Source of the DNA: Chryseobacterium sp. OSA05B
GTDB taxonomy: Bacteria > Bacteroidota > Bacteroidia > Flavobacteriales > Weeksellaceae
Direction: 5' to 3'
Length of the DNA: 64,000 nt
Assembly: GCF_019970065.1 (NCBI RefSeq)
Contig: NZ_JAHXYH010000007.1
Location: 1-64,000 of the forward strand
Of the stretch, positions 1 through 64,000 are shown in pieces. A model generated the notes under the pieces. That model did no database searches. It had not been told where the DNA came from and was given only the letters and a program-made list of their open reading frames with translations. Within the stretch, counting starts at the first letter, position 1; every line of letters starts with the position of its first letter. The translations under genes were made by a program, and so were the position numbers.

Positions 1-1040
1 GAGCATTGGAGCACCATGAATCTACCAGTGTGGTACTTCCTGAAATGATGCCGAAAGAAGCGATCGACAAAACGATTACAGATGTTGTTTCGCATGAATT
101 CTTCCACACGGTGAATCCTTTGAAAACACATTCTGAAGAGATCCATTATTTTGATTATGCAGATCCGAAAATGTCTCAGCACTTATGGATGTATGAAGGA
201 GGAACAGAATATTTTGCCAATCTTTTCCAGATTCAGGAAGGTTTGATCAATAAGGATGAATTCCTTCAGAGAATGAACGAAAAGATCACCAATTCCAAGA
301 ATTACGATGATACGATGCCGTTTACGGTGATGAGTAAAAATGTCCTGCAGGACCAATATAAAGATCAGTACAGAAACGTATACGAAAAAGGAGCTTTGCT
401 GGCTATGTGTCTGGATATTGAACTTAGAAAACTATCTAACGGGGAAATGGGCTATCGCGATATGATCAGAAAGCTGTCCCAGAGGTTCGGGGAAAATAAA
501 CCTTTCAAAGATGACAAACTGATCGATGAACTGGTAACCGTAACCGGGTATCCTCAAGTAAAGGATTTCTATAACAAATATATCGCAGGAAACCAGCCTA
601 CACCCTATGCAGAATATCTGAATATGGTAGGCGTAGAAGCGAAAAAGAAGGATACACCTCCATTGTTCTGGTTCATTAAAGACCCGAATCAGACAGGTTA
701 TAATGATAAGAACAATACGTTTATCTTTGATGAAAGCTCAGCATTATCCCCTTTTGCGAAAAGCGTAGGATTCAAGATTACAGATGAGATTCTTGCTCTT
801 GATGGAAAAACAATCGATATTCAGAAAATGCAGGATTTTATCAATTATGCTAAATCAATTAAGGAAGGGCAGAATGTTACCGTTACCATCCTTAGAAAAA
901 ATGGTGATAAGACTGATAAAATAGAACTTAAAGGAAAAGCTATTTTAGACAAAATGACGATTGAAAGTCTTCAGTATAAAGCCAATCCTACCCCGGCAGA
1001 ACTGAAACTGCAAACTCAGTGGCTGATAGGAAAGAAATAA
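1..1040 (+). CDS. M61-family aminopeptidase with PDZ domain, 3' part
   Basis: The reading frame is open to the left window edge, so only the C-terminal part (about 345 residues) is present and no true start is visible. A zinc-peptidase HEFFH motif lies about 30 residues into the visible part, and the likely third ligand is the Glu of WMYEGG about 30 residues later. The last 130 residues look like a PDZ domain, containing ALDGKTI and VTVTILRKNG. Gluzincin domain followed by PDZ is the arrangement of M61 glycyl-aminopeptidase-like proteins, which are usually exported in Bacteroidota. The signal peptide would be upstream of the window. A strong hairpin follows the stop codon. The family call is confident; the substrate is unknown. 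Confidence 0.88.
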   Translation, partial: ALEHHESTSVVLPEMMPKEAIDKTITDVVSHEFFHTVNPLKTHSEEIHYFDYADPKMSQHLWMYEGGTEYFANLFQIQEGLINKDEFLQRMNEKITNSKNYDDTMPFTVMSKNVLQDQYKDQYRNVYEKGALLAMCLDIELRKLSNGEMGYRDMIRKLSQRFGENKPFKDDKLIDELVTVTGYPQVKDFYNKYIAGNQPTPYAEYLNMVGVEAKKKDTPPLFWFIKDPNQTGYNDKNNTFIFDESSALSPFAKSVGFKITDEILALDGKTIDIQKMQDFINYAKSIKEGQNVTVTILRKNGDKTDKIELKGKAILDKMTIESLQYKANPTPAELKLQTQWLIGKK

Positions 1041-1064
1041 CACATTGAAAAATTAATAGTTAAT

Positions 1065-1096
1065 AAAAAAGCGGAGAAAATTTCTCCGCTTTTTGT
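1065..1096. terminator. Bidirectional terminator between the M61 peptidase and the beta-lactamase
   Basis: A 9-bp GC-containing inverted repeat (GCGGAGAAA and its complement) is flanked by an A-run on the left and a T-run on the right, so it can end both convergent transcripts. Confidence 0.85.
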
Positions 1097-1101
1097 ATTT
1101 C

Positions 1102-1836
1102 TTATTTACCGCTTTGCTTTTCTAAGAGTTCTAGCGTATGCTTTACATGGTCGTTGCCTTTCCACTCATCATGGCCTGGAATTACTTTGGCGCTGGCCGG
1201 ATATTTAGCTTTCAGATTTTGCATCGTCGTTGGCCATTGCTGAACATTGGCTTCTCCTGTGTAACCAAGATCAACTGCAGAACTGCTTTTTACTAAGCAC
1301 CCACCGTCCAGAACATTATATTTGGGAAACCATACCACTACATTATCCGCAGTATGTCCTTCTCCAAGGAAATCAACTGTAAATTCCTCGCCTCCGATTT
1401 TATATTTCTTTCCAACTTTTATCAGTTGAGTTGAAGTGATTTTACCTTCTTTCTTCAACAGTTCATTCGTTTTTGCTGTTGCATAAGTGCTGATTCCCTT
1501 ATTATTGTAAAAACTCAGGTCTCCGGCTCTGTCAGAATGCGAATGGGTTGCAAATACAGCAATCACCGGTAAATCATGACGTTTCTTGATGGTATCCATA
1601 AGACTTTGATATTGGGATTTCTGCCATGGAACATCAAATAACACGACCCCTTTCTTTGTAATCAGATAAAGCGCGTTGGTTGAGTATTCTTTACCCCCAA
1701 AAACTCCGAATGTTTTGTATAAATACAGGTTGGGACTAAGAGGTGGCTCGATCTCAAAATCGCGTACCTGCTGCGCATTAAAAAAATTAATTAAGAATAA
1801 AAACAACATTGTAAAGACCTTAACACTTTTCTTCAT
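1102..1836 (-). CDS. bla: Subclass B1 metallo-beta-lactamase, IND-like
   Basis: This 244-residue protein should be a periplasmic zinc hydrolase that opens beta-lactam rings, including carbapenems. Residues 1-21 form a Sec signal peptide ending in FNAQ. All B1 zinc ligands are visible: H98, H100 and D102 in HSHSD, H161 in GEGHTADN, C180 in DGGCLVK and H222 in PGHDEW; K183 is the usual B1 substrate-binding lysine. Stretches such as KTFGVFGGKEYS and GVVLFDVPW match what I recall of the IND enzymes of Chryseobacterium indologenes. It is a lone gene with its own terminator and no mobile element beside it, as expected for a resident species enzyme. The exact allele family (IND, CIA, CGB or new) cannot be decided by eye. 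Confidence 0.93.
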   Translation of the reverse strand: MKKSVKVFTMLFLFLINFFNAQQVRDFEIEPPLSPNLYLYKTFGVFGGKEYSTNALYLITKKGVVLFDVPWQKSQYQSLMDTIKKRHDLPVIAVFATHSHSDRAGDLSFYNNKGISTYATAKTNELLKKEGKITSTQLIKVGKKYKIGGEEFTVDFLGEGHTADNVVVWFPKYNVLDGGCLVKSSSAVDLGYTGEANVQQWPTTMQNLKAKYPASAKVIPGHDEWKGNDHVKHTLELLEKQSGK

Positions 1837-2109
1837 AATTTTTTATAGTATTAAATTGATTTGTAATGTGATATAAGATTTAAGAACCAAGAGCCAAGAT
1901 TTTAGACATCAGATTTCAGATATGTTTCGGGATACGGGTTCCGAGATTTGAACAAGCAACTAAGTTACTTTTAAACTCTAAAACATTCCGATTCTCAAAC
2001 CTAGACCTCGAATTGAACGAACCGCGAAACTAATTATAATTTCGATAAAATGAGGAGAATGAAAAGGGGTTTAACTTTTTTTTAATAGAAGACAGCAATT
2101 ATGAAGACT

Positions 2110-2997
2110 CTATCTCTTTAAATTTGCTTCCTTTTCGTATTTTAACCTGCATTTATTATCCTTCAAAAGACTTTCAAAGAGGCTTAATTGTGCCCTAGAG
2201 CCTTTTAAGGTTTCAAAAATTTTATAAATAAGACTATTAGATTTAGGATCTTTACAAAACCTAGCGGCTAAAGATAAATATTCATGGTCTAAATTTTCTA
2301 TTTTTACCAGCGATTCTAAGAAAGGAATAAATTGTTCATCAGGAAACACCTGAATGGCAGCAAAAGAATTAATTCCAAAACTTTTAATAAGATCAATATC
2401 TTTTTCATTTTTAAGTGAAGCAATAAAACTTAGCAGAAGGACCGATCTGTTCTCAATTGTTAATTTTCGGACCTTCTTATAATACTTATCTGTACTTGGA
2501 ATTTTATGTTGAATATTTTCAATTAAAGATAAATTTAAGGGCTCTGATCTAAAAACATACTCTACTAAGTCCTCTGATAATTCGGAACTAGTTTCATCAT
2601 AAGTTAATTTATCAAAGAAAATACATTGAATCGGGTAAAGTTCCTCTCCCGGAAGTAATTTAATTTCATCTGTAAAATGCACCGTTTCTTTAAATAGCTT
2701 TAGCTTATCAATTTGATTTCTATTGAAAATTTCTTTTAAAACTTCAATTTTGATAAGAGGTCTGGAATCATTTTTATAGATATAGACTAATTCATGATCT
2801 TTAGCCTTTAGTGCAAGATCCGATCTGAATCTCTGAAGTTGGTTGATATCTTTACTATTTTTTTCTGAGATGTGATGTGTGGGTATTTTATTGTAAGCTT
2901 CACATATACTGTCCGTAATACTATAAATTTCCTGCCTTACTTGAGAATTAATTACAAGGAAGAATAAAAAAAACAATACAAACAAAACACGATTCAT
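2110..2997 (-). CDS. Hypothetical secreted protein
   Basis: This 295-residue protein has a clear N-terminal signal peptide (hydrophobic residues 4-17, then NSQ). The rest is Lys/Glu-rich and looks largely helical, with no motif that I recognise. Its start codon overlaps the last base of the upstream histidine kinase gene, so it is probably translated from the same transcript (dacB-like, kinase, this gene). No function is assigned. Confidence 0.7.
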   Translation of the reverse strand: MNRVLFVLFFLFFLVINSQVRQEIYSITDSICEAYNKIPTHHISEKNSKDINQLQRFRSDLALKAKDHELVYIYKNDSRPLIKIEVLKEIFNRNQIDKLKLFKETVHFTDEIKLLPGEELYPIQCIFFDKLTYDETSSELSEDLVEYVFRSEPLNLSLIENIQHKIPSTDKYYKKVRKLTIENRSVLLLSFIASLKNEKDIDLIKSFGINSFAAIQVFPDEQFIPFLESLVKIENLDHEYLSLAARFCKDPKSNSLIYKIFETLKGSRAQLSLFESLLKDNKCRLKYEKEANLKR

Positions 2998-4148
2998 TAC
3001 GCTTTTTTAACCGTTATTCTAAATGTACTTCCCTTTCCTACCTCAGTCTGGGAAATTTTAATATCTCCGTTGTGGTATTCGTGAATAACCCTTCTAGCAA
3101 GGGAAAGTCCTAATCCCCAACCTCTCTTCTTTGTTGAGTAGCCTGGTTTAAAAGCATTTCTTGCCTGCTGCTTGGTCATTCCGCTTCCAGTATCTTTGAC
3201 TTCGATCAGTATATTTTTGTTTCTTTCAAAAACGTACATATCCAGTGTTCCTTCTCCTTTCATGGCATCTACCGCATTTTTCACAAGGTTTTCGATCACC
3301 CAGCTCATCAGGATCTTGTTATGGGGAACCAAAATGGTATAGGTGGGAAGATGGAGCGTGAAATTGATCTTCTTTGAAATTCTTGTCTTAAGATAGTCGT
3401 AATTTTCTGAGATGGTTTCATTAAAATTCAAATCATTAAGTTCAGGAACAGAACCGATTTTTGAAAAACGTTCGGAAATCGTCCTGAGTCTTTCAATATC
3501 TCTTTCAATTTCGTGTATGCCTTCAGATTCCGGGTTATCCAGCTTCATAATCTCCATCCAACCGATCATCGAGGAAAGCGGAGTTCCGATTTGGTGTGCC
3601 GTTTCTTTCGCCAGTCCGGCCCAGAGATAGCCTTCATCCGTTTTTTTGATCGTTCTTAAAAACCAGAATGAAAACAGGAAATAACATAAAATAAAAAAAC
3701 CTAATATATAAGGTGAATACCGTAAATTATTAAGTATCTGCGAGTTGTCGTAATACACAAACTGATTATTACCGTCAGGCACCTTAATTTCAATAGGCGG
3801 ATAGCTTTTCGCCATTTTCTTGGCCAGAATGGTAACCTGTAAAGGATCACTTTCAATCTCCTGAGGAATATTTTTATGAACCATCGGTCGGTCATCCCTG
3901 TCCAGGACAACCATGGGAATGGTGGTATTCGAGCTGTATATTTTGAGGATCAATTCCTGAACTTCAAGACTCGGTGTCACTTCCTGCTGAAATTTCAGGG
4001 CACTTACCAGAATATCTACCCTTTTGATCTCTTCTTTTCTCAGAAAGTTGATCAGAATCGTTGAGGCCACTACAATGGTCACCACCACAATGGTCATCAA
4101 TAAAAATATAATCCAGTTATTCAGTCTGGCCAGTATGGATTTCCTCAA
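2997..4148 (-). CDS. Membrane sensor histidine kinase
   Basis: The 383-residue protein has two membrane segments (about 12-35 and 146-165) enclosing a small extracytoplasmic domain of about 110 residues. The H-box is AKETAHQIGTPLS with the phospho-acceptor His at about 185. The HATPase part shows the N-box NLVKNAVDAM, the G1 box DTGSGM and the G2 box GWGLGLSL. No response-regulator gene is adjacent, so it is an orphan kinase. It starts 7 bp after the PBP4-like gene and overlaps the secreted-protein gene that follows, so a link to cell-wall status is plausible but only inferred. Confidence 0.9.
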   Translation of the reverse strand: MRKSILARLNNWIIFLLMTIVVVTIVVASTILINFLRKEEIKRVDILVSALKFQQEVTPSLEVQELILKIYSSNTTIPMVVLDRDDRPMVHKNIPQEIESDPLQVTILAKKMAKSYPPIEIKVPDGNNQFVYYDNSQILNNLRYSPYILGFFILCYFLFSFWFLRTIKKTDEGYLWAGLAKETAHQIGTPLSSMIGWMEIMKLDNPESEGIHEIERDIERLRTISERFSKIGSVPELNDLNFNETISENYDYLKTRISKKINFTLHLPTYTILVPHNKILMSWVIENLVKNAVDAMKGEGTLDMYVFERNKNILIEVKDTGSGMTKQQARNAFKPGYSTKKRGWGLGLSLARRVIHEYHNGDIKISQTEVGKGSTFRITVKKA

Positions 4149-4154
4149 AGCTTT

Positions 4155-5525
4155 TTATTTTAAGACATTCAGAATTTTCTGCAGTTCTGCACCCCCGCTT
4201 CCCTGATAGTTATTAATAATGATTGAAAATACATATTTTTTGCCATCTTTCGCGGTATGGTAGCCTGCAAAAGATTTGGTATCTCTCATGGTTCCGCTTT
4301 TCATCTTCATTCCATTGTCCTGAACCGGAAAACCGTCATAATAGGCATCAAACCAAGCTTGTTTTTTGGCATAGATCAAGGCCTGAACTTCAGCTTTGGC
4401 AGCTACGTAATTTTGAGGAGACAGTCCGCTTCCGTCTGCAAAATTGATCATATTCGGATTGATCCCTTTTGATTTCCAGAATTCTTTCAGATAAGCTACT
4501 CCGCTTTTAAAGCTGGAATTCCCTTTTTTTTCTTTTCCTAAGGTTTTAATGAAAGTTTCACCGTAAAGATTAACACTTTTTCTCAAAAACCAATAGACCA
4601 TTTTATCTAAAGTTGGCGATTCGTAGGTAAGAATTGTATTTTTAGGAGCTCCCGGGATCGTTTTTCCTTCTAATTGCAGTTGTGAACCTGTGATTGCTTT
4701 TCCGGAGATTTCAACCCCTGATTCTTTAAGCCATTGTAATGCCTCAGTTCCCAACTGCAGTGGCGGATTGGGTAAAGCACCGGAAACCGTGACTGTTTTT
4801 CCGGCTGGCAGCGTTCCATTGATCAAAGCAACGTCAGAATAAGGTGCCGTAAAAATGAGACTTTGATCTGAGCTTCCACCGGCTTTGAGGTCATTCAGCC
4901 ATTTTATATGGTCAAGCGGATAGGAAAACCCTTTGAATTCTGTGCCATTAATATTGATGTCAAACTGATTTTCTCTCCAGTTGATTCCCCAGACTCCCGC
5001 TCCGTAATAGTTCCCCAGATCATCCCAGGGCCATCCTCCCGGAATGGTCTGATGGTCAAAATAGGAATCATCAATCACCAGATTCCCTGCAATCTTTTTT
5101 ATGCCTGAATTTTTAAGCGCTTCAATGAATTTCTTCTTAAAACTTTCCGGTTTATATGCTTCATACCGCCAGCTTCCAAGGGTTGGATCACCATTGGAAC
5201 CGATGATCAGATCTCCGTTCAGCGTTCCTGATGAAAGATTCCCTGAATAACCGGCCGTTGTTTTATAGGTGTAATTTTTTCCTAATATTTCAAGAGCAGC
5301 CCCAGCTGTAAATATTTTCTGGGTAGAAGCCGTTGAAAGCCCTTTATTCCCCTGATATTCGTAGATCAAAGTACCGCTTTCGTCTGTTACGTAAAACGAT
5401 AAACCGGATGAAACAGCACCAGAAGAATCCATCAGGTCTTTGGTAGCTTTATCCAGTTTCTGCGCCATATTCTGAGCAGATAATATCTGAACCGACAGTA
5501 TAAGAACTGCAAGTGTTTTTTTCAT
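4155..5525 (-). CDS. dacB: D-alanyl-D-alanine carboxypeptidase/endopeptidase, PBP4 (DacB) type
   Basis: This 456-residue exported protein (signal peptide about 1-18, ending SAQ) is a class C low-molecular-weight penicillin-binding protein acting on peptidoglycan stem peptides in the periplasm. The SxxK box is STQK with catalytic S67 and K70 in the typical STASTQK setting. The SxN-type motif lies in DGSGLSPQN and the KTG-like motif in KSGTMRD, both near the C-terminus as in S13 peptidases. A large insert follows the first motif, which is characteristic of this class. It is the first gene of the minus-strand group containing a sensor kinase and a secreted protein. Confidence 0.93.
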   Translation of the reverse strand: MKKTLAVLILSVQILSAQNMAQKLDKATKDLMDSSGAVSSGLSFYVTDESGTLIYEYQGNKGLSTASTQKIFTAGAALEILGKNYTYKTTAGYSGNLSSGTLNGDLIIGSNGDPTLGSWRYEAYKPESFKKKFIEALKNSGIKKIAGNLVIDDSYFDHQTIPGGWPWDDLGNYYGAGVWGINWRENQFDININGTEFKGFSYPLDHIKWLNDLKAGGSSDQSLIFTAPYSDVALINGTLPAGKTVTVSGALPNPPLQLGTEALQWLKESGVEISGKAITGSQLQLEGKTIPGAPKNTILTYESPTLDKMVYWFLRKSVNLYGETFIKTLGKEKKGNSSFKSGVAYLKEFWKSKGINPNMINFADGSGLSPQNYVAAKAEVQALIYAKKQAWFDAYYDGFPVQDNGMKMKSGTMRDTKSFAGYHTAKDGKKYVFSIIINNYQGSGGAELQKILNVLK

Positions 5526-5581
5526 TACAAGCTTATTTATTCAAATATAGAAAAGATTCTGCCTTAATTCAAATCTCCCCA

Positions 5582-6142
5582 TTAACTTATGAAACCTGAC
5601 AATTTTCTTTCTAAAGTCCAGGTTCCGTTTACTTTTTTTAACAATACTCTTTCTCCGTTTCCGCATAAACCACCACAGTAATGACCATAACTTACGATTA
5701 CTTTAGATTTATCAGATGAAAATAAAGGTTTACCAACAAACATAAAAGATGTCTTTCCATGCTTTTTATTAAACTCATCCCAAAAATGTTTCCCTTCTGA
5801 TTTGTATGCCAACAATTTTGCTTTATGAACGATCCTTAAATTCTGAATATATTTTGGGTTAAGAACGAACCCTTCAGAATCTTCGTACTGTTGCTTTATT
5901 GATTTAATATCTTTTTGATTAAAGTCATTTTTTAATATTTTAATGTCTAAAAAGTAATCATCACTTTGATGAGTTTTATAATTTACATCTTCCGTAATAA
6001 CTTTTATATTTTTAATATGTTCGGTTTTTACTTTAATGACATAATTAATAACATCATATATCTCTTCATCTGAAATTGTTGGAACCTGTGATCTACAAGT
6101 TCCAAAAAATAAAACAAAACAGATGAGTAATCTTTTAATCAT
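5582..6142 (-). CDS. Hypothetical secreted protein
   Basis: This 186-residue protein has a short signal peptide ending near CRSQV. A small Gly/Cys-rich segment (HYCGGLCGNGER, near residue 155) precedes a beta-rich C-terminus of the kind seen in small periplasmic proteins. I do not recognise the family. It is about 20 bp downstream of the pepE-like gene on the same strand and may be cotranscribed with it. Confidence 0.65.
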   Translation of the reverse strand: MIKRLLICFVLFFGTCRSQVPTISDEEIYDVINYVIKVKTEHIKNIKVITEDVNYKTHQSDDYFLDIKILKNDFNQKDIKSIKQQYEDSEGFVLNPKYIQNLRIVHKAKLLAYKSEGKHFWDEFNKKHGKTSFMFVGKPLFSSDKSKVIVSYGHYCGGLCGNGERVLLKKVNGTWTLERKLSGFIS

Positions 6143-6161
6143 GAAAATAATTTTAGAATTA

Positions 6162-6854
6162 CTAAATTGAAGTCCCCGCCTCTATTTCATATGGTTCTTT
6201 CCCTTTTTCAAAGATTCTGGTCAATTCACTGCCTTCTACGGTGATCGTATTTCCAATTCTTCTGATCCAGTTTCCTTCACGAAGGCCAACGACCTTCAGA
6301 TCATTTTGAGTCAGGAATTCTCTGATCCTTGTTTCTCTGGTTTCGCCATTGTGCTTCAATTCAGGATTTGGGTCAAGATAATGCGGATTGAGATTGAACG
6401 GAACAAGTCCCATACATTCAAAACTTGGCGGATATACGATAGGCATGTCATTCGTTGTCTTCATATTCTGGCCTCCGATATTGCTTCCGGCGCTGCATCC
6501 CAGATAGGCTTTCCCGTTTTCTACATTATCTTTAAGAACAGACATCAGGCCTTCTTCATGCAAAGTTTTCACCAGTAAAAATGTATTTCCACCTCCTGTA
6601 AAATATCCCTGAGCATTATTTAAGGCTCCTTCTTTATTGTCAAATTCGTGAAGACCTCTTACTTTAATATTAATAGTTTCAAAAAAAGAACCGGCTTTTG
6701 CCGTGTAATCGTCATGGGAAATTCCACCAGGTCTGGCGAAAGGAACGAAAATGATCTCATCTATTCCTTTATATAGCTGTATTAATTCTTCTCTTAAGTA
6801 TTCCAGATATTCACCACCGAAAATAGTGGATGTTGAGGCTAATATGATATTCAT
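6162..6854 (-). CDS. pepE: Peptidase E-like dipeptidase (family S51)
   Basis: The chosen start (6854, MNIILASTST) gives about 230 residues, the usual length for cytoplasmic alpha-aspartyl dipeptidase. An upstream in-frame ATG would add a hydrophobic, low-complexity extension unlike the family. The nucleophile elbow is GCSAGSNIGG with Ser at about 121, and YFTGGGNTF about 30 residues earlier is the conserved S51 glycine loop. The family cleaves N-terminal Asp-X dipeptides. The small secreted-protein gene follows closely on the same strand. Confidence 0.85.
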   Translation of the reverse strand: MNIILASTSTIFGGEYLEYLREELIQLYKGIDEIIFVPFARPGGISHDDYTAKAGSFFETINIKVRGLHEFDNKEGALNNAQGYFTGGGNTFLLVKTLHEEGLMSVLKDNVENGKAYLGCSAGSNIGGQNMKTTNDMPIVYPPSFECMGLVPFNLNPHYLDPNPELKHNGETRETRIREFLTQNDLKVVGLREGNWIRRIGNTITVEGSELTRIFEKGKEPYEIEAGTSI

Positions 6855-7052
6855 TGAAGTAAGGAAATTATAGTGATTATTAAAAAATGTTTGAATCACA
6901 AAGATAAACTCAATCATCAACGAATCAAAAATTAAGCTAAAAAAAAACAATTATCCGTTAATATTTTCCAAAAAACCTTAAAGCTTCTAAAATTTGAGAC
7001 TTTGTGGAATTATTATTGAATTTTAGAATGTAGAATTTAAAAATGTAAGATT

Positions 7053-7619
7053 ATGAAAATGACTAAAATCAATATCAAAAACCTATTTTTAGGATTGATC
7101 CTTGCAGGAAGTGCAAGTTTTGTAAATGCACAAACGACTCAAACAGATACAGCAACTGCCACAACGGCGACGACAGCTGCAACCACCACTACACAATCAA
7201 ACCCAGCCATTGACGCTCTTAAAAAGCAAATTGAAGCCAATCCAAAAGATACGGATGCTTTAGCAAAATTAGCGACAGCTTATCAGGATGCCTCAGATTG
7301 GACCAATGCCATAGATACCTGGAAAAAGATATCCGCTTTACTACCGGATTGGGCTCCATCTTATTACAGTCAGGCCTACGCGTATCAGTCTGCTAAAGAC
7401 GATGCCAATGCAAAACTGGCTTATGAAAAATATATTGCTACCGTAAAACCTGCAGAAGTAGATCAGAATAAGAAAAACCTTGCTTATGCCTATTTCTATA
7501 TTGCTTTTGCAGAACAGAAAAGTGATCCTGCCAAAGCAAAAGAGCATATTGCCAAATCTATACAGTATGATCCAACCAATCAGGATGCTGTAAAACTTAG
7601 TAAAGTTTTAAACTCATAA
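7053..7619 (+). CDS. Secreted tetratricopeptide-repeat protein
   Basis: This 188-residue protein starts with a signal peptide (residues 1-26, ending VNAQ). A Thr/Ala-rich low-complexity linker follows (about 27-48), then roughly three TPR-like helical repeats, for example DALAKLATAYQDASDWTNAI and PSYYSQAYAYQSAKDDANA. It is probably a periplasmic or outer-membrane-associated scaffold, with unknown partners. It is monocistronic, with a perfect 12-bp terminator hairpin just downstream. Confidence 0.8.
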   Translation: MKMTKINIKNLFLGLILAGSASFVNAQTTQTDTATATTATTAATTTTQSNPAIDALKKQIEANPKDTDALAKLATAYQDASDWTNAIDTWKKISALLPDWAPSYYSQAYAYQSAKDDANAKLAYEKYIATVKPAEVDQNKKNLAYAYFYIAFAEQKSDPAKAKEHIAKSIQYDPTNQDAVKLSKVLNS

Positions 7620-7647
7620 TAAAAACAAAATCCCAAATATATGGGTT

Positions 7648-7680
7648 GCCCCTAAAAGTTAGACTTTTAGGGGCATTTTA
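7648..7680 (+). terminator. Rho-independent terminator of the TPR gene
   Basis: A perfect 12-bp inverted repeat (GCCCCTAAAAGT and its complement) with a 3-nt loop is followed by a T-rich stretch. Confidence 0.88.
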
Positions 7681-8194
7681 TTTAAATATATAGTAAAGTG
7701 GCCGCTTAATCAAATCAATGAAATTGAATCCCTCATTGTACCCGTCACAATCAACGATATTAAATCAAACTTCGCATTTAAACAAACTCTAATGAATTGC
7801 ACATCTTCATAAATTAAGCTATGTATTATTTTTTACCACGCAAAGAAAACAAAGAACTGATAAACAAAGGCGTTTCACTTATTTACATACAGAATTTTCA
7901 CTAAAAATCAGAAAATCTAATTTTTGAGGTTTTCCAGACATTTTTTGTTTTACTTTTTTAAATGGCGCTATTTCAAAAACCTTTGTTTATCCTTGCGATT
8001 ATTAAACGTTTAAAACGATCACACGATCAACGCAAATTCTACCTTTTACCTATTCCTTTTCCAATAATTTAAATGAATATTTTTATTCGATGAAGCGTAT
8101 GGAGAAAATGTTTGCTTTTTAAGTGGCGCAGTCTCGTTCTTCTCATCTTAAAACCAGTTCATATTGTTTTGAATGCTGAAAATGATGATTTATT
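7681..8194. other. Intergenic stretch with no recognised gene
   Basis: About 510 bp of AT-rich sequence lies between the TPR terminator and the convergent YdeI-like gene. I see no convincing ORF, RNA gene or strong repeat in it. Confidence 0.5.
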
Positions 8195-8683
8195 CTAATC
8201 AATTCTTTTCCCAAAGAAGTCTGTTTCTCCATGAAGATGGCGAATAATTTTTTCAATATTCCTTTCGATGCTGGCTTCCGTTTTCAGGTTGTTGATGTAG
8301 CGGATCAGCTCGTTTCTTCTTGATGGAATCAGGTTTTCAAAATTATGGGAGGCTACCGTACTACCTTTAATCGCTTCATCCAGCTTGGGATGAATGGGTA
8401 TACTTCTGTCCGAGTCATCAAATTCTATGACAATTTCGAGCGTTTCTCCTATTCTTTTGGGTGAGTTTTTCAGCATCACCAAATTGACATACAGCCGCCA
8501 TTCCCCCAAATATTTCATCAGGTTCTGCTGAAATTCCTTTCCATTGACCGTTCCCTTCACCGGAATCGGGCTTTTATCCTTACCTGAAGCCTTGAAAATT
8601 TCATTCAAAATCTCTTCAGGAACGAAAACAAAAGGATTAATACCTATAATTTCCAGTATGGCTGTAAAACTGTTGTTTTTCAT
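8195..8683 (-). CDS. YdeI/OmpD-associated (DUF1905 + OmdA) family protein
   Basis: With the start at 8683 ([10 protein letters not shown]) the protein is 162 residues. The N-terminal half resembles DUF1905, a small beta-barrel-like domain with [10 protein letters not shown] and [11 protein letters not shown]. The C-terminal helical part ([18 protein letters not shown]) matches the OmdA/YdeI-type tail. The frame stays open for 26 more codons upstream, but that extension is encoded by a 7-bp tandem repeat and does not look like protein, so the internal Met was chosen. Function in this family is poorly defined. Confidence 0.75.
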
Positions 8684-8725
8684 GTTTAACAAAGATAATA
8701 TTTTATGGTGATCTAGCTTATGGCT

Positions 8726-8760
8726 TCTGGCATCTGGCATCTGGCATCTGGCATCTGGCA
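8726..8760. repeat. Five tandem copies of a 7-bp unit (TCTGGCA)
   Basis: Five perfect head-to-tail TCTGGCA units lie just upstream of the YdeI-like start codon, in its leader or promoter region. Because 7 bp is not a multiple of three, copy-number change would shift the frame of any upstream extension. Confidence 0.9.
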
Positions 8761-8793
8761 AAATTAAAATTTTCCACTCACGAAGGGAATCAT

Positions 8794-8801
8794 TATCTTT
8801 G
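8794..8801 (+). promoter_or_regulatory. Promoter -7 element (TATCTTTG) of the aldolase gene
   Basis: This octamer matches the Bacteroidota TAnnTTTG consensus and lies 22 bp before the aldolase ATG. No clear -33 TTTG is visible. Confidence 0.55.
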
Positions 8802-8823
8802 CAGGAATAAATCTATCAACGAA

Positions 8824-9477
8824 ATGAAATTTTTTATTGACACAGCTAATCTGGAACAGATCAAAGAAGCAAGAGACCTTGGAATTTTAGATGGGGTAAC
8901 CACTAATCCTTCACTAATGGCTAAAGAAGGAATTCAGGGAAATGAAGCGATCAAAAACCATTATAAGGCGATCTGCGAGATTGTAGACGGAGATATTTCT
9001 GCTGAAGTACTTTCTACTACGTACGAAGAAATGATCAAAGAAGGGGAAGAATTGGCAGCTATCCACCCGAATATCGTGGTAAAAATCCCAATGATCAAAG
9101 ACGGGATCAAAGCATTAAAATATTTCTCTGATAAAGGGATCAGAACGAACTGTACACTTATTTTCTCTGCAGGACAGGCGCTTTTAGCGGCTAAAGCAGG
9201 AGCTACTTACGTTTCTCCTTTCTTAGGAAGACTGGATGATATTTCTACAGACGGACTGGGTCTTATTCAGGAGATCAGATTGATTTTTGATAACTATATG
9301 TATGAGACTGAAATCCTGGCAGCATCTATCCGTCACTCTATGCACATCATCGACTGTGCTAAAATCGGGGCAGACGTCATCACTTCTCCACTTGCTCCGA
9401 TCTTGAGCTTATTAAAGCACCCATTAACGGACAGCGGACTGGCTCAGTTTATTGCCGATTCTCAGAAACTGGCTTAA
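8824..9477 (+). CDS. fsa: Fructose-6-phosphate aldolase / short transaldolase
   Basis: This 217-residue cytoplasmic enzyme belongs to the short TalC/FSA branch of transaldolases. It carries the signature [16 protein letters not shown] at the N-terminus and [14 protein letters not shown] at about 23-36. The Schiff-base lysine is K87 in VVKIPM, in the same place as the FSA catalytic Lys. Length and full-barrel coverage fit the family. Whether it acts as transaldolase in the pentose phosphate pathway or as an aldolase cannot be decided from sequence alone. It is monocistronic, with a TAnnTTTG promoter and a shared terminator. Confidence 0.93.
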
Positions 9478-9498
9478 ATCAGCGTTTTTTTAAAATAT

Positions 9499-9532
9499 AA
9501 ATCCGCCTTACAATTTAATGTGAGGCGGATTT
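9499..9532. terminator. Shared terminator between convergent aldolase and TlpA-like genes
   Basis: A 10-bp inverted repeat (AAATCCGCCT and its complement) with A- and T-rich flanks sits between two convergent stop codons. Confidence 0.8.
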
Positions 9533-9539
9533 ATTATAC

Positions 9540-10322
9540 TTACTTTAAAAGTTTTTCAATCGTATCATCTACTTCATGCACTGCTTGTGATGACAAACCA
9601 TTGATAGAAAAAGCAACTTTTGAGTCTTTATCAATGACAATATGTGTCGGATAGCTGTTTACTTTATAATCATCAATAATCTTTTTAGCATTCGGTACCA
9701 AATGGTATTTAAATTCTTTTTTAGTTAAAAACTTCTGTAAAGCTTTTTGATTATCAAAAGTAATTCCCAGAAAGACAACATCTTTTCCTGAATATTTATC
9801 TACAAGTTTATTAAGTTCAGGGATTTCCACCAGACAAGGCTTGCAGCTTGTAAACCAAAAATTGATCACAACTATCTTTCCTTTCAGTTCTTTCAGACTG
9901 AAACGTTTTTTCTCAAAATCTACAGCAGTAAAATCTTTTGCAGGAGTTCTGGGCTGCTCCGGCTTTTCACTTCTGGCCTTCGCAATATATTCTTTTTGTT
10001 TAGCTTTTTCTTCTTCTGATAATTGTTTCAGATAAATGGCCTTTATTTCTCCAGCTGTATTTTTATAGAATTCAACATTATAATCATCACTTTGAATAGC
10101 CTGCATCATTTCCATTCCCTTTACCCTTGTTCCTTCCGGTAAATAAACCGGGATACTTTCACCATCAAACTGAAGTTCTTTACTTCTTAATTTTAATTCA
10201 TTTTTATCCAATTTAGTTAATCCTTTCAAAACATCATTTCCTGACGACTGACCCATACAATACAGAGGAGCAAGACCGACAAGAAGAATTAAGATTTTCA
10301 TTGTGTTTTTAAATTTTCCCAT
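9540..10322 (-). CDS. TlpA-like thiol-disulfide oxidoreductase
   Basis: This 260-residue envelope protein has an N-terminal signal sequence (hydrophobic residues 9-20; YCMGQ could even be a lipobox). A domain of about 100 residues of unknown role precedes a thioredoxin fold at about 128-260. The redox motif is C160-KPC-163 in NFWFTSCKPCLVEIP, and a cis-Pro follows in NSYPTHIVID. Such proteins reduce or exchange disulfides in exported proteins or cytochrome c maturation partners. An alternative start at Met8 is equally plausible because the signal core begins there. The substrate is unknown. Confidence 0.85.
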   Translation of the reverse strand: MGKFKNTMKILILLVGLAPLYCMGQSSGNDVLKGLTKLDKNELKLRSKELQFDGESIPVYLPEGTRVKGMEMMQAIQSDDYNVEFYKNTAGEIKAIYLKQLSEEEKAKQKEYIAKARSEKPEQPRTPAKDFTAVDFEKKRFSLKELKGKIVVINFWFTSCKPCLVEIPELNKLVDKYSGKDVVFLGITFDNQKALQKFLTKKEFKYHLVPNAKKIIDDYKVNSYPTHIVIDKDSKVAFSINGLSSQAVHEVDDTIEKLLK

Positions 10323-10547
10323 TTTCGTTTTTATATCTATTAATAATTACATTTAAACAAATCAATTACCTTAGAATCAATTTGATGTAAAATTATTAAT
10401 TTTATTCCATATATTTTACGTTTTGTATTTATTACTACATATTACCTAATTATAGAAAAACAATTAGATGTAATTGAAATTTTATTTAATAATATAAATA
10501 TTAACACTGTTTTAAAAGATCAATTTTAATAGGACTAAATAGCTTTC

Positions 10548-11117
10548 TTATAACTTTTTAATGACTTTACATGGATTCCCCACCGCAACGGCATGGTCAG
10601 GAATGTTTTTGGTAACTACACTTCCCGCTCCAATTACTACATTACTTCCGATCGTCACTCCTGGAAGAACCACTACATTTCCTCCCAGCCATACATTATC
10701 TCCTAATGTGATAGGATGGGCGTATTCAAGGCCTTCGTTTCTCTGTTTGGCATCAAGCGGATGTCCGGCGGTATAAAAACTGCAGTTGGGTCCGATGAAA
10801 ACGTTATCTCCGAACGTTACCTTTGCACAGTCTAAAATGGTCAGATTATGATTGGCATAAAAGTTTTCTCCAACTTCAATATTATAACCGTAATCACACC
10901 AGCAACTAGGTTCAATACAAATATGTTCCCTGGTTTTTCCGAGAATCTTTTTGATTAATTGATTCCTGTTTTCGGCATCAGAGTTCTTCAGCTGATTATA
11001 TTCCAGACATAGGTCTTTAACAGCAATTCTTTCGTTGATGAGTTCCTGATCATAATTAGCATTATATAAAAGTCCCGCCTCACATTTTTCCTTTTCTGTC
11101 ATATTTTTAGGATTCAA
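10548..11117 (-). CDS. Sugar O-acetyltransferase, maltose acetyltransferase/NodL type
   Basis: This 189-residue protein has the N-terminal Mac domain (MTEKEKCEAGLLYNANYD) followed by left-handed beta-helix hexapeptide repeats, including VIGAGSVVTKNIPDHAVAVGNP at the end. The catalytic His is probably that of FYTAGHPLD. The family transfers acetyl from acetyl-CoA to sugar hydroxyls in the cytoplasm. A start at the second Met (11102) would match most homologues better than the first. It is monocistronic. Confidence 0.9.
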   Translation of the reverse strand: MNPKNMTEKEKCEAGLLYNANYDQELINERIAVKDLCLEYNQLKNSDAENRNQLIKKILGKTREHICIEPSCWCDYGYNIEVGENFYANHNLTILDCAKVTFGDNVFIGPNCSFYTAGHPLDAKQRNEGLEYAHPITLGDNVWLGGNVVVLPGVTIGSNVVIGAGSVVTKNIPDHAVAVGNPCKVIKKL

Positions 11118-11300
11118 AGTTTAGGGGTTGAAGATACGATAATACCAAAAAAAACAGGATAGTCATTAATAACCATTCTTTTCTGTATTAACAATTACAT
11201 AAACTACTTTATCAGCTCATGTTTTTAACGACAATTCATTGACATTTTTCTTTCTCTGTTATGATTTAAGTTTAAATTTTAAGCATTCAGGATCATAAAA

Positions 11301-11340
11301 GAAAACAGGATGATTAGAAAAATCACCCTGCTTTCTTTTA
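11301..11340 (-). terminator. Terminator of the GLPGLI gene
   Basis: On the minus strand, an imperfect stem (GAAAGCAGGGTGATT pairing with AATCATCCTGTTTTC) ends in a T-rich run, 20-50 bp after the GLPGLI stop codon. Confidence 0.7.
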
Positions 11341-11358
11341 CCATTGGAAACCAGTTTA

Positions 11359-12249
11359 TTACTTATAAAGTTCCGGTTCTATTTTATTGTTGTTTTTTAG
11401 TATTTCCTCCTTAGCTCTTTTTTCAATATTCCTGTACATTTCATTCATATCAATGCTTTTCCCATCCGCATTTTTCATATTGACTACTGCGCCTGCGGGC
11501 AATGTACTCATCGTTTGCTTCATATCTTTTGTAGGATCTGTAACGTAGTCTTTCCATGCTTTTTTAAACTGTTTTTTATTGACCTCGATTTCTTTTCCTC
11601 CTAAGCCAATCATGGTAAGCCCTGGTATCTGCAGGTCTTCTTCAGAAGCTGCTTCCGTTTTCTTATTGCCTATTAAAGTCATAATGTGAGATCCGGTTTT
11701 ATCTTCAATTTTTACGATAAGCCCAGGGAGTCCATAAAATTTATATGGCCCGTCCTGAATGGGAATATCTGTTGCAAACCATGCAGTCCAGCTTCTTCCT
11801 CCATAGTTGGTCGTGGCCTTCTGGGTATTGTACTCTCCTATTTTTTCCTTATCCGGAAGAATTTTCCATTCCGGTTTCTGATCTTCTGCCACTTTATAGG
11901 TAGTATTCCCTACTTTTTCAGAAAACGATACACTATAGTCCGGATACTTTTTTGTAACGCTTGAAAAAATAGTTCCCGGCTTTATATTTTTCTTGATATT
12001 GATGCTTCCTCCAAATCCGCCTTTCATCTGTTTGGCAATATCTGCTTTTGTGGCAGAATCTGAAATAAATTTTTCACGGCTATAATATTTAGATCCGCTT
12101 TTGTCTATATCTAAAAGCATGATATCACTTTTCACTTCCGCCTTATTGGTAGAATCCGCGATGTATTTGTAGTCATAAAAGAATCTGTTGACCTGTGCAT
12201 TGGCGAACACACTCAGAAATGCCAATACAATAAAATAATTTCTTTTCAT
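11359..12249 (-). CDS. GLPGLI family protein
   Basis: This 296-residue secreted protein has a signal peptide (1-18, ending ANAQ). The family-defining segment is KFYGLPGLIVKIEDKTGSH at about 170-190, preceded by the usual WTAWFATDIPIQDGP. GLPGLI proteins are common exported proteins of Flavobacteriia with no settled function. It is cut off from the upstream M56 gene by a terminator and ends in its own hairpin. A divergent second member of the family lies at 22457-23221. Confidence 0.92.
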   Translation of the reverse strand: MKRNYFIVLAFLSVFANAQVNRFFYDYKYIADSTNKAEVKSDIMLLDIDKSGSKYYSREKFISDSATKADIAKQMKGGFGGSINIKKNIKPGTIFSSVTKKYPDYSVSFSEKVGNTTYKVAEDQKPEWKILPDKEKIGEYNTQKATTNYGGRSWTAWFATDIPIQDGPYKFYGLPGLIVKIEDKTGSHIMTLIGNKKTEAASEEDLQIPGLTMIGLGGKEIEVNKKQFKKAWKDYVTDPTKDMKQTMSTLPAGAVVNMKNADGKSIDMNEMYRNIEKRAKEEILKNNNKIEPELYK

Positions 12250-12270
12250 AATTGATGTATTTTTCCTCTA

Positions 12271-12309
12271 ATTAAAAAAGCTTTGCCAATCAATCATTGA
12301 CAAAGCTTT
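12271..12309 (-). terminator. Terminator of the M56 peptidase gene
   Basis: AAAGCTTTG and CAAAGCTTT arms form a 9-bp stem with extra inner pairing, and a T-run follows on the minus strand. Confidence 0.8.
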
Positions 12310-12317
12310 AGGGTACT

Positions 12318-14297
12318 TTATTTCTTTGTCTGAATTCTTATCTCGTCGCTTTTGTTTTTTGAGGAGTCTTTATTAATGATGATCGCTTGTATTTTTTCGG
12401 GTTTCAGTGCATCCAGCTCACTTTTACTGATCTCTTTTCCGTCCAGAAATATTTTCATATCCTCTGAACCACTCACTTTAAATTTTTTTACTCCATTCAT
12501 CGCAATGCTTCCGTTGGAATCTCGCTTGATGTAATCGGCCTCCATGATCATTGTTCTCGCCTTTGAATTGAGATTATTCAAGTCCGTTCCGTTATAAAAA
12601 TAAACGTTTGCACCTCCATTTTCTGCCAGCCTTTTGGTCACTTCCAGTCTGATTTTTTCACCCATTTGTCTCGCTTTTTCACCATCTATTCTGGATCCTT
12701 CTCCGGCTATTCTTAAAGCTTCCCCCTGAATCCTGGCAATTTCGCCGTTCTGTCTGGCTTTCTCACCTGCTCTTCTTGCAACTTCTCCCTGCAGCCTTGC
12801 TTCTTCCCCTTTTTGTCTGGCTTTTTCACCTAACTCCATGGCTTCAATTCTTGCTTTTTCAGCTTTTTTTCTGGCTGCTTTTCCTTCTTTCATAGCCTTT
12901 CTGGCTTCTTTTTCTGTAACCGGGCCCCAGTTCTGATAACCGGCCGTATTATTAAATCTGAATACTCTCACTCCATTAGCTTTGGGTGGCATAGGAGGTG
13001 ATGTTGGAGCTTCTGGAAACTCTATCCTAAGATTGGATAAATCCGGGATTTCTACCCCCATATTCTCAAGAGCTTTGGTTTTGTTTTTCCATTCGTCCGA
13101 TTTGAAAAAATCATTTACTCTTTTGGCTTCTGCCGCAGAAGTCGTCATCGCTATTTTAAAGTCATCGGAACTGGTAATGGCTCCTAATTCTCCTGAAAGT
13201 TCACTGATCTCATCGATCTTTTGTTGGAATTCTTTGCTTTCAGGTTTCAGATTTTTTAAAGCCTTGCTTTTTTCTTCAATTTTCTTTCCAAGCTCTGTCA
13301 ATTTTTTCTCGCTGGAAGACTGTCTTGAATATTTAGGCTCTATAACTTCTTTTCTTTCGATTTTTTCAGGTCGTACCGTATCTTTTTTGATCTGTGCAAC
13401 GGCATCTTCAATTGCTATATTGGTTTCCTTAATTTCTTTGTTCTTGGCATTCACCATATAGGCAAAAGCCACTGAAAATAAAACCGGTAATGCAAAAATT
13501 CTACGCGCATATCCGAATTTGGTTTTGGGTTTTTGTAACATTTTGAGTCGTTTTTTTAGATTTGAACTTAGAAACGGACTGGCTGCAGGCAACTGTGTTC
13601 CGGAAAAGTGGCTTGCTAAAAGCATCTGCGCAAATGCTTTGGTGTCCGATTGTCTGACGGCTTTTTTATCCGCCAGGTATTCGTGGATCAGGCTGATCTC
13701 TTTTTTAATGATATGAAAAAACGGATTGAACCAGAAAACAGAAGTGATGATCTCAATAAATATCTTATCGAAAGAGTGTTTCTGCTCAATATGGACCATT
13801 TCATGTTTTAAAATCTGTTCTCCTACCTCAGAATTCAATGTGATGGTATTTTTCCAGAATAGATTTTTAAAGTATGAAAACGGAGCTTCAGTCAGGTCTG
13901 TACGGTAAAAATTGATCCCGTCAAAACTTTCTTTTTGAAACTGTTTCTTAAGTTGCTGGATCTTAATGACTCCAAAAATCAACTTCCCTAAAAAATAGAG
14001 AGAAACCAGTCCCAAAGCTGAAAAAATAATTCTAAAATAAGTGTGGCCATTGTCTATGTTTTTTTCTGAATTAAAATTCTGTATCTTATCAAGAAGCATA
14101 TAGAGGTCACTATTCACTTCTATCGTAAAATCATCCACCCTGATGAGGGGCAGCAGCAGCGATATCACCATCGCACCCAACAGATAAAATCTGTTATAAT
14201 GATGGAATGTCTTGTCTTTTAAAGACAACTGATAATACAAAAACATTACACCGGAGCTTAGAATTACTTTTCCAAAGTATAGAAGTACAGTTTCCAT
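12318..14297 (-). CDS. M56 (BlaR1/MecR1-like) membrane metallopeptidase with heptad-repeat tail
   Basis: This 659-residue protein has several N-terminal membrane segments (about 5-22, 37-52, 90-110 and 268-282). A cytoplasmic zinc-peptidase motif HEMVH (165-169) is followed by HEYLADKKAV, the usual downstream part of M56 signature sequences. The long C-terminal domain contains nine perfect heptads beginning GE (residues 490-552) and ends with a domain rich in short beta-strands. It sits 6 bp after a BlaI-type repressor gene; in known pairs the peptidase relieves repression by cleaving or triggering cleavage of BlaI. No penicillin-binding sensor domain is recognisable, so the signal is unknown. 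Confidence 0.88.
   Translation of the reverse strand: METVLLYFGKVILSSGVMFLYYQLSLKDKTFHHYNRFYLLGAMVISLLLPLIRVDDFTIEVNSDLYMLLDKIQNFNSEKNIDNGHTYFRIIFSALGLVSLYFLGKLIFGVIKIQQLKKQFQKESFDGINFYRTDLTEAPFSYFKNLFWKNTITLNSEVGEQILKHEMVHIEQKHSFDKIFIEIITSVFWFNPFFHIIKKEISLIHEYLADKKAVRQSDTKAFAQMLLASHFSGTQLPAASPFLSSNLKKRLKMLQKPKTKFGYARRIFALPVLFSVAFAYMVNAKNKEIKETNIAIEDAVAQIKKDTVRPEKIERKEVIEPKYSRQSSSEKKLTELGKKIEEKSKALKNLKPESKEFQQKIDEISELSGELGAITSSDDFKIAMTTSAAEAKRVNDFFKSDEWKNKTKALENMGVEIPDLSNLRIEFPEAPTSPPMPPKANGVRVFRFNNTAGYQNWGPVTEKEARKAMKEGKAARKKAEKARIEAMELGEKARQKGEEARLQGEVARRAGEKARQNGEIARIQGEALRIAGEGSRIDGEKARQMGEKIRLEVTKRLAENGGANVYFYNGTDLNNLNSKARTMIMEADYIKRDSNGSIAMNGVKKFKVSGSEDMKIFLDGKEISKSELDALKPEKIQAIIINKDSSKNKSDEIRIQTKK
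12642..12830 (-). repeat. Nine-heptad coding repeat in the M56 protein
   Basis: This 189-bp segment encodes nine consecutive 7-residue units of pattern GExxRxx (GEKARQK, GEEARLQ, GEVARRA and so on). The DNA units are diverged, so it is an old protein repeat, probably a charged coiled coil. Confidence 0.85.
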
Positions 14298-14303
14298 AGT
14301 CTG

Positions 14304-14687
14304 CTAATTTTTCTTTTTGAGTTCATCCAAAAGCATTTCAAGGTCTTCCACGGTCATTTCATTCTTTTCCACCAGAAAGGAAACCGCACTTTTATAGGAA
14401 CCTTTGAAATAATTTTTCACGAGACTTTTCATCGTTTTCCCGGAATACTGTTCTTTGGTGACCAACGGGAAATACTCATGCTGTCTTCCGTATACATGAT
14501 AGTCTACGAATTCTTTATCCTTCAATACCTTTAAAATCGTGGAGACTGTATTTGTATGCGGCTTCGGTTCGGGAAATAAATCCAGAACATCTTTCAGAAA
14601 TCCTTTTTCCAGTTTCCATAAATACTGCATTACCTGCTCTTCCGCTTTCGTTAAATTCTGAATTATCATATCCTTTTCATTTATCAT
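14304..14687 (-). CDS. BlaI/MecI/CopY family transcriptional repressor
   Basis: This 127-residue winged-helix repressor starts with the family hallmark LTKAEEQVMQYLWKL and carries the recognition region HTNTVSTILKVLKDKEFV at about 45-62. The C-terminal dimerisation helices (MTVEDLEMLLDEL) are intact. It is the first gene of a two-gene unit with the M56 peptidase. Two ACTAA-N4-TTAGT dyads and one TACA-N2-TGTA dyad lie just upstream, so autorepression is likely. An alternative start at Met7 is possible. The metallo-beta-lactamase is 13 kb away and has no such dyad that I noticed. Confidence 0.92.
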   Translation of the reverse strand: MINEKDMIIQNLTKAEEQVMQYLWKLEKGFLKDVLDLFPEPKPHTNTVSTILKVLKDKEFVDYHVYGRQHEYFPLVTKEQYSGKTMKSLVKNYFKGSYKSAVSFLVEKNEMTVEDLEMLLDELKKKN

Positions 14688-14718
14688 TATAATGATGTAG
14701 AATTTTCATAGAATTCTA

Positions 14719-14787
14719 TATCACTAAGAAATTAGTTATACAAATGTAGAAATAAATATGAATCAAACAACTAATTTTTTAGTGATA
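14719..14787. promoter_or_regulatory. Predicted BlaI-type operator cluster
   Basis: Two dyads, ACTAAGAAATTAGT (14723-14736) and ACTAATTTTTTAGT (14770-14783), form the arms of a 19-bp inverted repeat matching at 18 of 19 positions. Between them lies TACAAATGTA (14739-14748), the classic TACA-N2-TGTA box of BlaI/CopY repressors. The cluster is 30-100 bp upstream of the repressor start. Confidence 0.7.
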
Positions 14788-15078
14788 AAAGATAGCCAAT
14801 TATAACACATTGAAAATCAGAAAGATAAATTTTATTAAAATATGTTAAATTTTTAATACTCTTATTTATTACCTGTTTAATAGGCATGAAAAGCTCCGAT
14901 TAAGCTATACATTCTTAAAACTTGGTTAAAAAAAATACGGGTTAGATAATTTATATTCCGATTCAAACAATCTGATCTCATACAAACTTCTTTTACTTTT
15001 ATAAAACGATCTGTATCTATCCAAATAGCCCAAACTGTAACTATTTAGATTGATCCTGTTTAATGATATTTGTATTAA
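14788..15078. other. Intergenic stretch between the BlaI operator and the ATP-grasp gene
   Basis: About 290 bp of AT-rich DNA separates divergent genes. It should hold the promoter of the ATP-grasp gene; apart from a degenerate TATTTG near 15067 I see no distinct element. Confidence 0.4.
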
Positions 15079-15960
15079 ATGGGAAAAAATATGAAAATTG
15101 CGCTGGTTGGTTATAAAAAACAGGAAAAGTTGACACAGGGAGTTGCCAATGATGAGGATTCAGATCTTTTACATTTTTTAATTGGTAAAGGGCTAGATGT
15201 TACCTCGGTCATCTGGAATGATGAGAATGCAGACTGGACCGGTTTTAATGTAGCTGTCATTAAATCTCCATGGGATTATCACAACCATTTACCGGCATTT
15301 TTAAATTGGCTGAATCAACTGGAAAAACTCAATGTCAGGGTCTTAAACCCGGTGGAGATCATCCGGTGGAACAGTCATAAAAAATATCTTAAAGATATCG
15401 CCCAAAACGGACTGCCGGTCATTGCAGCAGAGTATATTAATAAAGGTTCTGATTTTGACGGTCGCTTTTTTGATTTGTTCGGGACTGATCAGTTGGTTGT
15501 AAAGCCCTGTGTAAGTGCAGGCGCTCAAAATACGGGCATTGTTACTCAAAACAATCTTAAAGAACGTAAGGAGGAAATCGGGCAGCTCTTAGAAACGGAA
15601 GATTATATTGTACAGCCTTTTGTGGAGGAAATAAAAAATGGCGAGTGGTCGTTTCTGTTCTTCAATGGTGAATACAGTCACTGTTCATTAAAAACACCCA
15701 AGCAAAATGATTTCAGGGTACAGCACTATCACGGCGGCAGCATCAGTTATCCTGCACCTGATCCGCTTCATATAGAACAGGCGGGAACCTATCTAAAAAG
15801 TCTGGCACAACCTACACTTTATGCCAGAGTGGACGGTGTTCTTATCAACAATAAATTTACATTAATGGAGCTGGAATTGATAGAGCCCTATTTATTCCTT
15901 AATGGGAATATTGATTTACTGGAAAACTATTATCAGGCATTAATGGCTTTGATTTCATAA
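15079..15960 (+). CDS. ATP-grasp family ligase-like protein
   Basis: This 293-residue soluble protein has the pre-ATP-grasp region KSPWDYHNHLPAFLNWL and the nucleotide-binding region KPCVSAGAQNTGIV (about 138-151). The C-terminal metal- and phosphate-binding segment is LMELELIEPYLFLNGN. It resembles RimK/DcsG-type ATP-grasp proteins that ligate a carboxylate to an amine or hydroxylamine via acyl phosphate. The substrate is unknown and no biosynthetic neighbours help. A second Met (codon 5) is an equally good start. It stands alone on the plus strand. Confidence 0.8.
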   Translation: MGKNMKIALVGYKKQEKLTQGVANDEDSDLLHFLIGKGLDVTSVIWNDENADWTGFNVAVIKSPWDYHNHLPAFLNWLNQLEKLNVRVLNPVEIIRWNSHKKYLKDIAQNGLPVIAAEYINKGSDFDGRFFDLFGTDQLVVKPCVSAGAQNTGIVTQNNLKERKEEIGQLLETEDYIVQPFVEEIKNGEWSFLFFNGEYSHCSLKTPKQNDFRVQHYHGGSISYPAPDPLHIEQAGTYLKSLAQPTLYARVDGVLINNKFTLMELELIEPYLFLNGNIDLLENYYQALMALIS

Positions 15961-16420
15961 ATTGAAGCTGGAAATTGTTATCTGGTATTATTTTTTCTGA
16001 TATCATACCTTACCTCCTCCAGCTTTAAACTTAAATTATCCCATGCTTAGATTAAGCTAATGATTATTACCACGGCAAATGAGCCTTGTCTCCACTTTTG
16101 TTTTCTGCATATAATACAGGATGAGTAATTTTGACTTTTTAACCATGTCAAGGTTTTGAACCTTGACATGGATAGTAGCGAAGATTGTTTCTCAATAAAT
16201 ATGATTCAGATTTAAATAAGTCGAACAATAAATGGAACTTTAATTTTCATTACAGCCACTCATTCAGTTTAAAAATAGCATTAATAAACATCCTGCAATC
16301 ATCATTTGTACAATAATGAACTCATTATATTAAAGATTTGTTAAAATTTATTAAAGAAAATTAAAATGAACTTGTTTAAAGTGAGAAAATATATTTATTT
16401 TAGTGCTTTAAAAATTTCTC
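15961..16420. other. Intergenic stretch with one strong hairpin and a promoter-like octamer
   Basis: This 460-bp stretch has no convincing ORF. It contains a perfect 13-bp inverted repeat at 16143-16171 without a T-run, and TATTTTAG at 16396-16403, a variant of the TAnnTTTG promoter element, upstream of the next gene. Confidence 0.55.
16143..16171. repeat. Perfect 13-bp inverted repeat
   Basis: CCATGTCAAGGTT and its exact complement are separated by TTG. There is no T-run on either side, so it is not a standard terminator; it may be a dispersed hairpin element or a binding site. Confidence 0.8.
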
Positions 16421-17002
16421 ATGAAAAGATATAATTTATTGATTGTACTATTACTTCTTATTTTTAACGTGACTGCGGCTCAAAAGAAAAATTCTCCGGC
16501 GGCAGATCTCAGTATCTTAAAGGAAACCAAAACCAAAATCGAAAATACGGTTCCATTGGTCATCAAACATCTTCAGGCTATCGCTGATAAAGAAGGAGAC
16601 AACAACATTGTCACCAACGGGAAAACGGCGTTAGGAAAAGAGTATGGGATTCTGGAATCCGAATGGTTCCTGTACAGAAATAATATGAAGAACTGTATCC
16701 TGAACAATTCCTCCAAAAAAGCTAAAAAATGTATGGATTACCATACGCAATACCTGAGAAATACATTCATCAACTACGGAAACTATATCTCAAACCTTAC
16801 CAGAAAGAACGGATATCTGGGTGTGGAAGGGGATACAAAATTTGATTTCAAACCGGCTGACATTACTACCAAACTGAGCGAAGCTTATTTCAACGCACAG
16901 GAAGCAGCAGGAAGAATGAAAGGTGATCAGAAAAAAGACTTTTTGGGACAGACCATGTCTGATGATAACAAGCTTACACCTTTCGGTCAATTAGCTCAAT
17001 AA
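16421..17002 (+). CDS. Hypothetical secreted protein
   Basis: This 193-residue protein has a signal peptide (1-20, ending TAAQ). The mature part looks helical, with two nearby Cys residues (NNMKNCILNNSSKKAKKCM) that may form a disulfide. I do not recognise the family. It is monocistronic and followed by a perfect terminator. Confidence 0.75.
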   Translation: MKRYNLLIVLLLLIFNVTAAQKKNSPAADLSILKETKTKIENTVPLVIKHLQAIADKEGDNNIVTNGKTALGKEYGILESEWFLYRNNMKNCILNNSSKKAKKCMDYHTQYLRNTFINYGNYISNLTRKNGYLGVEGDTKFDFKPADITTKLSEAYFNAQEAAGRMKGDQKKDFLGQTMSDDNKLTPFGQLAQ

Positions 17003-17022
17003 TATTAACGTATACCATAATG

Positions 17023-17053
17023 AATCCCACTTTAAAAAAAGTGGGATTTTTTT
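17023..17053 (+). terminator. Terminator after the secreted protein gene
   Basis: AATCCCACTTT and its exact complement flank an A-rich loop and are followed by a run of T. Confidence 0.88.
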
Positions 17054-17082
17054 AAGCCTCTACTCCATTCAATTTTTATCCC

Positions 17083-17682
17083 ATGCTCAATATTTTTACT
17101 GCAATCAATTCCTACATCAGCTCAATGATCAATCATGAAGATACCTCACCCGTTTCTTTATCTCTGGAAGCGATGATGGCTATTTTCACAAAACTGAAAA
17201 AAGAAGAACTTCCCCGGAACAGTATTGTGGTAAAACCCAATCAGATTTGTGAACATATCTATTTTATTGAAAAGGGAGCAGCACGAATTTTCTACTATAA
17301 GGATGAAAAAGATGTAACGGATGGTTTCAGAGGAGAGGAAACCTTACTTCTGTCTATCATAAGCTTTATCCGTCAGAAACCTGACAAAAGGGGGATCGAG
17401 CTTTTAGACGACTGTATTTTATGGAAGCTCAGCTATCAAGATCTGGAAGAACTTTCTGCCACCTATCCGGATATTCAGTACTTATACAGGATGATCATGA
17501 GCAGCGTTTTAATCATGACCCAAAACAGAATAGACCGAATGCTTTTTCAGACAGCAGAAGAAAGATATGATGATTTTGTAAAATCACATCCGAGAGCAGC
17601 TGAACTTCTTACTCTTGGTATGATTGCTTCTTTCTTAGGAATAACACAGGAAACGCTAAGCAGGATCCGCTCGAAAAAGTAA
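17083..17682 (+). CDS. Crp/Fnr family transcriptional regulator
   Basis: This 199-residue protein has a cyclic-nucleotide-binding-like beta-barrel at about 35-125 (VVKPNQICEHIYFIEKGAARIFYY). A long dimerisation helix follows (about 135-160), then a C-terminal HTH with recognition region ASFLGITQETLSRIRSKK. No Fe-S cysteine cluster is visible, so it is not an FNR-type oxygen sensor; the ligand is unknown. Two FNR/CRP-like dyads lie immediately downstream, in front of the esterase gene, which is the most obvious candidate target. Confidence 0.9.
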   Translation: MLNIFTAINSYISSMINHEDTSPVSLSLEAMMAIFTKLKKEELPRNSIVVKPNQICEHIYFIEKGAARIFYYKDEKDVTDGFRGEETLLLSIISFIRQKPDKRGIELLDDCILWKLSYQDLEELSATYPDIQYLYRMIMSSVLIMTQNRIDRMLFQTAEERYDDFVKSHPRAAELLTLGMIASFLGITQETLSRIRSKK

Positions 17683-17684
17683 TA

Positions 17685-17731
17685 TTTGACAAATGTCAAA
17701 ACATTTATTTTTTAATTTGATTTTTGTCAAA
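17685..17731. promoter_or_regulatory. Two tandem Crp/Fnr-like operator dyads
   Basis: TTTGACAAATGTCAAA (17685-17700, perfect 7-bp arms) and TTTGATTTTTGTCAAA (17716-17731) are both 16 bp long, with centres 31 bp apart, about three helical turns. They resemble TTGAT-N4-ATCAA sites and sit upstream of the esterase promoter. Confidence 0.6.
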
Positions 17732-17753
17732 TTGACTATGTAAGTCCGGGTAA

Positions 17754-17761
17754 TATCTTTG
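17754..17761 (+). promoter_or_regulatory. Promoter -7 element (TATCTTTG) of the esterase gene
   Basis: This TAnnTTTG match lies 11 bp before the ATG. A TTG at about 17732 gives roughly the expected 19-bp spacing for a Bacteroidota -33 element. Confidence 0.6.
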
Positions 17762-17772
17762 AAAAAAAAGAT

Positions 17773-18921
17773 ATGACCAAAAAATCAATTCTGTTTCTAT
17801 TCTTGCTCATCACCGGTATTTTTTACAGCCAACAGTGGCAGACGGCAACTTTTCAGCATGCTTCCGGACTCCGGGAATATTCTATTTACGTTCCTTCCAA
17901 TTATAATGCTCAAAATCCCGCTTCGCTGGTTCTCACCCTGCACGGATTGGGAGATACCATGGCTAATTTCAGAAATATTGGTTTTGCTGATCTCGCCGAA
18001 ACCCAAAATATCATTGTGATCTGCCCGCAGGCAATAAGTGATCCTTTATCAGGAACAGCCTGGAATTCAGGCGCCGGATATTCTTTTTATACACCCAATG
18101 CCAATGTGGATGATATCGGCTTTATAAGCGCACTGATAGATAAAGTACAGCAGGATTACAGCATCAACAACAATAAAGTCTTTGCCTGTGGGTTTTCTAT
18201 GGGAGGATTTTTGACGGAACGGCTGGCTCTGGTTCTGAATAATAAAATAAAAGTATTTGCTTCTGTGGCCGGAACTTTCGGAAACGGAATCCTGCCTGTC
18301 GCTCAGGGAACGCCCGGACGTCCGGTGTCTATTGCCCATTTTCATGGTACCGCTGATGCCACTATCGGTTATACGAACAATAATTTTGGAAATTCTGTGG
18401 ATCAGTTGATCAGTTACTGGAAAACCAATAATTCATCAAACGGCACTCCTGTATACACGGCGCTGGCCAACACGGCCAATGACGGATATACAGTAGACAA
18501 CTACCGATATACCAGTCCGGTCAACAGTTCCGTAATTGAGCTTTTTAAAGTCAATAATGCCGGCCACACATGGCTTACCTCACAAAATGATATTTCTTAC
18601 ACCCAAAAGATCTGGGAGTTTTTCACTCAGAACAGCAGTTTGGCAGTCTCGGATGTGCCTGCTCCTGTTACATTCTCCGTCTCTCCCGTTCCTGCGAGGG
18701 ACTATATTACCCTTAGGTTTCCAAAGAACTACTTCAATATAGAGCTAGAAATAACAGATCTTAACGGTAGAAAAGTCCTGTCTGAAAAAGTAACTTTAGA
18801 CAGCAGCAATCAATATACGCTCTCTTTAAAATCTACCCATCTTTCTCATGGAGTTTATTTACTATCTGTAAAATCCAATAACGAAAAGAAGGTAACCGTT
18901 AAAAAGATAATCATTGAATAA
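17773..18921 (+). CDS. T9SS-exported PHB-depolymerase-like esterase
   Basis: This 382-residue secreted alpha/beta hydrolase has a signal peptide (1-19, FYSQ). The oxyanion region is LTLHGLGDT (about 55-63), the nucleophile elbow is GFSMGG with S142, the acid Asp is probably that of HFHGTAD, and the His is in NNAGHTW. This fits the LpqC / feruloyl-esterase-like polyhydroxybutyrate depolymerase group. The last 75 residues (PVPARDYITLRF to KKIIIE) form a type A T9SS sorting domain, so the enzyme should be exported to the cell surface or medium. Two Crp/Fnr-like sites precede its promoter. Confidence 0.9.
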   Translation: MTKKSILFLFLLITGIFYSQQWQTATFQHASGLREYSIYVPSNYNAQNPASLVLTLHGLGDTMANFRNIGFADLAETQNIIVICPQAISDPLSGTAWNSGAGYSFYTPNANVDDIGFISALIDKVQQDYSINNNKVFACGFSMGGFLTERLALVLNNKIKVFASVAGTFGNGILPVAQGTPGRPVSIAHFHGTADATIGYTNNNFGNSVDQLISYWKTNNSSNGTPVYTALANTANDGYTVDNYRYTSPVNSSVIELFKVNNAGHTWLTSQNDISYTQKIWEFFTQNSSLAVSDVPAPVTFSVSPVPARDYITLRFPKNYFNIELEITDLNGRKVLSEKVTLDSSNQYTLSLKSTHLSHGVYLLSVKSNNEKKVTVKKIIIE

Positions 18922-19002
18922 TCATCTTTCCTCAAATTTATTTAAACACCAATCATCATTTAAATATAACAGGTCTCGCTTTTTTTAAGTGGGATTTTTA
19001 TT

Positions 19003-19569
19003 TTATTGTTTCGTATTCTCGATCTGCTTTCGGTAATTTTCACAAATTGCGGCTATCGTATTGGGATGTTCTTCAAATTTACCCAGCCTGATCGCATAAT
19101 ATTTAGGATTGAATTTCTCAAAATCAGCTTCACCTTTTTCTTTATTTTTTAATGTAACGATAAGACTGAACTTGGTGCTGGTCGTATAGCCGCCACCTTC
19201 AGTCGGTTCCTGGCGTTCGTAAGCATCGATATGAAATCCGGTCACTTTTGACCATGGAATTTTATGTTCATCCGGTATGGAAAAAGCGCCTTCAAAGTGC
19301 ATGATGTCAACGATATTTCGTCCATAGCAGAGTTTTATCCTGTCTTCAGATAAAATGATGCTCTGTTTTACATCCCAGATATATCCGAAAAGGGTAACGA
19401 TAGGAAAAAACAGCGTAACGATGATCAGAAAAATAATGAAAATTTTACCTTCATCTGCTAAAATCAACCATTTCACCAGGAAAAATAAGGGTACACCGCC
19501 AAATAAAGTCAGTAAAATCGAATCCGTGATGACTGATTTTTTCCGCTCTGTGATGATAATAGTTTCCAT
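19003..19569 (-). CDS. Hypothetical membrane protein
   Basis: This 188-residue protein has two adjacent membrane segments (about 17-35 and 44-64) and a cytoplasmic C-terminal part rich in beta-strands. That part includes IPWSKVTGFHIDAYE, a pattern seen in small membrane-anchored PH-like domains. No family is assigned with confidence. Confidence 0.65.
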   Translation of the reverse strand: METIIITERKKSVITDSILLTLFGGVPLFFLVKWLILADEGKIFIIFLIIVTLFFPIVTLFGYIWDVKQSIILSEDRIKLCYGRNIVDIMHFEGAFSIPDEHKIPWSKVTGFHIDAYERQEPTEGGGYTTSTKFSLIVTLKNKEKGEADFEKFNPKYYAIRLGKFEEHPNTIAAICENYRKQIENTKQ

Positions 19570-20073
19570 AAGCCCGGGATTTTGATGGTAAAAAGATGAA
19601 AAAATTAACCTTACATCTTAGTGTACCAAGTTAGTCTAAAAAACCATTACCCTTTGTCTTGAATAAAAAAAGAGAACCACCATGCAGTTCTCTTTGTAGT
19701 TAGGAATATATACTATTCTTTCATCATATATCCGATAAAAATCGCTTAAAATAAGTAGTGGAAAAAGATCCCCGCCATGAAAGCAGTTATGTACTAATCA
19801 TAAAAACATTCGGGAAAAAGTAGAAAATGAAGGCGGAGATCTATTAAACATAAATAAAACTCTACAACCAGTCTCCTGATCAGTAAGAGCGGTACAAAAG
19901 TAAGCTTCCGATAGGTCCCGTTAAAAAATATTTTGTAGAATTAAATCGATAGCCGTGTAGAAGTAGTACTACTTTTGAGACAATATGGTGATTTGATGAT
20001 GTGGTGATGTGGTGATGTGATTACTGACCACCAGAAATAATACCGAAATCCTCCAACTTCTAACTTCTAATCA
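19570..20073. other. Intergenic region with several structured elements
   Basis: About 500 bp with no convincing ORF. It holds a minus-strand terminator-like hairpin (19669-19695, AAAGAGAAC arms next to a T-run), a long-range pair GATCCCCGCC / GGCGGAGATC (19767-19776 and 19832-19841, 9 of 10 matching), a perfect 14-bp palindrome AAGTAGTACTACTT (19961-19974) and short GATGTGGT repeats (19998-20020). A long 3' UTR or a small RNA of the GNAT gene is possible. Confidence 0.45.
19669..19695 (-). terminator. Minus-strand terminator 380 bp after the GNAT gene
   Basis: A 9-bp stem (AAAGAGAAC and its complement) is followed on the minus strand by a run of seven T. Confidence 0.6.
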
Positions 20074-20532
20074 CTAGCTTCTCCACCAATGATAATAATT
20101 ATGAAGTCCGTCATACTCAAATCCGCAGCGAGGATATAAAGTATTTCCGATATCATTGGTTCTTTCTGTTTCCAACATCAGTCCACAGGCGTCCGTTTCT
20201 TCGCACCATTCTTTGCTTCGGTTGATAAGTCCTACGGAAATCCCTTTCCCTCTGTAATCCGGATGTACGAACAGATCGCTTAACAGCCATTGCTTCTGCA
20301 ATTTTGTATAATGGAATAATTTATAAAGCTGTACAAAACCTACTGCTTTCCCTTCTGAAAAAGCCAAAAATACATCTGACTCATGGTTCAGAAATCTTTC
20401 TTTCAGGAATGCTTTTCCTTTTTCTAGATCTGATTCCTGACGGTAAAAAATTCGGTACTGATTAAATAGTTCTGCCGCTTCATTTAAGTCTTCAAGGCCT
20501 GCTTTTTTAATGGTGTAATTCATTTCTGTCAT
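20074..20532 (-). CDS. GNAT family N-acetyltransferase
   Basis: This 152-residue protein shows the GNAT fold. The acetyl-CoA pyrophosphate loop is VHPDYRGKGISVGLI (motif A), preceded by WLLSDLFV, and ends with LYPRCGFEYDGLHNYYHW. The substrate is unknown. It is transcribed divergently from the MocR-type regulator, with overlapping promoter and operator sequences, so it is the likely target of that regulator. Confidence 0.88.
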   Translation of the reverse strand: MTEMNYTIKKAGLEDLNEAAELFNQYRIFYRQESDLEKGKAFLKERFLNHESDVFLAFSEGKAVGFVQLYKLFHYTKLQKQWLLSDLFVHPDYRGKGISVGLINRSKEWCEETDACGLMLETERTNDIGNTLYPRCGFEYDGLHNYYHWWRS

Positions 20533-20550
20533 TATTTTTTATTAACAGCA

Positions 20551-20558
20551 CAAAAATA
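20551..20558 (-). promoter_or_regulatory. Promoter -7 element of the GNAT gene
   Basis: On the minus strand this reads TATTTTTG, a TAnnTTTG match, about 20 bp before the GNAT start codon. Confidence 0.5.
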
Positions 20559-20568
20559 TTTTTAAATA

Positions 20569-20609
20569 GGACTACATTTGTACTCCAGATTTTAAACTAC
20601 AGGTAGTCC
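20569..20609. promoter_or_regulatory. Predicted MocR operator overlapping the divergent promoters
   Basis: GGACTAC (20569-20575) and GTAGTCC (20603-20609) are perfect 7-bp inverted arms around a promoter octamer TACATTTG (20573-20580). A related half-site GTACTCC (20580-20586) lies inside. The element is just upstream of the MocR-type gene start at 20613. Confidence 0.55.
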
Positions 20610-20612
20610 AGT

Positions 20613-22061
20613 ATGCTTCCATTCGAACACATCATCCATATTAATAAAGAAAGTAAAACTGCAGTTTACAGACAGATCGCGATCTCTGTTATCACTGCGA
20701 TAAGAAATGGTGTATTAAAATCCGGTTATCACCTTCCCGGAACCCGTGAACTTTCAAAAACATTGGGAGTACACCGGAAAACTGTAATAGCAGCCTACGA
20801 AGAGCTCCATGCACAAGACTGGATCATTATCATTCCAAGAAAATATACTGCAGTAGCAGACCGTATTCCGATATTAAGGCCCCAACAGTGGAATGCAGCA
20901 GATGTTCTTCCCTCTTATGAACATCATTTCAACCTTCCTTTTAAAATTATTGATCAGAAAATAGAAAAAACTCATACTGAACCTCTTCCTGAAATCATCA
21001 TTGATGACGGACATCCGGATGTAAGGCTTTCTCCCATTGATGACCTTCTGAAAACCTATCGGTCCTACACGTCCAGAAGACACACCATCAAAAATGCCAA
21101 TATCGGGACCGAACAGGGCAAGGTAAGACTTCGGGAAGAACTTGCCAACTACCTTTCTGAAACACGAGGTCTTAATATCCGTGCAGAAAATCTTCTGATT
21201 ACTCACGGTGCACAAATGAGCATCTATCTCGCTGCACAGCTTATTCTAGGACCCGGCTCGAATATCATTGTAGGATCTCCCAATTATCCTGCAGCCAATG
21301 CAGCATTTGAACAGACCGGAGCAACACTTACAGAAGTACCTGTAGACGAAAATGGCATTGATACCGAAGCAATCGAAATCATTTGCAGGAAGACAAAAAT
21401 CAATGCGGTGTACGTCATTCCCCATCATCATTATCCAACTACCGTCACACTCAGTGCAGCCAGGAGAATGAAGCTGCAGGAACTTTCAACCGTTTACTCT
21501 TTCGCGATCATTGAAGATGATTACGACTATGATTATCATTATACTTCTTCACCCTACCTTCCTTTGGCGGGAAGCAGTCATCAGGGAAATATCATTTATA
21601 TAGGATCGTTCTCCAAAATATTAGATCCTTCACTCAGAATAGGTTTTATGGTTGCCCCGGAAAATTTCATCAGCCAATGTACAGCTTTACGAAAAATCAT
21701 TGATGTCGGAGGTGACGGATATATGCAAAATGCTTTGGCTCTTCTGATCAGGGAAGGAGAACTTAAGCGGCATCTTAAAAAGGCAAAAAAGATCTATCAT
21801 CTGCGAAGAGACTTTCTCGATACTCTGTTAAAAGAGAAATTGAGTCGGTATATTTCATACGTACGTCCATCCGGCGGAATGGCTTTCTGGATTCAACTTT
21901 CGGCTGAATATCCTGTCCGTCGTTTATTGGAAATCCCTCAATTGAAGATTTTACGTGCTGATGAAAAACTCAATGCTTTCCGGTTTGGTTTTGCTTCAAT
22001 GGACGAGAAAGAACTGAAAAAAACGGTAGATTTCTTACAAACTGCATTGGATGGTTTCTGA
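20613..22061 (+). CDS. MocR/PdxR-type GntR regulator with aminotransferase domain
   Basis: This 482-residue chimeric regulator has a GntR winged helix at about 15-75 (LPGTRELSKTLGVHRKTVIAAYEEL), a linker, and a fold-type I aminotransferase domain from about 115 to the end. The PLP-binding lysine is in IGSFSKILDPSLRIGF, and IIEDDYDYDYHY supplies the Asp and Tyr that contact PLP. Family members sense PLP or PLP-amino acid adducts and control vitamin B6, GABA or amine genes. No pdxST genes are adjacent, so the divergent GNAT gene is the obvious candidate target. Confidence 0.9.
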   Translation: MLPFEHIIHINKESKTAVYRQIAISVITAIRNGVLKSGYHLPGTRELSKTLGVHRKTVIAAYEELHAQDWIIIIPRKYTAVADRIPILRPQQWNAADVLPSYEHHFNLPFKIIDQKIEKTHTEPLPEIIIDDGHPDVRLSPIDDLLKTYRSYTSRRHTIKNANIGTEQGKVRLREELANYLSETRGLNIRAENLLITHGAQMSIYLAAQLILGPGSNIIVGSPNYPAANAAFEQTGATLTEVPVDENGIDTEAIEIICRKTKINAVYVIPHHHYPTTVTLSAARRMKLQELSTVYSFAIIEDDYDYDYHYTSSPYLPLAGSSHQGNIIYIGSFSKILDPSLRIGFMVAPENFISQCTALRKIIDVGGDGYMQNALALLIREGELKRHLKKAKKIYHLRRDFLDTLLKEKLSRYISYVRPSGGMAFWIQLSAEYPVRRLLEIPQLKILRADEKLNAFRFGFASMDEKELKKTVDFLQTALDGF

Positions 22062-22132
22062 ATATTAAGTCATTTCAGAAATACCACAGATTTCGGATTG
22101 TAAACACACAGATAACTTTAGATCTTTATCTG

Positions 22133-22384
22133 ATGGAAAAACATACTGAAATATCGGGTATTGATTTAAGACGCAAAATCAGACGCGGAGAAATTCATTT
22201 TGCAGGGAACCGAAACCTGAAAATTTACGGATTACTCACCTGTTCTTCCGGTAAAAAAATGAAAAGGGAAAACAGAATCTTTTTTAGATCAGAAAAGGAT
22301 GCATTGGAAAATAAATACCGTCCCTGCGGGCATTGCATGAAAGAAGAATATCAACTTTGGAAGAATAAGTCGTGTAAAAAATAA
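22133..22384 (+). CDS. Free-standing Ada-type zinc-binding domain protein
   Basis: This 83-residue protein matches only the N-terminal metal-binding domain of Ada (NLKIYGLL, then C37, then RENRIFFRSEKDALENKYRPCGHC). In Ada four Cys bind zinc, and one also accepts methyl from DNA phosphotriesters. Here C37, C65 and C68 are kept, but the position of the second Cys holds Lys41. There is no AraC or methyltransferase domain in the gene or beside it. It may be a small DNA- or metal-binding protein without repair activity. Confidence 0.75.
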   Translation: MEKHTEISGIDLRRKIRRGEIHFAGNRNLKIYGLLTCSSGKKMKRENRIFFRSEKDALENKYRPCGHCMKEEYQLWKNKSCKK

Positions 22385-22456
22385 GATAATCCTAATCCCC
22401 TACTTGAAAATATCATTTTTTTAATACCATTGTAAAATGAATAGAATTGATCTTGT

Positions 22457-23221
22457 ATGAGAATCAGAGCTTCTGTATTTTTTATCCTCGGTTTCCTATC
22501 TGTCAGTGCTCAAAAGGCGGTGATGGAGATCAATTATGAAACTAAAATCACTCAGGACAGCATCCATAAAAGTCAGATTAATATCTACTCCTCTAATTTA
22601 TTGTCCAATACCCTGGAATCATCTTATTCCAGCAAGGAGGCGAAGGTTTTTTACAACAGAAATTCTAAAGAAATTATTCAAACGAGTTATGGAGGAATTC
22701 CAAAATATCCCAAATCGGTAAGCAGTGTTTATAAAACCAAAGATATTTTAATGGTCTCCATGCCTGTGGGCAGGTACTTTTTTACTTACGAGGAGCCTAA
22801 ACTGAAGTGGGACATTCTGAATGACAGAAAAGAAATACAGGGCTTTAGCAGCCAGCTGGCCAAAACCACAACGGACACCGGGGAGACTTTTTATGCATGG
22901 TTTACTGATGAGATAGCGATTCCTGACGGCCCTTTCAGATTTAAAGGCTTATCCGGTCTGGTGTTAGAAGTGTACAACAAAAACAGAACGATTGAAATCT
23001 ATGCCACCGATATTAAAAAATCGGAAGAACTCATAGAACCGTTGAATTACGGAAGCAATGTAAAGACCAAATCCAAAGAACAGTTTCTGGAAGCTAGGAA
23101 GAATTATCAGGAAAACCCGTCGATATACAATGGCAATATGAAGATATTTGATGAATACGGAAATGAAAAGACTAAAAAAATGACCGATAGAATCAGGAGC
23201 CATACTACTTTTCTGGATTAA
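22457..23221 (+). CDS. GLPGLI family protein (divergent)
   Basis: This 254-residue secreted protein has a signal peptide (1-18, ending VSAQ). The family segment is present in modified form as RFKGLSGLVLEVYNK, preceded by FYAWFTDEIAIPDGPF, which strongly resembles the GLPGLI context. Function is unknown. It is shorter than the member at 11359-12249. Confidence 0.85.
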   Translation: MRIRASVFFILGFLSVSAQKAVMEINYETKITQDSIHKSQINIYSSNLLSNTLESSYSSKEAKVFYNRNSKEIIQTSYGGIPKYPKSVSSVYKTKDILMVSMPVGRYFFTYEEPKLKWDILNDRKEIQGFSSQLAKTTTDTGETFYAWFTDEIAIPDGPFRFKGLSGLVLEVYNKNRTIEIYATDIKKSEELIEPLNYGSNVKTKSKEQFLEARKNYQENPSIYNGNMKIFDEYGNEKTKKMTDRIRSHTTFLD

Positions 23222-23467
23222 ATTCGGAATGATTGCTTTCTTCTTATTTATTTTAAAACACAAAGTTTCATCTTAATAATGTATTGCTTTGAGTGTTAAA
23301 AAGATAGAATCAATCAGAGATTGATTTGATGAAGCGAGCGTTTTATCCATCAGCTTAATCAACGACTTAGTCGAACTCTTTGCATTCCTCAAAACTATAC
23401 GTTACCAGGATGAACCTTGCATTAAAAAAAGTCATAGTTAAAGAATATTTTACCTAAATATACACAA

Positions 23468-23500
23468 CAAAAAAAAGAAGCAATAAAATTATTGCTTCTT
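23468..23500 (-). terminator. Terminator of the initiator tRNA array
   Basis: An 8-bp stem GAAGCAAT/ATTGCTTC with a short A/T loop is followed on the minus strand by a run of eight T, directly after the last tRNA. Confidence 0.88.
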
Positions 23501-23509
23501 TCGTTCTAG

Positions 23510-23582
<73 letters not shown>

Positions 23583-23621
23583 GTGTATTTTTAGAGTGTT
23601 TACCGAAAACACTTAGCTTAG

Positions 23622-23694
<73 letters not shown>

Positions 23695-23733
23695 GTATAT
23701 TTTTAGAGTACTTACCGAAAGTACTTAGCTTAG

Positions 23734-23806
<73 letters not shown>

Positions 23807-23844
23807 GTATATTTTTAGAGTACTTACCGAAAGTACTTTCTTAG

Positions 23845-23917
<73 letters not shown>

Positions 23918-23956
23918 GTGTATTTTTAGAGTGCTTACCGAAAACACTTAGCTTAG

Positions 23957-24029
<73 letters not shown>

Positions 24030-24068
24030 GTATATTTTTATAGTACTTACCGAAAGTACTTAACTTAG

Positions 24069-24141
<73 letters not shown>

Positions 24142-24180
24142 GTATATTTTTAGAGTACTTACCGAAAGTACTTAACTTAG

Positions 24181-24253
<73 letters not shown>

Positions 24254-24264
24254 ATATTGGATTG

Positions 24265-24272
24265 CAAATATA
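24265..24272 (-). promoter_or_regulatory. Promoter -7 element of the tRNA array
   Basis: The minus strand reads TATATTTG, a TAnnTTTG match, 11 bp upstream of the first transcribed tRNA. Confidence 0.65.
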
Positions 24273-24342
24273 CGACTATTTTTTAAAAACCCTAATTTTT
24301 CTTTTAAATAAAGGACTTTTATGAAAACTATTTTATTATTTG

Positions 24343-24350
24343 TATCTTTG
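24343..24350 (+). promoter_or_regulatory. Promoter -7 element (TATCTTTG) abutting the Sua5/YrdC start
   Basis: This consensus octamer ends only 4 bp before the chosen ATG, so transcription would start at or very near the start codon. Confidence 0.55.
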
Positions 24351-24354
24351 TTTT

Positions 24355-24966
24355 ATGGCAAAAATACTTAAAATTTACCCTGATAACCCTCAGGAAAATC
24401 TTGTGAATGAGGTGATTAAAACCTTAAAAAATGGCGGACTGATTATCTATCCTTCTGACACAATCTATGCCTTAGGATGTAATATTTTTGACATAAAAGC
24501 CATGGAAAAGCTGGCCCAGATCAAGAAAGTCAAGCTGGAAAAGTCTAAATTCTCGATTATCTGTAATGATTTAAGCCATCTTTCAGATTTTACAAGACCT
24601 ATCGACACTTCTGTGTTCAGGTTTTTGAAAAGCCATCTTCCGGGGCCGTTTACGTTTATTCTTGATGCCAATAAGAGTCTTCCTTTAGCCTATAAGAATC
24701 ATAAAACAATCGGTATTCGTGTTCCAGACCACCCGATTCCACAGCTTATCGTGGAAAAACTGGGACATCCCATCGCTTCAACCTCTATAAAGGATGATGA
24801 CGAAATCATTGAATACTCTACAGATCCGGAACTGATCGCAGAAAAATACGATCATCTGGTAGACATCGTCATCGATTCTGGTTACGGGGATAATATAGCT
24901 TCAACCATTGTGGATCTTACTTCCGGAGAACCGGAAATCATCCGTCAGGGAAAAGGAACTATTTAA
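24355..24966 (+). CDS. L-threonylcarbamoyladenylate synthase, Sua5/YrdC/YciO family
   Basis: The chosen start (MAKILKIYPDNPQENL) gives 203 residues; five codons further up would run into the promoter octamer. The YrdC fold is evident from GGLIIYPSDTIYALGC (about 32-47), KRxK-type residues in KKVKLEKSKFSIIC, and GIRVPDHPIPQLIVEKLGHPIASTS. The family makes threonylcarbamoyl-AMP for tRNA t6A37 modification. It lacks the extra Sua5 domain, so a TsaC- or YciO-like role is possible. It heads a plus-strand gene run including prmC. Confidence 0.85.
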   Translation: MAKILKIYPDNPQENLVNEVIKTLKNGGLIIYPSDTIYALGCNIFDIKAMEKLAQIKKVKLEKSKFSIICNDLSHLSDFTRPIDTSVFRFLKSHLPGPFTFILDANKSLPLAYKNHKTIGIRVPDHPIPQLIVEKLGHPIASTSIKDDDEIIEYSTDPELIAEKYDHLVDIVIDSGYGDNIASTIVDLTSGEPEIIRQGKGTI

Positions 24967-25002
24967 TAAAATATTAATTGTAGAGGGCTGATCATTTGGA
25001 AT

Positions 25003-25704
25003 ATGAGTTTAAACGGAAAATATGCACTGGGAATTCTTTTGACCTTTGTGCTTCTTGCCGCGGTAATGCTGTATGTTTTTCCGCTCATTTATTTCATCAC
25101 TGAAGTAAGGGAATTTAACGCAACTAATTTTTTCTATACAAGATTCGCGCTCTGGGTAGTGCTGGGATTAATCTTTCTTTATAGCCTTTTCATCGAAAAA
25201 AATACTTTTCTGCTATGGAAGGATAAGAAATACTCCACTCTGTTTTACGTCAGGGCAGTCATTGCATTATATCTGATCTGTGCTTTCGGAGGTTCTTTTC
25301 TGAATCTTGTCATTCAGCTTTTGACCCGGGAAGGGATGAGCGACAAACTGGTTCAGTTCTCTTCTGTTTTTAAAAATAACTATCCGTTGATTATCTTTAT
25401 CTGCTTTACTGCGGGTGCCGTGGAAGAATTTCTGATGCGGGGATATATTCAGCCGAGACTTGAAAAAATATACCGTAGCCCGTACGTTGGCATTATAGGT
25501 TCTGCTGCGTTATTTGGGATTCTTCACAGTACCTACGGAACGATTGGACAGGTGGTAATTCCTTTCTTTATCGGAACCGTTTTTGCTTTGTTTTATAAAA
25601 AATATTCAAATATTAAGATTCTGATCATCTGCCATTCTATGTACGACTTTGTGTCTATGATGATTATGAATTTTATTGACATTAAACATTTATCTGCATT
25701 CTAA
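25003..25704 (+). CDS. CPBP family intramembrane metalloprotease
   Basis: This 233-residue polytopic protein has about six membrane segments. The CAAX/bacteriocin-processing (CPBP, Abi) motifs are complete: EE at 141-142 with R146 (AVEEFLMRGY), H175 in FGILHSTYG and H211 in ICHSMYDF. Members cleave membrane or prenylated proteins, and some act in bacteriocin self-immunity. It is 36 bp after the Sua5/YrdC gene and 5 bp before yaaA, so probably in an operon of housekeeping genes. Confidence 0.9.
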   Translation: MSLNGKYALGILLTFVLLAAVMLYVFPLIYFITEVREFNATNFFYTRFALWVVLGLIFLYSLFIEKNTFLLWKDKKYSTLFYVRAVIALYLICAFGGSFLNLVIQLLTREGMSDKLVQFSSVFKNNYPLIIFICFTAGAVEEFLMRGYIQPRLEKIYRSPYVGIIGSAALFGILHSTYGTIGQVVIPFFIGTVFALFYKKYSNIKILIICHSMYDFVSMMIMNFIDIKHLSAF

Positions 25705-25709
25705 ACATT

Positions 25710-26468
25710 ATGAAAATTATAACTTCTCCAGCGAAACTGATGAACGTTGAGAATTCAACCGACTTACTGAGATCTACAACTCCGAAATTCATCGAAGAAG
25801 CTGCATTTATACAATCCTATTTAAAACATAAATCACCAAAATATCTTTCCGAGCTCATGGAAATATCGCCTAAGCTGGCTGATGAAAACTGGGAACGAAA
25901 CCAAAGATGGAAAGATAAACCGACGGCAAAAGAATCCGCTCCTGCGATGTTCGCCTTTACCGGTGAAGTCTACAGAGGGCTGGATGCCAAGACCCTGGAC
26001 AAAAATGCGGTAGACTACTTACAGAAAAACTACAGAATGCTTTCCGGACTGTATGGTTTACTTAAGCCTTCTGATAAAGTGATGCTTTACCGGTTGGAAA
26101 TGGGACGTCATTTCGAGTTCGATCAGTATAAAAACCTTTATGAATTCTGGCGAGAAAAGATCACGGAACAGTTGAATTCTGAAATGAAAAAAGGCGAATT
26201 CCTTCTTCACCTGGCCAGTAATGAATACGGAAAAGTGATCGATAGGAAAAAATTAAATCATCAGGTGATTGATTTTGAATTTTACGAACTGAAAGAAGGA
26301 AAGCTGAAAACCATCGTCGTATACACCAAACACGCAAGAGGTCTTGTGGTAAGATTCTGTGCGGAAACCAATGCGAAGACGCTGAATGATGTAAAAGCAT
26401 TCAACTACGAAGGCTACCTGATCGATGAGGAAAAATCTACGGACACAAAACTGGTTTTCACAAGATAA
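25710..26468 (+). CDS. yaaA: Peroxide stress protein YaaA (DUF328)
   Basis: This 252-residue cytoplasmic protein has the family N-terminus MKIITSPAKLMN and conserved segments FTGEVYRGLDAKTL, LSGLYGLLKPSDKVMLYRLEMG, LLHLASNEYGKVID and KHARGLVVRF. YaaA limits intracellular free iron and protects DNA from Fenton damage in E. coli. Its stop is directly followed by the prmC start. Confidence 0.95.
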   Translation: MKIITSPAKLMNVENSTDLLRSTTPKFIEEAAFIQSYLKHKSPKYLSELMEISPKLADENWERNQRWKDKPTAKESAPAMFAFTGEVYRGLDAKTLDKNAVDYLQKNYRMLSGLYGLLKPSDKVMLYRLEMGRHFEFDQYKNLYEFWREKITEQLNSEMKKGEFLLHLASNEYGKVIDRKKLNHQVIDFEFYELKEGKLKTIVVYTKHARGLVVRFCAETNAKTLNDVKAFNYEGYLIDEEKSTDTKLVFTR

Positions 26469-27320
26469 ATGACAATATCAGCATTCAAAAAATATTTTAA
26501 AACTGAACTTTCCGAACTGTATACTGATTCGGAAAGTGCTTTTTTATCTGCCATTTTTATACAGAAAACAGTAGGTTTCGATTCATTTCACCAGAGAAGG
26601 CTTTCGGATCAGGAACTCCTCATGGATGATGAAAAACAGCTTATTCAAATTGTTTCCGATTTAAAAACAGGCAGACCCTATCAGCAGATTCTGGGAGAAA
26701 CTGAGTTTTACGGAATGGTATTCTTCGTTGACGAACATGTCCTGATTCCTCGTCCTGAAACGGAGGAACTGCTTGAAATAGCGATTCAAAAGATTCATGA
26801 TTCAGAACTTCTTGTTCAGGGCTTAAGAATTTTGGATATCGGAACCGGAAGCGGGGTGATTCCGTTGGTTTTAAAAAAGCATTTCCCTGAAGCGGAAGTC
26901 TCATCTATTGATTTTTCTGAAAAAGCTTTGGAAACGGCTAAGCGAAATGCGGAACATCATCAGCTGGAAATCAATTTCATTCATGGTGATTATCTCAACT
27001 TCGAATTAGCTGAAAGTTATGATATTATTATTTCCAATCCTCCCTACATAGGAATTGAAGAGGAAACACAGATCGCTGATTCTGTCAAGGAGTTCGAGCC
27101 CAAAATGGCACTTTTCTCACCAGTTCAGGATGCTTTGATCTTTTATCGGAAAATCGCAGACGATGCTCAGCAACATCTGAAAGACAACGGCCTTTTATTT
27201 TTGGAAATCAATCAGAAACTCGGACCAGAAACCCTTGAATTATATACCGGACATTTTTCTAAAGCCGAACTCATCAAAGATTTATCTGAAAACGACCGCT
27301 TTATTGTTGGAAAGAAATAA
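26469..27320 (+). CDS. prmC: Peptide chain release factor N5-glutamine methyltransferase
   Basis: This 283-residue SAM-dependent enzyme methylates the GGQ glutamine of release factors. It has an N-terminal helical domain with PYQQILGETEFYGMVFFVDEHVLIPRPETE, the SAM loop LDIGTGSGVIPLVL (about 121-134) and the catalytic NPPY motif in IISNPPYIG. Its last 35 bp (27286-27320, including the stop) recur exactly at 28819-28853, downstream of the next gene. Confidence 0.95.
   Translation: MTISAFKKYFKTELSELYTDSESAFLSAIFIQKTVGFDSFHQRRLSDQELLMDDEKQLIQIVSDLKTGRPYQQILGETEFYGMVFFVDEHVLIPRPETEELLEIAIQKIHDSELLVQGLRILDIGTGSGVIPLVLKKHFPEAEVSSIDFSEKALETAKRNAEHHQLEINFIHGDYLNFELAESYDIIISNPPYIGIEEETQIADSVKEFEPKMALFSPVQDALIFYRKIADDAQQHLKDNGLLFLEINQKLGPETLELYTGHFSKAELIKDLSENDRFIVGKK
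27286..27320 (+). repeat. 35-bp direct repeat, left copy (3' end of prmC)
   Basis: This is identical to 28819-28853. It encodes the last residues of PrmC and its stop codon, and lies 1533 bp from the second copy. Confidence 0.95.
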
Positions 27321-27348
27321 TTTAATAAAAACTATAAACTCAAATTCA

Positions 27349-28815
27349 ATGAAAAGATCTCTTATACTGTTATCTTTTGCTTTATTATCAGGCAATGCCT
27401 ATTCTCAAAATATTTTCCCTGTCAAATTAAACAGTTGTAAAGTTGAAAAATTTTGTCTCGACTGTGGGGATATCAAAGCCGGTTATGATAAAAAAGATTT
27501 TCAGAACGTAACTGACAGACTAAACTCATCTCTTAATCTGAAAGGAATTTCAGGGGGAATAAAGTTTCAGGTTTTAATAGATTCAACAGGAAAAGCATGT
27601 GTATTAAGCCATACAGATCAGTCAAATAATATAATTACTCAAAAAATCATTGATGAATTAAACAGTTTTAAGGGCTGGAAACCTGCTGCTACCAGCAATA
27701 AAACGGAAGAAAAATCATCTATTACGCTTGCCTTCTTAATCAAAGACAATACGATCAGGGGTCAGGTGGAGCGTGTAGACATGAACGTTTTTAAAAAGTC
27801 TTTTGATACGCCTAAAAAACCAGAAATATTTAATAAAAGCTACAAGTATAAAAACGAAAATTTAAATCACTATAAAATAACAGTCTGGAATTCTAAGAAT
27901 TCTAATTTACCCAACAATATGACTGATCATATTGCTATAGACGGAAATGGATTAATCTGGCTGACGGTAGATGAGGGACTGGTAAAATTTGACGGAAATA
28001 CTTTTATTAATTCTGAGCAAAATATTACGGATAAAGGAAAATTCTTTGCTTATTATGAACTGGAATCTGACAATAATAATTTGAAATGGGTTTATGGAAA
28101 AAGCAATATCTATAGTTTTAATGATAAAGAGTGGACAATATATGATCCTAAAGTTATTGGTATTGATGGTGCTTATGAAATCATCAATAATGCAAAAACC
28201 GGTGAAGTCTTTTTTTGTTCAGATGAAGGATTAACGATTTTTAAGGATGGCAAATGGTCAAATATCAACAAAGACAAGGTAGATGCATTGCCATCAAACA
28301 GAGTTTCATATGCGAAAAGAGATTCTAAAAACAGGCTATGGATTGGCACTTTTAGCGGCTCAATTATGATTGATGAAAATGGTAAAGCCAGCAGCTTCGA
28401 AAGCTCAGATACAGTATTAAAAGGCAAATCCATCACCTCGATGGATGAAGATGAAGAAGGTAATTTATATTTCACTTTATATGAAATTAACCGAGCCGAT
28501 AAACAGAAAGTAAATAATAACGAGGGAATTGCCATCAGGTATAATGATGGAACTATTAAGCAATTTACAACTGAAAATTCAGGAATGCCTTTTAATCATG
28601 CTAATTGTATTTTGTATGATAAAAAAGAAAAAATAGTTTGGATTTCTACTGACAGAGCAGGCTTGGTACGTTTTGACCTGAAAGAAAACTGGGAAAACTA
28701 TCATAATGAAAATTCACAAATTCCCACATCCTACATTTCTACCATGAAATTCGATAAAAATGGAAATCTATATCTCGCAACACGACAGGGACTTGTAAAA
28801 ATAGAAAGAAAATAA
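27349..28815 (+). CDS. Secreted two-component-regulator-type beta-propeller protein
   Basis: The start at 27349 (MKRSLILLSFALLSG) gives a signal peptide ending YSQ and 488 residues. Residues about 60-140 resemble a TonB C-terminal-like domain (FQVLIDSTGKA, FKGWKPA). The rest is a Reg_prop-type propeller with repeats such as DGNGLIWLTVDEGLVKFDG, NRLWIGTFSGSIMID and NGNLYLATRQGLVKI. No membrane anchor, kinase or DNA-binding domain follows, unlike the usual hybrid sensors. The gene is bounded by a 35-bp exact duplication of the prmC end, suggesting later insertion. Confidence 0.82.
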   Translation: MKRSLILLSFALLSGNAYSQNIFPVKLNSCKVEKFCLDCGDIKAGYDKKDFQNVTDRLNSSLNLKGISGGIKFQVLIDSTGKACVLSHTDQSNNIITQKIIDELNSFKGWKPAATSNKTEEKSSITLAFLIKDNTIRGQVERVDMNVFKKSFDTPKKPEIFNKSYKYKNENLNHYKITVWNSKNSNLPNNMTDHIAIDGNGLIWLTVDEGLVKFDGNTFINSEQNITDKGKFFAYYELESDNNNLKWVYGKSNIYSFNDKEWTIYDPKVIGIDGAYEIINNAKTGEVFFCSDEGLTIFKDGKWSNINKDKVDALPSNRVSYAKRDSKNRLWIGTFSGSIMIDENGKASSFESSDTVLKGKSITSMDEDEEGNLYFTLYEINRADKQKVNNNEGIAIRYNDGTIKQFTTENSGMPFNHANCILYDKKEKIVWISTDRAGLVRFDLKENWENYHNENSQIPTSYISTMKFDKNGNLYLATRQGLVKIERK

Positions 28816-28818
28816 AAA

Positions 28819-28853
28819 CTGAAAACGACCGCTTTATTGTTGGAAAGAAATAA
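28819..28853 (+). repeat. 35-bp direct repeat, right copy (remnant prmC end)
   Basis: This noncoding copy of the last 35 bp of prmC sits just after the propeller gene and before the serine hydrolase gene. Confidence 0.95.
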
Positions 28854-28886
28854 GTACTTTTATCTTCTTAATCCATACACAACTCT

Positions 28887-29912
28887 ATGCGGAAATCCTT
28901 ATTCAGTGTAATGCTCGGCATTATCTCTATTGTACAGCTTTCATCGTGTGAGAAAACCCCAAATAATACGGTCAAAAGTTATTATGACAAAGGAGAATTC
29001 AACGGTTCTGTTTTAGCTGTAAACAATGGAAAAACAGTTTGTGATACGGCATTAGGGCTTAGCAATATGGAGAAAAATATAAAGCTGGAGAAAACCACTC
29101 CGGTCTATATTGCTTCTTTAAGCAAGCCTTTTACCGCTGCTTCCATTATGTTGCTGCAACAAAAGGGGTTACTGAATTATGACGATAAAGCATCAAAATA
29201 TATTGAGCTGCCTGCATATGCCCAAAATGTAAGCATCAGGCAGCTTTTAAACCATACTTCAGGAATAAAAGATTACGAATCTATTATTTTCAGCAAAAAA
29301 GGACTGACCAATCAGGATGTGCTGGGCTGGCTGAATGGTTTAACTCAACTTCAATTCCCCTCAGGAAGCAAGTTTGAATACAGCAACAGCGGTTTCATTA
29401 TCCTGTCTTTGATCATTGAAAAAGTTTCAAAACAATCTTATGGAACCTTTCTCAGTGAACATATTTTTGTTCCGCTGGGAATGAAGAATACCTGGGTATA
29501 TGATTCCTCAACTGCAAGTAAAAACAGAGCTACGGGATACAATAAAAATAAACAGTTGGATGATTATTCGATTCTAACGACCGGAGATGGCGGCATCTAC
29601 TCTACTCCCGAAGATCTGCACCGCTTTGATCAGGGATTAAGGAATTTCAAACTAATCAATAAAAGCAATACGGATCTCATGTATACACCTGCTAAACTGA
29701 CGGACGGGAAACTATCATATTACGGTTTCGGATGGTTTATTGAAGAATCTGATGGTAGAAAAACCGTTAGCCACACTGGCGGATTGAGTGGTTTCCGAGC
29801 GATATTCTGGAGAGATTTGAAACGTAATAGTTGCATCATAGCGCTGACCAATCAGGGGGATGCATTTCCACTGGATGATTTTTTAAAAGATATGAAAAGA
29901 ACCTTACAATAA
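28887..29912 (+). CDS. Beta-lactamase-family serine hydrolase lipoprotein
   Basis: This 341-residue protein has a lipobox-like signal (QLSSC, Cys21). The serine penicillin-recognising motifs are S77-LSK-80 (IASLSKPF), YSN in FEYSNSGF and HTGG in SHTGGLSGF. This is the class C beta-lactamase / D-aminopeptidase / esterase EstB group (S12). Most of these act as peptidases or esterases rather than resistance enzymes. It probably followed prmC directly before the propeller gene was inserted. The DUF4180 gene follows within 7 bp. Confidence 0.88.
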   Translation: MRKSLFSVMLGIISIVQLSSCEKTPNNTVKSYYDKGEFNGSVLAVNNGKTVCDTALGLSNMEKNIKLEKTTPVYIASLSKPFTAASIMLLQQKGLLNYDDKASKYIELPAYAQNVSIRQLLNHTSGIKDYESIIFSKKGLTNQDVLGWLNGLTQLQFPSGSKFEYSNSGFIILSLIIEKVSKQSYGTFLSEHIFVPLGMKNTWVYDSSTASKNRATGYNKNKQLDDYSILTTGDGGIYSTPEDLHRFDQGLRNFKLINKSNTDLMYTPAKLTDGKLSYYGFGWFIEESDGRKTVSHTGGLSGFRAIFWRDLKRNSCIIALTNQGDAFPLDDFLKDMKRTLQ

Positions 29913-29918
29913 AACCGT

Positions 29919-30278
29919 ATGCAGATCAAATCTCACGACATTAATACCATCAAAATTGCAGAAGTTGTTTCTGACGAAATCTTCATCAAATCAGCTCAGG
30001 ATGGATTGGATCTTCTCGGAGACATTTATTATCAGGGCTTTGATAAGGTGGTAATTTACGAGGAAAACATCACACCTGAATTCTTTGACCTGAAAACGAA
30101 AATAGCCGGAGATATCCTGCAAAAATTCTCCAATTACCGTATAAGCCTTGCCATCGTAGGAGATTTTGAAAAGTATCCGGGTAAAAGCATCAGGGATTTT
30201 ATTTTTGAAAGCAATAAAACGAAACATATCAACTTTAAGGAAACACTGGAAGAGGCTTTGGAAAGGCTGGGAAGGTGA
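29919..30278 (+). CDS. DUF4180 domain protein
   Basis: This 119-residue soluble protein matches DUF4180 across its length (QDGLDLLGDIYYQGFDKVVIYEENITPEFFDLKT and YPGKSIRDFIFESN). Function is unknown. It is likely cotranscribed with the serine hydrolase. Confidence 0.85.
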   Translation: MQIKSHDINTIKIAEVVSDEIFIKSAQDGLDLLGDIYYQGFDKVVIYEENITPEFFDLKTKIAGDILQKFSNYRISLAIVGDFEKYPGKSIRDFIFESNKTKHINFKETLEEALERLGR

Positions 30279-30358
30279 ATAAAAAATTAAATTTTTATCC
30301 TTGAAATAATTATAGGATCATTTGCGTTATACATTCAATTTAAGATTTTATTAACACA

Positions 30359-31606
30359 ATGATCAGAAAAATAGTTCTCGCCGCTGCCACTGTATTAAGC
30401 TGTTCTCTTACCGCTCAGGAATTTGCCACTTATAAAAATGGTTTCATTTATGGTGAAGAGACGATGAATAAGCTTGGGAAAATTGTTGATTCACTCAATC
30501 TAAAATACAAAACCTGTGATCTGAACCAGGTTTTTTATTCCAAATTACAAACCAAAGGTTATTCTGTCAAGCTAAAGTCTGGCCCGATTACCCAGGCTAA
30601 AAAAGATATGGATCTGAATATTTCATTTGATGATTTTATTAAGAAATATCCGGAAACAGTGGTTAAAAAGGATCTTTTACTGATCAAGTCCAAAACAATA
30701 AACTACAGAGATAAGGAGGTAACAGAAATAAGAGAAGTGTCTATTAATGATTATGACGAGATGGAAATAGAGATTCCATATAAAAAAGAACTTCACACCA
30801 AGCCTGCAAAAAATAAATGGGTGTATTCCTACAACAAAAAAACTTCATATTCCGAAGAATATATTGAAGCCTTTTATCTTTTGGATAATTTTAAAAGTAT
30901 TCCCCTGGCTCCCAAATATTCAAGACAGATCATCTATTCCGACTGTCTTATCGATACTTCTTCTTCCAAGTTAAAAAAAGATGCCAAACGAGGAGGATTT
31001 CCCAATGAGATTCCCAAAAACTGGAGAAAGCTGTCTAAAACTGAGAAAGAAAAACTGCTTGATGAGCTTAGGTCTGTGCAGGTTGTAGGATCATGCAGTC
31101 AAGATGAATCTCCAAGAGTACAGGGCGTATATCTGGCTTTGCTATCAGCAGAAACTGCGAACTGGCCGGTTTTCCTGAAATCTCATCTGGACATTATGAA
31201 CGACAGGTTTGAAAGAGCATCAGATGCCAGCTACGCCAGAGAAAGACGGCAGACTTACATCAAAGAACTTGAAACACTTAACATCAATGTTCCCGATCTT
31301 ATTTTAGGGACTTCCTTCAGAATGGAAAATCCTGCCAACAATCATTATTATGCCAGTATTTCAAGATCTGGAAGAGCGGTTGCAGAATCTAAAGACCGGG
31401 AACTCTTTCTCTCTCAGCTTCTTTCTATGATGGGGGATGAAACGCTGGATGATTATAACAGGATCATATCCTATTTTTTCTATGTGAACTGCAATCATTA
31501 TATTAAAAATGAAAGAGAGAAAAAGATCAACAATATAAAGCTGATGAGGGCTGTACAAAAGCTTCCCAAATATCTTGCAGATCAAATTAAACCGGAAAAA
31601 ATCTAG
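30359..31606 (+). CDS. Hypothetical secreted protein
   Basis: This 415-residue protein has a signal peptide (1-20, LTAQ). The mature part is highly charged and Lys-rich, with scattered Cys (YSDC, GSCSQDE, VNCNHY) and a helical C-terminal half. I recognise no domain. It is monocistronic. Confidence 0.7.
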   Translation: MIRKIVLAAATVLSCSLTAQEFATYKNGFIYGEETMNKLGKIVDSLNLKYKTCDLNQVFYSKLQTKGYSVKLKSGPITQAKKDMDLNISFDDFIKKYPETVVKKDLLLIKSKTINYRDKEVTEIREVSINDYDEMEIEIPYKKELHTKPAKNKWVYSYNKKTSYSEEYIEAFYLLDNFKSIPLAPKYSRQIIYSDCLIDTSSSKLKKDAKRGGFPNEIPKNWRKLSKTEKEKLLDELRSVQVVGSCSQDESPRVQGVYLALLSAETANWPVFLKSHLDIMNDRFERASDASYARERRQTYIKELETLNINVPDLILGTSFRMENPANNHYYASISRSGRAVAESKDRELFLSQLLSMMGDETLDDYNRIISYFFYVNCNHYIKNEREKKINNIKLMRAVQKLPKYLADQIKPEKI

Positions 31607-31755
31607 GAAGTATTTTCTAATTTGTGTTTCTGTGAAGAAAAGCTAACCACAGATGCCACAAATTTTCACAGATGTTTTCACAAATTAAACCTGTGAAATT
31701 TTGATGTATAAACTTTCTTTTTTTTGCTAAGAGAAACAGTGATAGGCAGGCCATT

Positions 31756-32748
31756 TTAGATCTGCCGCCCTACCTTAATTTCGCTATTCTTCCTTTCAAA
31801 AAAACGGATTGCATCTTCAACGGCTTTATCAACCGGCTGATACCTAACTCCCAACTCTTCGGAAGATTTCCGGTTTGAATAAAAATTATTGATTCGCAGC
31901 GCTTTCATATTGGGAGAACTCAGACTGGTTTTTATCTTCAGTTTTCTCAGGAAGTCTCCGATCATCCCCAGCATCGCCAGACCGGCATCAGGAATTGGAA
32001 TCATGAGGGGAGTCTGTCCCGTGATGGTATTTACTTTTCCAAAAAACTCTTTGTAGGTCAGGTTTTCATTGGCCAGCAGGTATTTCTCACCATTTTTTCC
32101 CTTTTCAACAGCTTTGATAATTCCTTCTGCTGCATCTTCGGCATGAACAAAGTTTTTCCCTCCTTTAGGATAGAAAACCAATCTCTTTCTCCAGGTCCAA
32201 AAAATGATTTTCCCCGAACTTGGCTTGCGGTCGTAGGCCCCAATCATAAAAGTCGGATTTACAATAACCACCTTTGTTCCTCTGTTCTGCTGAAGAAGGT
32301 AATTCTCGGTTTCCAGTTTGCTTTGAGCATAATACGAATGGGTAAATGGATAAATCTGAGGCGCTTTTTCACTTCCCCAAACCGCAGAACTTCCATATCC
32401 CAAAGTATTGGCTGTGCTTACAAACAAAAATTTCTCTACTCCGGCCGCCGCAGCCTGAGTAAACAGATGAACGGCAGCATCGTAATTAGTCTTTTTATAA
32501 TCCTCATAATGCAGCAGATCCTGACTGGTTTCTGCAGCTATATGAATCACAGCATCCACATCCTGCAGGTCGTCTGAAATATCAGAGAACAGATCTCCTT
32601 CTACGAGTCTGAGATTTTCATTTTCTTCGCCCATCCAGCTGCTTTTTTTGCGCACCAGAGCAATAACAGTATAATCATATTGTAGTAATTTAATAATGGT
32701 ATTGGTACCCAGAAGCCCTGTGGCTCCGGTCACGAAAACTTTTTTCAT
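31756..32748 (-). CDS. NAD-dependent epimerase/dehydratase (extended SDR)
   Basis: This 330-residue protein has the Rossmann motif TGATGLLGTN at about 7-16 and catalytic Tyr-Lys in YYAQSKLETE (YxxxK). The placement of a Thr/Ser in FVSTANTLGYG is typical of dihydroflavonol-4-reductase-like extended SDRs. The substrate is unknown. Its start overlaps the end of the classical SDR gene by 4 bp, so the two form an operon. Confidence 0.88.
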   Translation of the reverse strand: MKKVFVTGATGLLGTNTIIKLLQYDYTVIALVRKKSSWMGEENENLRLVEGDLFSDISDDLQDVDAVIHIAAETSQDLLHYEDYKKTNYDAAVHLFTQAAAAGVEKFLFVSTANTLGYGSSAVWGSEKAPQIYPFTHSYYAQSKLETENYLLQQNRGTKVVIVNPTFMIGAYDRKPSSGKIIFWTWRKRLVFYPKGGKNFVHAEDAAEGIIKAVEKGKNGEKYLLANENLTYKEFFGKVNTITGQTPLMIPIPDAGLAMLGMIGDFLRKLKIKTSLSSPNMKALRINNFYSNRKSSEELGVRYQPVDKAVEDAIRFFERKNSEIKVGRQI

Positions 32749-33530
32749 GCTTCAATTTCTTTTTTTATGGCACTGGTCATCAGAGGCAACTTGATCCATA
32801 TGGGAAGGATTTTCATGACCAGCCAGCTGATGGGATTCACCATAATAACGGAATCTTTTTTGAAAAGTTGCCTGATGCAGTAAGCGGCCACTTTATTCGG
32901 ATCTAAGAGGGTAAGTTTTCCTAAAATTCCCTGCTTTTCTATTCTTTTGCAAACGTCGATGTTGGTTTTCATGGCACCGGGATTCACAACGCTAACAAAA
33001 ACATTGGTGTCCTTCAGCTCTTCATGCAGCCCTCTTGAGAATGAATGGATAAAGGTTTTGGAAGCCGGATACACTGTTTTGAAGCCTATCGGAGAAAACG
33101 CAGCCATGCTGGATACATTTAAAATATAGGCTTTCGGCTGTCTCAATAAATTGGGCAACAGCTGATGAGTGATCAAGGAAGTGGCAGCTACATTAACCTG
33201 TAAAATGGTATTGATATAAGATGGTGATGCCTCTACAAACTTTTTGGTCCCGCCAAGCCCGGCATTATTGATCAGGATATGAATCTCAAAAGACTGGTTC
33301 AGCCATTCTGTAAGTTTCATGACATTTTCATTCACGGAAAGGTCTACTTCATAGTAATGGGCTTTGATCTGATAGGTCTCTTCAAGCCGGTGAGCCAGTT
33401 CTTTTAAATGCTGCCCCGGAAGACTTACCAGAACCACATTGATATTTTTACCGGCAAGGTTTTCTGCAAATGCTTTTCCCAGTCCCTGACTTGCTCCCGT
33501 CACTACAGCATATGATTCTTTGGTTTTCAT
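32745..33530 (-). CDS. Short-chain dehydrogenase/reductase
   Basis: This 261-residue classical SDR has the cofactor loop TGASQGLGKAF at about 11-21, NNAGLGG in the middle and the active site Ser plus YPASK. The hydrophobic C-terminal segment (about 225-255) resembles KAR-like SDRs that associate with membranes and act on fatty-acyl or steroid substrates. It is the first gene of a two-gene unit with the extended SDR. Confidence 0.88.
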   Translation of the reverse strand: MKTKESYAVVTGASQGLGKAFAENLAGKNINVVLVSLPGQHLKELAHRLEETYQIKAHYYEVDLSVNENVMKLTEWLNQSFEIHILINNAGLGGTKKFVEASPSYINTILQVNVAATSLITHQLLPNLLRQPKAYILNVSSMAAFSPIGFKTVYPASKTFIHSFSRGLHEELKDTNVFVSVVNPGAMKTNIDVCKRIEKQGILGKLTLLDPNKVAAYCIRQLFKKDSVIMVNPISWLVMKILPIWIKLPLMTSAIKKEIEA

Positions 33531-33672
33531 AAAACAATTTTATGGTACAAAGCTATCCTGAAATGAACCTCTCTATGTTCAGGATTATCTGAGTGAACCT
33601 ATTTTCAAACCAAAAATAAAACCACATAAAAAATTGAAATACAGTCAGTTATTCAAATTAGAACGTTAAAAT

Positions 33673-34782
33673 TTATAAACCCGAACCATTTTTATACTCT
33701 GAAGGAGTCTGATCGGTCAGTTTTTTAAAGGTGGTGTTGAAAGAAGTTTTGGAATTGAATCCGGATTCGTAAGCAATGCCCAAAATCGAAAGTTTGCTCT
33801 GAGTATCTTTAAGTAGGTTTTTGGCGTACGCGATCCTGTATTCATTCACATACTGAAAAAAATTCTTTTTAAATCCGGTATTGATCACATACGACAGATG
33901 GTGTGTGGAAATAGACAGAAGTTCCGAAAGACGGATCAAATTGAGTTCACTGTCAAGATAAGGCTTTTGCTTATTCATGATTTCTTCAAGCTGGATTTTG
34001 ATCTTTAGGAGTTCTTCATCAGAAATCAGTTTCTTTTTCACCTCTTCCATTTCCGGATCTTCATCGATTGATATCAGTTCCTCACGCTGTTTTTCTTCCA
34101 AAGGATAAATTTCTTTCTGTTTTAAAGAATAATAGCCCACAAAATAAATTACCAGCAGGAAAGCTCCGTTAATGAAGAAATTCAGGGCCGTGGAGTCATA
34201 AGATAAATTATAAACTACGTAGGCAATATTGATAATGAAAATAATAATCGTGATATATTCCAGCCAGTTCAGATTGATCCCTTCCGTATTGGCAGAAAAC
34301 TGCTGGATTCTTTTCTTATGTTTCCGAATAGTGAAGTAGGAAAGACCGGTATAGAATAAGGCCTGGAAAAGGATTAAACTGATAAAGGCAACATTAAAAA
34401 CGGTATTATCTTTAAATTCCCCGAAGCGCTGTAACAGAATATTGATCCAAAAGATGACGGGCAGAATCAGATATTTAAGATCTGTAATTTTAAATTTAAA
34501 TGAAGGATTGGTGTAAAATAACACGCTGAAATAGAACATGATCGGCGTCAGAAACTGGATGATCTGAACCGAAATGATGGAATGAACCTCTACCTGAGAA
34601 GCTTTGACAAGGGTCAGGACTTCATCCAGCCAGAAACTTGACCATAAAAAAAGAAATATGCCGAACCAGAAATTGGCTTTCCTGTTGACCCGTAAAGGAT
34701 TGGACAGTTTCAGTAAAGAAAGCAAAACCAATGAACCATAGATTAATACAACGATGAAACGGTTTAATTCTGATGTGTTCAT
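33673..34782 (-). CDS. Membrane-bound AraC family transcriptional regulator
   Basis: This 369-residue protein has about seven membrane segments in residues 8-225 and a cytoplasmic AraC-type DNA-binding domain at about 265-365. The latter contains LSELLSISTHHLSYVINTG and ESGFNSKTSFNTTFKKLTDQTPSEYK. The arrangement suggests that a membrane or extracellular signal is passed directly to DNA. The target is unknown; the SDR operon lies just downstream on the same strand. Confidence 0.88.
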   Translation of the reverse strand: MNTSELNRFIVVLIYGSLVLLSLLKLSNPLRVNRKANFWFGIFLFLWSSFWLDEVLTLVKASQVEVHSIISVQIIQFLTPIMFYFSVLFYTNPSFKFKITDLKYLILPVIFWINILLQRFGEFKDNTVFNVAFISLILFQALFYTGLSYFTIRKHKKRIQQFSANTEGINLNWLEYITIIIFIINIAYVVYNLSYDSTALNFFINGAFLLVIYFVGYYSLKQKEIYPLEEKQREELISIDEDPEMEEVKKKLISDEELLKIKIQLEEIMNKQKPYLDSELNLIRLSELLSISTHHLSYVINTGFKKNFFQYVNEYRIAYAKNLLKDTQSKLSILGIAYESGFNSKTSFNTTFKKLTDQTPSEYKNGSGL

Positions 34783-34812
34783 TGGTTTTGATATTTTAAG
34801 TAAAGATAGCTT

Positions 34813-35466
34813 TTATCCTATTCTCTTCCTTACAAAAATTTCGTAGCCGAGATAGATCAATGGCAGCGACATAATTCCCAGATAAAGAGCATTGTGCATT
34901 GCCGTATCCGGAGCTACAGCCACCGCATACACCAATCCGAAGAACGCACCTCCAAGGTGTGCTGCATGGCCGATATTATCGTGCTGTCTAGGATTCATCA
35001 TCATGTATACGGAATATCCGAAATACAGCAATCCGAAAATATATCCTTTAATCGGAATCGGAATAAAGAATATATAGATTCCGATATCTGGAATCATGGC
35101 TATGGAAGCAAATAATATCCCTGACACGCCTCCACTCGCTCCTACTGCAGAATACCATGGTTGTTTCTGATAAATATAGAGCGAGAGAAAATTCCCAAGC
35201 AATATAGAGCCCAGATAGACTATCGCGAACCCGACATTTCCGAAAGCCTGAATAACAATGGGTCCAAAGAAATACAGCGTCATCATATTGAACACCAGGT
35301 GCATTATATCCGCATGCAGAAACCCTGATGAAATAAGACGGATGTACTCTTTCCTGTGCAGAATAGGTCCTACACTGAATTTATATTTCTCGGTAATACC
35401 CGGATTGTTGAAGGCAACAAAACTGATAATGGCCGTAATGATGATAAATACGATTAGAATATTCAT
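34813..35466 (-). CDS. Rhomboid family intramembrane serine protease
   Basis: This 217-residue protein has about six membrane helices. The catalytic Ser is S111 in VGASGGVSG (GxSG), and the catalytic His is H170 in HAAHLGGAFFG. The HxxxN oxyanion region appears in GFLHADIMHLVFNMM. It is 11 bp after parC on the same strand. The substrate is unknown. Confidence 0.92.
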   Translation of the reverse strand: MNILIVFIIITAIISFVAFNNPGITEKYKFSVGPILHRKEYIRLISSGFLHADIMHLVFNMMTLYFFGPIVIQAFGNVGFAIVYLGSILLGNFLSLYIYQKQPWYSAVGASGGVSGILFASIAMIPDIGIYIFFIPIPIKGYIFGLLYFGYSVYMMMNPRQHDNIGHAAHLGGAFFGLVYAVAVAPDTAMHNALYLGIMSLPLIYLGYEIFVRKRIG

Positions 35467-35477
35467 AAGTTTAATGC

Positions 35478-38066
35478 TTAATTTTCAGGTTCACCGCTTT
35501 CAAACAGATCCCCGATTACAGTCCGGTCGTCATCCACAATACCGTCTCCGGTTTCCGGCTCTTCATATACTTCCGGCTCCTCTTCTACGGGCTCCGGGAT
35601 GTTTATATTAATAGTTTTTACTTTAAATTTAGTAAACTGGTTTCCGATCGCTTTGATTCCCTTCACCGTAATGAATTCATCAATATGGATGATTTCAGAA
35701 TCGCGGTCCTTGCCTTTATCTTTAGCAAAAATAATTTCTGCTGACGCTCCGTTCGCTACAATGACATTCTCTATGAATGATTTCGGGTGCTCCGAAGGCA
35801 TAAAAGTTTGCAGATTCACCGTATTTTCCAACAGGAACCTCTTGATGAAATACATATCTTTTTCTCCATCGTAATAGATGCAGGTCACTGGCTGTTGTGG
35901 TTTCCATTTTTCCAGCACCAGGTATTCATCATCGAAACGGTTTCCAAGGTCGAAAGAAACTAGCTTCACTTCCCCGTTTGTATTGATGGTCAGAATCCTG
36001 TCGTCTCCTTTGAAGCTGCCCAAAAGGGTTCCTCTTGCATCTGCGTTCAGTCTTCTCACGGTATCATCGAACCAGATTCTTCTTGGAGCCAGTGTAGAAA
36101 CGCCTTCCTCTTTCATATCTACCTTTTTCACCGAATATTTGGTCACCAGATTTCCTTTGGAATCTCTTCCTTTGATCGCAAGATCGGAGAAATCGATTTC
36201 CATTTTGTTTTTCCTGATCCTTGGATTCGGTTTTAAAAGCACCGTTACAGTTTCTGCTTCACCATTAGGATTGGCAGAGAAATACAGTACTTCAGAGCCT
36301 TTTTTATCGGAAGCCAGCGGATAATCTGTATTTCGGGTTACCGCCGTTACGGAGAAACGTTTCATATAGTAAGGTCCGGCGGTGCCTTCGCGGTAGATCA
36401 TGTTGTAGACCGTTCTTTTATCGTTTTTCTTCCAGATGGCAACGCTCAGAAGGTCTTTTCCGACGAATATTTTCGCATCCACCTTGACCACCTTCATGGT
36501 TCCGTCTTTTCTGAATATAATGATATCATCAATATCCGAACAGTCGAACAGATACTGATCTTTTTTCAGCGATGTTCCGATAAAGCCTTCCTCGAAATTG
36601 GCATAGAATTTTTCATTGGCTACGGCTACTTTTGTTGCATCAATGGTATCAAAAATTCTAAGCTCGGTTTTTCTCTGTCTGTCTTTTCCGTATTTCTTCT
36701 GAATATTTAAATAATAATCAATAGCGTAAGGAATAAGATTGACAAGGTTGTATTTTACCTGCTCTATTTTCCCTTCAAGGGCGGCTATATTTTCTTTAAA
36801 TTTATCTAAATCGAATCTTGAAATTCTCTTTATCCTGATCTCGGTCAGTTTTAAAATATCTTCCTCCGTTACGGCTCTTAAAAGATGCTTGGTATGAGGT
36901 TTTAATCCTTTATCAATCGTTTTCAGCACATCTTCCCAGGTCTTTACTTCTTCAATATCATGGTAAATCCTGTTCTCGATGAAGATTCTTTCCAGTGAAG
37001 AGAAATGCCAGCTTTCCTGAAGCTCGTGCAGTTCAATTTCAAGTTCCTTTTTAAGTAAAGAAACCGTGTGCTCCGTATTCATTTTCAGGATATCGGAAAC
37101 ATTCATAAACATCGGTTTGTCACCTACGATGACACACGCATTCGGAGAAATAGTCACCTGACAGTCTGTAAAGGCATACAGTGCATCAATGGTTTTATCC
37201 GGCGACACGTCGTTATGAAGATGAATCAGGATCTCTACGGTATCTGAAGTATTGTCTTCAATCTTTTTGATCTTGATTTTTCCTTTTTCGTTGGCCTTCA
37301 GAATAGAATCGATCAGGTCGCTTGTTGTTTTTGAGAAAGGAAGCTCAGAGATCACCAGCATATGCTTGTCGGTGTGGGTTATTCGGGCTCTCGCTCTTAC
37401 TTTACCCCCTCTGTGTCCGTCATTATATTCTGAAACATCAAGATACCCTGCCGTCAGGAAGTCCGGAAAGAGCTCAAATTTCTTTCCTTTCAAATGGGCT
37501 ACGGATGCGTTGATCAGTTCATTAAAATTATGTGGAAGGATTTTTGTGGAAAGTCCTACCCCGATCCCTTCCACTCCTTGTGCAAGAAGCAATGGGAATT
37601 TAACGGGAAGATCGATGGGTTCGTTATTTCTTCCGTCATAGGATTTCGCCCATTCTGTGGTTTTCGGATTAAAGACTACTTCCAGCGCAAAAGGAGTCAG
37701 CCTCGCTTCAATATACCTTGCCGCAGCAGCAGAGTCTCCGGTATAGATGTTCCCCCAGTTTCCCTGAGTATCTATCAGAAGTTCTTTCTGCCCGATCTGT
37801 ACCATGGCATCGGTAATGGAAGCATCTCCGTGCGGGTGATACTTCATGGTATTCCCTACGATATTGGCTACTTTGTTGTAACGGCCATCTTCCAGTTCCC
37901 GCATAGAGTGCATGATCCTTCTCTGAACGGGCTTGAGCCCATCATAAACGGAAGGAATCGCTCTATCCAGAATCACATAGGAAGCATAATCCAGAAACCA
38001 ATCTTTATAAAGTCCCGAGACTTTTTTCAAGCTCTCACCTTCGTGCGAGTTTTCTTCTGTCGTCAT
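35478..38066 (-). CDS. parC: DNA topoisomerase IV subunit A
   Basis: This 862-residue protein has the GyrA/ParC breakage-reunion domain, with the catalytic Tyr at about 118 in AAARYIEARL and the quinolone-pocket segment HPHGDASITDAM at 77-88, followed by a C-terminal beta-pinwheel. The position matching GyrA Ser83 holds Ala with Ser next to it, which I believe is normal for flavobacterial ParC. The acidic tail is typical. It acts with ParE (38586-40469) to decatenate daughter chromosomes. Confidence 0.95.
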   Translation of the reverse strand: MTTEENSHEGESLKKVSGLYKDWFLDYASYVILDRAIPSVYDGLKPVQRRIMHSMRELEDGRYNKVANIVGNTMKYHPHGDASITDAMVQIGQKELLIDTQGNWGNIYTGDSAAAARYIEARLTPFALEVVFNPKTTEWAKSYDGRNNEPIDLPVKFPLLLAQGVEGIGVGLSTKILPHNFNELINASVAHLKGKKFELFPDFLTAGYLDVSEYNDGHRGGKVRARARITHTDKHMLVISELPFSKTTSDLIDSILKANEKGKIKIKKIEDNTSDTVEILIHLHNDVSPDKTIDALYAFTDCQVTISPNACVIVGDKPMFMNVSDILKMNTEHTVSLLKKELEIELHELQESWHFSSLERIFIENRIYHDIEEVKTWEDVLKTIDKGLKPHTKHLLRAVTEEDILKLTEIRIKRISRFDLDKFKENIAALEGKIEQVKYNLVNLIPYAIDYYLNIQKKYGKDRQRKTELRIFDTIDATKVAVANEKFYANFEEGFIGTSLKKDQYLFDCSDIDDIIIFRKDGTMKVVKVDAKIFVGKDLLSVAIWKKNDKRTVYNMIYREGTAGPYYMKRFSVTAVTRNTDYPLASDKKGSEVLYFSANPNGEAETVTVLLKPNPRIRKNKMEIDFSDLAIKGRDSKGNLVTKYSVKKVDMKEEGVSTLAPRRIWFDDTVRRLNADARGTLLGSFKGDDRILTINTNGEVKLVSFDLGNRFDDEYLVLEKWKPQQPVTCIYYDGEKDMYFIKRFLLENTVNLQTFMPSEHPKSFIENVIVANGASAEIIFAKDKGKDRDSEIIHIDEFITVKGIKAIGNQFTKFKVKTININIPEPVEEEPEVYEEPETGDGIVDDDRTVIGDLFESGEPEN

Positions 38067-38072
38067 CTGTTT

Positions 38073-38549
38073 TTAATCATTTTTCTCCTCATTAGCTTTC
38101 ACTACTTTATTCAGAGAGAGTTTTAAATCGTTAACTTCTTTTTGGCTCAAATACGATATTTCATATTTAAGTATGGTAGACCCGCTGTTTTTACTTGAGA
38201 TCGTGATGTATAATCTTTTGATAAAGAACACCCTTATGATCTCATACCTGATTAATTTATACTTCGGAAACTCATCATGAAGAGGCCTGTCCAAAAAAGG
38301 AATAATATTCCTGTTTTTAAAATTCAGAGCTTCTCCGTCACTATCATATTCAAAGATCTGTCTGCCGTTCAGGTGAAAAGTCACCAGCATCAAGATCGGA
38401 AGAACAAGAAGGATATAGCTTTCTTTTCCTACAGCATGAAATCTGTATTCGTTCAGTAAAAATGCGGCAATCCCAAATATGACCATCATCAGCAGCACCG
38501 TGTGTACAAAATTGTAAACTGAAGCTTTATTGCGGTTGCTAAGTCTCAT
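38073..38549 (-). CDS. Small hypothetical membrane protein between parE and parC
   Basis: This 158-residue protein has two membrane segments (about 12-32 and 45-60) and a cytoplasmic tail of about 95 residues. It sits 6 bp upstream of parC and 36 bp after parE, so it is embedded in the topoisomerase IV operon. I recognise no motif. Confidence 0.7.
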   Translation of the reverse strand: MRLSNRNKASVYNFVHTVLLMMVIFGIAAFLLNEYRFHAVGKESYILLVLPILMLVTFHLNGRQIFEYDSDGEALNFKNRNIIPFLDRPLHDEFPKYKLIRYEIIRVFFIKRLYITISSKNSGSTILKYEISYLSQKEVNDLKLSLNKVVKANEEKND

Positions 38550-38585
38550 TTTAGGTTTTTATGTTTATTAGTTTAGTTTTTTTTT

Positions 38586-40469
38586 TTAACCTGCAGCCTC
38601 ATCCAATATCTCCTTCTTCTCAATATCCGTATCTTCAACCACCAGGTTCTCGAGGATAAACACCTGTCTGTCCGGTGTATTTTTACCCATATAAAATTCC
38701 AGTAATTGGTCTATTGTCTGATCTTTACCTATCACTACAGGTTCCAGGCGGATATCTTTTCCGATGAAATGTTTAAACTCATCAGGAGAAATCTCTCCCA
38801 GTCCTTTAAATCGGGTAATCTCCGGATTTTTTCCCAGTTCATTCAGCGCTTTGATTCTTTCTGCTTCGGTGTAGCAGTATCTTGTTTCCTTTTTATTTCT
38901 TACCCTGAACAATGGGGTCTGAAGGATATAAAGGTGACCGTTCTTGATCAGGTCCGGGAAGAACTGAAGGAAGAATGTGATCATCAGAAGGCGGATGTGC
39001 ATACCATCCACATCGGCATCGGTAGAGATAATCACCTGGTTGTATCTTAAGTCTTCCAAGCTTTCTTCGATATTCAAAGCAGCCTGGAGAAGATTGAATT
39101 CCTCATTCTCATACACCACCTTTTTCGTCAGTCCGTAGCAGTTCAAGGGCTTTCCTTTCAGTGAGAATACAGCCTGAGTTTCTACATCTCTGGATTTTGT
39201 AATGGATCCGGATGCAGAGTCTCCCTCGGTAATAAAGATCTGTGTTTCTCCTTTTCTTTCGTTTTTCTGGTCGTTATAATGCTGTCTGCAGTCTCTTAAT
39301 TTTTTGTTGTGCAGAGATACTTTTTTAGCTCTTTCCCTGGCCAGCTTCTGGATTCCGGAAAGTTCTTTACGCTCTCTCTCGGAGATCAGGATCTTTCTCT
39401 GGATCGCTTCGGCTATTTCAGGGTTTTTATGTAGGAAATTATCGAGCTTGCTTTTCAGGAAATCAATGATAAAAGTCCTTACGGTAGGTCCGTTCGGGCC
39501 CATATCATTAGATCCCAGTTTTGTTTTGGTCTGGGATTCAAATACAGGTTCTTCCACGTTGATGGAAATAGCTGCTATAATTGATTTTCTGATGTCTGAA
39601 GCATCAAAGTTTTTATTGAAAAATTCGCGGATTGTCTTTACATACGCTTCACGGAAAGCATTAAGGTGTGTTCCTCCCTGCGTGGTATTCTGCCCGTTAA
39701 CGAAAGAGAAATACGTTTCCGTCTGCGATTTGTCCGAGTGGGTGATCGCCAGTTCTATGTCCGTATCTTTCAGGTGAATGATGGAGTACAGAATTTCGTT
39801 TTCCATCTCTTCTTCCAAAAGGTCTTTCAATCCGTTTTCAGAATAATAGGTCTCACCGTTAAAAATAATTTTCAGTCCGGGATTCAGATACGCGTAGTTA
39901 CGCAGCATCTTTTCTATATACTCTTTTCTGTATTTGAAATGAAGGAAGATTTCTCCGTCCGGAACAAAAGAAATTTCCGTACCATTGCGGTCTGAAGTAT
40001 CTTTTTCTTCGTGGTTTTCAGTGATCAATCCTCTGGAAAACTCCGCCATCTTCATTTTTCCTTCACGGAAAGATCGTACACGGAAATATTCTGAAAGGGC
40101 ATTTACAGCTTTGGTACCTACACCATTCAGTCCTACAGATTTTTTGAAGGCTTTGCTGTCATATTTCCCTCCCGTATTCATCTTAGAAACGGCATCTACT
40201 ACCTTTCCCAGTGGGATTCCACGGCCAAAGTCACGGATACTGACTTTCCCGTCGTCCACTTTTATTTCGATTCTTTTCCCAGATTTCATTCTGAACTCAT
40301 CGATGGAGTTGTCCAGAATTTCTTTCAGCAGGATGTAAATACCATCGTCAGCAGAGGAGCCGTCTCCGAGCTTCCCGATGTACATTCCGGGGCGCAGACG
40401 GATGTGTTCCTGCCAGTCGAGGGTTCTGATATTATCTTCGGAGTAGATTGGATTTATTTCTTGTGACAT
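38586..40469 (-). CDS. parE: DNA topoisomerase IV subunit B
   Basis: The start at 40469 ([12 protein letters not shown]) gives 627 residues, the usual ParE length. The GHKL ATPase domain shows [17 protein letters not shown] and [14 protein letters not shown]. The TOPRIM domain shows [11 protein letters not shown] and [10 protein letters not shown]. It supplies ATP-driven strand passage with ParC. Confidence 0.95.
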
Positions 40470-40584
40470 ATATGATTTCAGCAAACATACAAAAGTACGA
40501 AATTGTACAAAATTATCCGAATTTTTTCAATTCGATTTTTATCAACATTTAACCTGAACCTTTGCATTATTATCATGCAAATTA

Positions 40585-40592
40585 TATATTTA
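40585..40592 (+). promoter_or_regulatory. Promoter-like octamer upstream of sensor kinase 1
   Basis: TATATTTA, a near match to TAnnTTTG, lies 27 bp before the GTG start. The same octamer lies at the same distance before the paralogous kinase. Confidence 0.5.
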
Positions 40593-40611
40593 CCATATTA
40601 TTCAATATCAT

Positions 40612-43542
40612 GTGAAAAAAACAGTTCTTTTGCAGTTATTTTATTTCGTTTTGCTATCTCCCTCATTATTTTTTCCACAGATTCCCGGAATGGTCAATTA
40701 TAATGAAGAGGATGGCCTCAACAGTTCATATACTTATCACCTGCGGCAGGATAAAAATGGCCTGATCTGGATAGGCAGTGACAACGGATTATTCAGATTT
40801 GACGGAAAAGATTTTAAGCAGTATGGAAAACAGGAAGGATTGAAGAATATTGATATTATATCCTGTGAGCCTTTGCCCAACGGTGAGGTTTTTATACTTC
40901 CTTTCCTGAATGATTTTGCTTATCTGAAAAACGGGCGGGTGATCAATTTAAATATTAACGATTATCTGAAAAACCAGTTTTCAGGCTCAATTCCCAAAAT
41001 CACGCGTGATGGAAACAGACTTTATTTATACAGCACACAAAGTCCACGGAATATTTTTATTTATGAGAATGGAAAAGTAAAGAAAAACCCAATCCTTTTA
41101 AATTATAATAAAAGAGAATTTTCAACGGTAAAATATGACTTCCGAACTCAGAATTTATATTTAAATAACAGTATTACCGGAAAAATATTAATTTACAGCC
41201 TAATTACCCGGAAAGAAAAAGAGATCAGAATAGATCCGGGAAGTATAATCTGTGAAAAGGATGATTTTTTTGTGTTTCAGTATCAGGGAAAAATTACGGT
41301 CTATCAACGGACTGATGCTCTTCATATAAAGAAAATTCACTCCTACGATACAAAAGAGAACATCTTCTACGGTGTTATTGATAAAAATAATAAACTTTGG
41401 CTCAATGTTCAAAATGGCGGTGTTCTGTATTTTAATCAATCACTGCTTGAAAATAAAAAATATCTGGCACCACCTGTAAAAATATTAAACCAGCACGTCA
41501 TCAACAATGTTCTGGTGGATAAAGATGATAATGTCTGGTTCAATTCCAGAAACAGCGGTGTTTTTTTTATCCCAAAAGCTCTTTTTACCAATCACATCAA
41601 TTTATCGGTGAAAAGCAATTCCGAGTATATCAAAGCGATCGCTAAAGATGATCAGAATATTATCTTGGGCTATAACAATTCCTATGGAGCCATTATTTAC
41701 AGGAATGGTAAGATGCATGATATTACGCTTGATGCAAACAACAAGGATGAAAACAAATCCATCTATCTGAACCATAACTTATCTATTTTCGGTATGGCCG
41801 CTAAGATCGTCGTTCATGATCTTTCTACAAACAGGAGTAAAGAACTGAGGTATAGCTTAAAAAACATCGTTCCTTACACTCAGAACTCGGTCTTTTTCTG
41901 CACGTCCGGCAGCTTAATGACTTACCATTTAAAAACCGGAAAAATAACCAGCCTTCTTGATGAACGAGTATATACGGTTCTCCCTTTTGATACAGATAAT
42001 TTATTGGTTGGTAACTTCAGTGATCTGTACAGGTTCAATATTAAAACTAAAAAAAAGTCTTTGTTCCTAAAGGGATATTATTTTACAGATCTAAAAAAAC
42101 TAAGAGACAATCTTTATCTGGGAGCAACCAACCTCAACGGAATTATTATTTTTAACGATAAGGGCATTGTAAAGAAGATTGAAAAGAAGAATGGTTTAAT
42201 CAACGACCAGGTTAAAAAAATAGAGATAGAAAACCAAAATACGTTTTGGGCCAGCACCAATTCCGGCATCTCCCGAATTGAATTCACAGACGATCATAAT
42301 ACGGTGATCACCAACCTCACCCAGACAGATGGGCTGCCATCGAATGCGGTCTCAGGCTGTGTTATCAGAAACGACACCATTTTCATTGGTACATCTAAAG
42401 GCCTTGGAATTTTTTCTATAAAAAAACTGCTGGCTCAGGAAAAATCGATACACAAAAAGGTTATTATCAATTCTATAACTATTGAAAACAATGAGCATTA
42501 TAATCTAAGCGAAAACCTGACCGGCCATTCCAATAATAATGTTACTTTCAAGCTCAGCTTTCCCGATTACGCTTCACAAGGGAAAATAAGTTATAAATAT
42601 AAAGTGGAGGGGCTTGACGAAGCCTGGCAGGTAAGCAATTCCTCAACCATTATATTTAATTCCATTCCTCCGGGGAAATATGTATTCCGGGTCTATGGAT
42701 TGGGTTATAATGGAAAGCAGTCTTATATTTCGTCTGATCTGCTTTTTGAAATCAAACCCAGATTCTGGCAGACCTGGTGGTTCATGGCGGCTTTGGCGAT
42801 TATTATCATCATGATAATCACTTTGATTATTAATTCGTGGCTGCAGAAAAAGCGTAATAAAAAATTAGAAAAGTTCTTTCATGAAAAGAAAATTGCGGAG
42901 CTGGAACTGCAAGCTATCAAGGCACAGATCAATCCTCATTTTATTTATAATTGTCTCAATTCCATTAAATTTCTGCTGTTCAAGGAAGATTATCAGGAAA
43001 CGGAAAACTATCTGGATATCTTTTCACAGCTGATTAGAAAAACGCTTCATTACTCGGAAAAAACCTTCATGCCTATAGAGGAAGAAGTGGAATATCTTTC
43101 TCTTTATATGGATATGGAAAAGCTTCGCCAAAACGAACTCTTTGATTATGAATTCCATATTTCTGAACAAGTCAATAAGAGATGGGCTATCCCTTCCCTA
43201 TTAATTCAGCCTTTTGTAGAGAATGCGATCAAACATGGAATTTCCAGCCTGAAAAACGCCAAAGGCTTCGTTAAAATATCTTTTGACCATGCAGATTCTA
43301 CTCTCTGTATAACGATTGAGGATAATGGCACAGGAATTAAAACTAAAGACGAATTTTCCGTCAATACAGACTCTTTTGGATTAAAATTATCTCAAAAAAG
43401 AATCAAAACCTTTCAGCAGCTTTTTGAAACCCATATTACTTTGGAAATCAATAATCTGTCTGAGAAATCTGAAAAACAAGGAACACAAGTTAAACTATAC
43501 ATCAGCCCCTATGAAAACCAAAACACAAATCTGCATCATTGA
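40612..43542 (+). CDS. Propeller/Y_Y_Y LytS-type sensor histidine kinase (paralogue 1)
   Basis: This 976-residue inner-membrane sensor starts at GTG. A signal peptide (1-23) is followed by a periplasmic Reg_prop beta-propeller (about 25-620, with NGLIWIGSDNGLFRFDG and NTFWASTNSGISRI), a Y_Y_Y domain (about 640-705), one membrane helix (about 722-743) and a coiled-coil. A His_kinase domain then carries the phospho-acceptor H776 in INPHFIYNCLNS, and the HATPase is PFVENAIKHG and EDNGTGI. It overlaps its response regulator gene by 32 bp. The closely related copy at 47244-50180 indicates a local duplication. The ligand is unknown. Confidence 0.93.
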   Translation: MKKTVLLQLFYFVLLSPSLFFPQIPGMVNYNEEDGLNSSYTYHLRQDKNGLIWIGSDNGLFRFDGKDFKQYGKQEGLKNIDIISCEPLPNGEVFILPFLNDFAYLKNGRVINLNINDYLKNQFSGSIPKITRDGNRLYLYSTQSPRNIFIYENGKVKKNPILLNYNKREFSTVKYDFRTQNLYLNNSITGKILIYSLITRKEKEIRIDPGSIICEKDDFFVFQYQGKITVYQRTDALHIKKIHSYDTKENIFYGVIDKNNKLWLNVQNGGVLYFNQSLLENKKYLAPPVKILNQHVINNVLVDKDDNVWFNSRNSGVFFIPKALFTNHINLSVKSNSEYIKAIAKDDQNIILGYNNSYGAIIYRNGKMHDITLDANNKDENKSIYLNHNLSIFGMAAKIVVHDLSTNRSKELRYSLKNIVPYTQNSVFFCTSGSLMTYHLKTGKITSLLDERVYTVLPFDTDNLLVGNFSDLYRFNIKTKKKSLFLKGYYFTDLKKLRDNLYLGATNLNGIIIFNDKGIVKKIEKKNGLINDQVKKIEIENQNTFWASTNSGISRIEFTDDHNTVITNLTQTDGLPSNAVSGCVIRNDTIFIGTSKGLGIFSIKKLLAQEKSIHKKVIINSITIENNEHYNLSENLTGHSNNNVTFKLSFPDYASQGKISYKYKVEGLDEAWQVSNSSTIIFNSIPPGKYVFRVYGLGYNGKQSYISSDLLFEIKPRFWQTWWFMAALAIIIIMIITLIINSWLQKKRNKKLEKFFHEKKIAELELQAIKAQINPHFIYNCLNSIKFLLFKEDYQETENYLDIFSQLIRKTLHYSEKTFMPIEEEVEYLSLYMDMEKLRQNELFDYEFHISEQVNKRWAIPSLLIQPFVENAIKHGISSLKNAKGFVKISFDHADSTLCITIEDNGTGIKTKDEFSVNTDSFGLKLSQKRIKTFQQLFETHITLEINNLSEKSEKQGTQVKLYISPYENQNTNLHH

Positions 43543-44242
43543 CGATGAGAAACATGGAAGAGATTATATTGTTCTGTTATTAAAAAAGGAATTTCCAGAA
43601 ATAGAGATCAGTTTTGAAGCTTCCAGCGTAGAAGAAGCCTATATTTATCTTACGAAAAACACTCCGGATATTTTATTTTTAGACATCCGGCTGAATGATG
43701 GTACTGCTTTCGATCTTTTATCAAAATTCAAAGAGATTACGTCACAGATTATTTTTATCACAGCCTTTGAAAACTTTGCGATTCAGGCCATTAAAAACGG
43801 AGCTACCGATTATCTTTTAAAGCCAATAAAAAAAATTGATTTTGTGATAGCCGTCAATAAAGCTTTGGAAAATATCAAAAAAATACAGCCGGCTCACAAC
43901 AATACATTACAGGATAACAAGATCATTCTTTCTACCCTGCAGGGCTTCAGAGTGATCGGTATTGCGGATATTGTCCGCTGCGAAGCAGATTCCAGTTACA
44001 CTACTTTTTATCTCATCAATAAGACCAAAATAATGGTATCCAAGACCCTTCACGAGTTTGAGATGGTCCTTCCTGACCTTAATTTTTTCAGAATACATCA
44101 TAAGCACCTTATTAACGTTGATCATCTTCAGGAATATATTAAAGGCAGAGGCGGACAGGTTGTTATGAGTGACGGTTCTGTTCTGGATGTATCTTTCCGC
44201 AGAAAAAATGATTTTCTTCATAAAATAGGAAACGTAGATTAA
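43511..44242 (+). CDS. LytTR-family response regulator (paralogue 1)
   Basis: The start at 43511 gives 243 residues and matches the start of the paralogue. The receiver domain has the acidic pair at 11-12, phospho-acceptor D58 in DILFLDIR and Lys in YLLKPIKK. The LytTR DNA-binding domain covers about 140-243 (VRCEADSSYTTFYL, HHKHLINVDHLQEY, GSVLDVSFRRK). It is translationally coupled to the kinase by a 32-bp overlap. The peptide gene 110 bp downstream is a likely target. Confidence 0.93.
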   Translation: MKTKTQICIIDDEKHGRDYIVLLLKKEFPEIEISFEASSVEEAYIYLTKNTPDILFLDIRLNDGTAFDLLSKFKEITSQIIFITAFENFAIQAIKNGATDYLLKPIKKIDFVIAVNKALENIKKIQPAHNNTLQDNKIILSTLQGFRVIGIADIVRCEADSSYTTFYLINKTKIMVSKTLHEFEMVLPDLNFFRIHHKHLINVDHLQEYIKGRGGQVVMSDGSVLDVSFRRKNDFLHKIGNVD

Positions 44243-44350
44243 TCGTTTTTTCCGCATTTACTGGCTCAACCTACGCATCTGTTAATTGTATCTGTTTTTT
44301 GTTAAGGCACTTCTCTATTTTCGTCATGTTAATCAATAAATAGAAACATT

Positions 44351-44554
44351 ATGAAAACAATTACAGGAAAAGTACTTAAGAAAAATCAAATGAATTCCAT
44401 TTCAGGAGGAACTGCTTTTATCACACCTAGCAATCCGGGGGCAATTAATTCTCCTCAACCTCCTATCTGTCAAAATCCACAACAACCTATTGGAGGAATT
44501 CCCGCTATTTACACAATGCCGTGGGGTGGTCTTCCATGGGTGGAGCCTAAATAG
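44351..44554 (+). CDS. Double-glycine-leader small peptide
   Basis: This 67-residue product has a leader ending KKNQMNSISGG, cut predicted after Gly20. The 47-residue core is rich in Pro, Gly and Ile, has one Cys and ends in aromatic MPWGGLPWVEP. The leader has the same shape as those of the peptides at 57391-58718 (KKL.K..L..I.GG). Such leaders are removed by C39 peptidase exporters, none of which is in this window. The gene lies between two sensor/regulator pairs and ends at a strong 17-bp terminator. A signalling peptide or bacteriocin role is inferred. Confidence 0.75.
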   Translation: MKTITGKVLKKNQMNSISGGTAFITPSNPGAINSPQPPICQNPQQPIGGIPAIYTMPWGGLPWVEPK

Positions 44555-44564
44555 TGATGAATTA

Positions 44565-44606
44565 AAAAATAGATTCCAGCCGTGCGGCTGGAATCTATTT
44601 TTCCAA
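44565..44606 (+). terminator. Strong terminator after the small peptide gene
   Basis: A perfect 17-bp stem (44565-44581 with 44586-44602) around a GTGC loop ends in a T-run. Confidence 0.92.
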
Positions 44607-44715
44607 AGAAAAATCATCCGGCAATGAATCATCGGATGATATGACCTACTCACCCTCACAAAATATTAATTTTAAAGTTTTTATTGGCTTTTGATGTATA
44701 AAACCAATATACATT

Positions 44716-45960
44716 ATGGTACGTATGTATTTTTTAGCAATATACTTGCTTTTAGGCTGCCTTGTATTCGATGCGCAGGCTCCCTGTTCTGATTTCAACG
44801 CTTCCTCCAATCCCGCAGGCAACTGGGCTCCCTCACCTTATCCCAATGGAAATGTAACCGTAAATTTCGGTTCTGCCAATGCTTTGGATGGGTCTCAATA
44901 TCTCATTTTAGGTGATTTATCATTTGGTTCATGGTATCAAAATGCCACAGATTACAAAGATCTGGGGAAAAGATTTCTGGGGCAATGTTTGTATTTTGAC
45001 TTTTATCTTAAAAATGACAGCGGCTACGGACAGCCCTATCATCCGTTTATCACGCTCTCAGACGGTGTCCGCAGTGCTTCGTTTGTCGCCAGCGTAACAG
45101 TAACTCCCGGAAGCGGATGGGTTCGGGTTAAAGCTCCTATTCAACTTTCCAGCGGAGGGGTTCTTCCCAGCAATTCGGAAGGAGCATGGATATTGAACGA
45201 TCCTACTTCCACGGCTGCTGATTTTGATAATATCATCCTGTATTCAAGAATATTATCCATTACTCCGGATATTACCACCACACAAAATGAAATCATGTTT
45301 TTTGACAATATTTGTGTAAAGCCATGTGACGGATGTTCCGCAGACTTTAATGTTACGATGTCGTACAGTACAATAGGCACAACTGCCACAGCTTCTTTAA
45401 CGCTGATAAATCCAATTCTTTTTTCTACACCGGGTAATCCGGGTCCAACATATACGATAGACTGGGGAGACGGGACTTCTTCTGCCTACATTTACCCGAC
45501 GGTAAGTCATAGCTACGCTGTTGCAGGCAATTATACCATATGTGTTACTGAAAGCCGGGGCAAGTTTTCTACATGCAAAAGATGTTTCACTTTTTGTTAT
45601 AAACCGTCCCCTGTTGCCACAAGAGATGAAAGCACAACAACCATGACAAAGTCTCCCTTTACGGAAGTACGGGCAGTTGCAAAAGCAGAACTTCAGTCTG
45701 GTGATCACAAAGGCTTTTCTCTGGTTCCCAATCCTGCCAATAACTATGTAGAGCTGCAAACAACCTTTACCGGAAGAGAAGCTGTATTGGTAAGACTTAT
45801 AGATATATCAGGAAAAATAGTTTTAGAAAAATCTGAAGTCCTTGAAAACGGAAATCAAAGCATTAAGCTCAATATTGAAAAAATGAATCAGGGAAACTAT
45901 ATTGTCGAGCTGCAGTCAAAGGACAAAATCAGTTCACAAAAGCTGATCATTTCCCAATAG
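44716..45960 (+). CDS. T9SS-exported PKD-domain surface protein
   Basis: This 414-residue secreted protein has a signal peptide (1-20, VFDAQ). A beta-sandwich module of about 180 residues resembles a carbohydrate-binding domain (YFDFYLKNDSGYG, FDNIILYS). A PKD domain follows (YTIDWGDGTSSAYI to HSYAVAGNYTICV), and then a type A T9SS sorting domain over the last 75 residues (VPNPANNYVEL to SQKLIISQ). Several Cys (CDGC, CKRC) may form disulfides. Its location between duplicated sensor systems suggests a shared regulon. An alternative start is codon 4. Confidence 0.88.
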   Translation: MVRMYFLAIYLLLGCLVFDAQAPCSDFNASSNPAGNWAPSPYPNGNVTVNFGSANALDGSQYLILGDLSFGSWYQNATDYKDLGKRFLGQCLYFDFYLKNDSGYGQPYHPFITLSDGVRSASFVASVTVTPGSGWVRVKAPIQLSSGGVLPSNSEGAWILNDPTSTAADFDNIILYSRILSITPDITTTQNEIMFFDNICVKPCDGCSADFNVTMSYSTIGTTATASLTLINPILFSTPGNPGPTYTIDWGDGTSSAYIYPTVSHSYAVAGNYTICVTESRGKFSTCKRCFTFCYKPSPVATRDESTTTMTKSPFTEVRAVAKAELQSGDHKGFSLVPNPANNYVELQTTFTGREAVLVRLIDISGKIVLEKSEVLENGNQSIKLNIEKMNQGNYIVELQSKDKISSQKLIISQ

Positions 45961-46002
45961 CTTATTCATCATTTATGAATAAAAACATTTAAAATAATTA
46001 TT

Positions 46003-47067
46003 ATGAAAACAAGAAAATCATCTGTAATGATACGGTACGCAGCAAAAAAAGCCGGTTTTAAAACAAACGTTCGGGAAAATATTGTCACAGCACAAAGTAT
46101 GTATATGTATAAGGTATTTTTCGTCGTGCTCATATCTGTAATATCCTTAGGATGCCAAAAAACTCTCGATGATATTACTGAGCAGCCTTTAGAACAATAT
46201 AAGCGGGTAAGCAGCCATAAGAATGCAGATAATGATCCGAGGAAAATGTTAAAATTTGAGACATTGGATAGCTACGAAAATTTTTTCGAAAATGCAGATT
46301 TTGCAAATCAGATCAAAGAAACCACAGATTATTCACCGCTTCGTAATACCATTGATGAGATTAATCATTTAAGTGAGTCTGAAGATCCTGAACTGGAGAA
46401 CAATCCTATTATGAAAGACGCCATTTATGAGAACTATGGGCTCCTTCTGGATATTTTAAATCAGAAAAAGCTAGTGCAGCTTGGAAATTATATTGTACGG
46501 GTAGATCTTGCTAATGACAAAATTTATACGATCTCCAGGACGATCCCTAATGCGGTAGATATTATTCTTAACAATCCAACCGATGAATCTGTTGTTACTT
46601 CACATAGTCCTAACACTGAACTGGTTTCTTATGTATTTAATTTTATTGGGTGTAATGACCGGTGGGCAAACAAAAGACAAGAAAAACTAGATGAGAGTAA
46701 TCAAGGTGTACATTGTACTAAAAACAGAAAAAGAACAAAAAAAGAATTGACTTATCAATCGGCGGGAATTTATTTTTCGATCGTAGGTGAAGCAAAAGGT
46801 CAAAAACGTACCCTCATATGGTTTAGTGATAACAGCCAATATCCGGACATTTCTTATTTTTCTTACACTTTCAAAAGAAGATGCGGCGGTTCGGAATACT
46901 GGGGCGGAGATCCGGACAGCTGGGGAAACAGTATAGCATGGTCTCATGATGGGAATAAGGCTACATTCAGGCCCTACCAAAGTACCTATGCTTTAAAAGA
47001 ATTTAATGTATATGCTAATATTGTCGGGTGTGGAGGCACTCATACTTTGCATATCGAAGATTATTGA
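46003..47067 (+). CDS. Putative lipoprotein of unknown function
   Basis: This 354-residue frame contains a lipoprotein signal (FFVVLISVISLGC) beginning only at codon 33-35. Either the start is at 46099 or 46105, or the first 32 basic residues form an unusual n-region. The mature protein has a helical N-terminal half and a Cys/aromatic-rich C-terminal half (GCNDRWANKRQ, RRCGGSEYWGGDPDSWGNS). I recognise no family. It follows the T9SS PKD gene by 42 bp and ends at a terminator. Confidence 0.7.
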   Translation: MKTRKSSVMIRYAAKKAGFKTNVRENIVTAQSMYMYKVFFVVLISVISLGCQKTLDDITEQPLEQYKRVSSHKNADNDPRKMLKFETLDSYENFFENADFANQIKETTDYSPLRNTIDEINHLSESEDPELENNPIMKDAIYENYGLLLDILNQKKLVQLGNYIVRVDLANDKIYTISRTIPNAVDIILNNPTDESVVTSHSPNTELVSYVFNFIGCNDRWANKRQEKLDESNQGVHCTKNRKRTKKELTYQSAGIYFSIVGEAKGQKRTLIWFSDNSQYPDISYFSYTFKRRCGGSEYWGGDPDSWGNSIAWSHDGNKATFRPYQSTYALKEFNVYANIVGCGGTHTLHIEDY

Positions 47068-47098
47068 TTTTTTGTCATAGACATACATAACTGATTAC

Positions 47099-47136
47099 AA
47101 ACAGTAGAAATCTCAGAATTTCTACTGTTTTTGTTT
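47099..47136 (+). terminator. Terminator between the lipoprotein and sensor kinase 2
   Basis: A 13-bp perfect stem (47099-47111 with 47118-47130) with a 6-nt loop and T-run. It separates the peptide/PKD/lipoprotein genes from the second kinase. Confidence 0.9.
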
Positions 47137-47216
47137 TCATTCCAGACACTACTTATTTAAAAAAATGTTCTAAATAATATTCCCAGCTATGTGTTGTATT
47201 ATTATCAATCAAATTC

Positions 47217-47224
47217 TATATTTA
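47217..47224 (+). promoter_or_regulatory. Promoter-like octamer upstream of sensor kinase 2
   Basis: TATATTTA lies 27 bp before the GTG start, exactly as in paralogue 1. Confidence 0.5.
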
Positions 47225-47243
47225 CATCATTATTCAATGTGAT

Positions 47244-50180
47244 GTGAAAAAAATATTTATACTTTTCTCATTTTTGTTCATTTTACTATCTCCATCATTA
47301 TTTTTCGCGCAGATTCCCGGAATGGTCAATTATAATGAAGAGGATGGCCTGAACAGCTCATATACCTACGGGCTTATACAGGACAGAAACGGATATATCT
47401 GGATCGGGAGCGATAACGGCCTTTTCCGTTTCGATGGAAAGGAATTCAAGCAGTTCAGCAGCAAAAGCGGTTTAAAAAATATTGAAGCACTGTACTCCTA
47501 TCCTATGCCGAACGGTGAAATTTTCATTGCCACTTTTTTAAATAATTTTGCTTATCTCAAAAACGGAACAGTCATCAATTCGGACATGAACAGTGAACTT
47601 AAGAAGATAAAGTTCAAACATAATCCTGATTATGCCTACGGTAAAAATGAATTATACATGTTTTCCGCGACGGATCCTGATGATATCTTTGTCTACCAGA
47701 ACGAAAAAGTGACCAGAATTCCTTTGGACCCCAAAAGAGATACGGCACAGGTACGCTATACATTTGGATTTGATCCTCAAAACAAATTACTTTATTTCTA
47801 TGATCAAAGCAAAGGAAAAAATCTCAAAGCATATAACATCGTTTCTAAAAAAGAAACCACCTGTAACATTTCCGTAGAAAAGAACACTATTATCTTTAAG
47901 AGAGACCATTATTTCATTTTCCGAAATAAAAAAAATATAGATATCTACGAGCTTCACAATAAATTTTTCTTTAAAAAGATCCACAGCCTTACCCTTGAAG
48001 AAAATGTATATCGAATAGTGATCGATAAAGAAATGAGAATATGGGCATGCCTGGAAAAAGGAGGCGTCCAATACTTCAGACAATCTCTGAAAGACAGCTC
48101 CCCCCTTACCATTCCTATCAAAATAATGGACCAATACATCATCCACGATATTCTTGTAGATAAAGACAACAACGCCTGGTTTTCAACCCGAAACAACGGT
48201 GTATTTTTTATAACCGACAGATTTTTAAAAAATTACATCCATCTTCCGGTCAAAAATAATTCATCCTATATCAAAGCCATTGCTAAAAATAAGCAGGGTA
48301 TTTTCCTCGGTTATGATGAAGCGAGGAGCGGTATTTACCGTCATAAAACAATCACAGATCTTGTTTTTAAGAAAAACATTAAGATTGAACATAAAAGCAT
48401 CTTCTCTGAAGGCAATACGGTCATATTCGGGCTTACAAAAAATATTGTTCAATATAATACAGAAACCGGAGAAAAACAGTTTTTGAAAGAATGTGTTCTT
48501 AAAAATATTCTACCCTATACATCCGGATCCGTTCTGCTCTGTACTGACATGGGGCTTACAGCTTATAACTACCGTACACACACTTACAAAGAAATACTTC
48601 AAAACGAAAGGTTCTATACTGCGCTTCTTTACGACAAAGACAGCCTGTTTGCAGGAACCTTCAAGGATCTTTATAAGCTGAATACATCAACCAAAAAGAA
48701 AACTCTGTTCCTGGAAGGGTACTATTTTACCGATATAAAAAAGCTCAGGCCGAATCTGTACGCAGGAGCAACCAACCAGAACGGAATTATCCTTTTTAGC
48801 AACTCAGGAATCCTTAAAACCATTACCGAAAGCAGCGGTTTACCCACCAGCCAGATCAAAAAACTGGACATAGAGAACAGACATGTCATCTGGGCGAGTA
48901 CCAACAGCGGTCTCAGCAGAATAGAGATGATCGGACAGGAAATAAAGATTGATAATTTCACCCAGACAGACGGCCTTCCTTCAAATGTTGTAGCCGGATG
49001 TGTGATCTCTGGTGATACTATTTATGCCGGAACTTCCAAAGGATTGGGAATTCTTTCCATCAAATACCTGCTCAGTCAGAAAAAATTCATCAATAAAAAA
49101 GTAATTGTCAATTCCGTGGAAATCGGAGGAAAAGAGATTTTTGATACGCGCCAGCCACTAATAGGACAGACGCCGGATAATGATGTCACTTTCCATGTAA
49201 GCTTCCCGGATTTTACTTCCCAGGGAAATATAAGTTTCCGCTACAGGCTCGAGGGCACCAGTGGCAACTGGCAGGTAAGCAGTTCTCCGAAGATTATTTT
49301 CAATGCACTGCCGCCCGGCAATTATACGTTTAAAGTTTTCGGTATCGGATACAACGGCAAGCGTTCTTTTGCGGCTACTGAACTGCATTTTGAAATCCGT
49401 CCGAAATTCTGGCAGACCTGGTGGTTCAAGACTATGATCATCAGCCTGGGTGCTGCTGCATTGTTTATTTTTATCACTGTTTATTTTCAGAAAAAAAGAA
49501 ATAAAAAACTGGAGACGCTGTATTATGAAAAGAAGATTGCAGAGCTGGAACTACAGGCCATTAAAGCGCAGATCAACCCGCATTTTATCTATAACTGCCT
49601 CAATTCCATCCAGTTTCTGCTATACAAAAAAGATTATCAGGAAACGGAAAATTATCTGGAAATATTCGCTCAGATGATCAGAAAAACCCTGCATTATTCG
49701 GAGAAGACATTTATGCCAATCAAAGAGGAAGCAGAATATCTTACGCTTTATCTGAATATGGAAAAACTGAGACTTAAAGACCTGTTTGACTACTCTATCA
49801 CGATATCAGAGAACGTAAATGAAAATTGGGTCGTCCCTTCCCTGCTGATCCAGCCTTTTGTGGAAAATGCCATCAAACACGGCATTGCAGGATTAACGGA
49901 TAGAAAAGGAAACATTCAGGTTTCATTTGACCATACCGGAAATTCACTTTGTGTCGTTATTGAAGACAACGGGATCGGGATCGGTAATGGAAAACAAAAG
50001 AGAGCTGATTCTTTCGGGGTCAAATTATCTCAGAAAAGAATTGAAACATTCCGGCAGCTTTTTGATACTTATATCCTGCTGGAGATTTATGATCTTTATA
50101 AAAAAGAAGAGAGACCGGGAACCCAGATTAAACTATATATAAAGCCTTATGAAAACCAAAATACAAGCATGCATCATTGA
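47244..50180 (+). CDS. Propeller/Y_Y_Y LytS-type sensor histidine kinase (paralogue 2)
   Basis: This 978-residue GTG-started sensor has the same architecture as paralogue 1: signal peptide (1-23, ending FFAQ), Reg_prop propeller, Y_Y_Y domain (NDVTFHVSFPDF to YTFKVFGIGYNGKRS), one membrane helix, and a His_kinase domain with H780 in INPHFIYNCLNS and HATPase motifs PFVENAIKHG and EDNGIGIG. The C-terminal halves of the two kinases are very similar while the propeller parts have diverged more, which suggests different ligands with shared signalling chemistry. It overlaps the next gene by 32 bp. Confidence 0.93.
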   Translation: MKKIFILFSFLFILLSPSLFFAQIPGMVNYNEEDGLNSSYTYGLIQDRNGYIWIGSDNGLFRFDGKEFKQFSSKSGLKNIEALYSYPMPNGEIFIATFLNNFAYLKNGTVINSDMNSELKKIKFKHNPDYAYGKNELYMFSATDPDDIFVYQNEKVTRIPLDPKRDTAQVRYTFGFDPQNKLLYFYDQSKGKNLKAYNIVSKKETTCNISVEKNTIIFKRDHYFIFRNKKNIDIYELHNKFFFKKIHSLTLEENVYRIVIDKEMRIWACLEKGGVQYFRQSLKDSSPLTIPIKIMDQYIIHDILVDKDNNAWFSTRNNGVFFITDRFLKNYIHLPVKNNSSYIKAIAKNKQGIFLGYDEARSGIYRHKTITDLVFKKNIKIEHKSIFSEGNTVIFGLTKNIVQYNTETGEKQFLKECVLKNILPYTSGSVLLCTDMGLTAYNYRTHTYKEILQNERFYTALLYDKDSLFAGTFKDLYKLNTSTKKKTLFLEGYYFTDIKKLRPNLYAGATNQNGIILFSNSGILKTITESSGLPTSQIKKLDIENRHVIWASTNSGLSRIEMIGQEIKIDNFTQTDGLPSNVVAGCVISGDTIYAGTSKGLGILSIKYLLSQKKFINKKVIVNSVEIGGKEIFDTRQPLIGQTPDNDVTFHVSFPDFTSQGNISFRYRLEGTSGNWQVSSSPKIIFNALPPGNYTFKVFGIGYNGKRSFAATELHFEIRPKFWQTWWFKTMIISLGAAALFIFITVYFQKKRNKKLETLYYEKKIAELELQAIKAQINPHFIYNCLNSIQFLLYKKDYQETENYLEIFAQMIRKTLHYSEKTFMPIKEEAEYLTLYLNMEKLRLKDLFDYSITISENVNENWVVPSLLIQPFVENAIKHGIAGLTDRKGNIQVSFDHTGNSLCVVIEDNGIGIGNGKQKRADSFGVKLSQKRIETFRQLFDTYILLEIYDLYKKEERPGTQIKLYIKPYENQNTSMHH

Positions 50181-50880
50181 TGATGAACAAGACGGAAGAG
50201 ACTATATCGCTCTTCTGCTAGAGAATGAATTCCCTGAGATCCAGACGGCATTTCGGGCATCAAGCGTGGAGGAAGCCTATATTTATCTTTCTAAAAACAC
50301 TCCGGACATTATTTTTCTGGATGTGCAGCTTAAAGACGGTACTGCTTTCGATCTTCTTGCCAAATTCAGGGAAGTAGATGCCCAGATTATTTTCATTACC
50401 GCATTTGAAAATTTTGCGATCCAGGCCATCAAAAACAGTGCGGCCGATTATTTACTGAAGCCCATCAAAAAAATGGATTTCATTATCGCCGTTAATAAAG
50501 TTTTGGAAAACATAAAGAAAAGTAAAAATTCTTCAGCGGTTTCCCTGAACGAAAACAAAATCAGCCTTCCGACGCTTCAGGGTTTCAGATTGACCAACAT
50601 CAGCGATATCATTCGTTGTGAAGCAGATTCCAGCTATACCACCTTTTATCTTACGGATAAAACGAAAATCATTGTTTCCAAAACCCTGCATGAGTTTGAA
50701 GAGCAGCTTTCAAAGTATAATTTTTTCCGGATTCACCACAAGCATCTGATTAATCTTTTTCACCTTAAGGAATACATCAAAGGCAAAGGCGGTCAGGTGG
50801 TAATGGCAGATCATTCTGTTCTGGATGTATCCGTTCGCAAAAAGAATGATTTCTTACATAAGATTGAAAATTTAGAATAA
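50149..50880 (+). CDS. LytTR-family response regulator (paralogue 2)
   Basis: This 243-residue protein is the same length as paralogue 1. Receiver: DD at 11-12, D58 in DIIFLDVQ, Lys in YLLKPIKKMD. LytTR domain: IIRCEADSSYTTFYL, HHKHLINLFHLKEY and HSVLDVSVRKK. The near-identical recognition regions suggest that both regulators bind similar DNA. It is translationally coupled to kinase 2. Confidence 0.93.
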   Translation: MKTKIQACIIDDEQDGRDYIALLLENEFPEIQTAFRASSVEEAYIYLSKNTPDIIFLDVQLKDGTAFDLLAKFREVDAQIIFITAFENFAIQAIKNSAADYLLKPIKKMDFIIAVNKVLENIKKSKNSSAVSLNENKISLPTLQGFRLTNISDIIRCEADSSYTTFYLTDKTKIIVSKTLHEFEEQLSKYNFFRIHHKHLINLFHLKEYIKGKGGQVVMADHSVLDVSVRKKNDFLHKIENLE

Positions 50881-50883
50881 AAA

Positions 50884-51429
50884 CTAAGGCGCAGAAGAAT
50901 ATTCCAGTTTTGTAATCATCTTTTTCAGCATTACAGGAACGATCAGCCGGTGAAAAGGACGTACCGGCAGAAAGTACAGTATTCCCAACCAGTTGTGGTA
51001 TTTTACCGTGGTTGAAATCGTTAAAGAATTCCCTTCAGTATGGTGACTTGCTTTATCATAAAGAATTGAAACCCTGAAATCCAGATGTTTATCATTCTCA
51101 CCCATGATAATTTCACGATCAGTTTTATCAAATATTGTGAAGATTCCAACCTGCGCTCCCACTTCAATTTTAAAATCTTCAGGCTCCAAAGGTATATTTC
51201 TGTCTGCTCCGGTTTTCAGCCCGAACATTTTAACAATGCTGTTCCTGAAAGAAAACATTTTCTTTCCCCATTGAGGAGTGCTGATGAAAAAAGTATTGCC
51301 TATTTCTGCGATACTGAAATTCCGTTCTCCATATAACCCTTCCCCTCTAAAACTGTCCGTATAGTCGAAAAATGCTTTTTCTTTTGACAAAACAGATGCT
51401 TCAGGTAATTCGGTCTTTTCAATTTTCAT
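50884..51429 (-). CDS. DUF2867 family protein
   Basis: This 181-residue protein has the family features DYTDSFRG, an internal beta-sheet core (EVGAQVGIFTIF, DFRVSILYD) and the C-terminal YFLPVRPFHRLIVPVMLKKM. Function is unknown. It converges on regulator 2 with only 3 bp between the stops. Confidence 0.82.
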   Translation of the reverse strand: MKIEKTELPEASVLSKEKAFFDYTDSFRGEGLYGERNFSIAEIGNTFFISTPQWGKKMFSFRNSIVKMFGLKTGADRNIPLEPEDFKIEVGAQVGIFTIFDKTDREIIMGENDKHLDFRVSILYDKASHHTEGNSLTISTTVKYHNWLGILYFLPVRPFHRLIVPVMLKKMITKLEYSSAP

Positions 51430-51739
51430 CGTATCGGCTTTTAGGAGATTTTAGTTTTTATCATCACAAATGTAAGAGGCCTGTGATAATAAAGAGGTGA
51501 GCAATCTCAGTTTTACCATAAAATATATTCCGGATTATTCTTTTAAATCAAGATCTGAAATCACACTTATCTGTCGATCAGATACACTTATTAGAAAATC
51601 GTCAACACTTACCAATTCACACAGTTGGGAATTTTAAAACCCTCTTACTTTTATTCAGAACTAAAAACCGAAGAGATTTACAAAAACCTCCGGATCTGAT
51701 CATCCCTAAAAAACTAACCAACCATAGAACTTTAATACC
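51430..51739. other. Intergenic stretch with no clear feature
   Basis: This 310-bp divergent intergenic region should hold the promoters of the DUF2867 gene and the lipoprotein gene. I see only a weak 6-bp dyad (TATCTG/CAGATA, 51568-51584). Confidence 0.4.
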
Positions 51740-52546
51740 ATGAAAATCAAAAACATCGTAATTCTAGGATTGTCCGCAGGCCTTTTCTTTTTATCGGGAT
51801 GCCGCGACAGCAACGAACAACTTGAAGAACAAAAAACTGCTCCAACTACTTTAAGTAAATCAGAACCATCCAACCTGCCTCCTCCTCCACCGGGAATCAG
51901 GGAAGAATTCGCCCAGGACGGCATTGATATTGATAAAATAAGAGTCAATTATTTCTCTGATGGTCAACAGGTTGACGTCATTGCGGATCTGGAAGACAAA
52001 TATCCGGTAGCCTCGTTGGTGAAAAACCCAGTAGATCAGTCTGCACTGATCACTGTAAGGACTTTTTCTTCAGAAGAAAAATACCTGCAGTACGGCGACC
52101 AGAACGGCTTGAAATTCCGTGAAACCAAAGCATTCAATGAAATCATACAGAAATATGCCGAAGCCAACGGTCTGGTTCAGGTGGCAGAAGCCGGAGAACA
52201 GCTTCCTGACAGCTATTATGCTTTTGAAAAGCATCAGTATCAGGCTTTTTTCGGAGCATTTAGTCCGGGATGGCTGCGGGTTTATGATGATATTATTCCT
52301 TATGGTTCCAACAAATATGTGATGTCCCCATTTACACCTACACTGGGATTCTGGTTTTTTGATAACTGGAATAATAAAATAGGATGTTATAAAAGACAGC
52401 ACATCTATATGGTGGAACACCTGTATGACAAAAAGTTTTTCAGAAAACATTTAGTTTCTCTTTCCGGATGGGGAGGCTCTACCGTGATGTTCTGGGGAAT
52501 CCTTGGCTATGTCAATAACAGAGTGGAATCTATGATCCTGTTTTAA
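51740..52546 (+). CDS. Hypothetical lipoprotein
   Basis: This 268-residue protein has a lipobox (LSGC, Cys21) and a Pro-rich linker (NLPPPPPGIREE). The mature domain of about 200 residues contains a Gly/Trp-rich C-terminal part (LVSLSGWGGSTVMFWGIL). No family is recognised. It is monocistronic with a weak terminator. Confidence 0.7.
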   Translation: MKIKNIVILGLSAGLFFLSGCRDSNEQLEEQKTAPTTLSKSEPSNLPPPPPGIREEFAQDGIDIDKIRVNYFSDGQQVDVIADLEDKYPVASLVKNPVDQSALITVRTFSSEEKYLQYGDQNGLKFRETKAFNEIIQKYAEANGLVQVAEAGEQLPDSYYAFEKHQYQAFFGAFSPGWLRVYDDIIPYGSNKYVMSPFTPTLGFWFFDNWNNKIGCYKRQHIYMVEHLYDKKFFRKHLVSLSGWGGSTVMFWGILGYVNNRVESMILF

Positions 52547-52566
52547 AATAAAGCAAAATAAATAAC

Positions 52567-52597
52567 AGGCTGTTTCGAAAGAGGCGGCCTTTTTTGT
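52567..52597 (+). terminator. Probable terminator after the lipoprotein gene
   Basis: AGGCTG pairs with CGGCCT (one G-T wobble) and is followed by six T. Confidence 0.6.
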
Positions 52598-52657
52598 ATT
52601 CTTCTGTTTCATGGTTGCAAAAAATAAATTAAATTCGGATCAACAAAATTGATCTTC

Positions 52658-53806
52658 ATGATACAACTTCCTTTATCCAAGCTTTCTAATGTAGGAACTA
52701 CCATTTTCAGCCAGATGACACAACTCGCCAACGAAAATGAGGCCATCAACCTTTCTCAGGGATTTCCGGATTTTATGCCGGATGCTGAACTGCTGGACCA
52801 TGTAGACCATTTCATTAAAAAAGGTTTCAACCAGTATGCTCCGCTGGGAGGGATGATACCTTTAAAGGAAGAGATCGCCAGAAAAATTGAGAACAGCCAC
52901 CAGGCAGTGTATCACCCGGATTCTGAAATAACGGTTACCGCAGGAGGTACCCAGGCTATTTTCACCGCCATTGCCACCTTTGTGAAAAAGGATGATGAAG
53001 TCATTATTTTTGAGCCGGCATATGACTGTTATGAGCCTACAGTAGAGCTTTTCGGAGGAATTGTAAAACGTTTTGAGATGAAAGCTCCGGATTATGACAT
53101 CAACTGGAATACCGTAAAAGGCCTCGTGAGTGAGAAAACGAAAATGATTATTCTGAACAATCCGAATAATCCTTCAGGAAAGATATTGAAAGAAAACGAT
53201 CTGCAGGAACTGATTAGCATCGTGAAAGACACCTCCATCTTTATTCTGAGCGATGAGGTGTATGAAAATATTGTATTTGACGGAAAGCAGCATTTAAGTA
53301 TCTGCCAATATCCGGAACTTAAAAAGAGAAGTCTTCTTGTAGCTTCTTTCGGAAAGCTGTTCCATGTCACAGGCTGGAAGACGGGATATTGTGCAGCGCC
53401 TAAAAATCTTACCGACGAATTCAGAAAGATACACCAGTTCAATGTTTTCTGTGTGAATACACCCATCCAGCTGGCTTTGGCAGAGTACATGAAAAATGAT
53501 GATCATTACAATCACCTGAATACATTCTTCCAGGAAAAGAGAGATTTTCTGAGACAAGGGCTTGCGGGCACTTCTTTCGGACTTCTGGACTGTGAGGGAA
53601 CCTATTTCCAGGCGCTTAGCTATGATAAAATTTCCGATAAAAATGATTTTGAATTCGCTTCTGACCTGACCATCAATCATAAAGTGGCAAGCGTGCCTTT
53701 TTCATCGTTTTATAAAAACAAAAGAAATGATCACGTCATCAGATTATGTTTTGCGAAAAAACAGGAGACCTTAGAAAGAGCAATAGAGAATCTTTCCAGA
53801 CTTTAA
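52658..53806 (+). CDS. PLP-dependent methionine/aromatic aminotransferase, YbdL/KAT type
   Basis: The ATG at 52658 (MIQLPLSKLSNVGTT) gives 382 residues; an in-frame TTG three codons earlier is less likely. Fold-type I class I/II features: NLSQGFPDF at about 33-41, NNPNNPSGKIL, SDEVYENIVFD and the PLP lysine in SFGKLFHVTGWKTGY. The closest known activities are methionine aminotransferase (methionine salvage) and kynurenine-oxoglutarate transaminase. It is monocistronic. Confidence 0.88.
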   Translation: MIQLPLSKLSNVGTTIFSQMTQLANENEAINLSQGFPDFMPDAELLDHVDHFIKKGFNQYAPLGGMIPLKEEIARKIENSHQAVYHPDSEITVTAGGTQAIFTAIATFVKKDDEVIIFEPAYDCYEPTVELFGGIVKRFEMKAPDYDINWNTVKGLVSEKTKMIILNNPNNPSGKILKENDLQELISIVKDTSIFILSDEVYENIVFDGKQHLSICQYPELKKRSLLVASFGKLFHVTGWKTGYCAAPKNLTDEFRKIHQFNVFCVNTPIQLALAEYMKNDDHYNHLNTFFQEKRDFLRQGLAGTSFGLLDCEGTYFQALSYDKISDKNDFEFASDLTINHKVASVPFSSFYKNKRNDHVIRLCFAKKQETLERAIENLSRL

Positions 53807-53809
53807 GAT

Positions 53810-55234
53810 TTAGATCAGCGGGGAAAGCAGTCTGGCCATATGCTCAAAGAACACTTTTGATTTTGGCCTTTTTCTCCAGAATTCAAGGGAAATTTCTTCG
53901 CAGTCATTCATATCTTCATGAAAAAGATCCTGGAGTTTCCCATTTATTTTTTGATCAAAAACCAATGCATTTACCTCGAAATTCAGTTCCTGACTTCGCA
54001 CGTCCATATTCGCTGTACCTACCGATGAAAATTGATCATCGATGAGCATTGTTTTGGCGTGGATAAAACCTTTTTTGTAAAAGAAAATCCTCACATTATT
54101 CTCTAAAAGTTCTTCATAGTAAGAATAGGCCGCTGCGTTTACGATAACAGAATCACCTGATTTGGGAACCATCAGCCTTACATCAACGCCGGAAAGAGCA
54201 GCCTGTTTAATGGCATTCAGCACAGTCTCAACCGGGATAAAATAAGGGGTAACAATATAGATTCTTTTTTTAGCAGAAAGCACAGCAGAAGTTGTACTCA
54301 GCATTATGGAAGGCTTTGTATCCGGTCCGCTAGCTGCCGTCTGAATCAGTGAAGTTCCTTCTTCTCTCTTTTTTGTAAAATAAAGCTGGGAGATCTCAGG
54401 AATTTTTTCTGTTGCAAAAACCCAGTTGCTGAAAAACAAAAACTGAAAATAGAAAGCAGCCTCTCCCTTCATATACAGATGAACATCTCTCCAATACTGC
54501 TTGGGATTAGGGTTAATATATTTATCCGAAACATTAATTCCCCCCGTAAAAACTTCTGCCCCGTCTACGATAATGATCTTTCTGTGATCCCTGTAATTGA
54601 CGCGGTTCGCCAGAAGTCTGAACGTAATTTTATTTACAGGAGACACCTGTACTCCCCCTTCTTTCAATCTTTTCAGAAGCTTTTTTCCGATTTTTCCGCT
54701 GCCCATATCATCATACAGAAATCGGACAATCACGCCTTCTCCTGCCTTTCTGATCAGTAAATCGGCTAGCCTGTTCCCTATTCCGTCATTCTCGTAAATA
54801 TAATATTCCAAATGAATGTGATGAACCGCTTTTTCAAGAACCTCAAAAACTTTTTCAAATTTCCCTTCCCCATTGATCAGCACTTCCGCATAATTCCCCT
54901 GTGACAATGGAGAATGCCCGGCATTATAAAGGAAATTAACCGTCGTCAGAAACTGATCTATATCTTCTTTGTGGCTTTCCAGTGTTTTATGATGTGTTTC
55001 TCTGATATATTCACTTACAGCCTGATAAACCTGCTCATTCCGTTCTATTTTAAAAGTATAGAATCTATTTTTCCGGTAATTGACCCCAAAAACAAAGTAG
55101 ATAATAATTCCCACCACCGGAAGGAAAATAATCAGCATGAGATAGGCCAAAGTCTTGCTCGTATTCTTCGTATCCATAATAATTTTTCCAGCCAGAAAAA
55201 TAATCGCAGCAAGATAAAGAACTTCAAGCCCCAC
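53810..55234 (-). CDS. cls: Cardiolipin synthase
   Basis: This 474-residue phospholipase D-family enzyme has two N-terminal membrane segments (about 2-18 and 27-47). There are two HKD motifs, HRKIIIVDG with GGINVSDKY and HAKTMLIDD with GTANMDVRS. It joins two phosphatidylglycerols into cardiolipin at the inner membrane. The length and both HKDs are intact. It stops 3 bp from the convergent aminotransferase gene. Confidence 0.93.
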   Translation of the reverse strand: MGLEVLYLAAIIFLAGKIIMDTKNTSKTLAYLMLIIFLPVVGIIIYFVFGVNYRKNRFYTFKIERNEQVYQAVSEYIRETHHKTLESHKEDIDQFLTTVNFLYNAGHSPLSQGNYAEVLINGEGKFEKVFEVLEKAVHHIHLEYYIYENDGIGNRLADLLIRKAGEGVIVRFLYDDMGSGKIGKKLLKRLKEGGVQVSPVNKITFRLLANRVNYRDHRKIIIVDGAEVFTGGINVSDKYINPNPKQYWRDVHLYMKGEAAFYFQFLFFSNWVFATEKIPEISQLYFTKKREEGTSLIQTAASGPDTKPSIMLSTTSAVLSAKKRIYIVTPYFIPVETVLNAIKQAALSGVDVRLMVPKSGDSVIVNAAAYSYYEELLENNVRIFFYKKGFIHAKTMLIDDQFSSVGTANMDVRSQELNFEVNALVFDQKINGKLQDLFHEDMNDCEEISLEFWRKRPKSKVFFEHMARLLSPLI

Positions 55235-55344
55235 AAGGACGTAGGGAAACTAGTTGAAAAATTCTTTAATCATAGGAATGGAGTTTATTATTGCTATTAA
55301 AGGTAGGTAAATTTGTTAAAAATTTCTTTATCCTCTCAATCTGT

Positions 55345-55380
55345 GATAAAAAATAAAACCAGCCCTTTTCAGAACTGGTT
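55345..55380 (-). terminator. Terminator downstream of the SDR gene
   Basis: AACCAG (55357-55362) and CTGGTT (55375-55380) form a stem followed on the minus strand by a T-rich run. Confidence 0.65.
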
Positions 55381-55455
55381 CTACTCATATGATAAGATTT
55401 CTTCGTTGCTTCGCACCCCGGAATGATAGGAGCATGTGAATTGATCTGTTTTCCA

Positions 55456-56220
55456 CTATAAAAACATTCCACCAGAAGCCTCAATTCTCTGCCCTGTAAT
55501 CCAGCCTGCGTCTTCAGTACAAAGAAAAGCAACTACCCCTCCGATATCATCCGGAAGTCCGGCTCTTCCTAAGGCTGTAATATTGGAGATCATTGAATTT
55601 ACATTCTGATCGTCTCTCGTTCTTCCGCCTCCGAAATCTGTTTCAATCGCTCCCGGCGCGATGACATTGGCTTTGATTTTACGAGGGCCCAATTCTTTAG
55701 CCATGTATTTGGTCATCATCTCCACTCCTGCTTTCATGGAACCATAAACGGATGATCCCGGTAGCGCAAATCTGGCTAATCCTGATGAAATATTCACAAT
55801 TCCACCTCCATCATTGATGAAAGGAAGCATTTTCTGTGTCAGAAAGAAAACGCCTTTAAAATGGACATTGACGATATCATCCAGCTGCTCTTCCGTCGTT
55901 TCCGTGATCGGAGCATACAAAGCTGTTCCTGCATTGTTGATCAGGAAATCAATGTTTGAACTTCCGGTTTCGGTTTCCAGATGACCGGTGATATTTTTCA
56001 CAAACGCATCAAAGCTTTTCACATCTCTGGTATCCAGCTGGTAAGCGATGGCCTTTTGACCCAATGCTTTTATCTCATTCACCACAGCATCTGCCTCTTC
56101 CTTACTGTTTTTATACGTGATGATAACGTCCAATCCTTTTTGAGCGATCTTTAATGCTGCATTTTTTCCAAGTCCGCGGCTTCCCCCGGTGACTAATGCA
56201 ATTTTTGTTTTTGTATTCAT
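55456..56220 (-). CDS. Short-chain dehydrogenase/reductase
   Basis: This 254-residue classical SDR has TGGSRGLGKNAA at about 11-22, NNAG at about 92, active-site Ser in NISSGLA, and YGSMKAG (YxxxK). The C-terminus WITGQRIEASGGMFL is the usual SDR ending. The substrate is unknown. It follows the AraC regulator gene on the same strand, so it is its likely target. Confidence 0.9.
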   Translation of the reverse strand: MNTKTKIALVTGGSRGLGKNAALKIAQKGLDVIITYKNSKEEADAVVNEIKALGQKAIAYQLDTRDVKSFDAFVKNITGHLETETGSSNIDFLINNAGTALYAPITETTEEQLDDIVNVHFKGVFFLTQKMLPFINDGGGIVNISSGLARFALPGSSVYGSMKAGVEMMTKYMAKELGPRKIKANVIAPGAIETDFGGGRTRDDQNVNSMISNITALGRAGLPDDIGGVVAFLCTEDAGWITGQRIEASGGMFL

Positions 56221-56319
56221 CTTTTATATTATTTGTTCTTAATATTTAATGATACAAAGTTGGAAAATTTTGCAGAATATGGGGTTGCCTGAATCAATCT
56301 TAAATTTGCAAAATTCAAA

Positions 56320-57258
56320 TCATGAGCGAAATTCCATCGGTGTGAAAGATGTTTTTCTTTTAAAAAAGTTGGAAAAGTGGGCAATCTCCTCAAAACCCAA
56401 TGCATAAGAAATCTCAGAAACATTCCATTTAGTCTGTCTTAAAAGGATTTTAGCTTCCTGTACCATTCGGTCTGCGATTAATTCAGTCGTGGTTTTTCCC
56501 GTGCTTTCCTTTAATTTTTTATTTAAATAATTGACATGCACGGCAAGACGGTCTGCATAGTCTTTGGCTGTTTTCAGCTGCAGCCTCTGTTCTGAAGATT
56601 CGATGGGAAACTGCCTTTCCAACAGTTCTATGAATAGTGAAACTACCCGTAATGAAGCATCATTGGCAGCCGATAATTTCGCGGCAGGCTGCAGCTTCTG
56701 TCCATAATGGATGAGCTCCAGGACATAATTTCTGATCAGATCATATTTGAATACATAATCTGAGTCTATTTCTCTTTTTATTTTCGTAAAAAGCACTTCT
56801 ATTTCATCTGCCAGCTCATCATCAATTTCAAATAACGGAACATTTCCGGGTTGAAATATCGGCAGTTCTTCCAGTGAAAACCGTGATTGTGCCTTAATGA
56901 AAAAGTCTTCGGTAAATACACAGAAACTTCCTGACTGATCAGGATCTTCAGGAACCCAGTGATAGGGAACTTTCGGAGTGGCAAACAGCAAAGCGTTTTT
57001 CTTTATTGCGATGATCTTATCAGCATATTCTGCCCTGTTCCGGCCTCTGATAAGGCTGATTTTATAATACTTCCGTCTGTTGTACGGCATTTCCGAAGTC
57101 ATTTTTACCCTTTCTATCGTCTGCCTGATATCGAAAACATTAAAGTGTCCGATATCTTTATGAAGTCCCTTTGGAAAAATACTTTCAAGGTCTTTTCCCA
57201 GCTTGGCGGTCATTTCTCTGTAAAAATCTTCAAGGGATGCATGAGCGATCTTATCCAT
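56320..57258 (-). CDS. AraC family transcriptional regulator
   Basis: This 312-residue soluble regulator has an N-terminal cupin-like sensing domain (about 25-150) and a C-terminal AraC HTH pair (LAVHVNYLNKKLKESTGKTTTELI, then VSEISYALGFEEIAHFSNFFKRKTSFTPMEF). It probably controls the SDR gene about 100 bp downstream. It is divergent from the peptide cluster beginning at 57391, so control of the peptides is possible but unproven. Confidence 0.9.
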   Translation of the reverse strand: MDKIAHASLEDFYREMTAKLGKDLESIFPKGLHKDIGHFNVFDIRQTIERVKMTSEMPYNRRKYYKISLIRGRNRAEYADKIIAIKKNALLFATPKVPYHWVPEDPDQSGSFCVFTEDFFIKAQSRFSLEELPIFQPGNVPLFEIDDELADEIEVLFTKIKREIDSDYVFKYDLIRNYVLELIHYGQKLQPAAKLSAANDASLRVVSLFIELLERQFPIESSEQRLQLKTAKDYADRLAVHVNYLNKKLKESTGKTTTELIADRMVQEAKILLRQTKWNVSEISYALGFEEIAHFSNFFKRKTSFTPMEFRS

Positions 57259-57390
57259 AACTAACGATTTGTAAAATTCAAATATACAAAGTTGCTGTTA
57301 TATGAAAATCAAATACAACTGAAATTTTAAAATGCCATTCAATTCATATTTTTTATACCTTGGCTTAACCAAACAACAACCTATACTATT

Positions 57391-57552
57391 ATGAAAAATC
57401 AAAACTTAGAAAAAGGAAAAAAATTAAACAAAAAAGAATTACGAAGCATTACCGGCGGATTGATGATCTGTCGTGATCCAAAAACCAATCAGTGCCGGAT
57501 TTTTTCACAAGGTTGTGCAGATCCGCAATGCAGGCCCGACCCATTGGATTAA
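57391..57552 (+). CDS. Double-glycine-leader Cys-rich peptide 1 (4-Cys type)
   Basis: This 53-residue product has the leader MKNQNLEKGKKLNKKELRSI ending TGG, cut predicted after Gly22. The roughly 31-residue core has four Cys in the pattern C-x7-C-x6-C-x4-C, with Asp-Pro after the first Cys and CRP near the end. It resembles the small bacteriocin-like proteins of Chryseobacterium relatives. It is a single-gene unit with its own terminator. Function as bacteriocin, signal or surface peptide is inferred only. Confidence 0.8.
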   Translation: MKNQNLEKGKKLNKKELRSITGGLMICRDPKTNQCRIFSQGCADPQCRPDPLD

Positions 57553-57567
57553 CCGATGAAACAAAAT

Positions 57568-57594
57568 ACCATTCCCATAGGAGTGGTTTTTTTA
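57568..57594 (+). terminator. Terminator after peptide 1
   Basis: ACCATTCC pairs with GGAGTGGT around a CATA loop, followed by seven T. Confidence 0.88.
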
Positions 57595-57699
57595 TGAATA
57601 TCACAGGGTAATCAGCCATACACCTATACAAAGACATAGTTTTTGTTTTTTATTTGAATATTTATCATAACGCCGTGATATAATATCAATTATTTTCTT

Positions 57700-57707
57700 T
57701 ATTTTAG
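57700..57707 (+). promoter_or_regulatory. Promoter-like octamer (TATTTTAG) before peptide 2
   Basis: It lies 37 bp before the ATG. The following leader ends in the same CTAACACACTAAAAATC-type stretch as the leader of peptide 3. Confidence 0.5.
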
Positions 57708-57736
57708 TTAAAGCTAACACACTAAAAATCAAAACA

Positions 57737-57901
57737 ATGAAAAATCAAGACTTACCGAAAGGAAAAAAACTGAACAAAAAGCAATTAAGAAGCATCACAG
57801 GAGGATTAATGGACTGTATTGATCCCATGACCGGAGGATGTAGAAAAATCTCAATCGGCTGCGCACAATTACAATGCAGACCTATCATAGATCCTTTATA
57901 A
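57737..57901 (+). CDS. Double-glycine-leader Cys-rich peptide 2 (4-Cys type)
   Basis: This 54-residue product has a leader ending KKLNKKQLRSITGG and a core with the same C-x7-C-x6-C-x4-C pattern as peptides 1 and 5. The core is moderately conserved (DP after the first Cys, CRKIS, GCAQ). It is a single-gene unit between two terminators, with its own promoter-like element. Confidence 0.8.
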   Translation: MKNQDLPKGKKLNKKQLRSITGGLMDCIDPMTGGCRKISIGCAQLQCRPIIDPL

Positions 57902-57913
57902 AGAATCAAAAAA

Positions 57914-57940
57914 GCCGTTCACTCCTGAGCGGTTTTTTTA
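57914..57940 (+). terminator. Terminator after peptide 2
   Basis: CCGTTCA pairs with TGAGCGG (one wobble) around CTCC, followed by seven T. Confidence 0.88.
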
Positions 57941-58007
57941 TTTCGGTCATCAAATACAATTTTTGAATATTTTTTCTTCGACAAGTGAAATATATTAATA
58001 TTTTTCA

Positions 58008-58015
58008 TATCTTAG
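58008..58015 (+). promoter_or_regulatory. Promoter-like octamer (TATCTTAG) before peptide 3
   Basis: It lies 38 bp before the ATG. Position and downstream leader closely match those of peptide 2, suggesting duplicated promoters. Confidence 0.5.
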
Positions 58016-58045
58016 TTTTCAACTAACACACTAAAAATCAAAACA

Positions 58046-58237
58046 ATGAAAAACCTATTTTTAACAAGTGGGAAAAAACTAAGCAAAAAACAATTAAAAA
58101 CGATCGCAGGAGGCCTACTGAACTGCATGCAACCGGTTCTTTGCCCGAATCAGCCATGCGAACCTTCTTCAGATCCTTATGGATGTACCATCATTTCTAA
58201 GGTTTGTGCACAAAAAGAATGCAGACCGCAGCTTTAA
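58046..58237 (+). CDS. Double-glycine-leader Cys-rich peptide 3 (6-Cys type)
   Basis: This 63-residue product has a leader ending KKLSKKQLKTIAGG (cut after Gly23). Its core has six Cys in the pattern C-x5-C-x4-C-x8-C-x6-C-x4-C. The last three Cys align with the last three of the 4-Cys peptides, and the extra N-terminal pair is new. It is the first gene of a three-gene unit with no terminators between genes. Confidence 0.8.
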   Translation: MKNLFLTSGKKLSKKQLKTIAGGLLNCMQPVLCPNQPCEPSSDPYGCTIISKVCAQKECRPQL

Positions 58238-58274
58238 GTTTAAAATTAATCAAGAATTAATTCAATTGAAAGCT

Positions 58275-58490
58275 ATGAAAAATCTAATTTTAAACAGCGG
58301 AAAAAAGCTAAGTAAAAAAGAGCTTAAAACTATTTCCGGAGGTATGATCAATTGTATGGAACCTATTGTTTGTACAGAGTTTCCATGTGAACCTATTCCA
58401 CCGGATGATCCAAGAGCATGTACAAAAATCTCTGTAGGCTGTGCACAAAAAATATGCAGACCACAACCGGAACCTGTATTTGAACCATAA
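58275..58490 (+). CDS. Double-glycine-leader Cys-rich peptide 4 (6-Cys type)
   Basis: The start at 58275 gives 71 residues with the leader MKNLILNSGKKLSKKELKTI ending SGG. The frame is open further up, but that part is only the end of peptide 3 in another frame. The core has six Cys spaced nearly as in peptide 3, with an acidic, Pro-rich tail. It starts 37 bp after peptide 3. Confidence 0.8.
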   Translation: MKNLILNSGKKLSKKELKTISGGMINCMEPIVCTEFPCEPIPPDDPRACTKISVGCAQKICRPQPEPVFEP

Positions 58491-58538
58491 TCTTTATTAT
58501 CCCGTTTACAAAAAACTAATTAAAATAAATCAAAGACT

Positions 58539-58718
58539 ATGAAAAATCAAAATTTAAGCAACGGAAAAAAACTCAACAAAAGAGAACTAAGAACAATCGT
58601 TGGTGGAAAAGAAATGTGTATTGATCCTGCTACAGGAGAATGCAGAAAATACGGAAGAGGATGTGCTGAACAGCAGTGCCAGCTGATCATCATAGATCCT
58701 ATCGAGCGAATGTTCTAA
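58539..58718 (+). CDS. Double-glycine-leader Cys-rich peptide 5 (4-Cys type)
   Basis: This 59-residue product has a leader ending KKLNKRELRTIVGG and a core with C-x7-C-x6-C-x4-C, then a hydrophobic tail IIIDPIERMF unlike the others. It starts 48 bp after peptide 4 and ends the three-gene unit. Confidence 0.8.
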   Translation: MKNQNLSNGKKLNKRELRTIVGGKEMCIDPATGECRKYGRGCAEQQCQLIIIDPIERMF

Positions 58719-58739
58719 GGTCAAGAAATATTTTTAAAG

Positions 58740-58767
58740 AACCACTCTCCTGCAGGGTGGTTTTTTA
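58740..58767 (+). terminator. Terminator of the peptide operon
   Basis: AACCAC pairs with GTGGTT around an inner CCTGCAGG palindrome, followed by six T. Confidence 0.85.
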
Positions 58768-58771
58768 TGCA

Positions 58772-58805
58772 AAAAACGCTCCCCATATTTCGTGGAAGCG
58801 TTTTT
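58772..58805 (-). terminator. Terminator of ychF
   Basis: AAAAACGCT pairs with AGCGTTTTT. On the minus strand it ends in a T-run just after the ychF stop. Confidence 0.85.
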
Positions 58806-58831
58806 CATTTATAACTAACTTTAATATATTC

Positions 58832-59923
58832 TTATACGTTGAATCTGAAGTGCATGATGTCACCATCCTGTACAATGTATTCTTTACCTTCTACAGAAAG
58901 TTTTCCCGCTTCTTTAATTTTCACCTCAGAACCGTACGTTAAATAATCATTGTACTTGATTACTTCTGCACGGATGAATCCTTTTTCAAAGTCTGTGTGG
59001 ATCACTCCGGCAGCCTGTGGAGCTGTCCATCCCTGACCAATTGTCCAGGCTCTTACTTCTTTTACACCCGCTGTAAAATACGTCTGAAGCTTTAACAGAT
59101 CGTAAGCTTTTCTGATCAAACGGTTTACTCCTGGCTCTTCAAGACCTAATTCTTCAAGGAAAATCTCTCTTTCTTCAAATGTTTCAAGCTCATTGATATC
59201 TGCCTCGATCTGTGCTGCCAAAACAACAACTTCTGCTCCTTCATTCTTAGCCATCGTTTCGATTTTCTCTATCCATTCGTTTCCGTTTTTGATCGAGTTT
59301 TCGTCTACGTTGCACACATATAATACCGGCTTTTTCGTTAAAAGCTGAATATCATCAATGATAGGCTGCGTTAAATCATTAACAGGAAATTCTCTTGCAT
59401 TCTTTCCATCTTCAATGAACTTTTCTAAGTTTTGAAGGGTTTCATATACAAGGATATCGTCTTTCTTTCCAGACTTGATGAATTTTTTAGCTTTGTCAAC
59501 TGCTTTTCCTACTGTTTCAAGGTCTTTCAGCTGTAACTCGATGTCGATAATTTCCTTATCTCTCATCGGATCTACAGAACCTTCAACGTGGATGATGTTA
59601 CCGTTGTCAAAACATCTTAAAACGTGGATAATGGCTTCACACTCGCGGATATTCGCCAGAAACTGGTTTCCCAATCCTTCTCCTTTGCTAGCCCCTTTTA
59701 CAAGACCTGCAATGTCAACGATTTCAACTACCGCAGGAAGTACTCTCTCCGGATTAACTAATTTCTCAAGCTCGAATAATCTCTGATCCGGTACCGATAC
59801 CGTTCCTAAGTTCGGTTCTATGGTACAGAAAGGATAGTTCGCAGACTGTGCTTTAGCATTGCTTAAGCAGTTAAAAAGAGTTGATTTACCTACATTCGGA
59901 AGGCCTACAATTCCACATTTCAT
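58832..59923 (-). CDS. ychF: Redox-regulated ATPase YchF (Obg family)
   Basis: This 363-residue P-loop protein has G1 GLPNVGKST at about 7-15 and G3 DIAGLVKGAS. In place of the GTPase NKxD it has NVDE in YVCNVDEN, the YchF hallmark that gives ATP preference. The coiled-coil and C-terminal TGS domain (AGVIHTDFEKGFIRAEVI) are intact. It binds ribosomes and negatively affects oxidative stress responses in E. coli. Confidence 0.95.
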   Translation of the reverse strand: MKCGIVGLPNVGKSTLFNCLSNAKAQSANYPFCTIEPNLGTVSVPDQRLFELEKLVNPERVLPAVVEIVDIAGLVKGASKGEGLGNQFLANIRECEAIIHVLRCFDNGNIIHVEGSVDPMRDKEIIDIELQLKDLETVGKAVDKAKKFIKSGKKDDILVYETLQNLEKFIEDGKNAREFPVNDLTQPIIDDIQLLTKKPVLYVCNVDENSIKNGNEWIEKIETMAKNEGAEVVVLAAQIEADINELETFEEREIFLEELGLEEPGVNRLIRKAYDLLKLQTYFTAGVKEVRAWTIGQGWTAPQAAGVIHTDFEKGFIRAEVIKYNDYLTYGSEVKIKEAGKLSVEGKEYIVQDGDIMHFRFNV

Positions 59924-60065
59924 ATTGTAAAATTCAAAGTTTAATGTTCAATGATACGATTTCAGTTCAAGGTTCTGGTCTTATACCTAAGGTTTCCCCT
60001 TATCAACTTTGGACCATTGAACTTTCAGCCTGCAAAGGTAGTGAATTTATGGGGAGATTCATAAT

Positions 60066-60099
60066 AAAAAAATCTGCCAGTAATTCTGACAGATTTTTA
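60066..60099 (-). terminator. Terminator of the ferritin gene
   Basis: AAAAATCTG/CAGATTTTT arms with an inner CAG/CTG pair and a T-run on the minus strand. Confidence 0.8.
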
Positions 60100-60124
60100 A
60101 TAATTTTAGTTCACCCATTGGTTT

Positions 60125-60676
60125 TTATGGATTCTCACCGGTCGCTTCCTGAGCCAGAGGAACGTCATTCGGTGCATTCTGTAATGTTTTATCTAAAGTA
60201 AATAACGATTCATCCGTAGCTCTGTCTCCCCCTGCAATTCTCAATTTATCAATCAGGTTGGCCGCCAGCGTTTCTTCTTCGATCTGTTCCTGAACAAACC
60301 ACTGCATGAAATTCCAGGTTGCCCAGTCTTTTTCTTCTAACGCCATATCTACAATTTTATAAATCGCAGTGGTATTATCTACTTCATGCTTAAAGACGCC
60401 ATCGAAACAGGCCGTTAAAGAATCCGGATCAGCCGGAGGAGCCGGAATGGTATCTACTTTCGGTTTTCCGCCTCTGTTCAGTACATATTCCATGAATTTG
60501 ATGGAATGGTTTCTTTCTTCCTGCGAATGTCTGTAAAGGAAGTTGGCAATTCCTCCATATCCTTTGTCATCTGCCCATATTCCATAAGATAGAAAAACAT
60601 GTGACGCGTGAATCTCTTTGTTCATCTGATCACTCAATGCTTTTTCAATAGTCGCTGAAAGTCTGTTGGTATTCAT
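60125..60676 (-). CDS. ftnA: Non-haem ferritin
   Basis: This 183-residue four-helix protein carries ferroxidase-type ligands in NKEIHASHVFLSYGIWAD, HSQEERNHSIKFMEY (ExxH) and FVQEQIEEETLAANLI. The cytoplasmic 24-mer stores iron as ferric mineral. It is monocistronic. The C-terminal tail (PLAQEATGENP) is slightly longer than in E. coli FtnA. Confidence 0.9.
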   Translation of the reverse strand: MNTNRLSATIEKALSDQMNKEIHASHVFLSYGIWADDKGYGGIANFLYRHSQEERNHSIKFMEYVLNRGGKPKVDTIPAPPADPDSLTACFDGVFKHEVDNTTAIYKIVDMALEEKDWATWNFMQWFVQEQIEEETLAANLIDKLRIAGGDRATDESLFTLDKTLQNAPNDVPLAQEATGENP

Positions 60677-61127
60677 AATGCTATATTTTTGTGATTATGG
60701 AAATAATAATGCAAAAATGGTTCCGCCCGTGTTTCTTTTTTCTCCCAATAAATTTTAGACTGTTTTTAATCTGTTGATTTATATGCGATTAGATGTTTAA
60801 TTTATAGTTATTCTAAAATAAATTGATCTCATTTCTTGAATGGGATTTGTATTTTTTTGATAAGCGCAAGTACGCAAATTATTTTCTGATTCGACTGTTT
60901 TAATACACTAATACTTTATCTCCATGAAAATTTTATATTGCCAGATGAATGTTTTATTCAAAGAAAAAACCAGTCCATTGTTTGAACTGGTTTAATTGTT
61001 TTTTTATTATACGTAAACGGTTTTTATTCGTTTTTTCCAGGCTGTTAAATCTAATTGACAATCGCGGACAATCACAAGGCGAATACTAACTTCCAGCCTC
61101 CTTCTTCCCTCTTCCAGCCTTTTAAAA
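60677..61127. other. Intergenic stretch with one terminator hairpin
   Basis: About 450 bp without a convincing ORF. Apart from the hairpin at 60967-60993 and the presumed ferritin promoter I see nothing distinctive. Confidence 0.5.
60960..60993 (-). terminator. Terminator about 135 bp after the glycoside hydrolase gene
   Basis: AAACCAGT (60967-60974) and ACTGGTTT (60986-60993) form an 8-bp stem, followed on the minus strand by a T-run. Confidence 0.7.
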
Positions 61128-62747
61128 TTATTTTACCTTCTTCGCCATATAGTCGCTCTCATTTCCTAGCCTGTCAACTGCTTTGATGGCTACTGCATTT
61201 AGTTTTTTGCCGTCTTTAGATTTTGGGATGTCTTTTGAAAGGGTATCTAAAGTAAGGATTTCTGTTTCCCAAATTCCATTGTATTGGGTGAAAAGTACCC
61301 ATTGAAATACATCACCGATATTCTTGGTGCTCCAGCTTGTTCTGGCTGAGCTTCCGCTGTCTGTGACAAATATCGTTGGGGTTTGTAATGGAATGGCTTT
61401 GATCCAGGATGTTTTTGGAATCAGTGCTTTTTCTTTGTAAGGTCCGTTTTTCAGGACAGGAAGCATATTTGGATTTTTTGTAAGCCCTGCAATACTCCAA
61501 TGGATTTCTCCGGCATCATTCTTTAAAATCTGTCTGGACACTTCAATCTGATTTTTAATTTCCGTAGGTCGGTCCGATACTTTGATCTCCACTGTATTAA
61601 GTCCCGGCCACAAGTGACGGTTCATTGTATTTTCAGATTTCCACCAGTTTAACAGAGCTTCAAAACCCTGCCCTTTTGAATCGATCGGCCAGTAAAGCTG
61701 CGGTGAGAAATAATCTACCCAGCCTTTATTCAGCCATAATTTAGCATCAGCATACAATTCGTCGTACTGGGATGAACCAACGATTCCTTCGGGATATCCG
61801 GGTTTCCAGATTCCAAACGGACTGATTCCAAATCGTACATAATTTTTCTCTGCATGGATCTCTTTATAAATCCTTTCAACAAATTTATTCACGTTATCTC
61901 TTCTCCAGTCTGCTCTGGACAAGGTTCCGCCGCTTCTCAGATATTCATTCCAGCTTGCATTATCCGGAAAATCCGCGCCTCTGTTGTAAGTGGCATATGG
62001 ATAGAAATAGTCATCGAAATGAACGGCATCAATGTCATATCTTTTCACAATATCTTTTACGACATTGGAAACGTGGCCCTGCGTTTTTGGATTGGCAGGA
62101 TCGAACCAATACATTCCATTCCTTAATTTAATAACGACATCGGACAGCTTGTTCGCCATAGAAAGACTGTTGACAGCGCCTCCGTTTGAATGGTGAGCAC
62201 GATAAGGATTTAACCAGACATGAAGTTCCAGGCCTCTTTTATGGGCTTCTTCGATCCAAAACTGAAGGGGATCATAATTTGGATAAGGAGCAGTTCCGGT
62301 CTGGCCGGTCAGAAAGTAAGACCAGGGTTCAATATTACTCGTATACAAAGCATCTGCAGAAGGTCTGATCTGGAAGATGGCTGCATTGAAATTATTGTCT
62401 TTCAGCATATCGAGCATGCTTATAGCTTCTGCTTTCTGCTGATCCACAGATAAGTCATTTCTTGAAGGCCAGTTGATATTGGCTACACTTGCAATCCATG
62501 CGCCACGAAATTCTCTTTTAACTTCGGGAAGAACGGTTCTGAAGTTTTCTTCCGCGGGAGAAATTGGAGTTCCTGGTTTTACTGTGGAAACCGGCTCTTT
62601 CGGTTTTGATATATTGGTATTGGGTTTTGCTGTATTCTTTGTTGGGGTTGCTTTTACGGTATTGTTCTGGACGGAGCAGCTGGCATATGATGCAAAAACT
62701 CCGGCTAAAACAGTAAGCTTTATGATATTCATTCTCATCGTCTGCAA
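61128..62747 (-). CDS. GHL10/YngK-type glycoside hydrolase lipoprotein
   Basis: This 539-residue protein has a lipoprotein signal (SYASC) if translation begins at Met6 (62732) or Met1. A Thr/Pro/Lys-rich linker (about 30-65) precedes a TIM-barrel domain of the GHL10/DUF187 family (FRGAWIASVANINWPS, DNNFNAAIFQIRPSADALY, LELHVWLNPYR, DIDAVHFDDYFYPY, WVDYFSPQLYW). A small C-terminal beta domain resembles a fibronectin III fold. Members are thought to cleave peptidoglycan-related or other glycans; the exact substrate is unknown. Confidence 0.87.
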   Translation of the reverse strand: MQTMRMNIIKLTVLAGVFASYASCSVQNNTVKATPTKNTAKPNTNISKPKEPVSTVKPGTPISPAEENFRTVLPEVKREFRGAWIASVANINWPSRNDLSVDQQKAEAISMLDMLKDNNFNAAIFQIRPSADALYTSNIEPWSYFLTGQTGTAPYPNYDPLQFWIEEAHKRGLELHVWLNPYRAHHSNGGAVNSLSMANKLSDVVIKLRNGMYWFDPANPKTQGHVSNVVKDIVKRYDIDAVHFDDYFYPYATYNRGADFPDNASWNEYLRSGGTLSRADWRRDNVNKFVERIYKEIHAEKNYVRFGISPFGIWKPGYPEGIVGSSQYDELYADAKLWLNKGWVDYFSPQLYWPIDSKGQGFEALLNWWKSENTMNRHLWPGLNTVEIKVSDRPTEIKNQIEVSRQILKNDAGEIHWSIAGLTKNPNMLPVLKNGPYKEKALIPKTSWIKAIPLQTPTIFVTDSGSSARTSWSTKNIGDVFQWVLFTQYNGIWETEILTLDTLSKDIPKSKDGKKLNAVAIKAVDRLGNESDYMAKKVK

Positions 62748-62815
62748 ACTACTTTTAAAATTTATTTTTTCTAAGAGATTATTATGCCAAAATAAACATT
62801 TTAAGACATAGTATA

Positions 62816-62847
62816 ATAAAAAAGCCCCGAAAAATTCGAGGCTTTTC
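62816..62847 (-). terminator. Terminator of typA
   Basis: AAAAGCC/GGCTTTT arms with an inner CGA/TCG pair and a T-rich end on the minus strand. Confidence 0.8.
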
Positions 62848-62864
62848 TAATATATAAGAATTTC

Positions 62865-64000
62865 TTATGCTTTCGCTGATCTGTCCATTCTTTTTCTTTC
62901 TTCTTCAGAAAGAACTTTCTTTCTCATTCTGATAAAGTTTGGAGTCACCTCAATTGCTTCATCACCCTGGATATATTCCATACATTCTTCAAGAGAGAAT
63001 AAGATTTTCGGTGCAACACCTGTATCTTTATCTTTACCTGAAGCTCTCATGTTGTTTAACTGTTTTGCTTCAACGATGTTTACTACAAGGTCACCCGGCT
63101 TGTTTTGTTCACCGATGATCATACCAGCGTAAATTTCCTCACCCGGATCTACATAGAACTTACCTCTATCCTGTAATTTAGCGATAGAATATTCTGTAGC
63201 AGGACCTTGAGTTTTGCTGATCAATACTCCATTACTTCTTCCAGGAATCGCACCTTTGAAAGGCTTGTATTCTGTGAAACGGTGCGCCATAATAGCTTCA
63301 CCAGCAGTAGCGGTCAACATTTGAGAACGCAATCCGATCAAACCTCTTGAAGGAATTTCGAATTCCATATGCTGCATTTCTCCTTTAGTTTCCATAATGT
63401 GAAGGTCACCTTTTCTCTGAGTAGCCAAGTCGATTACTCTTGAAGCAAATTCTTCAGGAACGTCTACTACCAAAGATTCATAAGGCTCACATTTTTCTCC
63501 ATCGATTTCTCTAAGGATAACCTGTGGCTGACCAATTGTCATTTCATACCCTTCTCTTCTCATCGTTTCAATTAAAACAGACAAGTGAAGAATACCTCTA
63601 CCGAATACTAAGAATGTGTTGGCATCATCAGTTTGTTCAACTCTTAATGCTAAGTTTTTCTCTAATTCTTTTGTTAATCTTTCTTTCAGGTGGTTAGAAG
63701 TAACATATTTACCGTCTTTACCGAAGAAAGGTGAATTGTTGATAGAGAACGTCATGTTCAATGTAGGCTCATCAATTGCAGTTCTTGGCAATGGTTCAGG
63801 ATTTTCAAGATCTACGAATGAATCACCGATCTGGAAAGCATCAAAACCTACAACAGCACAGATATCACCTGCTTTTACTTCTGTAACTTTTTTCTTCCCT
63901 AATCCTTCAAAAACGTAAAGTTCTTTTACTTTTCCTTTTAAAACTTTACCATCTGCCTGAGCTAATCCGATCCACTGAGCTTCTTTGATTTCTCCTCTGA
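62865..64000 (-). CDS. typA: GTP-binding protein TypA/BipA, C-terminal part
   Basis: The frame is open to the right window edge, so only about 378 C-terminal residues are seen and the GTPase domain is outside. The visible part covers EF-Tu-like domain II (GDICAVVGFDAFQIGDSFVD), then MTFSINNSPFFGKDGKYVTSNHLKERL, the EF-G V-like part (MRREGYEMTIGQPQVI) and the TypA-specific C-terminal domain (GPATEYSIAKLQDRGKFYVDPGEEIYAGMIIGE). TypA is a ribosome-associated translational GTPase important under stress and in 50S assembly. Confidence 0.95.
   Translation of the reverse strand, partial: RGEIKEAQWIGLAQADGKVLKGKVKELYVFEGLGKKKVTEVKAGDICAVVGFDAFQIGDSFVDLENPEPLPRTAIDEPTLNMTFSINNSPFFGKDGKYVTSNHLKERLTKELEKNLALRVEQTDDANTFLVFGRGILHLSVLIETMRREGYEMTIGQPQVILREIDGEKCEPYESLVVDVPEEFASRVIDLATQRKGDLHIMETKGEMQHMEFEIPSRGLIGLRSQMLTATAGEAIMAHRFTEYKPFKGAIPGRSNGVLISKTQGPATEYSIAKLQDRGKFYVDPGEEIYAGMIIGEQNKPGDLVVNIVEAKQLNNMRASGKDKDTGVAPKILFSLEECMEYIQGDEAIEVTPNFIRMRKKVLSEEERKRMDRSAKA

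Follow-up and report, generated by a model that had tools for sequence, protein, structure and literature searches.

Five short tandem genes in a Chryseobacterium genome encode peptides with a leader that suggests export, and nothing beside them looks able to export anything. What would process these peptides, and what would they do outside the cell? We addressed both questions in a 64,000-nt stretch of Chryseobacterium sp. OSA05B (NZ_JAHXYH010000007.1, positions 1 to 64,000; hereafter the window), combining analysis of the window with comparisons across the genus and the host's family.

Five tandem genes between an AraC-type gene and ychF

A sequence-only reading of the window had proposed five tandem double-glycine (GG) leader, cysteine-rich peptide genes with no maturation machinery nearby. 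The genes were found as described, with exact end coordinates (57391-58718, all on the plus strand; Table 1). The start of gene 4 was placed by alignment with the other four genes, and an in-frame ATG upstream, at 58179, begins a longer ORF. The flanking genes, an SDR gene and an AraC-type gene on one side and ychF on the opposite side, are all encoded on the minus strand (named by reading). Between the AraC-type gene and ychF, a reading of the window's ORFs found no exporter, modifying enzyme or immunity-like ORF, in line with the earlier claim.

Table 1. Features of the peptide array and its borders in the window
Feature	Position	Strand	Details
AraC-type regulator gene	56320..57258	-	One site boundary; named by ORF reading
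Precursor peptide 1	57391..57552	+	53 aa; leader residues 1-23 (57391-57459); core 57460-57549, 4 Cys
Terminator-like hairpin 3' of peptide 1	57568..57587	+	z -4.3; also in simple scan
Precursor peptide 2	57737..57901	+	54 aa; core 57806-57898, 4 Cys
Terminator-like hairpin 3' of peptide 2	57908..57939	+	z -7.5; absent from simple scan
Precursor peptide 3	58046..58237	+	63 aa; core 58115-58234, 6 Cys
Precursor peptide 4	58275..58490	+	71 aa; core 58344-58487, 6 Cys; gap to gene 3, 37 nt
Precursor peptide 5	58539..58718	+	59 aa; core 58608-58715, 4 Cys; gap to gene 4, 48 nt
Terminator-like hairpin 3' of peptide 5	58735..58767	+	z -4.2; absent from simple scan; closes the likely 3-4-5 unit
ychF	58832..59923	-	Other site boundary; named by ORF reading

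All five precursors share thirteen leader residues (M1, K2, N3, L6, G9, K10, K11, L12, K14, L17, I20, G22 and G23) and six core residues (C27, P30, C35, C42, A43 and C47, peptide 1 numbering); peptides 3 and 4 carry two cysteines beyond the four invariant ones. Each leader ends in GG and keeps the hydrophobic positions (L12, L17 and I20) that characterize substrates of C39 exporters. T runs follow the hairpins of genes 1, 2 and 5, and the array is likely transcribed as three units: gene 1, gene 2 and genes 3-4-5, the last grouped because of their spacing of 37 and 48 nt. A sigma-70 promoter scan returned 6 sites against 7.0 expected, and no promoter claim follows from it. The Bacteroidota -7 promoter motif is TAnnTTTG; it occurred in 2 of 225 upstream stretches, and base shuffles gave more (11.6). 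As an impression only, we note look-alikes of this motif upstream of genes 1-3 (TACCTTGG, TATTTTAG and TATCTTAG). The AraC-type gene was considered as a controller of the array and set aside as unsupported, because several relatives have other genes between the two.

We assembled a core set of 225 GG peptides from the window and the loci of 60 relatives. C-x6-C-x4-C was present in 221 of them, with four cysteines in 140 of these cores, six in 76 and eight in 5. None of the 225 cores had an odd number of cysteines and none of the 225 leaders had any; odd counts were also absent among the 59 cores that were less than 70% similar (0/59). The 14 non-array leader peptides of the same genome, identified with a stricter pattern in fetched stretches, were likewise all even. 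Even counts are what disulfide pairing predicts, and we infer that the core cysteines pair into disulfides. Over the 221 array peptides, leaders were 18-23 aa long (23 aa in 198) and cores had a mean charge of -0.9, near neutral to acidic; array cores spanned 27-59 aa. AlphaFold gave no usable fold for 53 six-cysteine cores (mean pLDDT 50.9, pTM 0.16), and at this pLDDT we claim neither a fold nor a disulfide connectivity. A search for solved relatives with an 84-member profile gave none that was credible: four sequences at E <= 10, of which the best (0.043) matched in the leader only.

The leader class is already known. NCBI model NF047798 (leader_Chryseo), named "bacteriocin-like protein", has the same leader core as the array, KKL.K..L..I.GG, so this kind of peptide is not new in itself. 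The model covers 18 leader positions and is silent on cores, array, site and exporter. It matched 63 of 84 diverse array members at E <= 0.05, and the five window peptides scored 14.2-20.6 bits, all under its cut-off of 23.5. With TIGR01847 (bacteriocin_sig, cut-off 15.7), peptides 1, 2 and 4 scored 17.3, 15.8 and 18.2, and peptides 3 and 5 scored 14.7 and 13.7. No paper on this array appeared among the top-ranked results of open-licence full text, a scope that leaves out most subscription papers. What is new here is the fixed-site array, the strict cysteine parity and the predicted export in trans.

A fixed site with variable copy number

A profile built from the five peptides matched 125 of 173 Chryseobacterium genomes at E <= 1e-8. 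The E values of its own five members (8.8e-26 to 2.9e-31) are partly self-recognition, since the profile was built from them. The same profile found 14 further places in the array's own genome at E <= 0.05, which suggests that the array belongs to a repertoire scattered over the genome. In a wider search of 296 genomes drawn from the host's family, the 84-member profile matched 115 at E <= 1e-6. These came from two of 33 genera, one of which contributed four genomes (best E 2.2e-10 to 6.8e-9). Among the 76 named loci from the family search, each counted as a search match, 75 belonged to Chryseobacterium and one to a Weeksellaceae MAG.

We examined the locus in 60 of the 124 other profile-matched genomes, mostly best matches. 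The stretches were centred on the match, so the frequency of arrays at other places cannot be read from this sample. The SDR, AraC and YchF genes surrounded the array site in all 60 relatives, and 59 had one to six copies there (0, 1, 2, 3, 4, 5 and 6 peptides between AraC and YchF in 1, 13, 4, 22, 9, 7 and 4 genomes, respectively). The sole zero-copy relative, L134, has a decayed array copy at 6290-6481. Copies resembling peptide 1 were present in 16 relatives, giving a group (win1) of 17 once the window's own copy is counted; those resembling peptide 2 were present in 28, giving a group (A) of 29 on the same count. Array-type peptides also lay beyond the SDR gene in 18 of the 60. Our comparison set without the array comprised 24 genomes: 20 of the 48 unmatched genomes and four weakly matched ones (G001, G056, G069 and G094). 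In none of the 24 did the 1.5 kb flanking ychF on each side contain a GG peptide, so the profile matches of the latter four must lie elsewhere. The same flanks held an AraC gene in 22 of 24 and a lipoprotein-like gene in 15 of 24. From the copy counts in the 60 relatives and the flanks in these 24 genomes, we conclude that the AraC-YchF site is old and that the array was gained, expanded or lost there.

The AraC-YchF gap is longer in some relatives, and we translated 14 such stretches. The genes in them, named by reading, were lipoprotein-like (about 360 aa), SDR-like, metal-hydrolase-like, AraC-like, dioxygenase-like and transposase-like, and none was common to all 14, which argues against a hidden immunity or exporter gene. 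The lipoprotein-like gene of about 360 aa, with Asp-rich stretches, is the one found in the gap of 15 of the 24 no-array genomes; it also stands beside the array in several species (e.g., L096, L102, L090, L120, L124 and L125). In L110, a transposase-like ORF of 446 aa (5356-6696) sits inside the array. In L089, L112 and L128 a second recurring site, between ferritin-like and GH10-like genes, holds a GG peptide of another kind, with core GLLDPVCKLLCTLADSGLLNL... or a close variant of it; the leader pattern finds no peptide there in the window.

The sequence-only reading had described a shared leader with variable cysteine-rich cores and had called the locus diversifying. Paralogous cores of one genome were on average 32% identical, against 75% over the final 14 residues of the leader (414 pairs), so the variable cores hold and the copies have indeed duplicated and diverged. 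For cores compared across genomes, the best match averaged 88% (median 93%; 221 cores), a figure inflated by taking the best of many over 60 genomes; the corresponding figure for the best paralogue was 44% (209 cores). The window peptides and those of four near relatives were reciprocal best matches in 20 of 20 cases, with core identities of 0.61-1.00. Median pairwise dN/dS was 0.12, 0.14, 0.24 and 0.13 for the cores of four groups and 0.07, 0.13, 0.20 and 0.15 for their leaders. These values lean low, because the groups, which take in 113 of the 221 cores, were defined by core motif and saturated pairs were left out; usable core pairs numbered 308/406, 70/136, 564/1312 and 68/105, and the remaining pairs were too alike or saturated. 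Over all pairs, the uncorrected core ratio was 0.20-0.35. Median dS was 0.9-1.4. A further core-motif pattern, D, had no matching cores. Given the conservation of cores across species and median dN/dS of 0.12-0.24, purifying selection appears to act on orthologous cores, and the data agree with cores being kept rather than driven apart after a copy arises. "Diversifying" thus describes the paralogues and not the orthologues. In the comparison of copy number and core divergence that had been suggested, copy number varies (0-6 in 60 genomes) and orthologous cores are conserved.

A candidate exporter and oxidation operon in trans

Finding no C39 or related peptidase anywhere in the genome would have refuted the earlier proposal that an exporter elsewhere serves the array. 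The genome of our strain (G000) has three C39 peptidase ABC transporter genes above the PF03412 cut-off, with frames of 733-741 codons without stops. One of them, at C121:20.1 kb, lies in an operon (G000:C121, about 18.1-23.9 kb) with the one-strand gene order VKOR-thioredoxin protein, GG peptide, C39-ABC, GG peptide and HlyD; the VKOR, Thioredoxin_4, Peptidase_C39, ABC and HlyD_3 domains are all above cut-off. A search for C39 and HlyD genes near other KKL..K..L..I.GG peptides had been suggested, and the two cis peptides of this operon pass NF047798 (38.2 and 28.5 bits against 23.5). Over the last 14 leader positions, one of the two agrees with the array consensus at 10 and the other at 7, although array leaders are 5 aa longer than theirs.

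The second C39 gene (C143:135.6 kb) belongs to a lanthipeptide-like locus on the array's own contig, 77 kb away, and the third (C99:444.7 kb) lies behind a radical-SAM-like gene (both by reading). One of these two transporters might export the array peptides instead, or several might share the load: all three C39 frames are open, and the lanthipeptide-like one is on the same contig as the array. However, the precursors beside these two have quite different leaders, matching the consensus at 4 and 3 of 14 positions (a comparison affected by the leader end of the radical-SAM-locus precursor, which was our choice), and we regard an exporter other than that of C121 as unlikely. The lanthipeptide-like locus (G000:C143:135571-143216; L035 9572-17217) includes, by our reading, its own C39 ABC transporter together with a Cys-containing GG precursor-like ORF (L035 17399-17593, minus strand).

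We then compared the C121 operon with the corresponding loci of 20 relatives, hand-picked among genomes with the VKOR protein. Counting our own genome, the VKOR protein was present at 21 of 21 loci, C39-ABC and HlyD at 20 of 21, and at least one KK-GG peptide at 17 of 21 (all but L226, L227, L235 and L236). C39 and HlyD were absent from the fetched stretch beside VKOR in L237, and in L238 the C39 gene was about 4.9 kb off. The exporter protein closest to our own was that of G049 (99%). Across the genus, 162 of 173 genomes had the VKOR protein (E <= 1e-30), though in a few the match was weak or partial. It occurred in 124 of 125 genomes with an array-profile match, four of these matches being weak and off-site, versus 38 of 48 unmatched ones (Fisher p 1.1e-5, phylogeny ignored). 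The only matched genome without it, G069, is itself weak and off-site. This genomic evidence gives good support to the predicted processing and export of the peptides in trans through a VKOR/C39/HlyD system, and the C121 system likely exports the array peptides.

Other peptides of this genome carry related features. A lone GG peptide on the exporter's contig (G000:C121:73219-73395, L037), about 53 kb from the exporter gene, has a core ending in the array's C-x6-C-x4-C-RP. A tandem cluster of four (G000:C132:239232-240178, L038) has the array leader type and cores of the form CPP...C..WC with 6 Cys each, and a third tandem cluster (G000:C110:219616-220150, L045) comprises three GG peptides with cores ending CC.

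The cysteines could alternatively be modified in trans by a RiPP enzyme, either a radical SAM enzyme or an MNIO, rather than being disulfide-bonded. TIGR04149, a leader model for radical-SAM-modified RiPPs, matches 60 of the 84 diverse members at E <= 0.05, and the genome has one MNIO (PF05114) and the radical-SAM-like gene adjoining a C39 gene. Yet in the window only peptides 1 and 5 are listed at E <= 1, with scores (17.7 and 20.9) under the TIGR04149 cut-off of 25, and TIGR04148 and TIGR04150, which we take to be the maturase partners of TIGR04149 (GG radical SAM), gave no match in our genome, these being the two GG-radical-SAM families tried. Moreover, the MNIO and radical-SAM-like genes each adjoin a small Cys-containing ORF of their own (by reading), and even cysteine counts suit pairing. 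Modification of this kind seems very improbable to us. The MNIO gene (G000:C99:690603-691217, L270) directly adjoins a small ORF ending GCPACGMG, perhaps its precursor.

Possible roles outside the cell

We propose that the KKLxKxxLxxIxGG leader of each precursor would be recognised and cut after GG while the peptide crosses the envelope via the C39-ABC/HlyD exporter of G000:C121. The VKOR-thioredoxin protein encoded in the operon would oxidise the core, forming two disulfides in four-cysteine cores and three in six-cysteine cores, and the peptides would act outside the cell. Overall, we think it probable from the genomic comparisons that the array is a satellite of a dispersed family of secreted disulfide peptides, exported by the C121 system and oxidised by its VKOR protein, with a community role slightly favoured.

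For that role, our first choice by a small lean is a retained community function (matrix or signal) rather than a toxin, because of the fixed site, the conserved cores and the non-cationic charge. The grounds are conservation, charge and analogy, and killing is compatible with the same data. The analogy is to EbfG1-4 of Synechococcus elongatus, four small GG-motif proteins that their authors judge partly redundant; they are needed in biofilm development, and their efficient secretion requires the cysteine of the C39 transporter PteB (PMC4997328). Their host is a cyanobacterium, the likeness is one of type and not drawn from sequence comparison, and the passages on EbfG1-4 mention no cysteine scaffold or VKOR partner (PMC4997328). 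The bacteriocin-type signal domain proteins of Treponema denticola are, like the array, tandem, probably duplicated and GG-type; they were present in supernatants, and bactericidal activity was undetected there (PMC11879956). Unlike the array, their genes lie upstream of their own ABC transporter genes and are paired with lipoprotein genes (PMC11879956). Within Chryseobacterium itself, the chryseoviridin loci (graspetides) also encode precursors with tandem duplications, but they include an ATP-grasp enzyme (PMC8939145), and our reading found none at the array.

More narrowly, the peptides might be signals that the same cells sense through a surface or two-component receptor. Known GG-leader pheromones include ComC and BlpC, and some array leaders match their profiles weakly, below threshold. 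On the other hand, no receptor or sensor kinase was seen at the site, either in the window or in the 14 translated gap stretches of relatives, although one may be encoded elsewhere, and many parallel copies with 4-8 cysteines would, in our judgement, be unusual for a pheromone; this specific reading is improbable. A toxin is a more serious contender, though we still consider it somewhat less probable than not. The peptides would then be bacteroidetocin-like or class II microcin-like, secreted by the same route against other Bacteroidota, with producers protected by target differences. The NCBI name of the leader class points this way, and several divergent copies per genome suit a set of weapons. 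The precedent is close: bacteroidetocins are GG-leader, Cys-containing toxins of the same phylum, encoded with a transmembrane protein, a C39-type ABC transporter and usually a thiol oxidoreductase, the latter two as in the array's candidate operon, and with no obvious immunity gene in the region (PMC6671954); the title of PMC8546649 names BamA as their target. The sequence-only reading had taken the missing immunity gene as an argument for a signal or structural role. That argument fails, since bacteroidetocins lack one too (PMC6671954) and are nonetheless toxins, so the absence is no bar to a toxin.

Several differences from bacteroidetocins weigh the other way, none of them decisively. Bacteroidetocin leaders are 15-16 aa long (PMC6671954), versus 23 aa in the window and 18-23 aa array-wide, and the first-found mature bacteroidetocins are 42-48 aa (PMC6671954), versus array cores of 27-59 aa. 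Their machinery is encoded in the same four-gene region (PMC6671954), whereas up to six tandem array copies stand without an adjoining exporter or oxidoreductase and have their candidate machinery elsewhere; by reading, the window has no bacteroidetocin-type transmembrane protein, ABC transporter/peptidase or thiol oxidoreductase gene beside the array. Array cores are near neutral to acidic, and their orthologues are conserved across species at a fixed site. Bacteroidetocins kill Bacteroidales; for the array peptides, killing would be a prediction of the toxin reading.

We retain the community-function reading as a slight preference. The broadest form of the proposal is tentative, possible rather than probable: that Gram-negative bacteria of this genus share disulfide-locked peptides on the scaffold C-x5-7-C-x6-C-x4-C, with or without further cysteine pairs, encoded in a fixed-site, copy-variable array, and that a dedicated VKOR-thioredoxin/C39 system handles these peptides in trans for a social role as matrix or signal and not as toxin. 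For peptides that databases call just "bacteriocin-like", the analysis provides a concrete candidate operon for export and oxidation, and it opens the question of whether dispersed GG-peptide genes form one secreted repertoire. With its fixed site, variable copy number and even cysteine counts, the array would be well suited to studying the evolution of small secreted disulfide peptides, and whether these are weapons or community factors.
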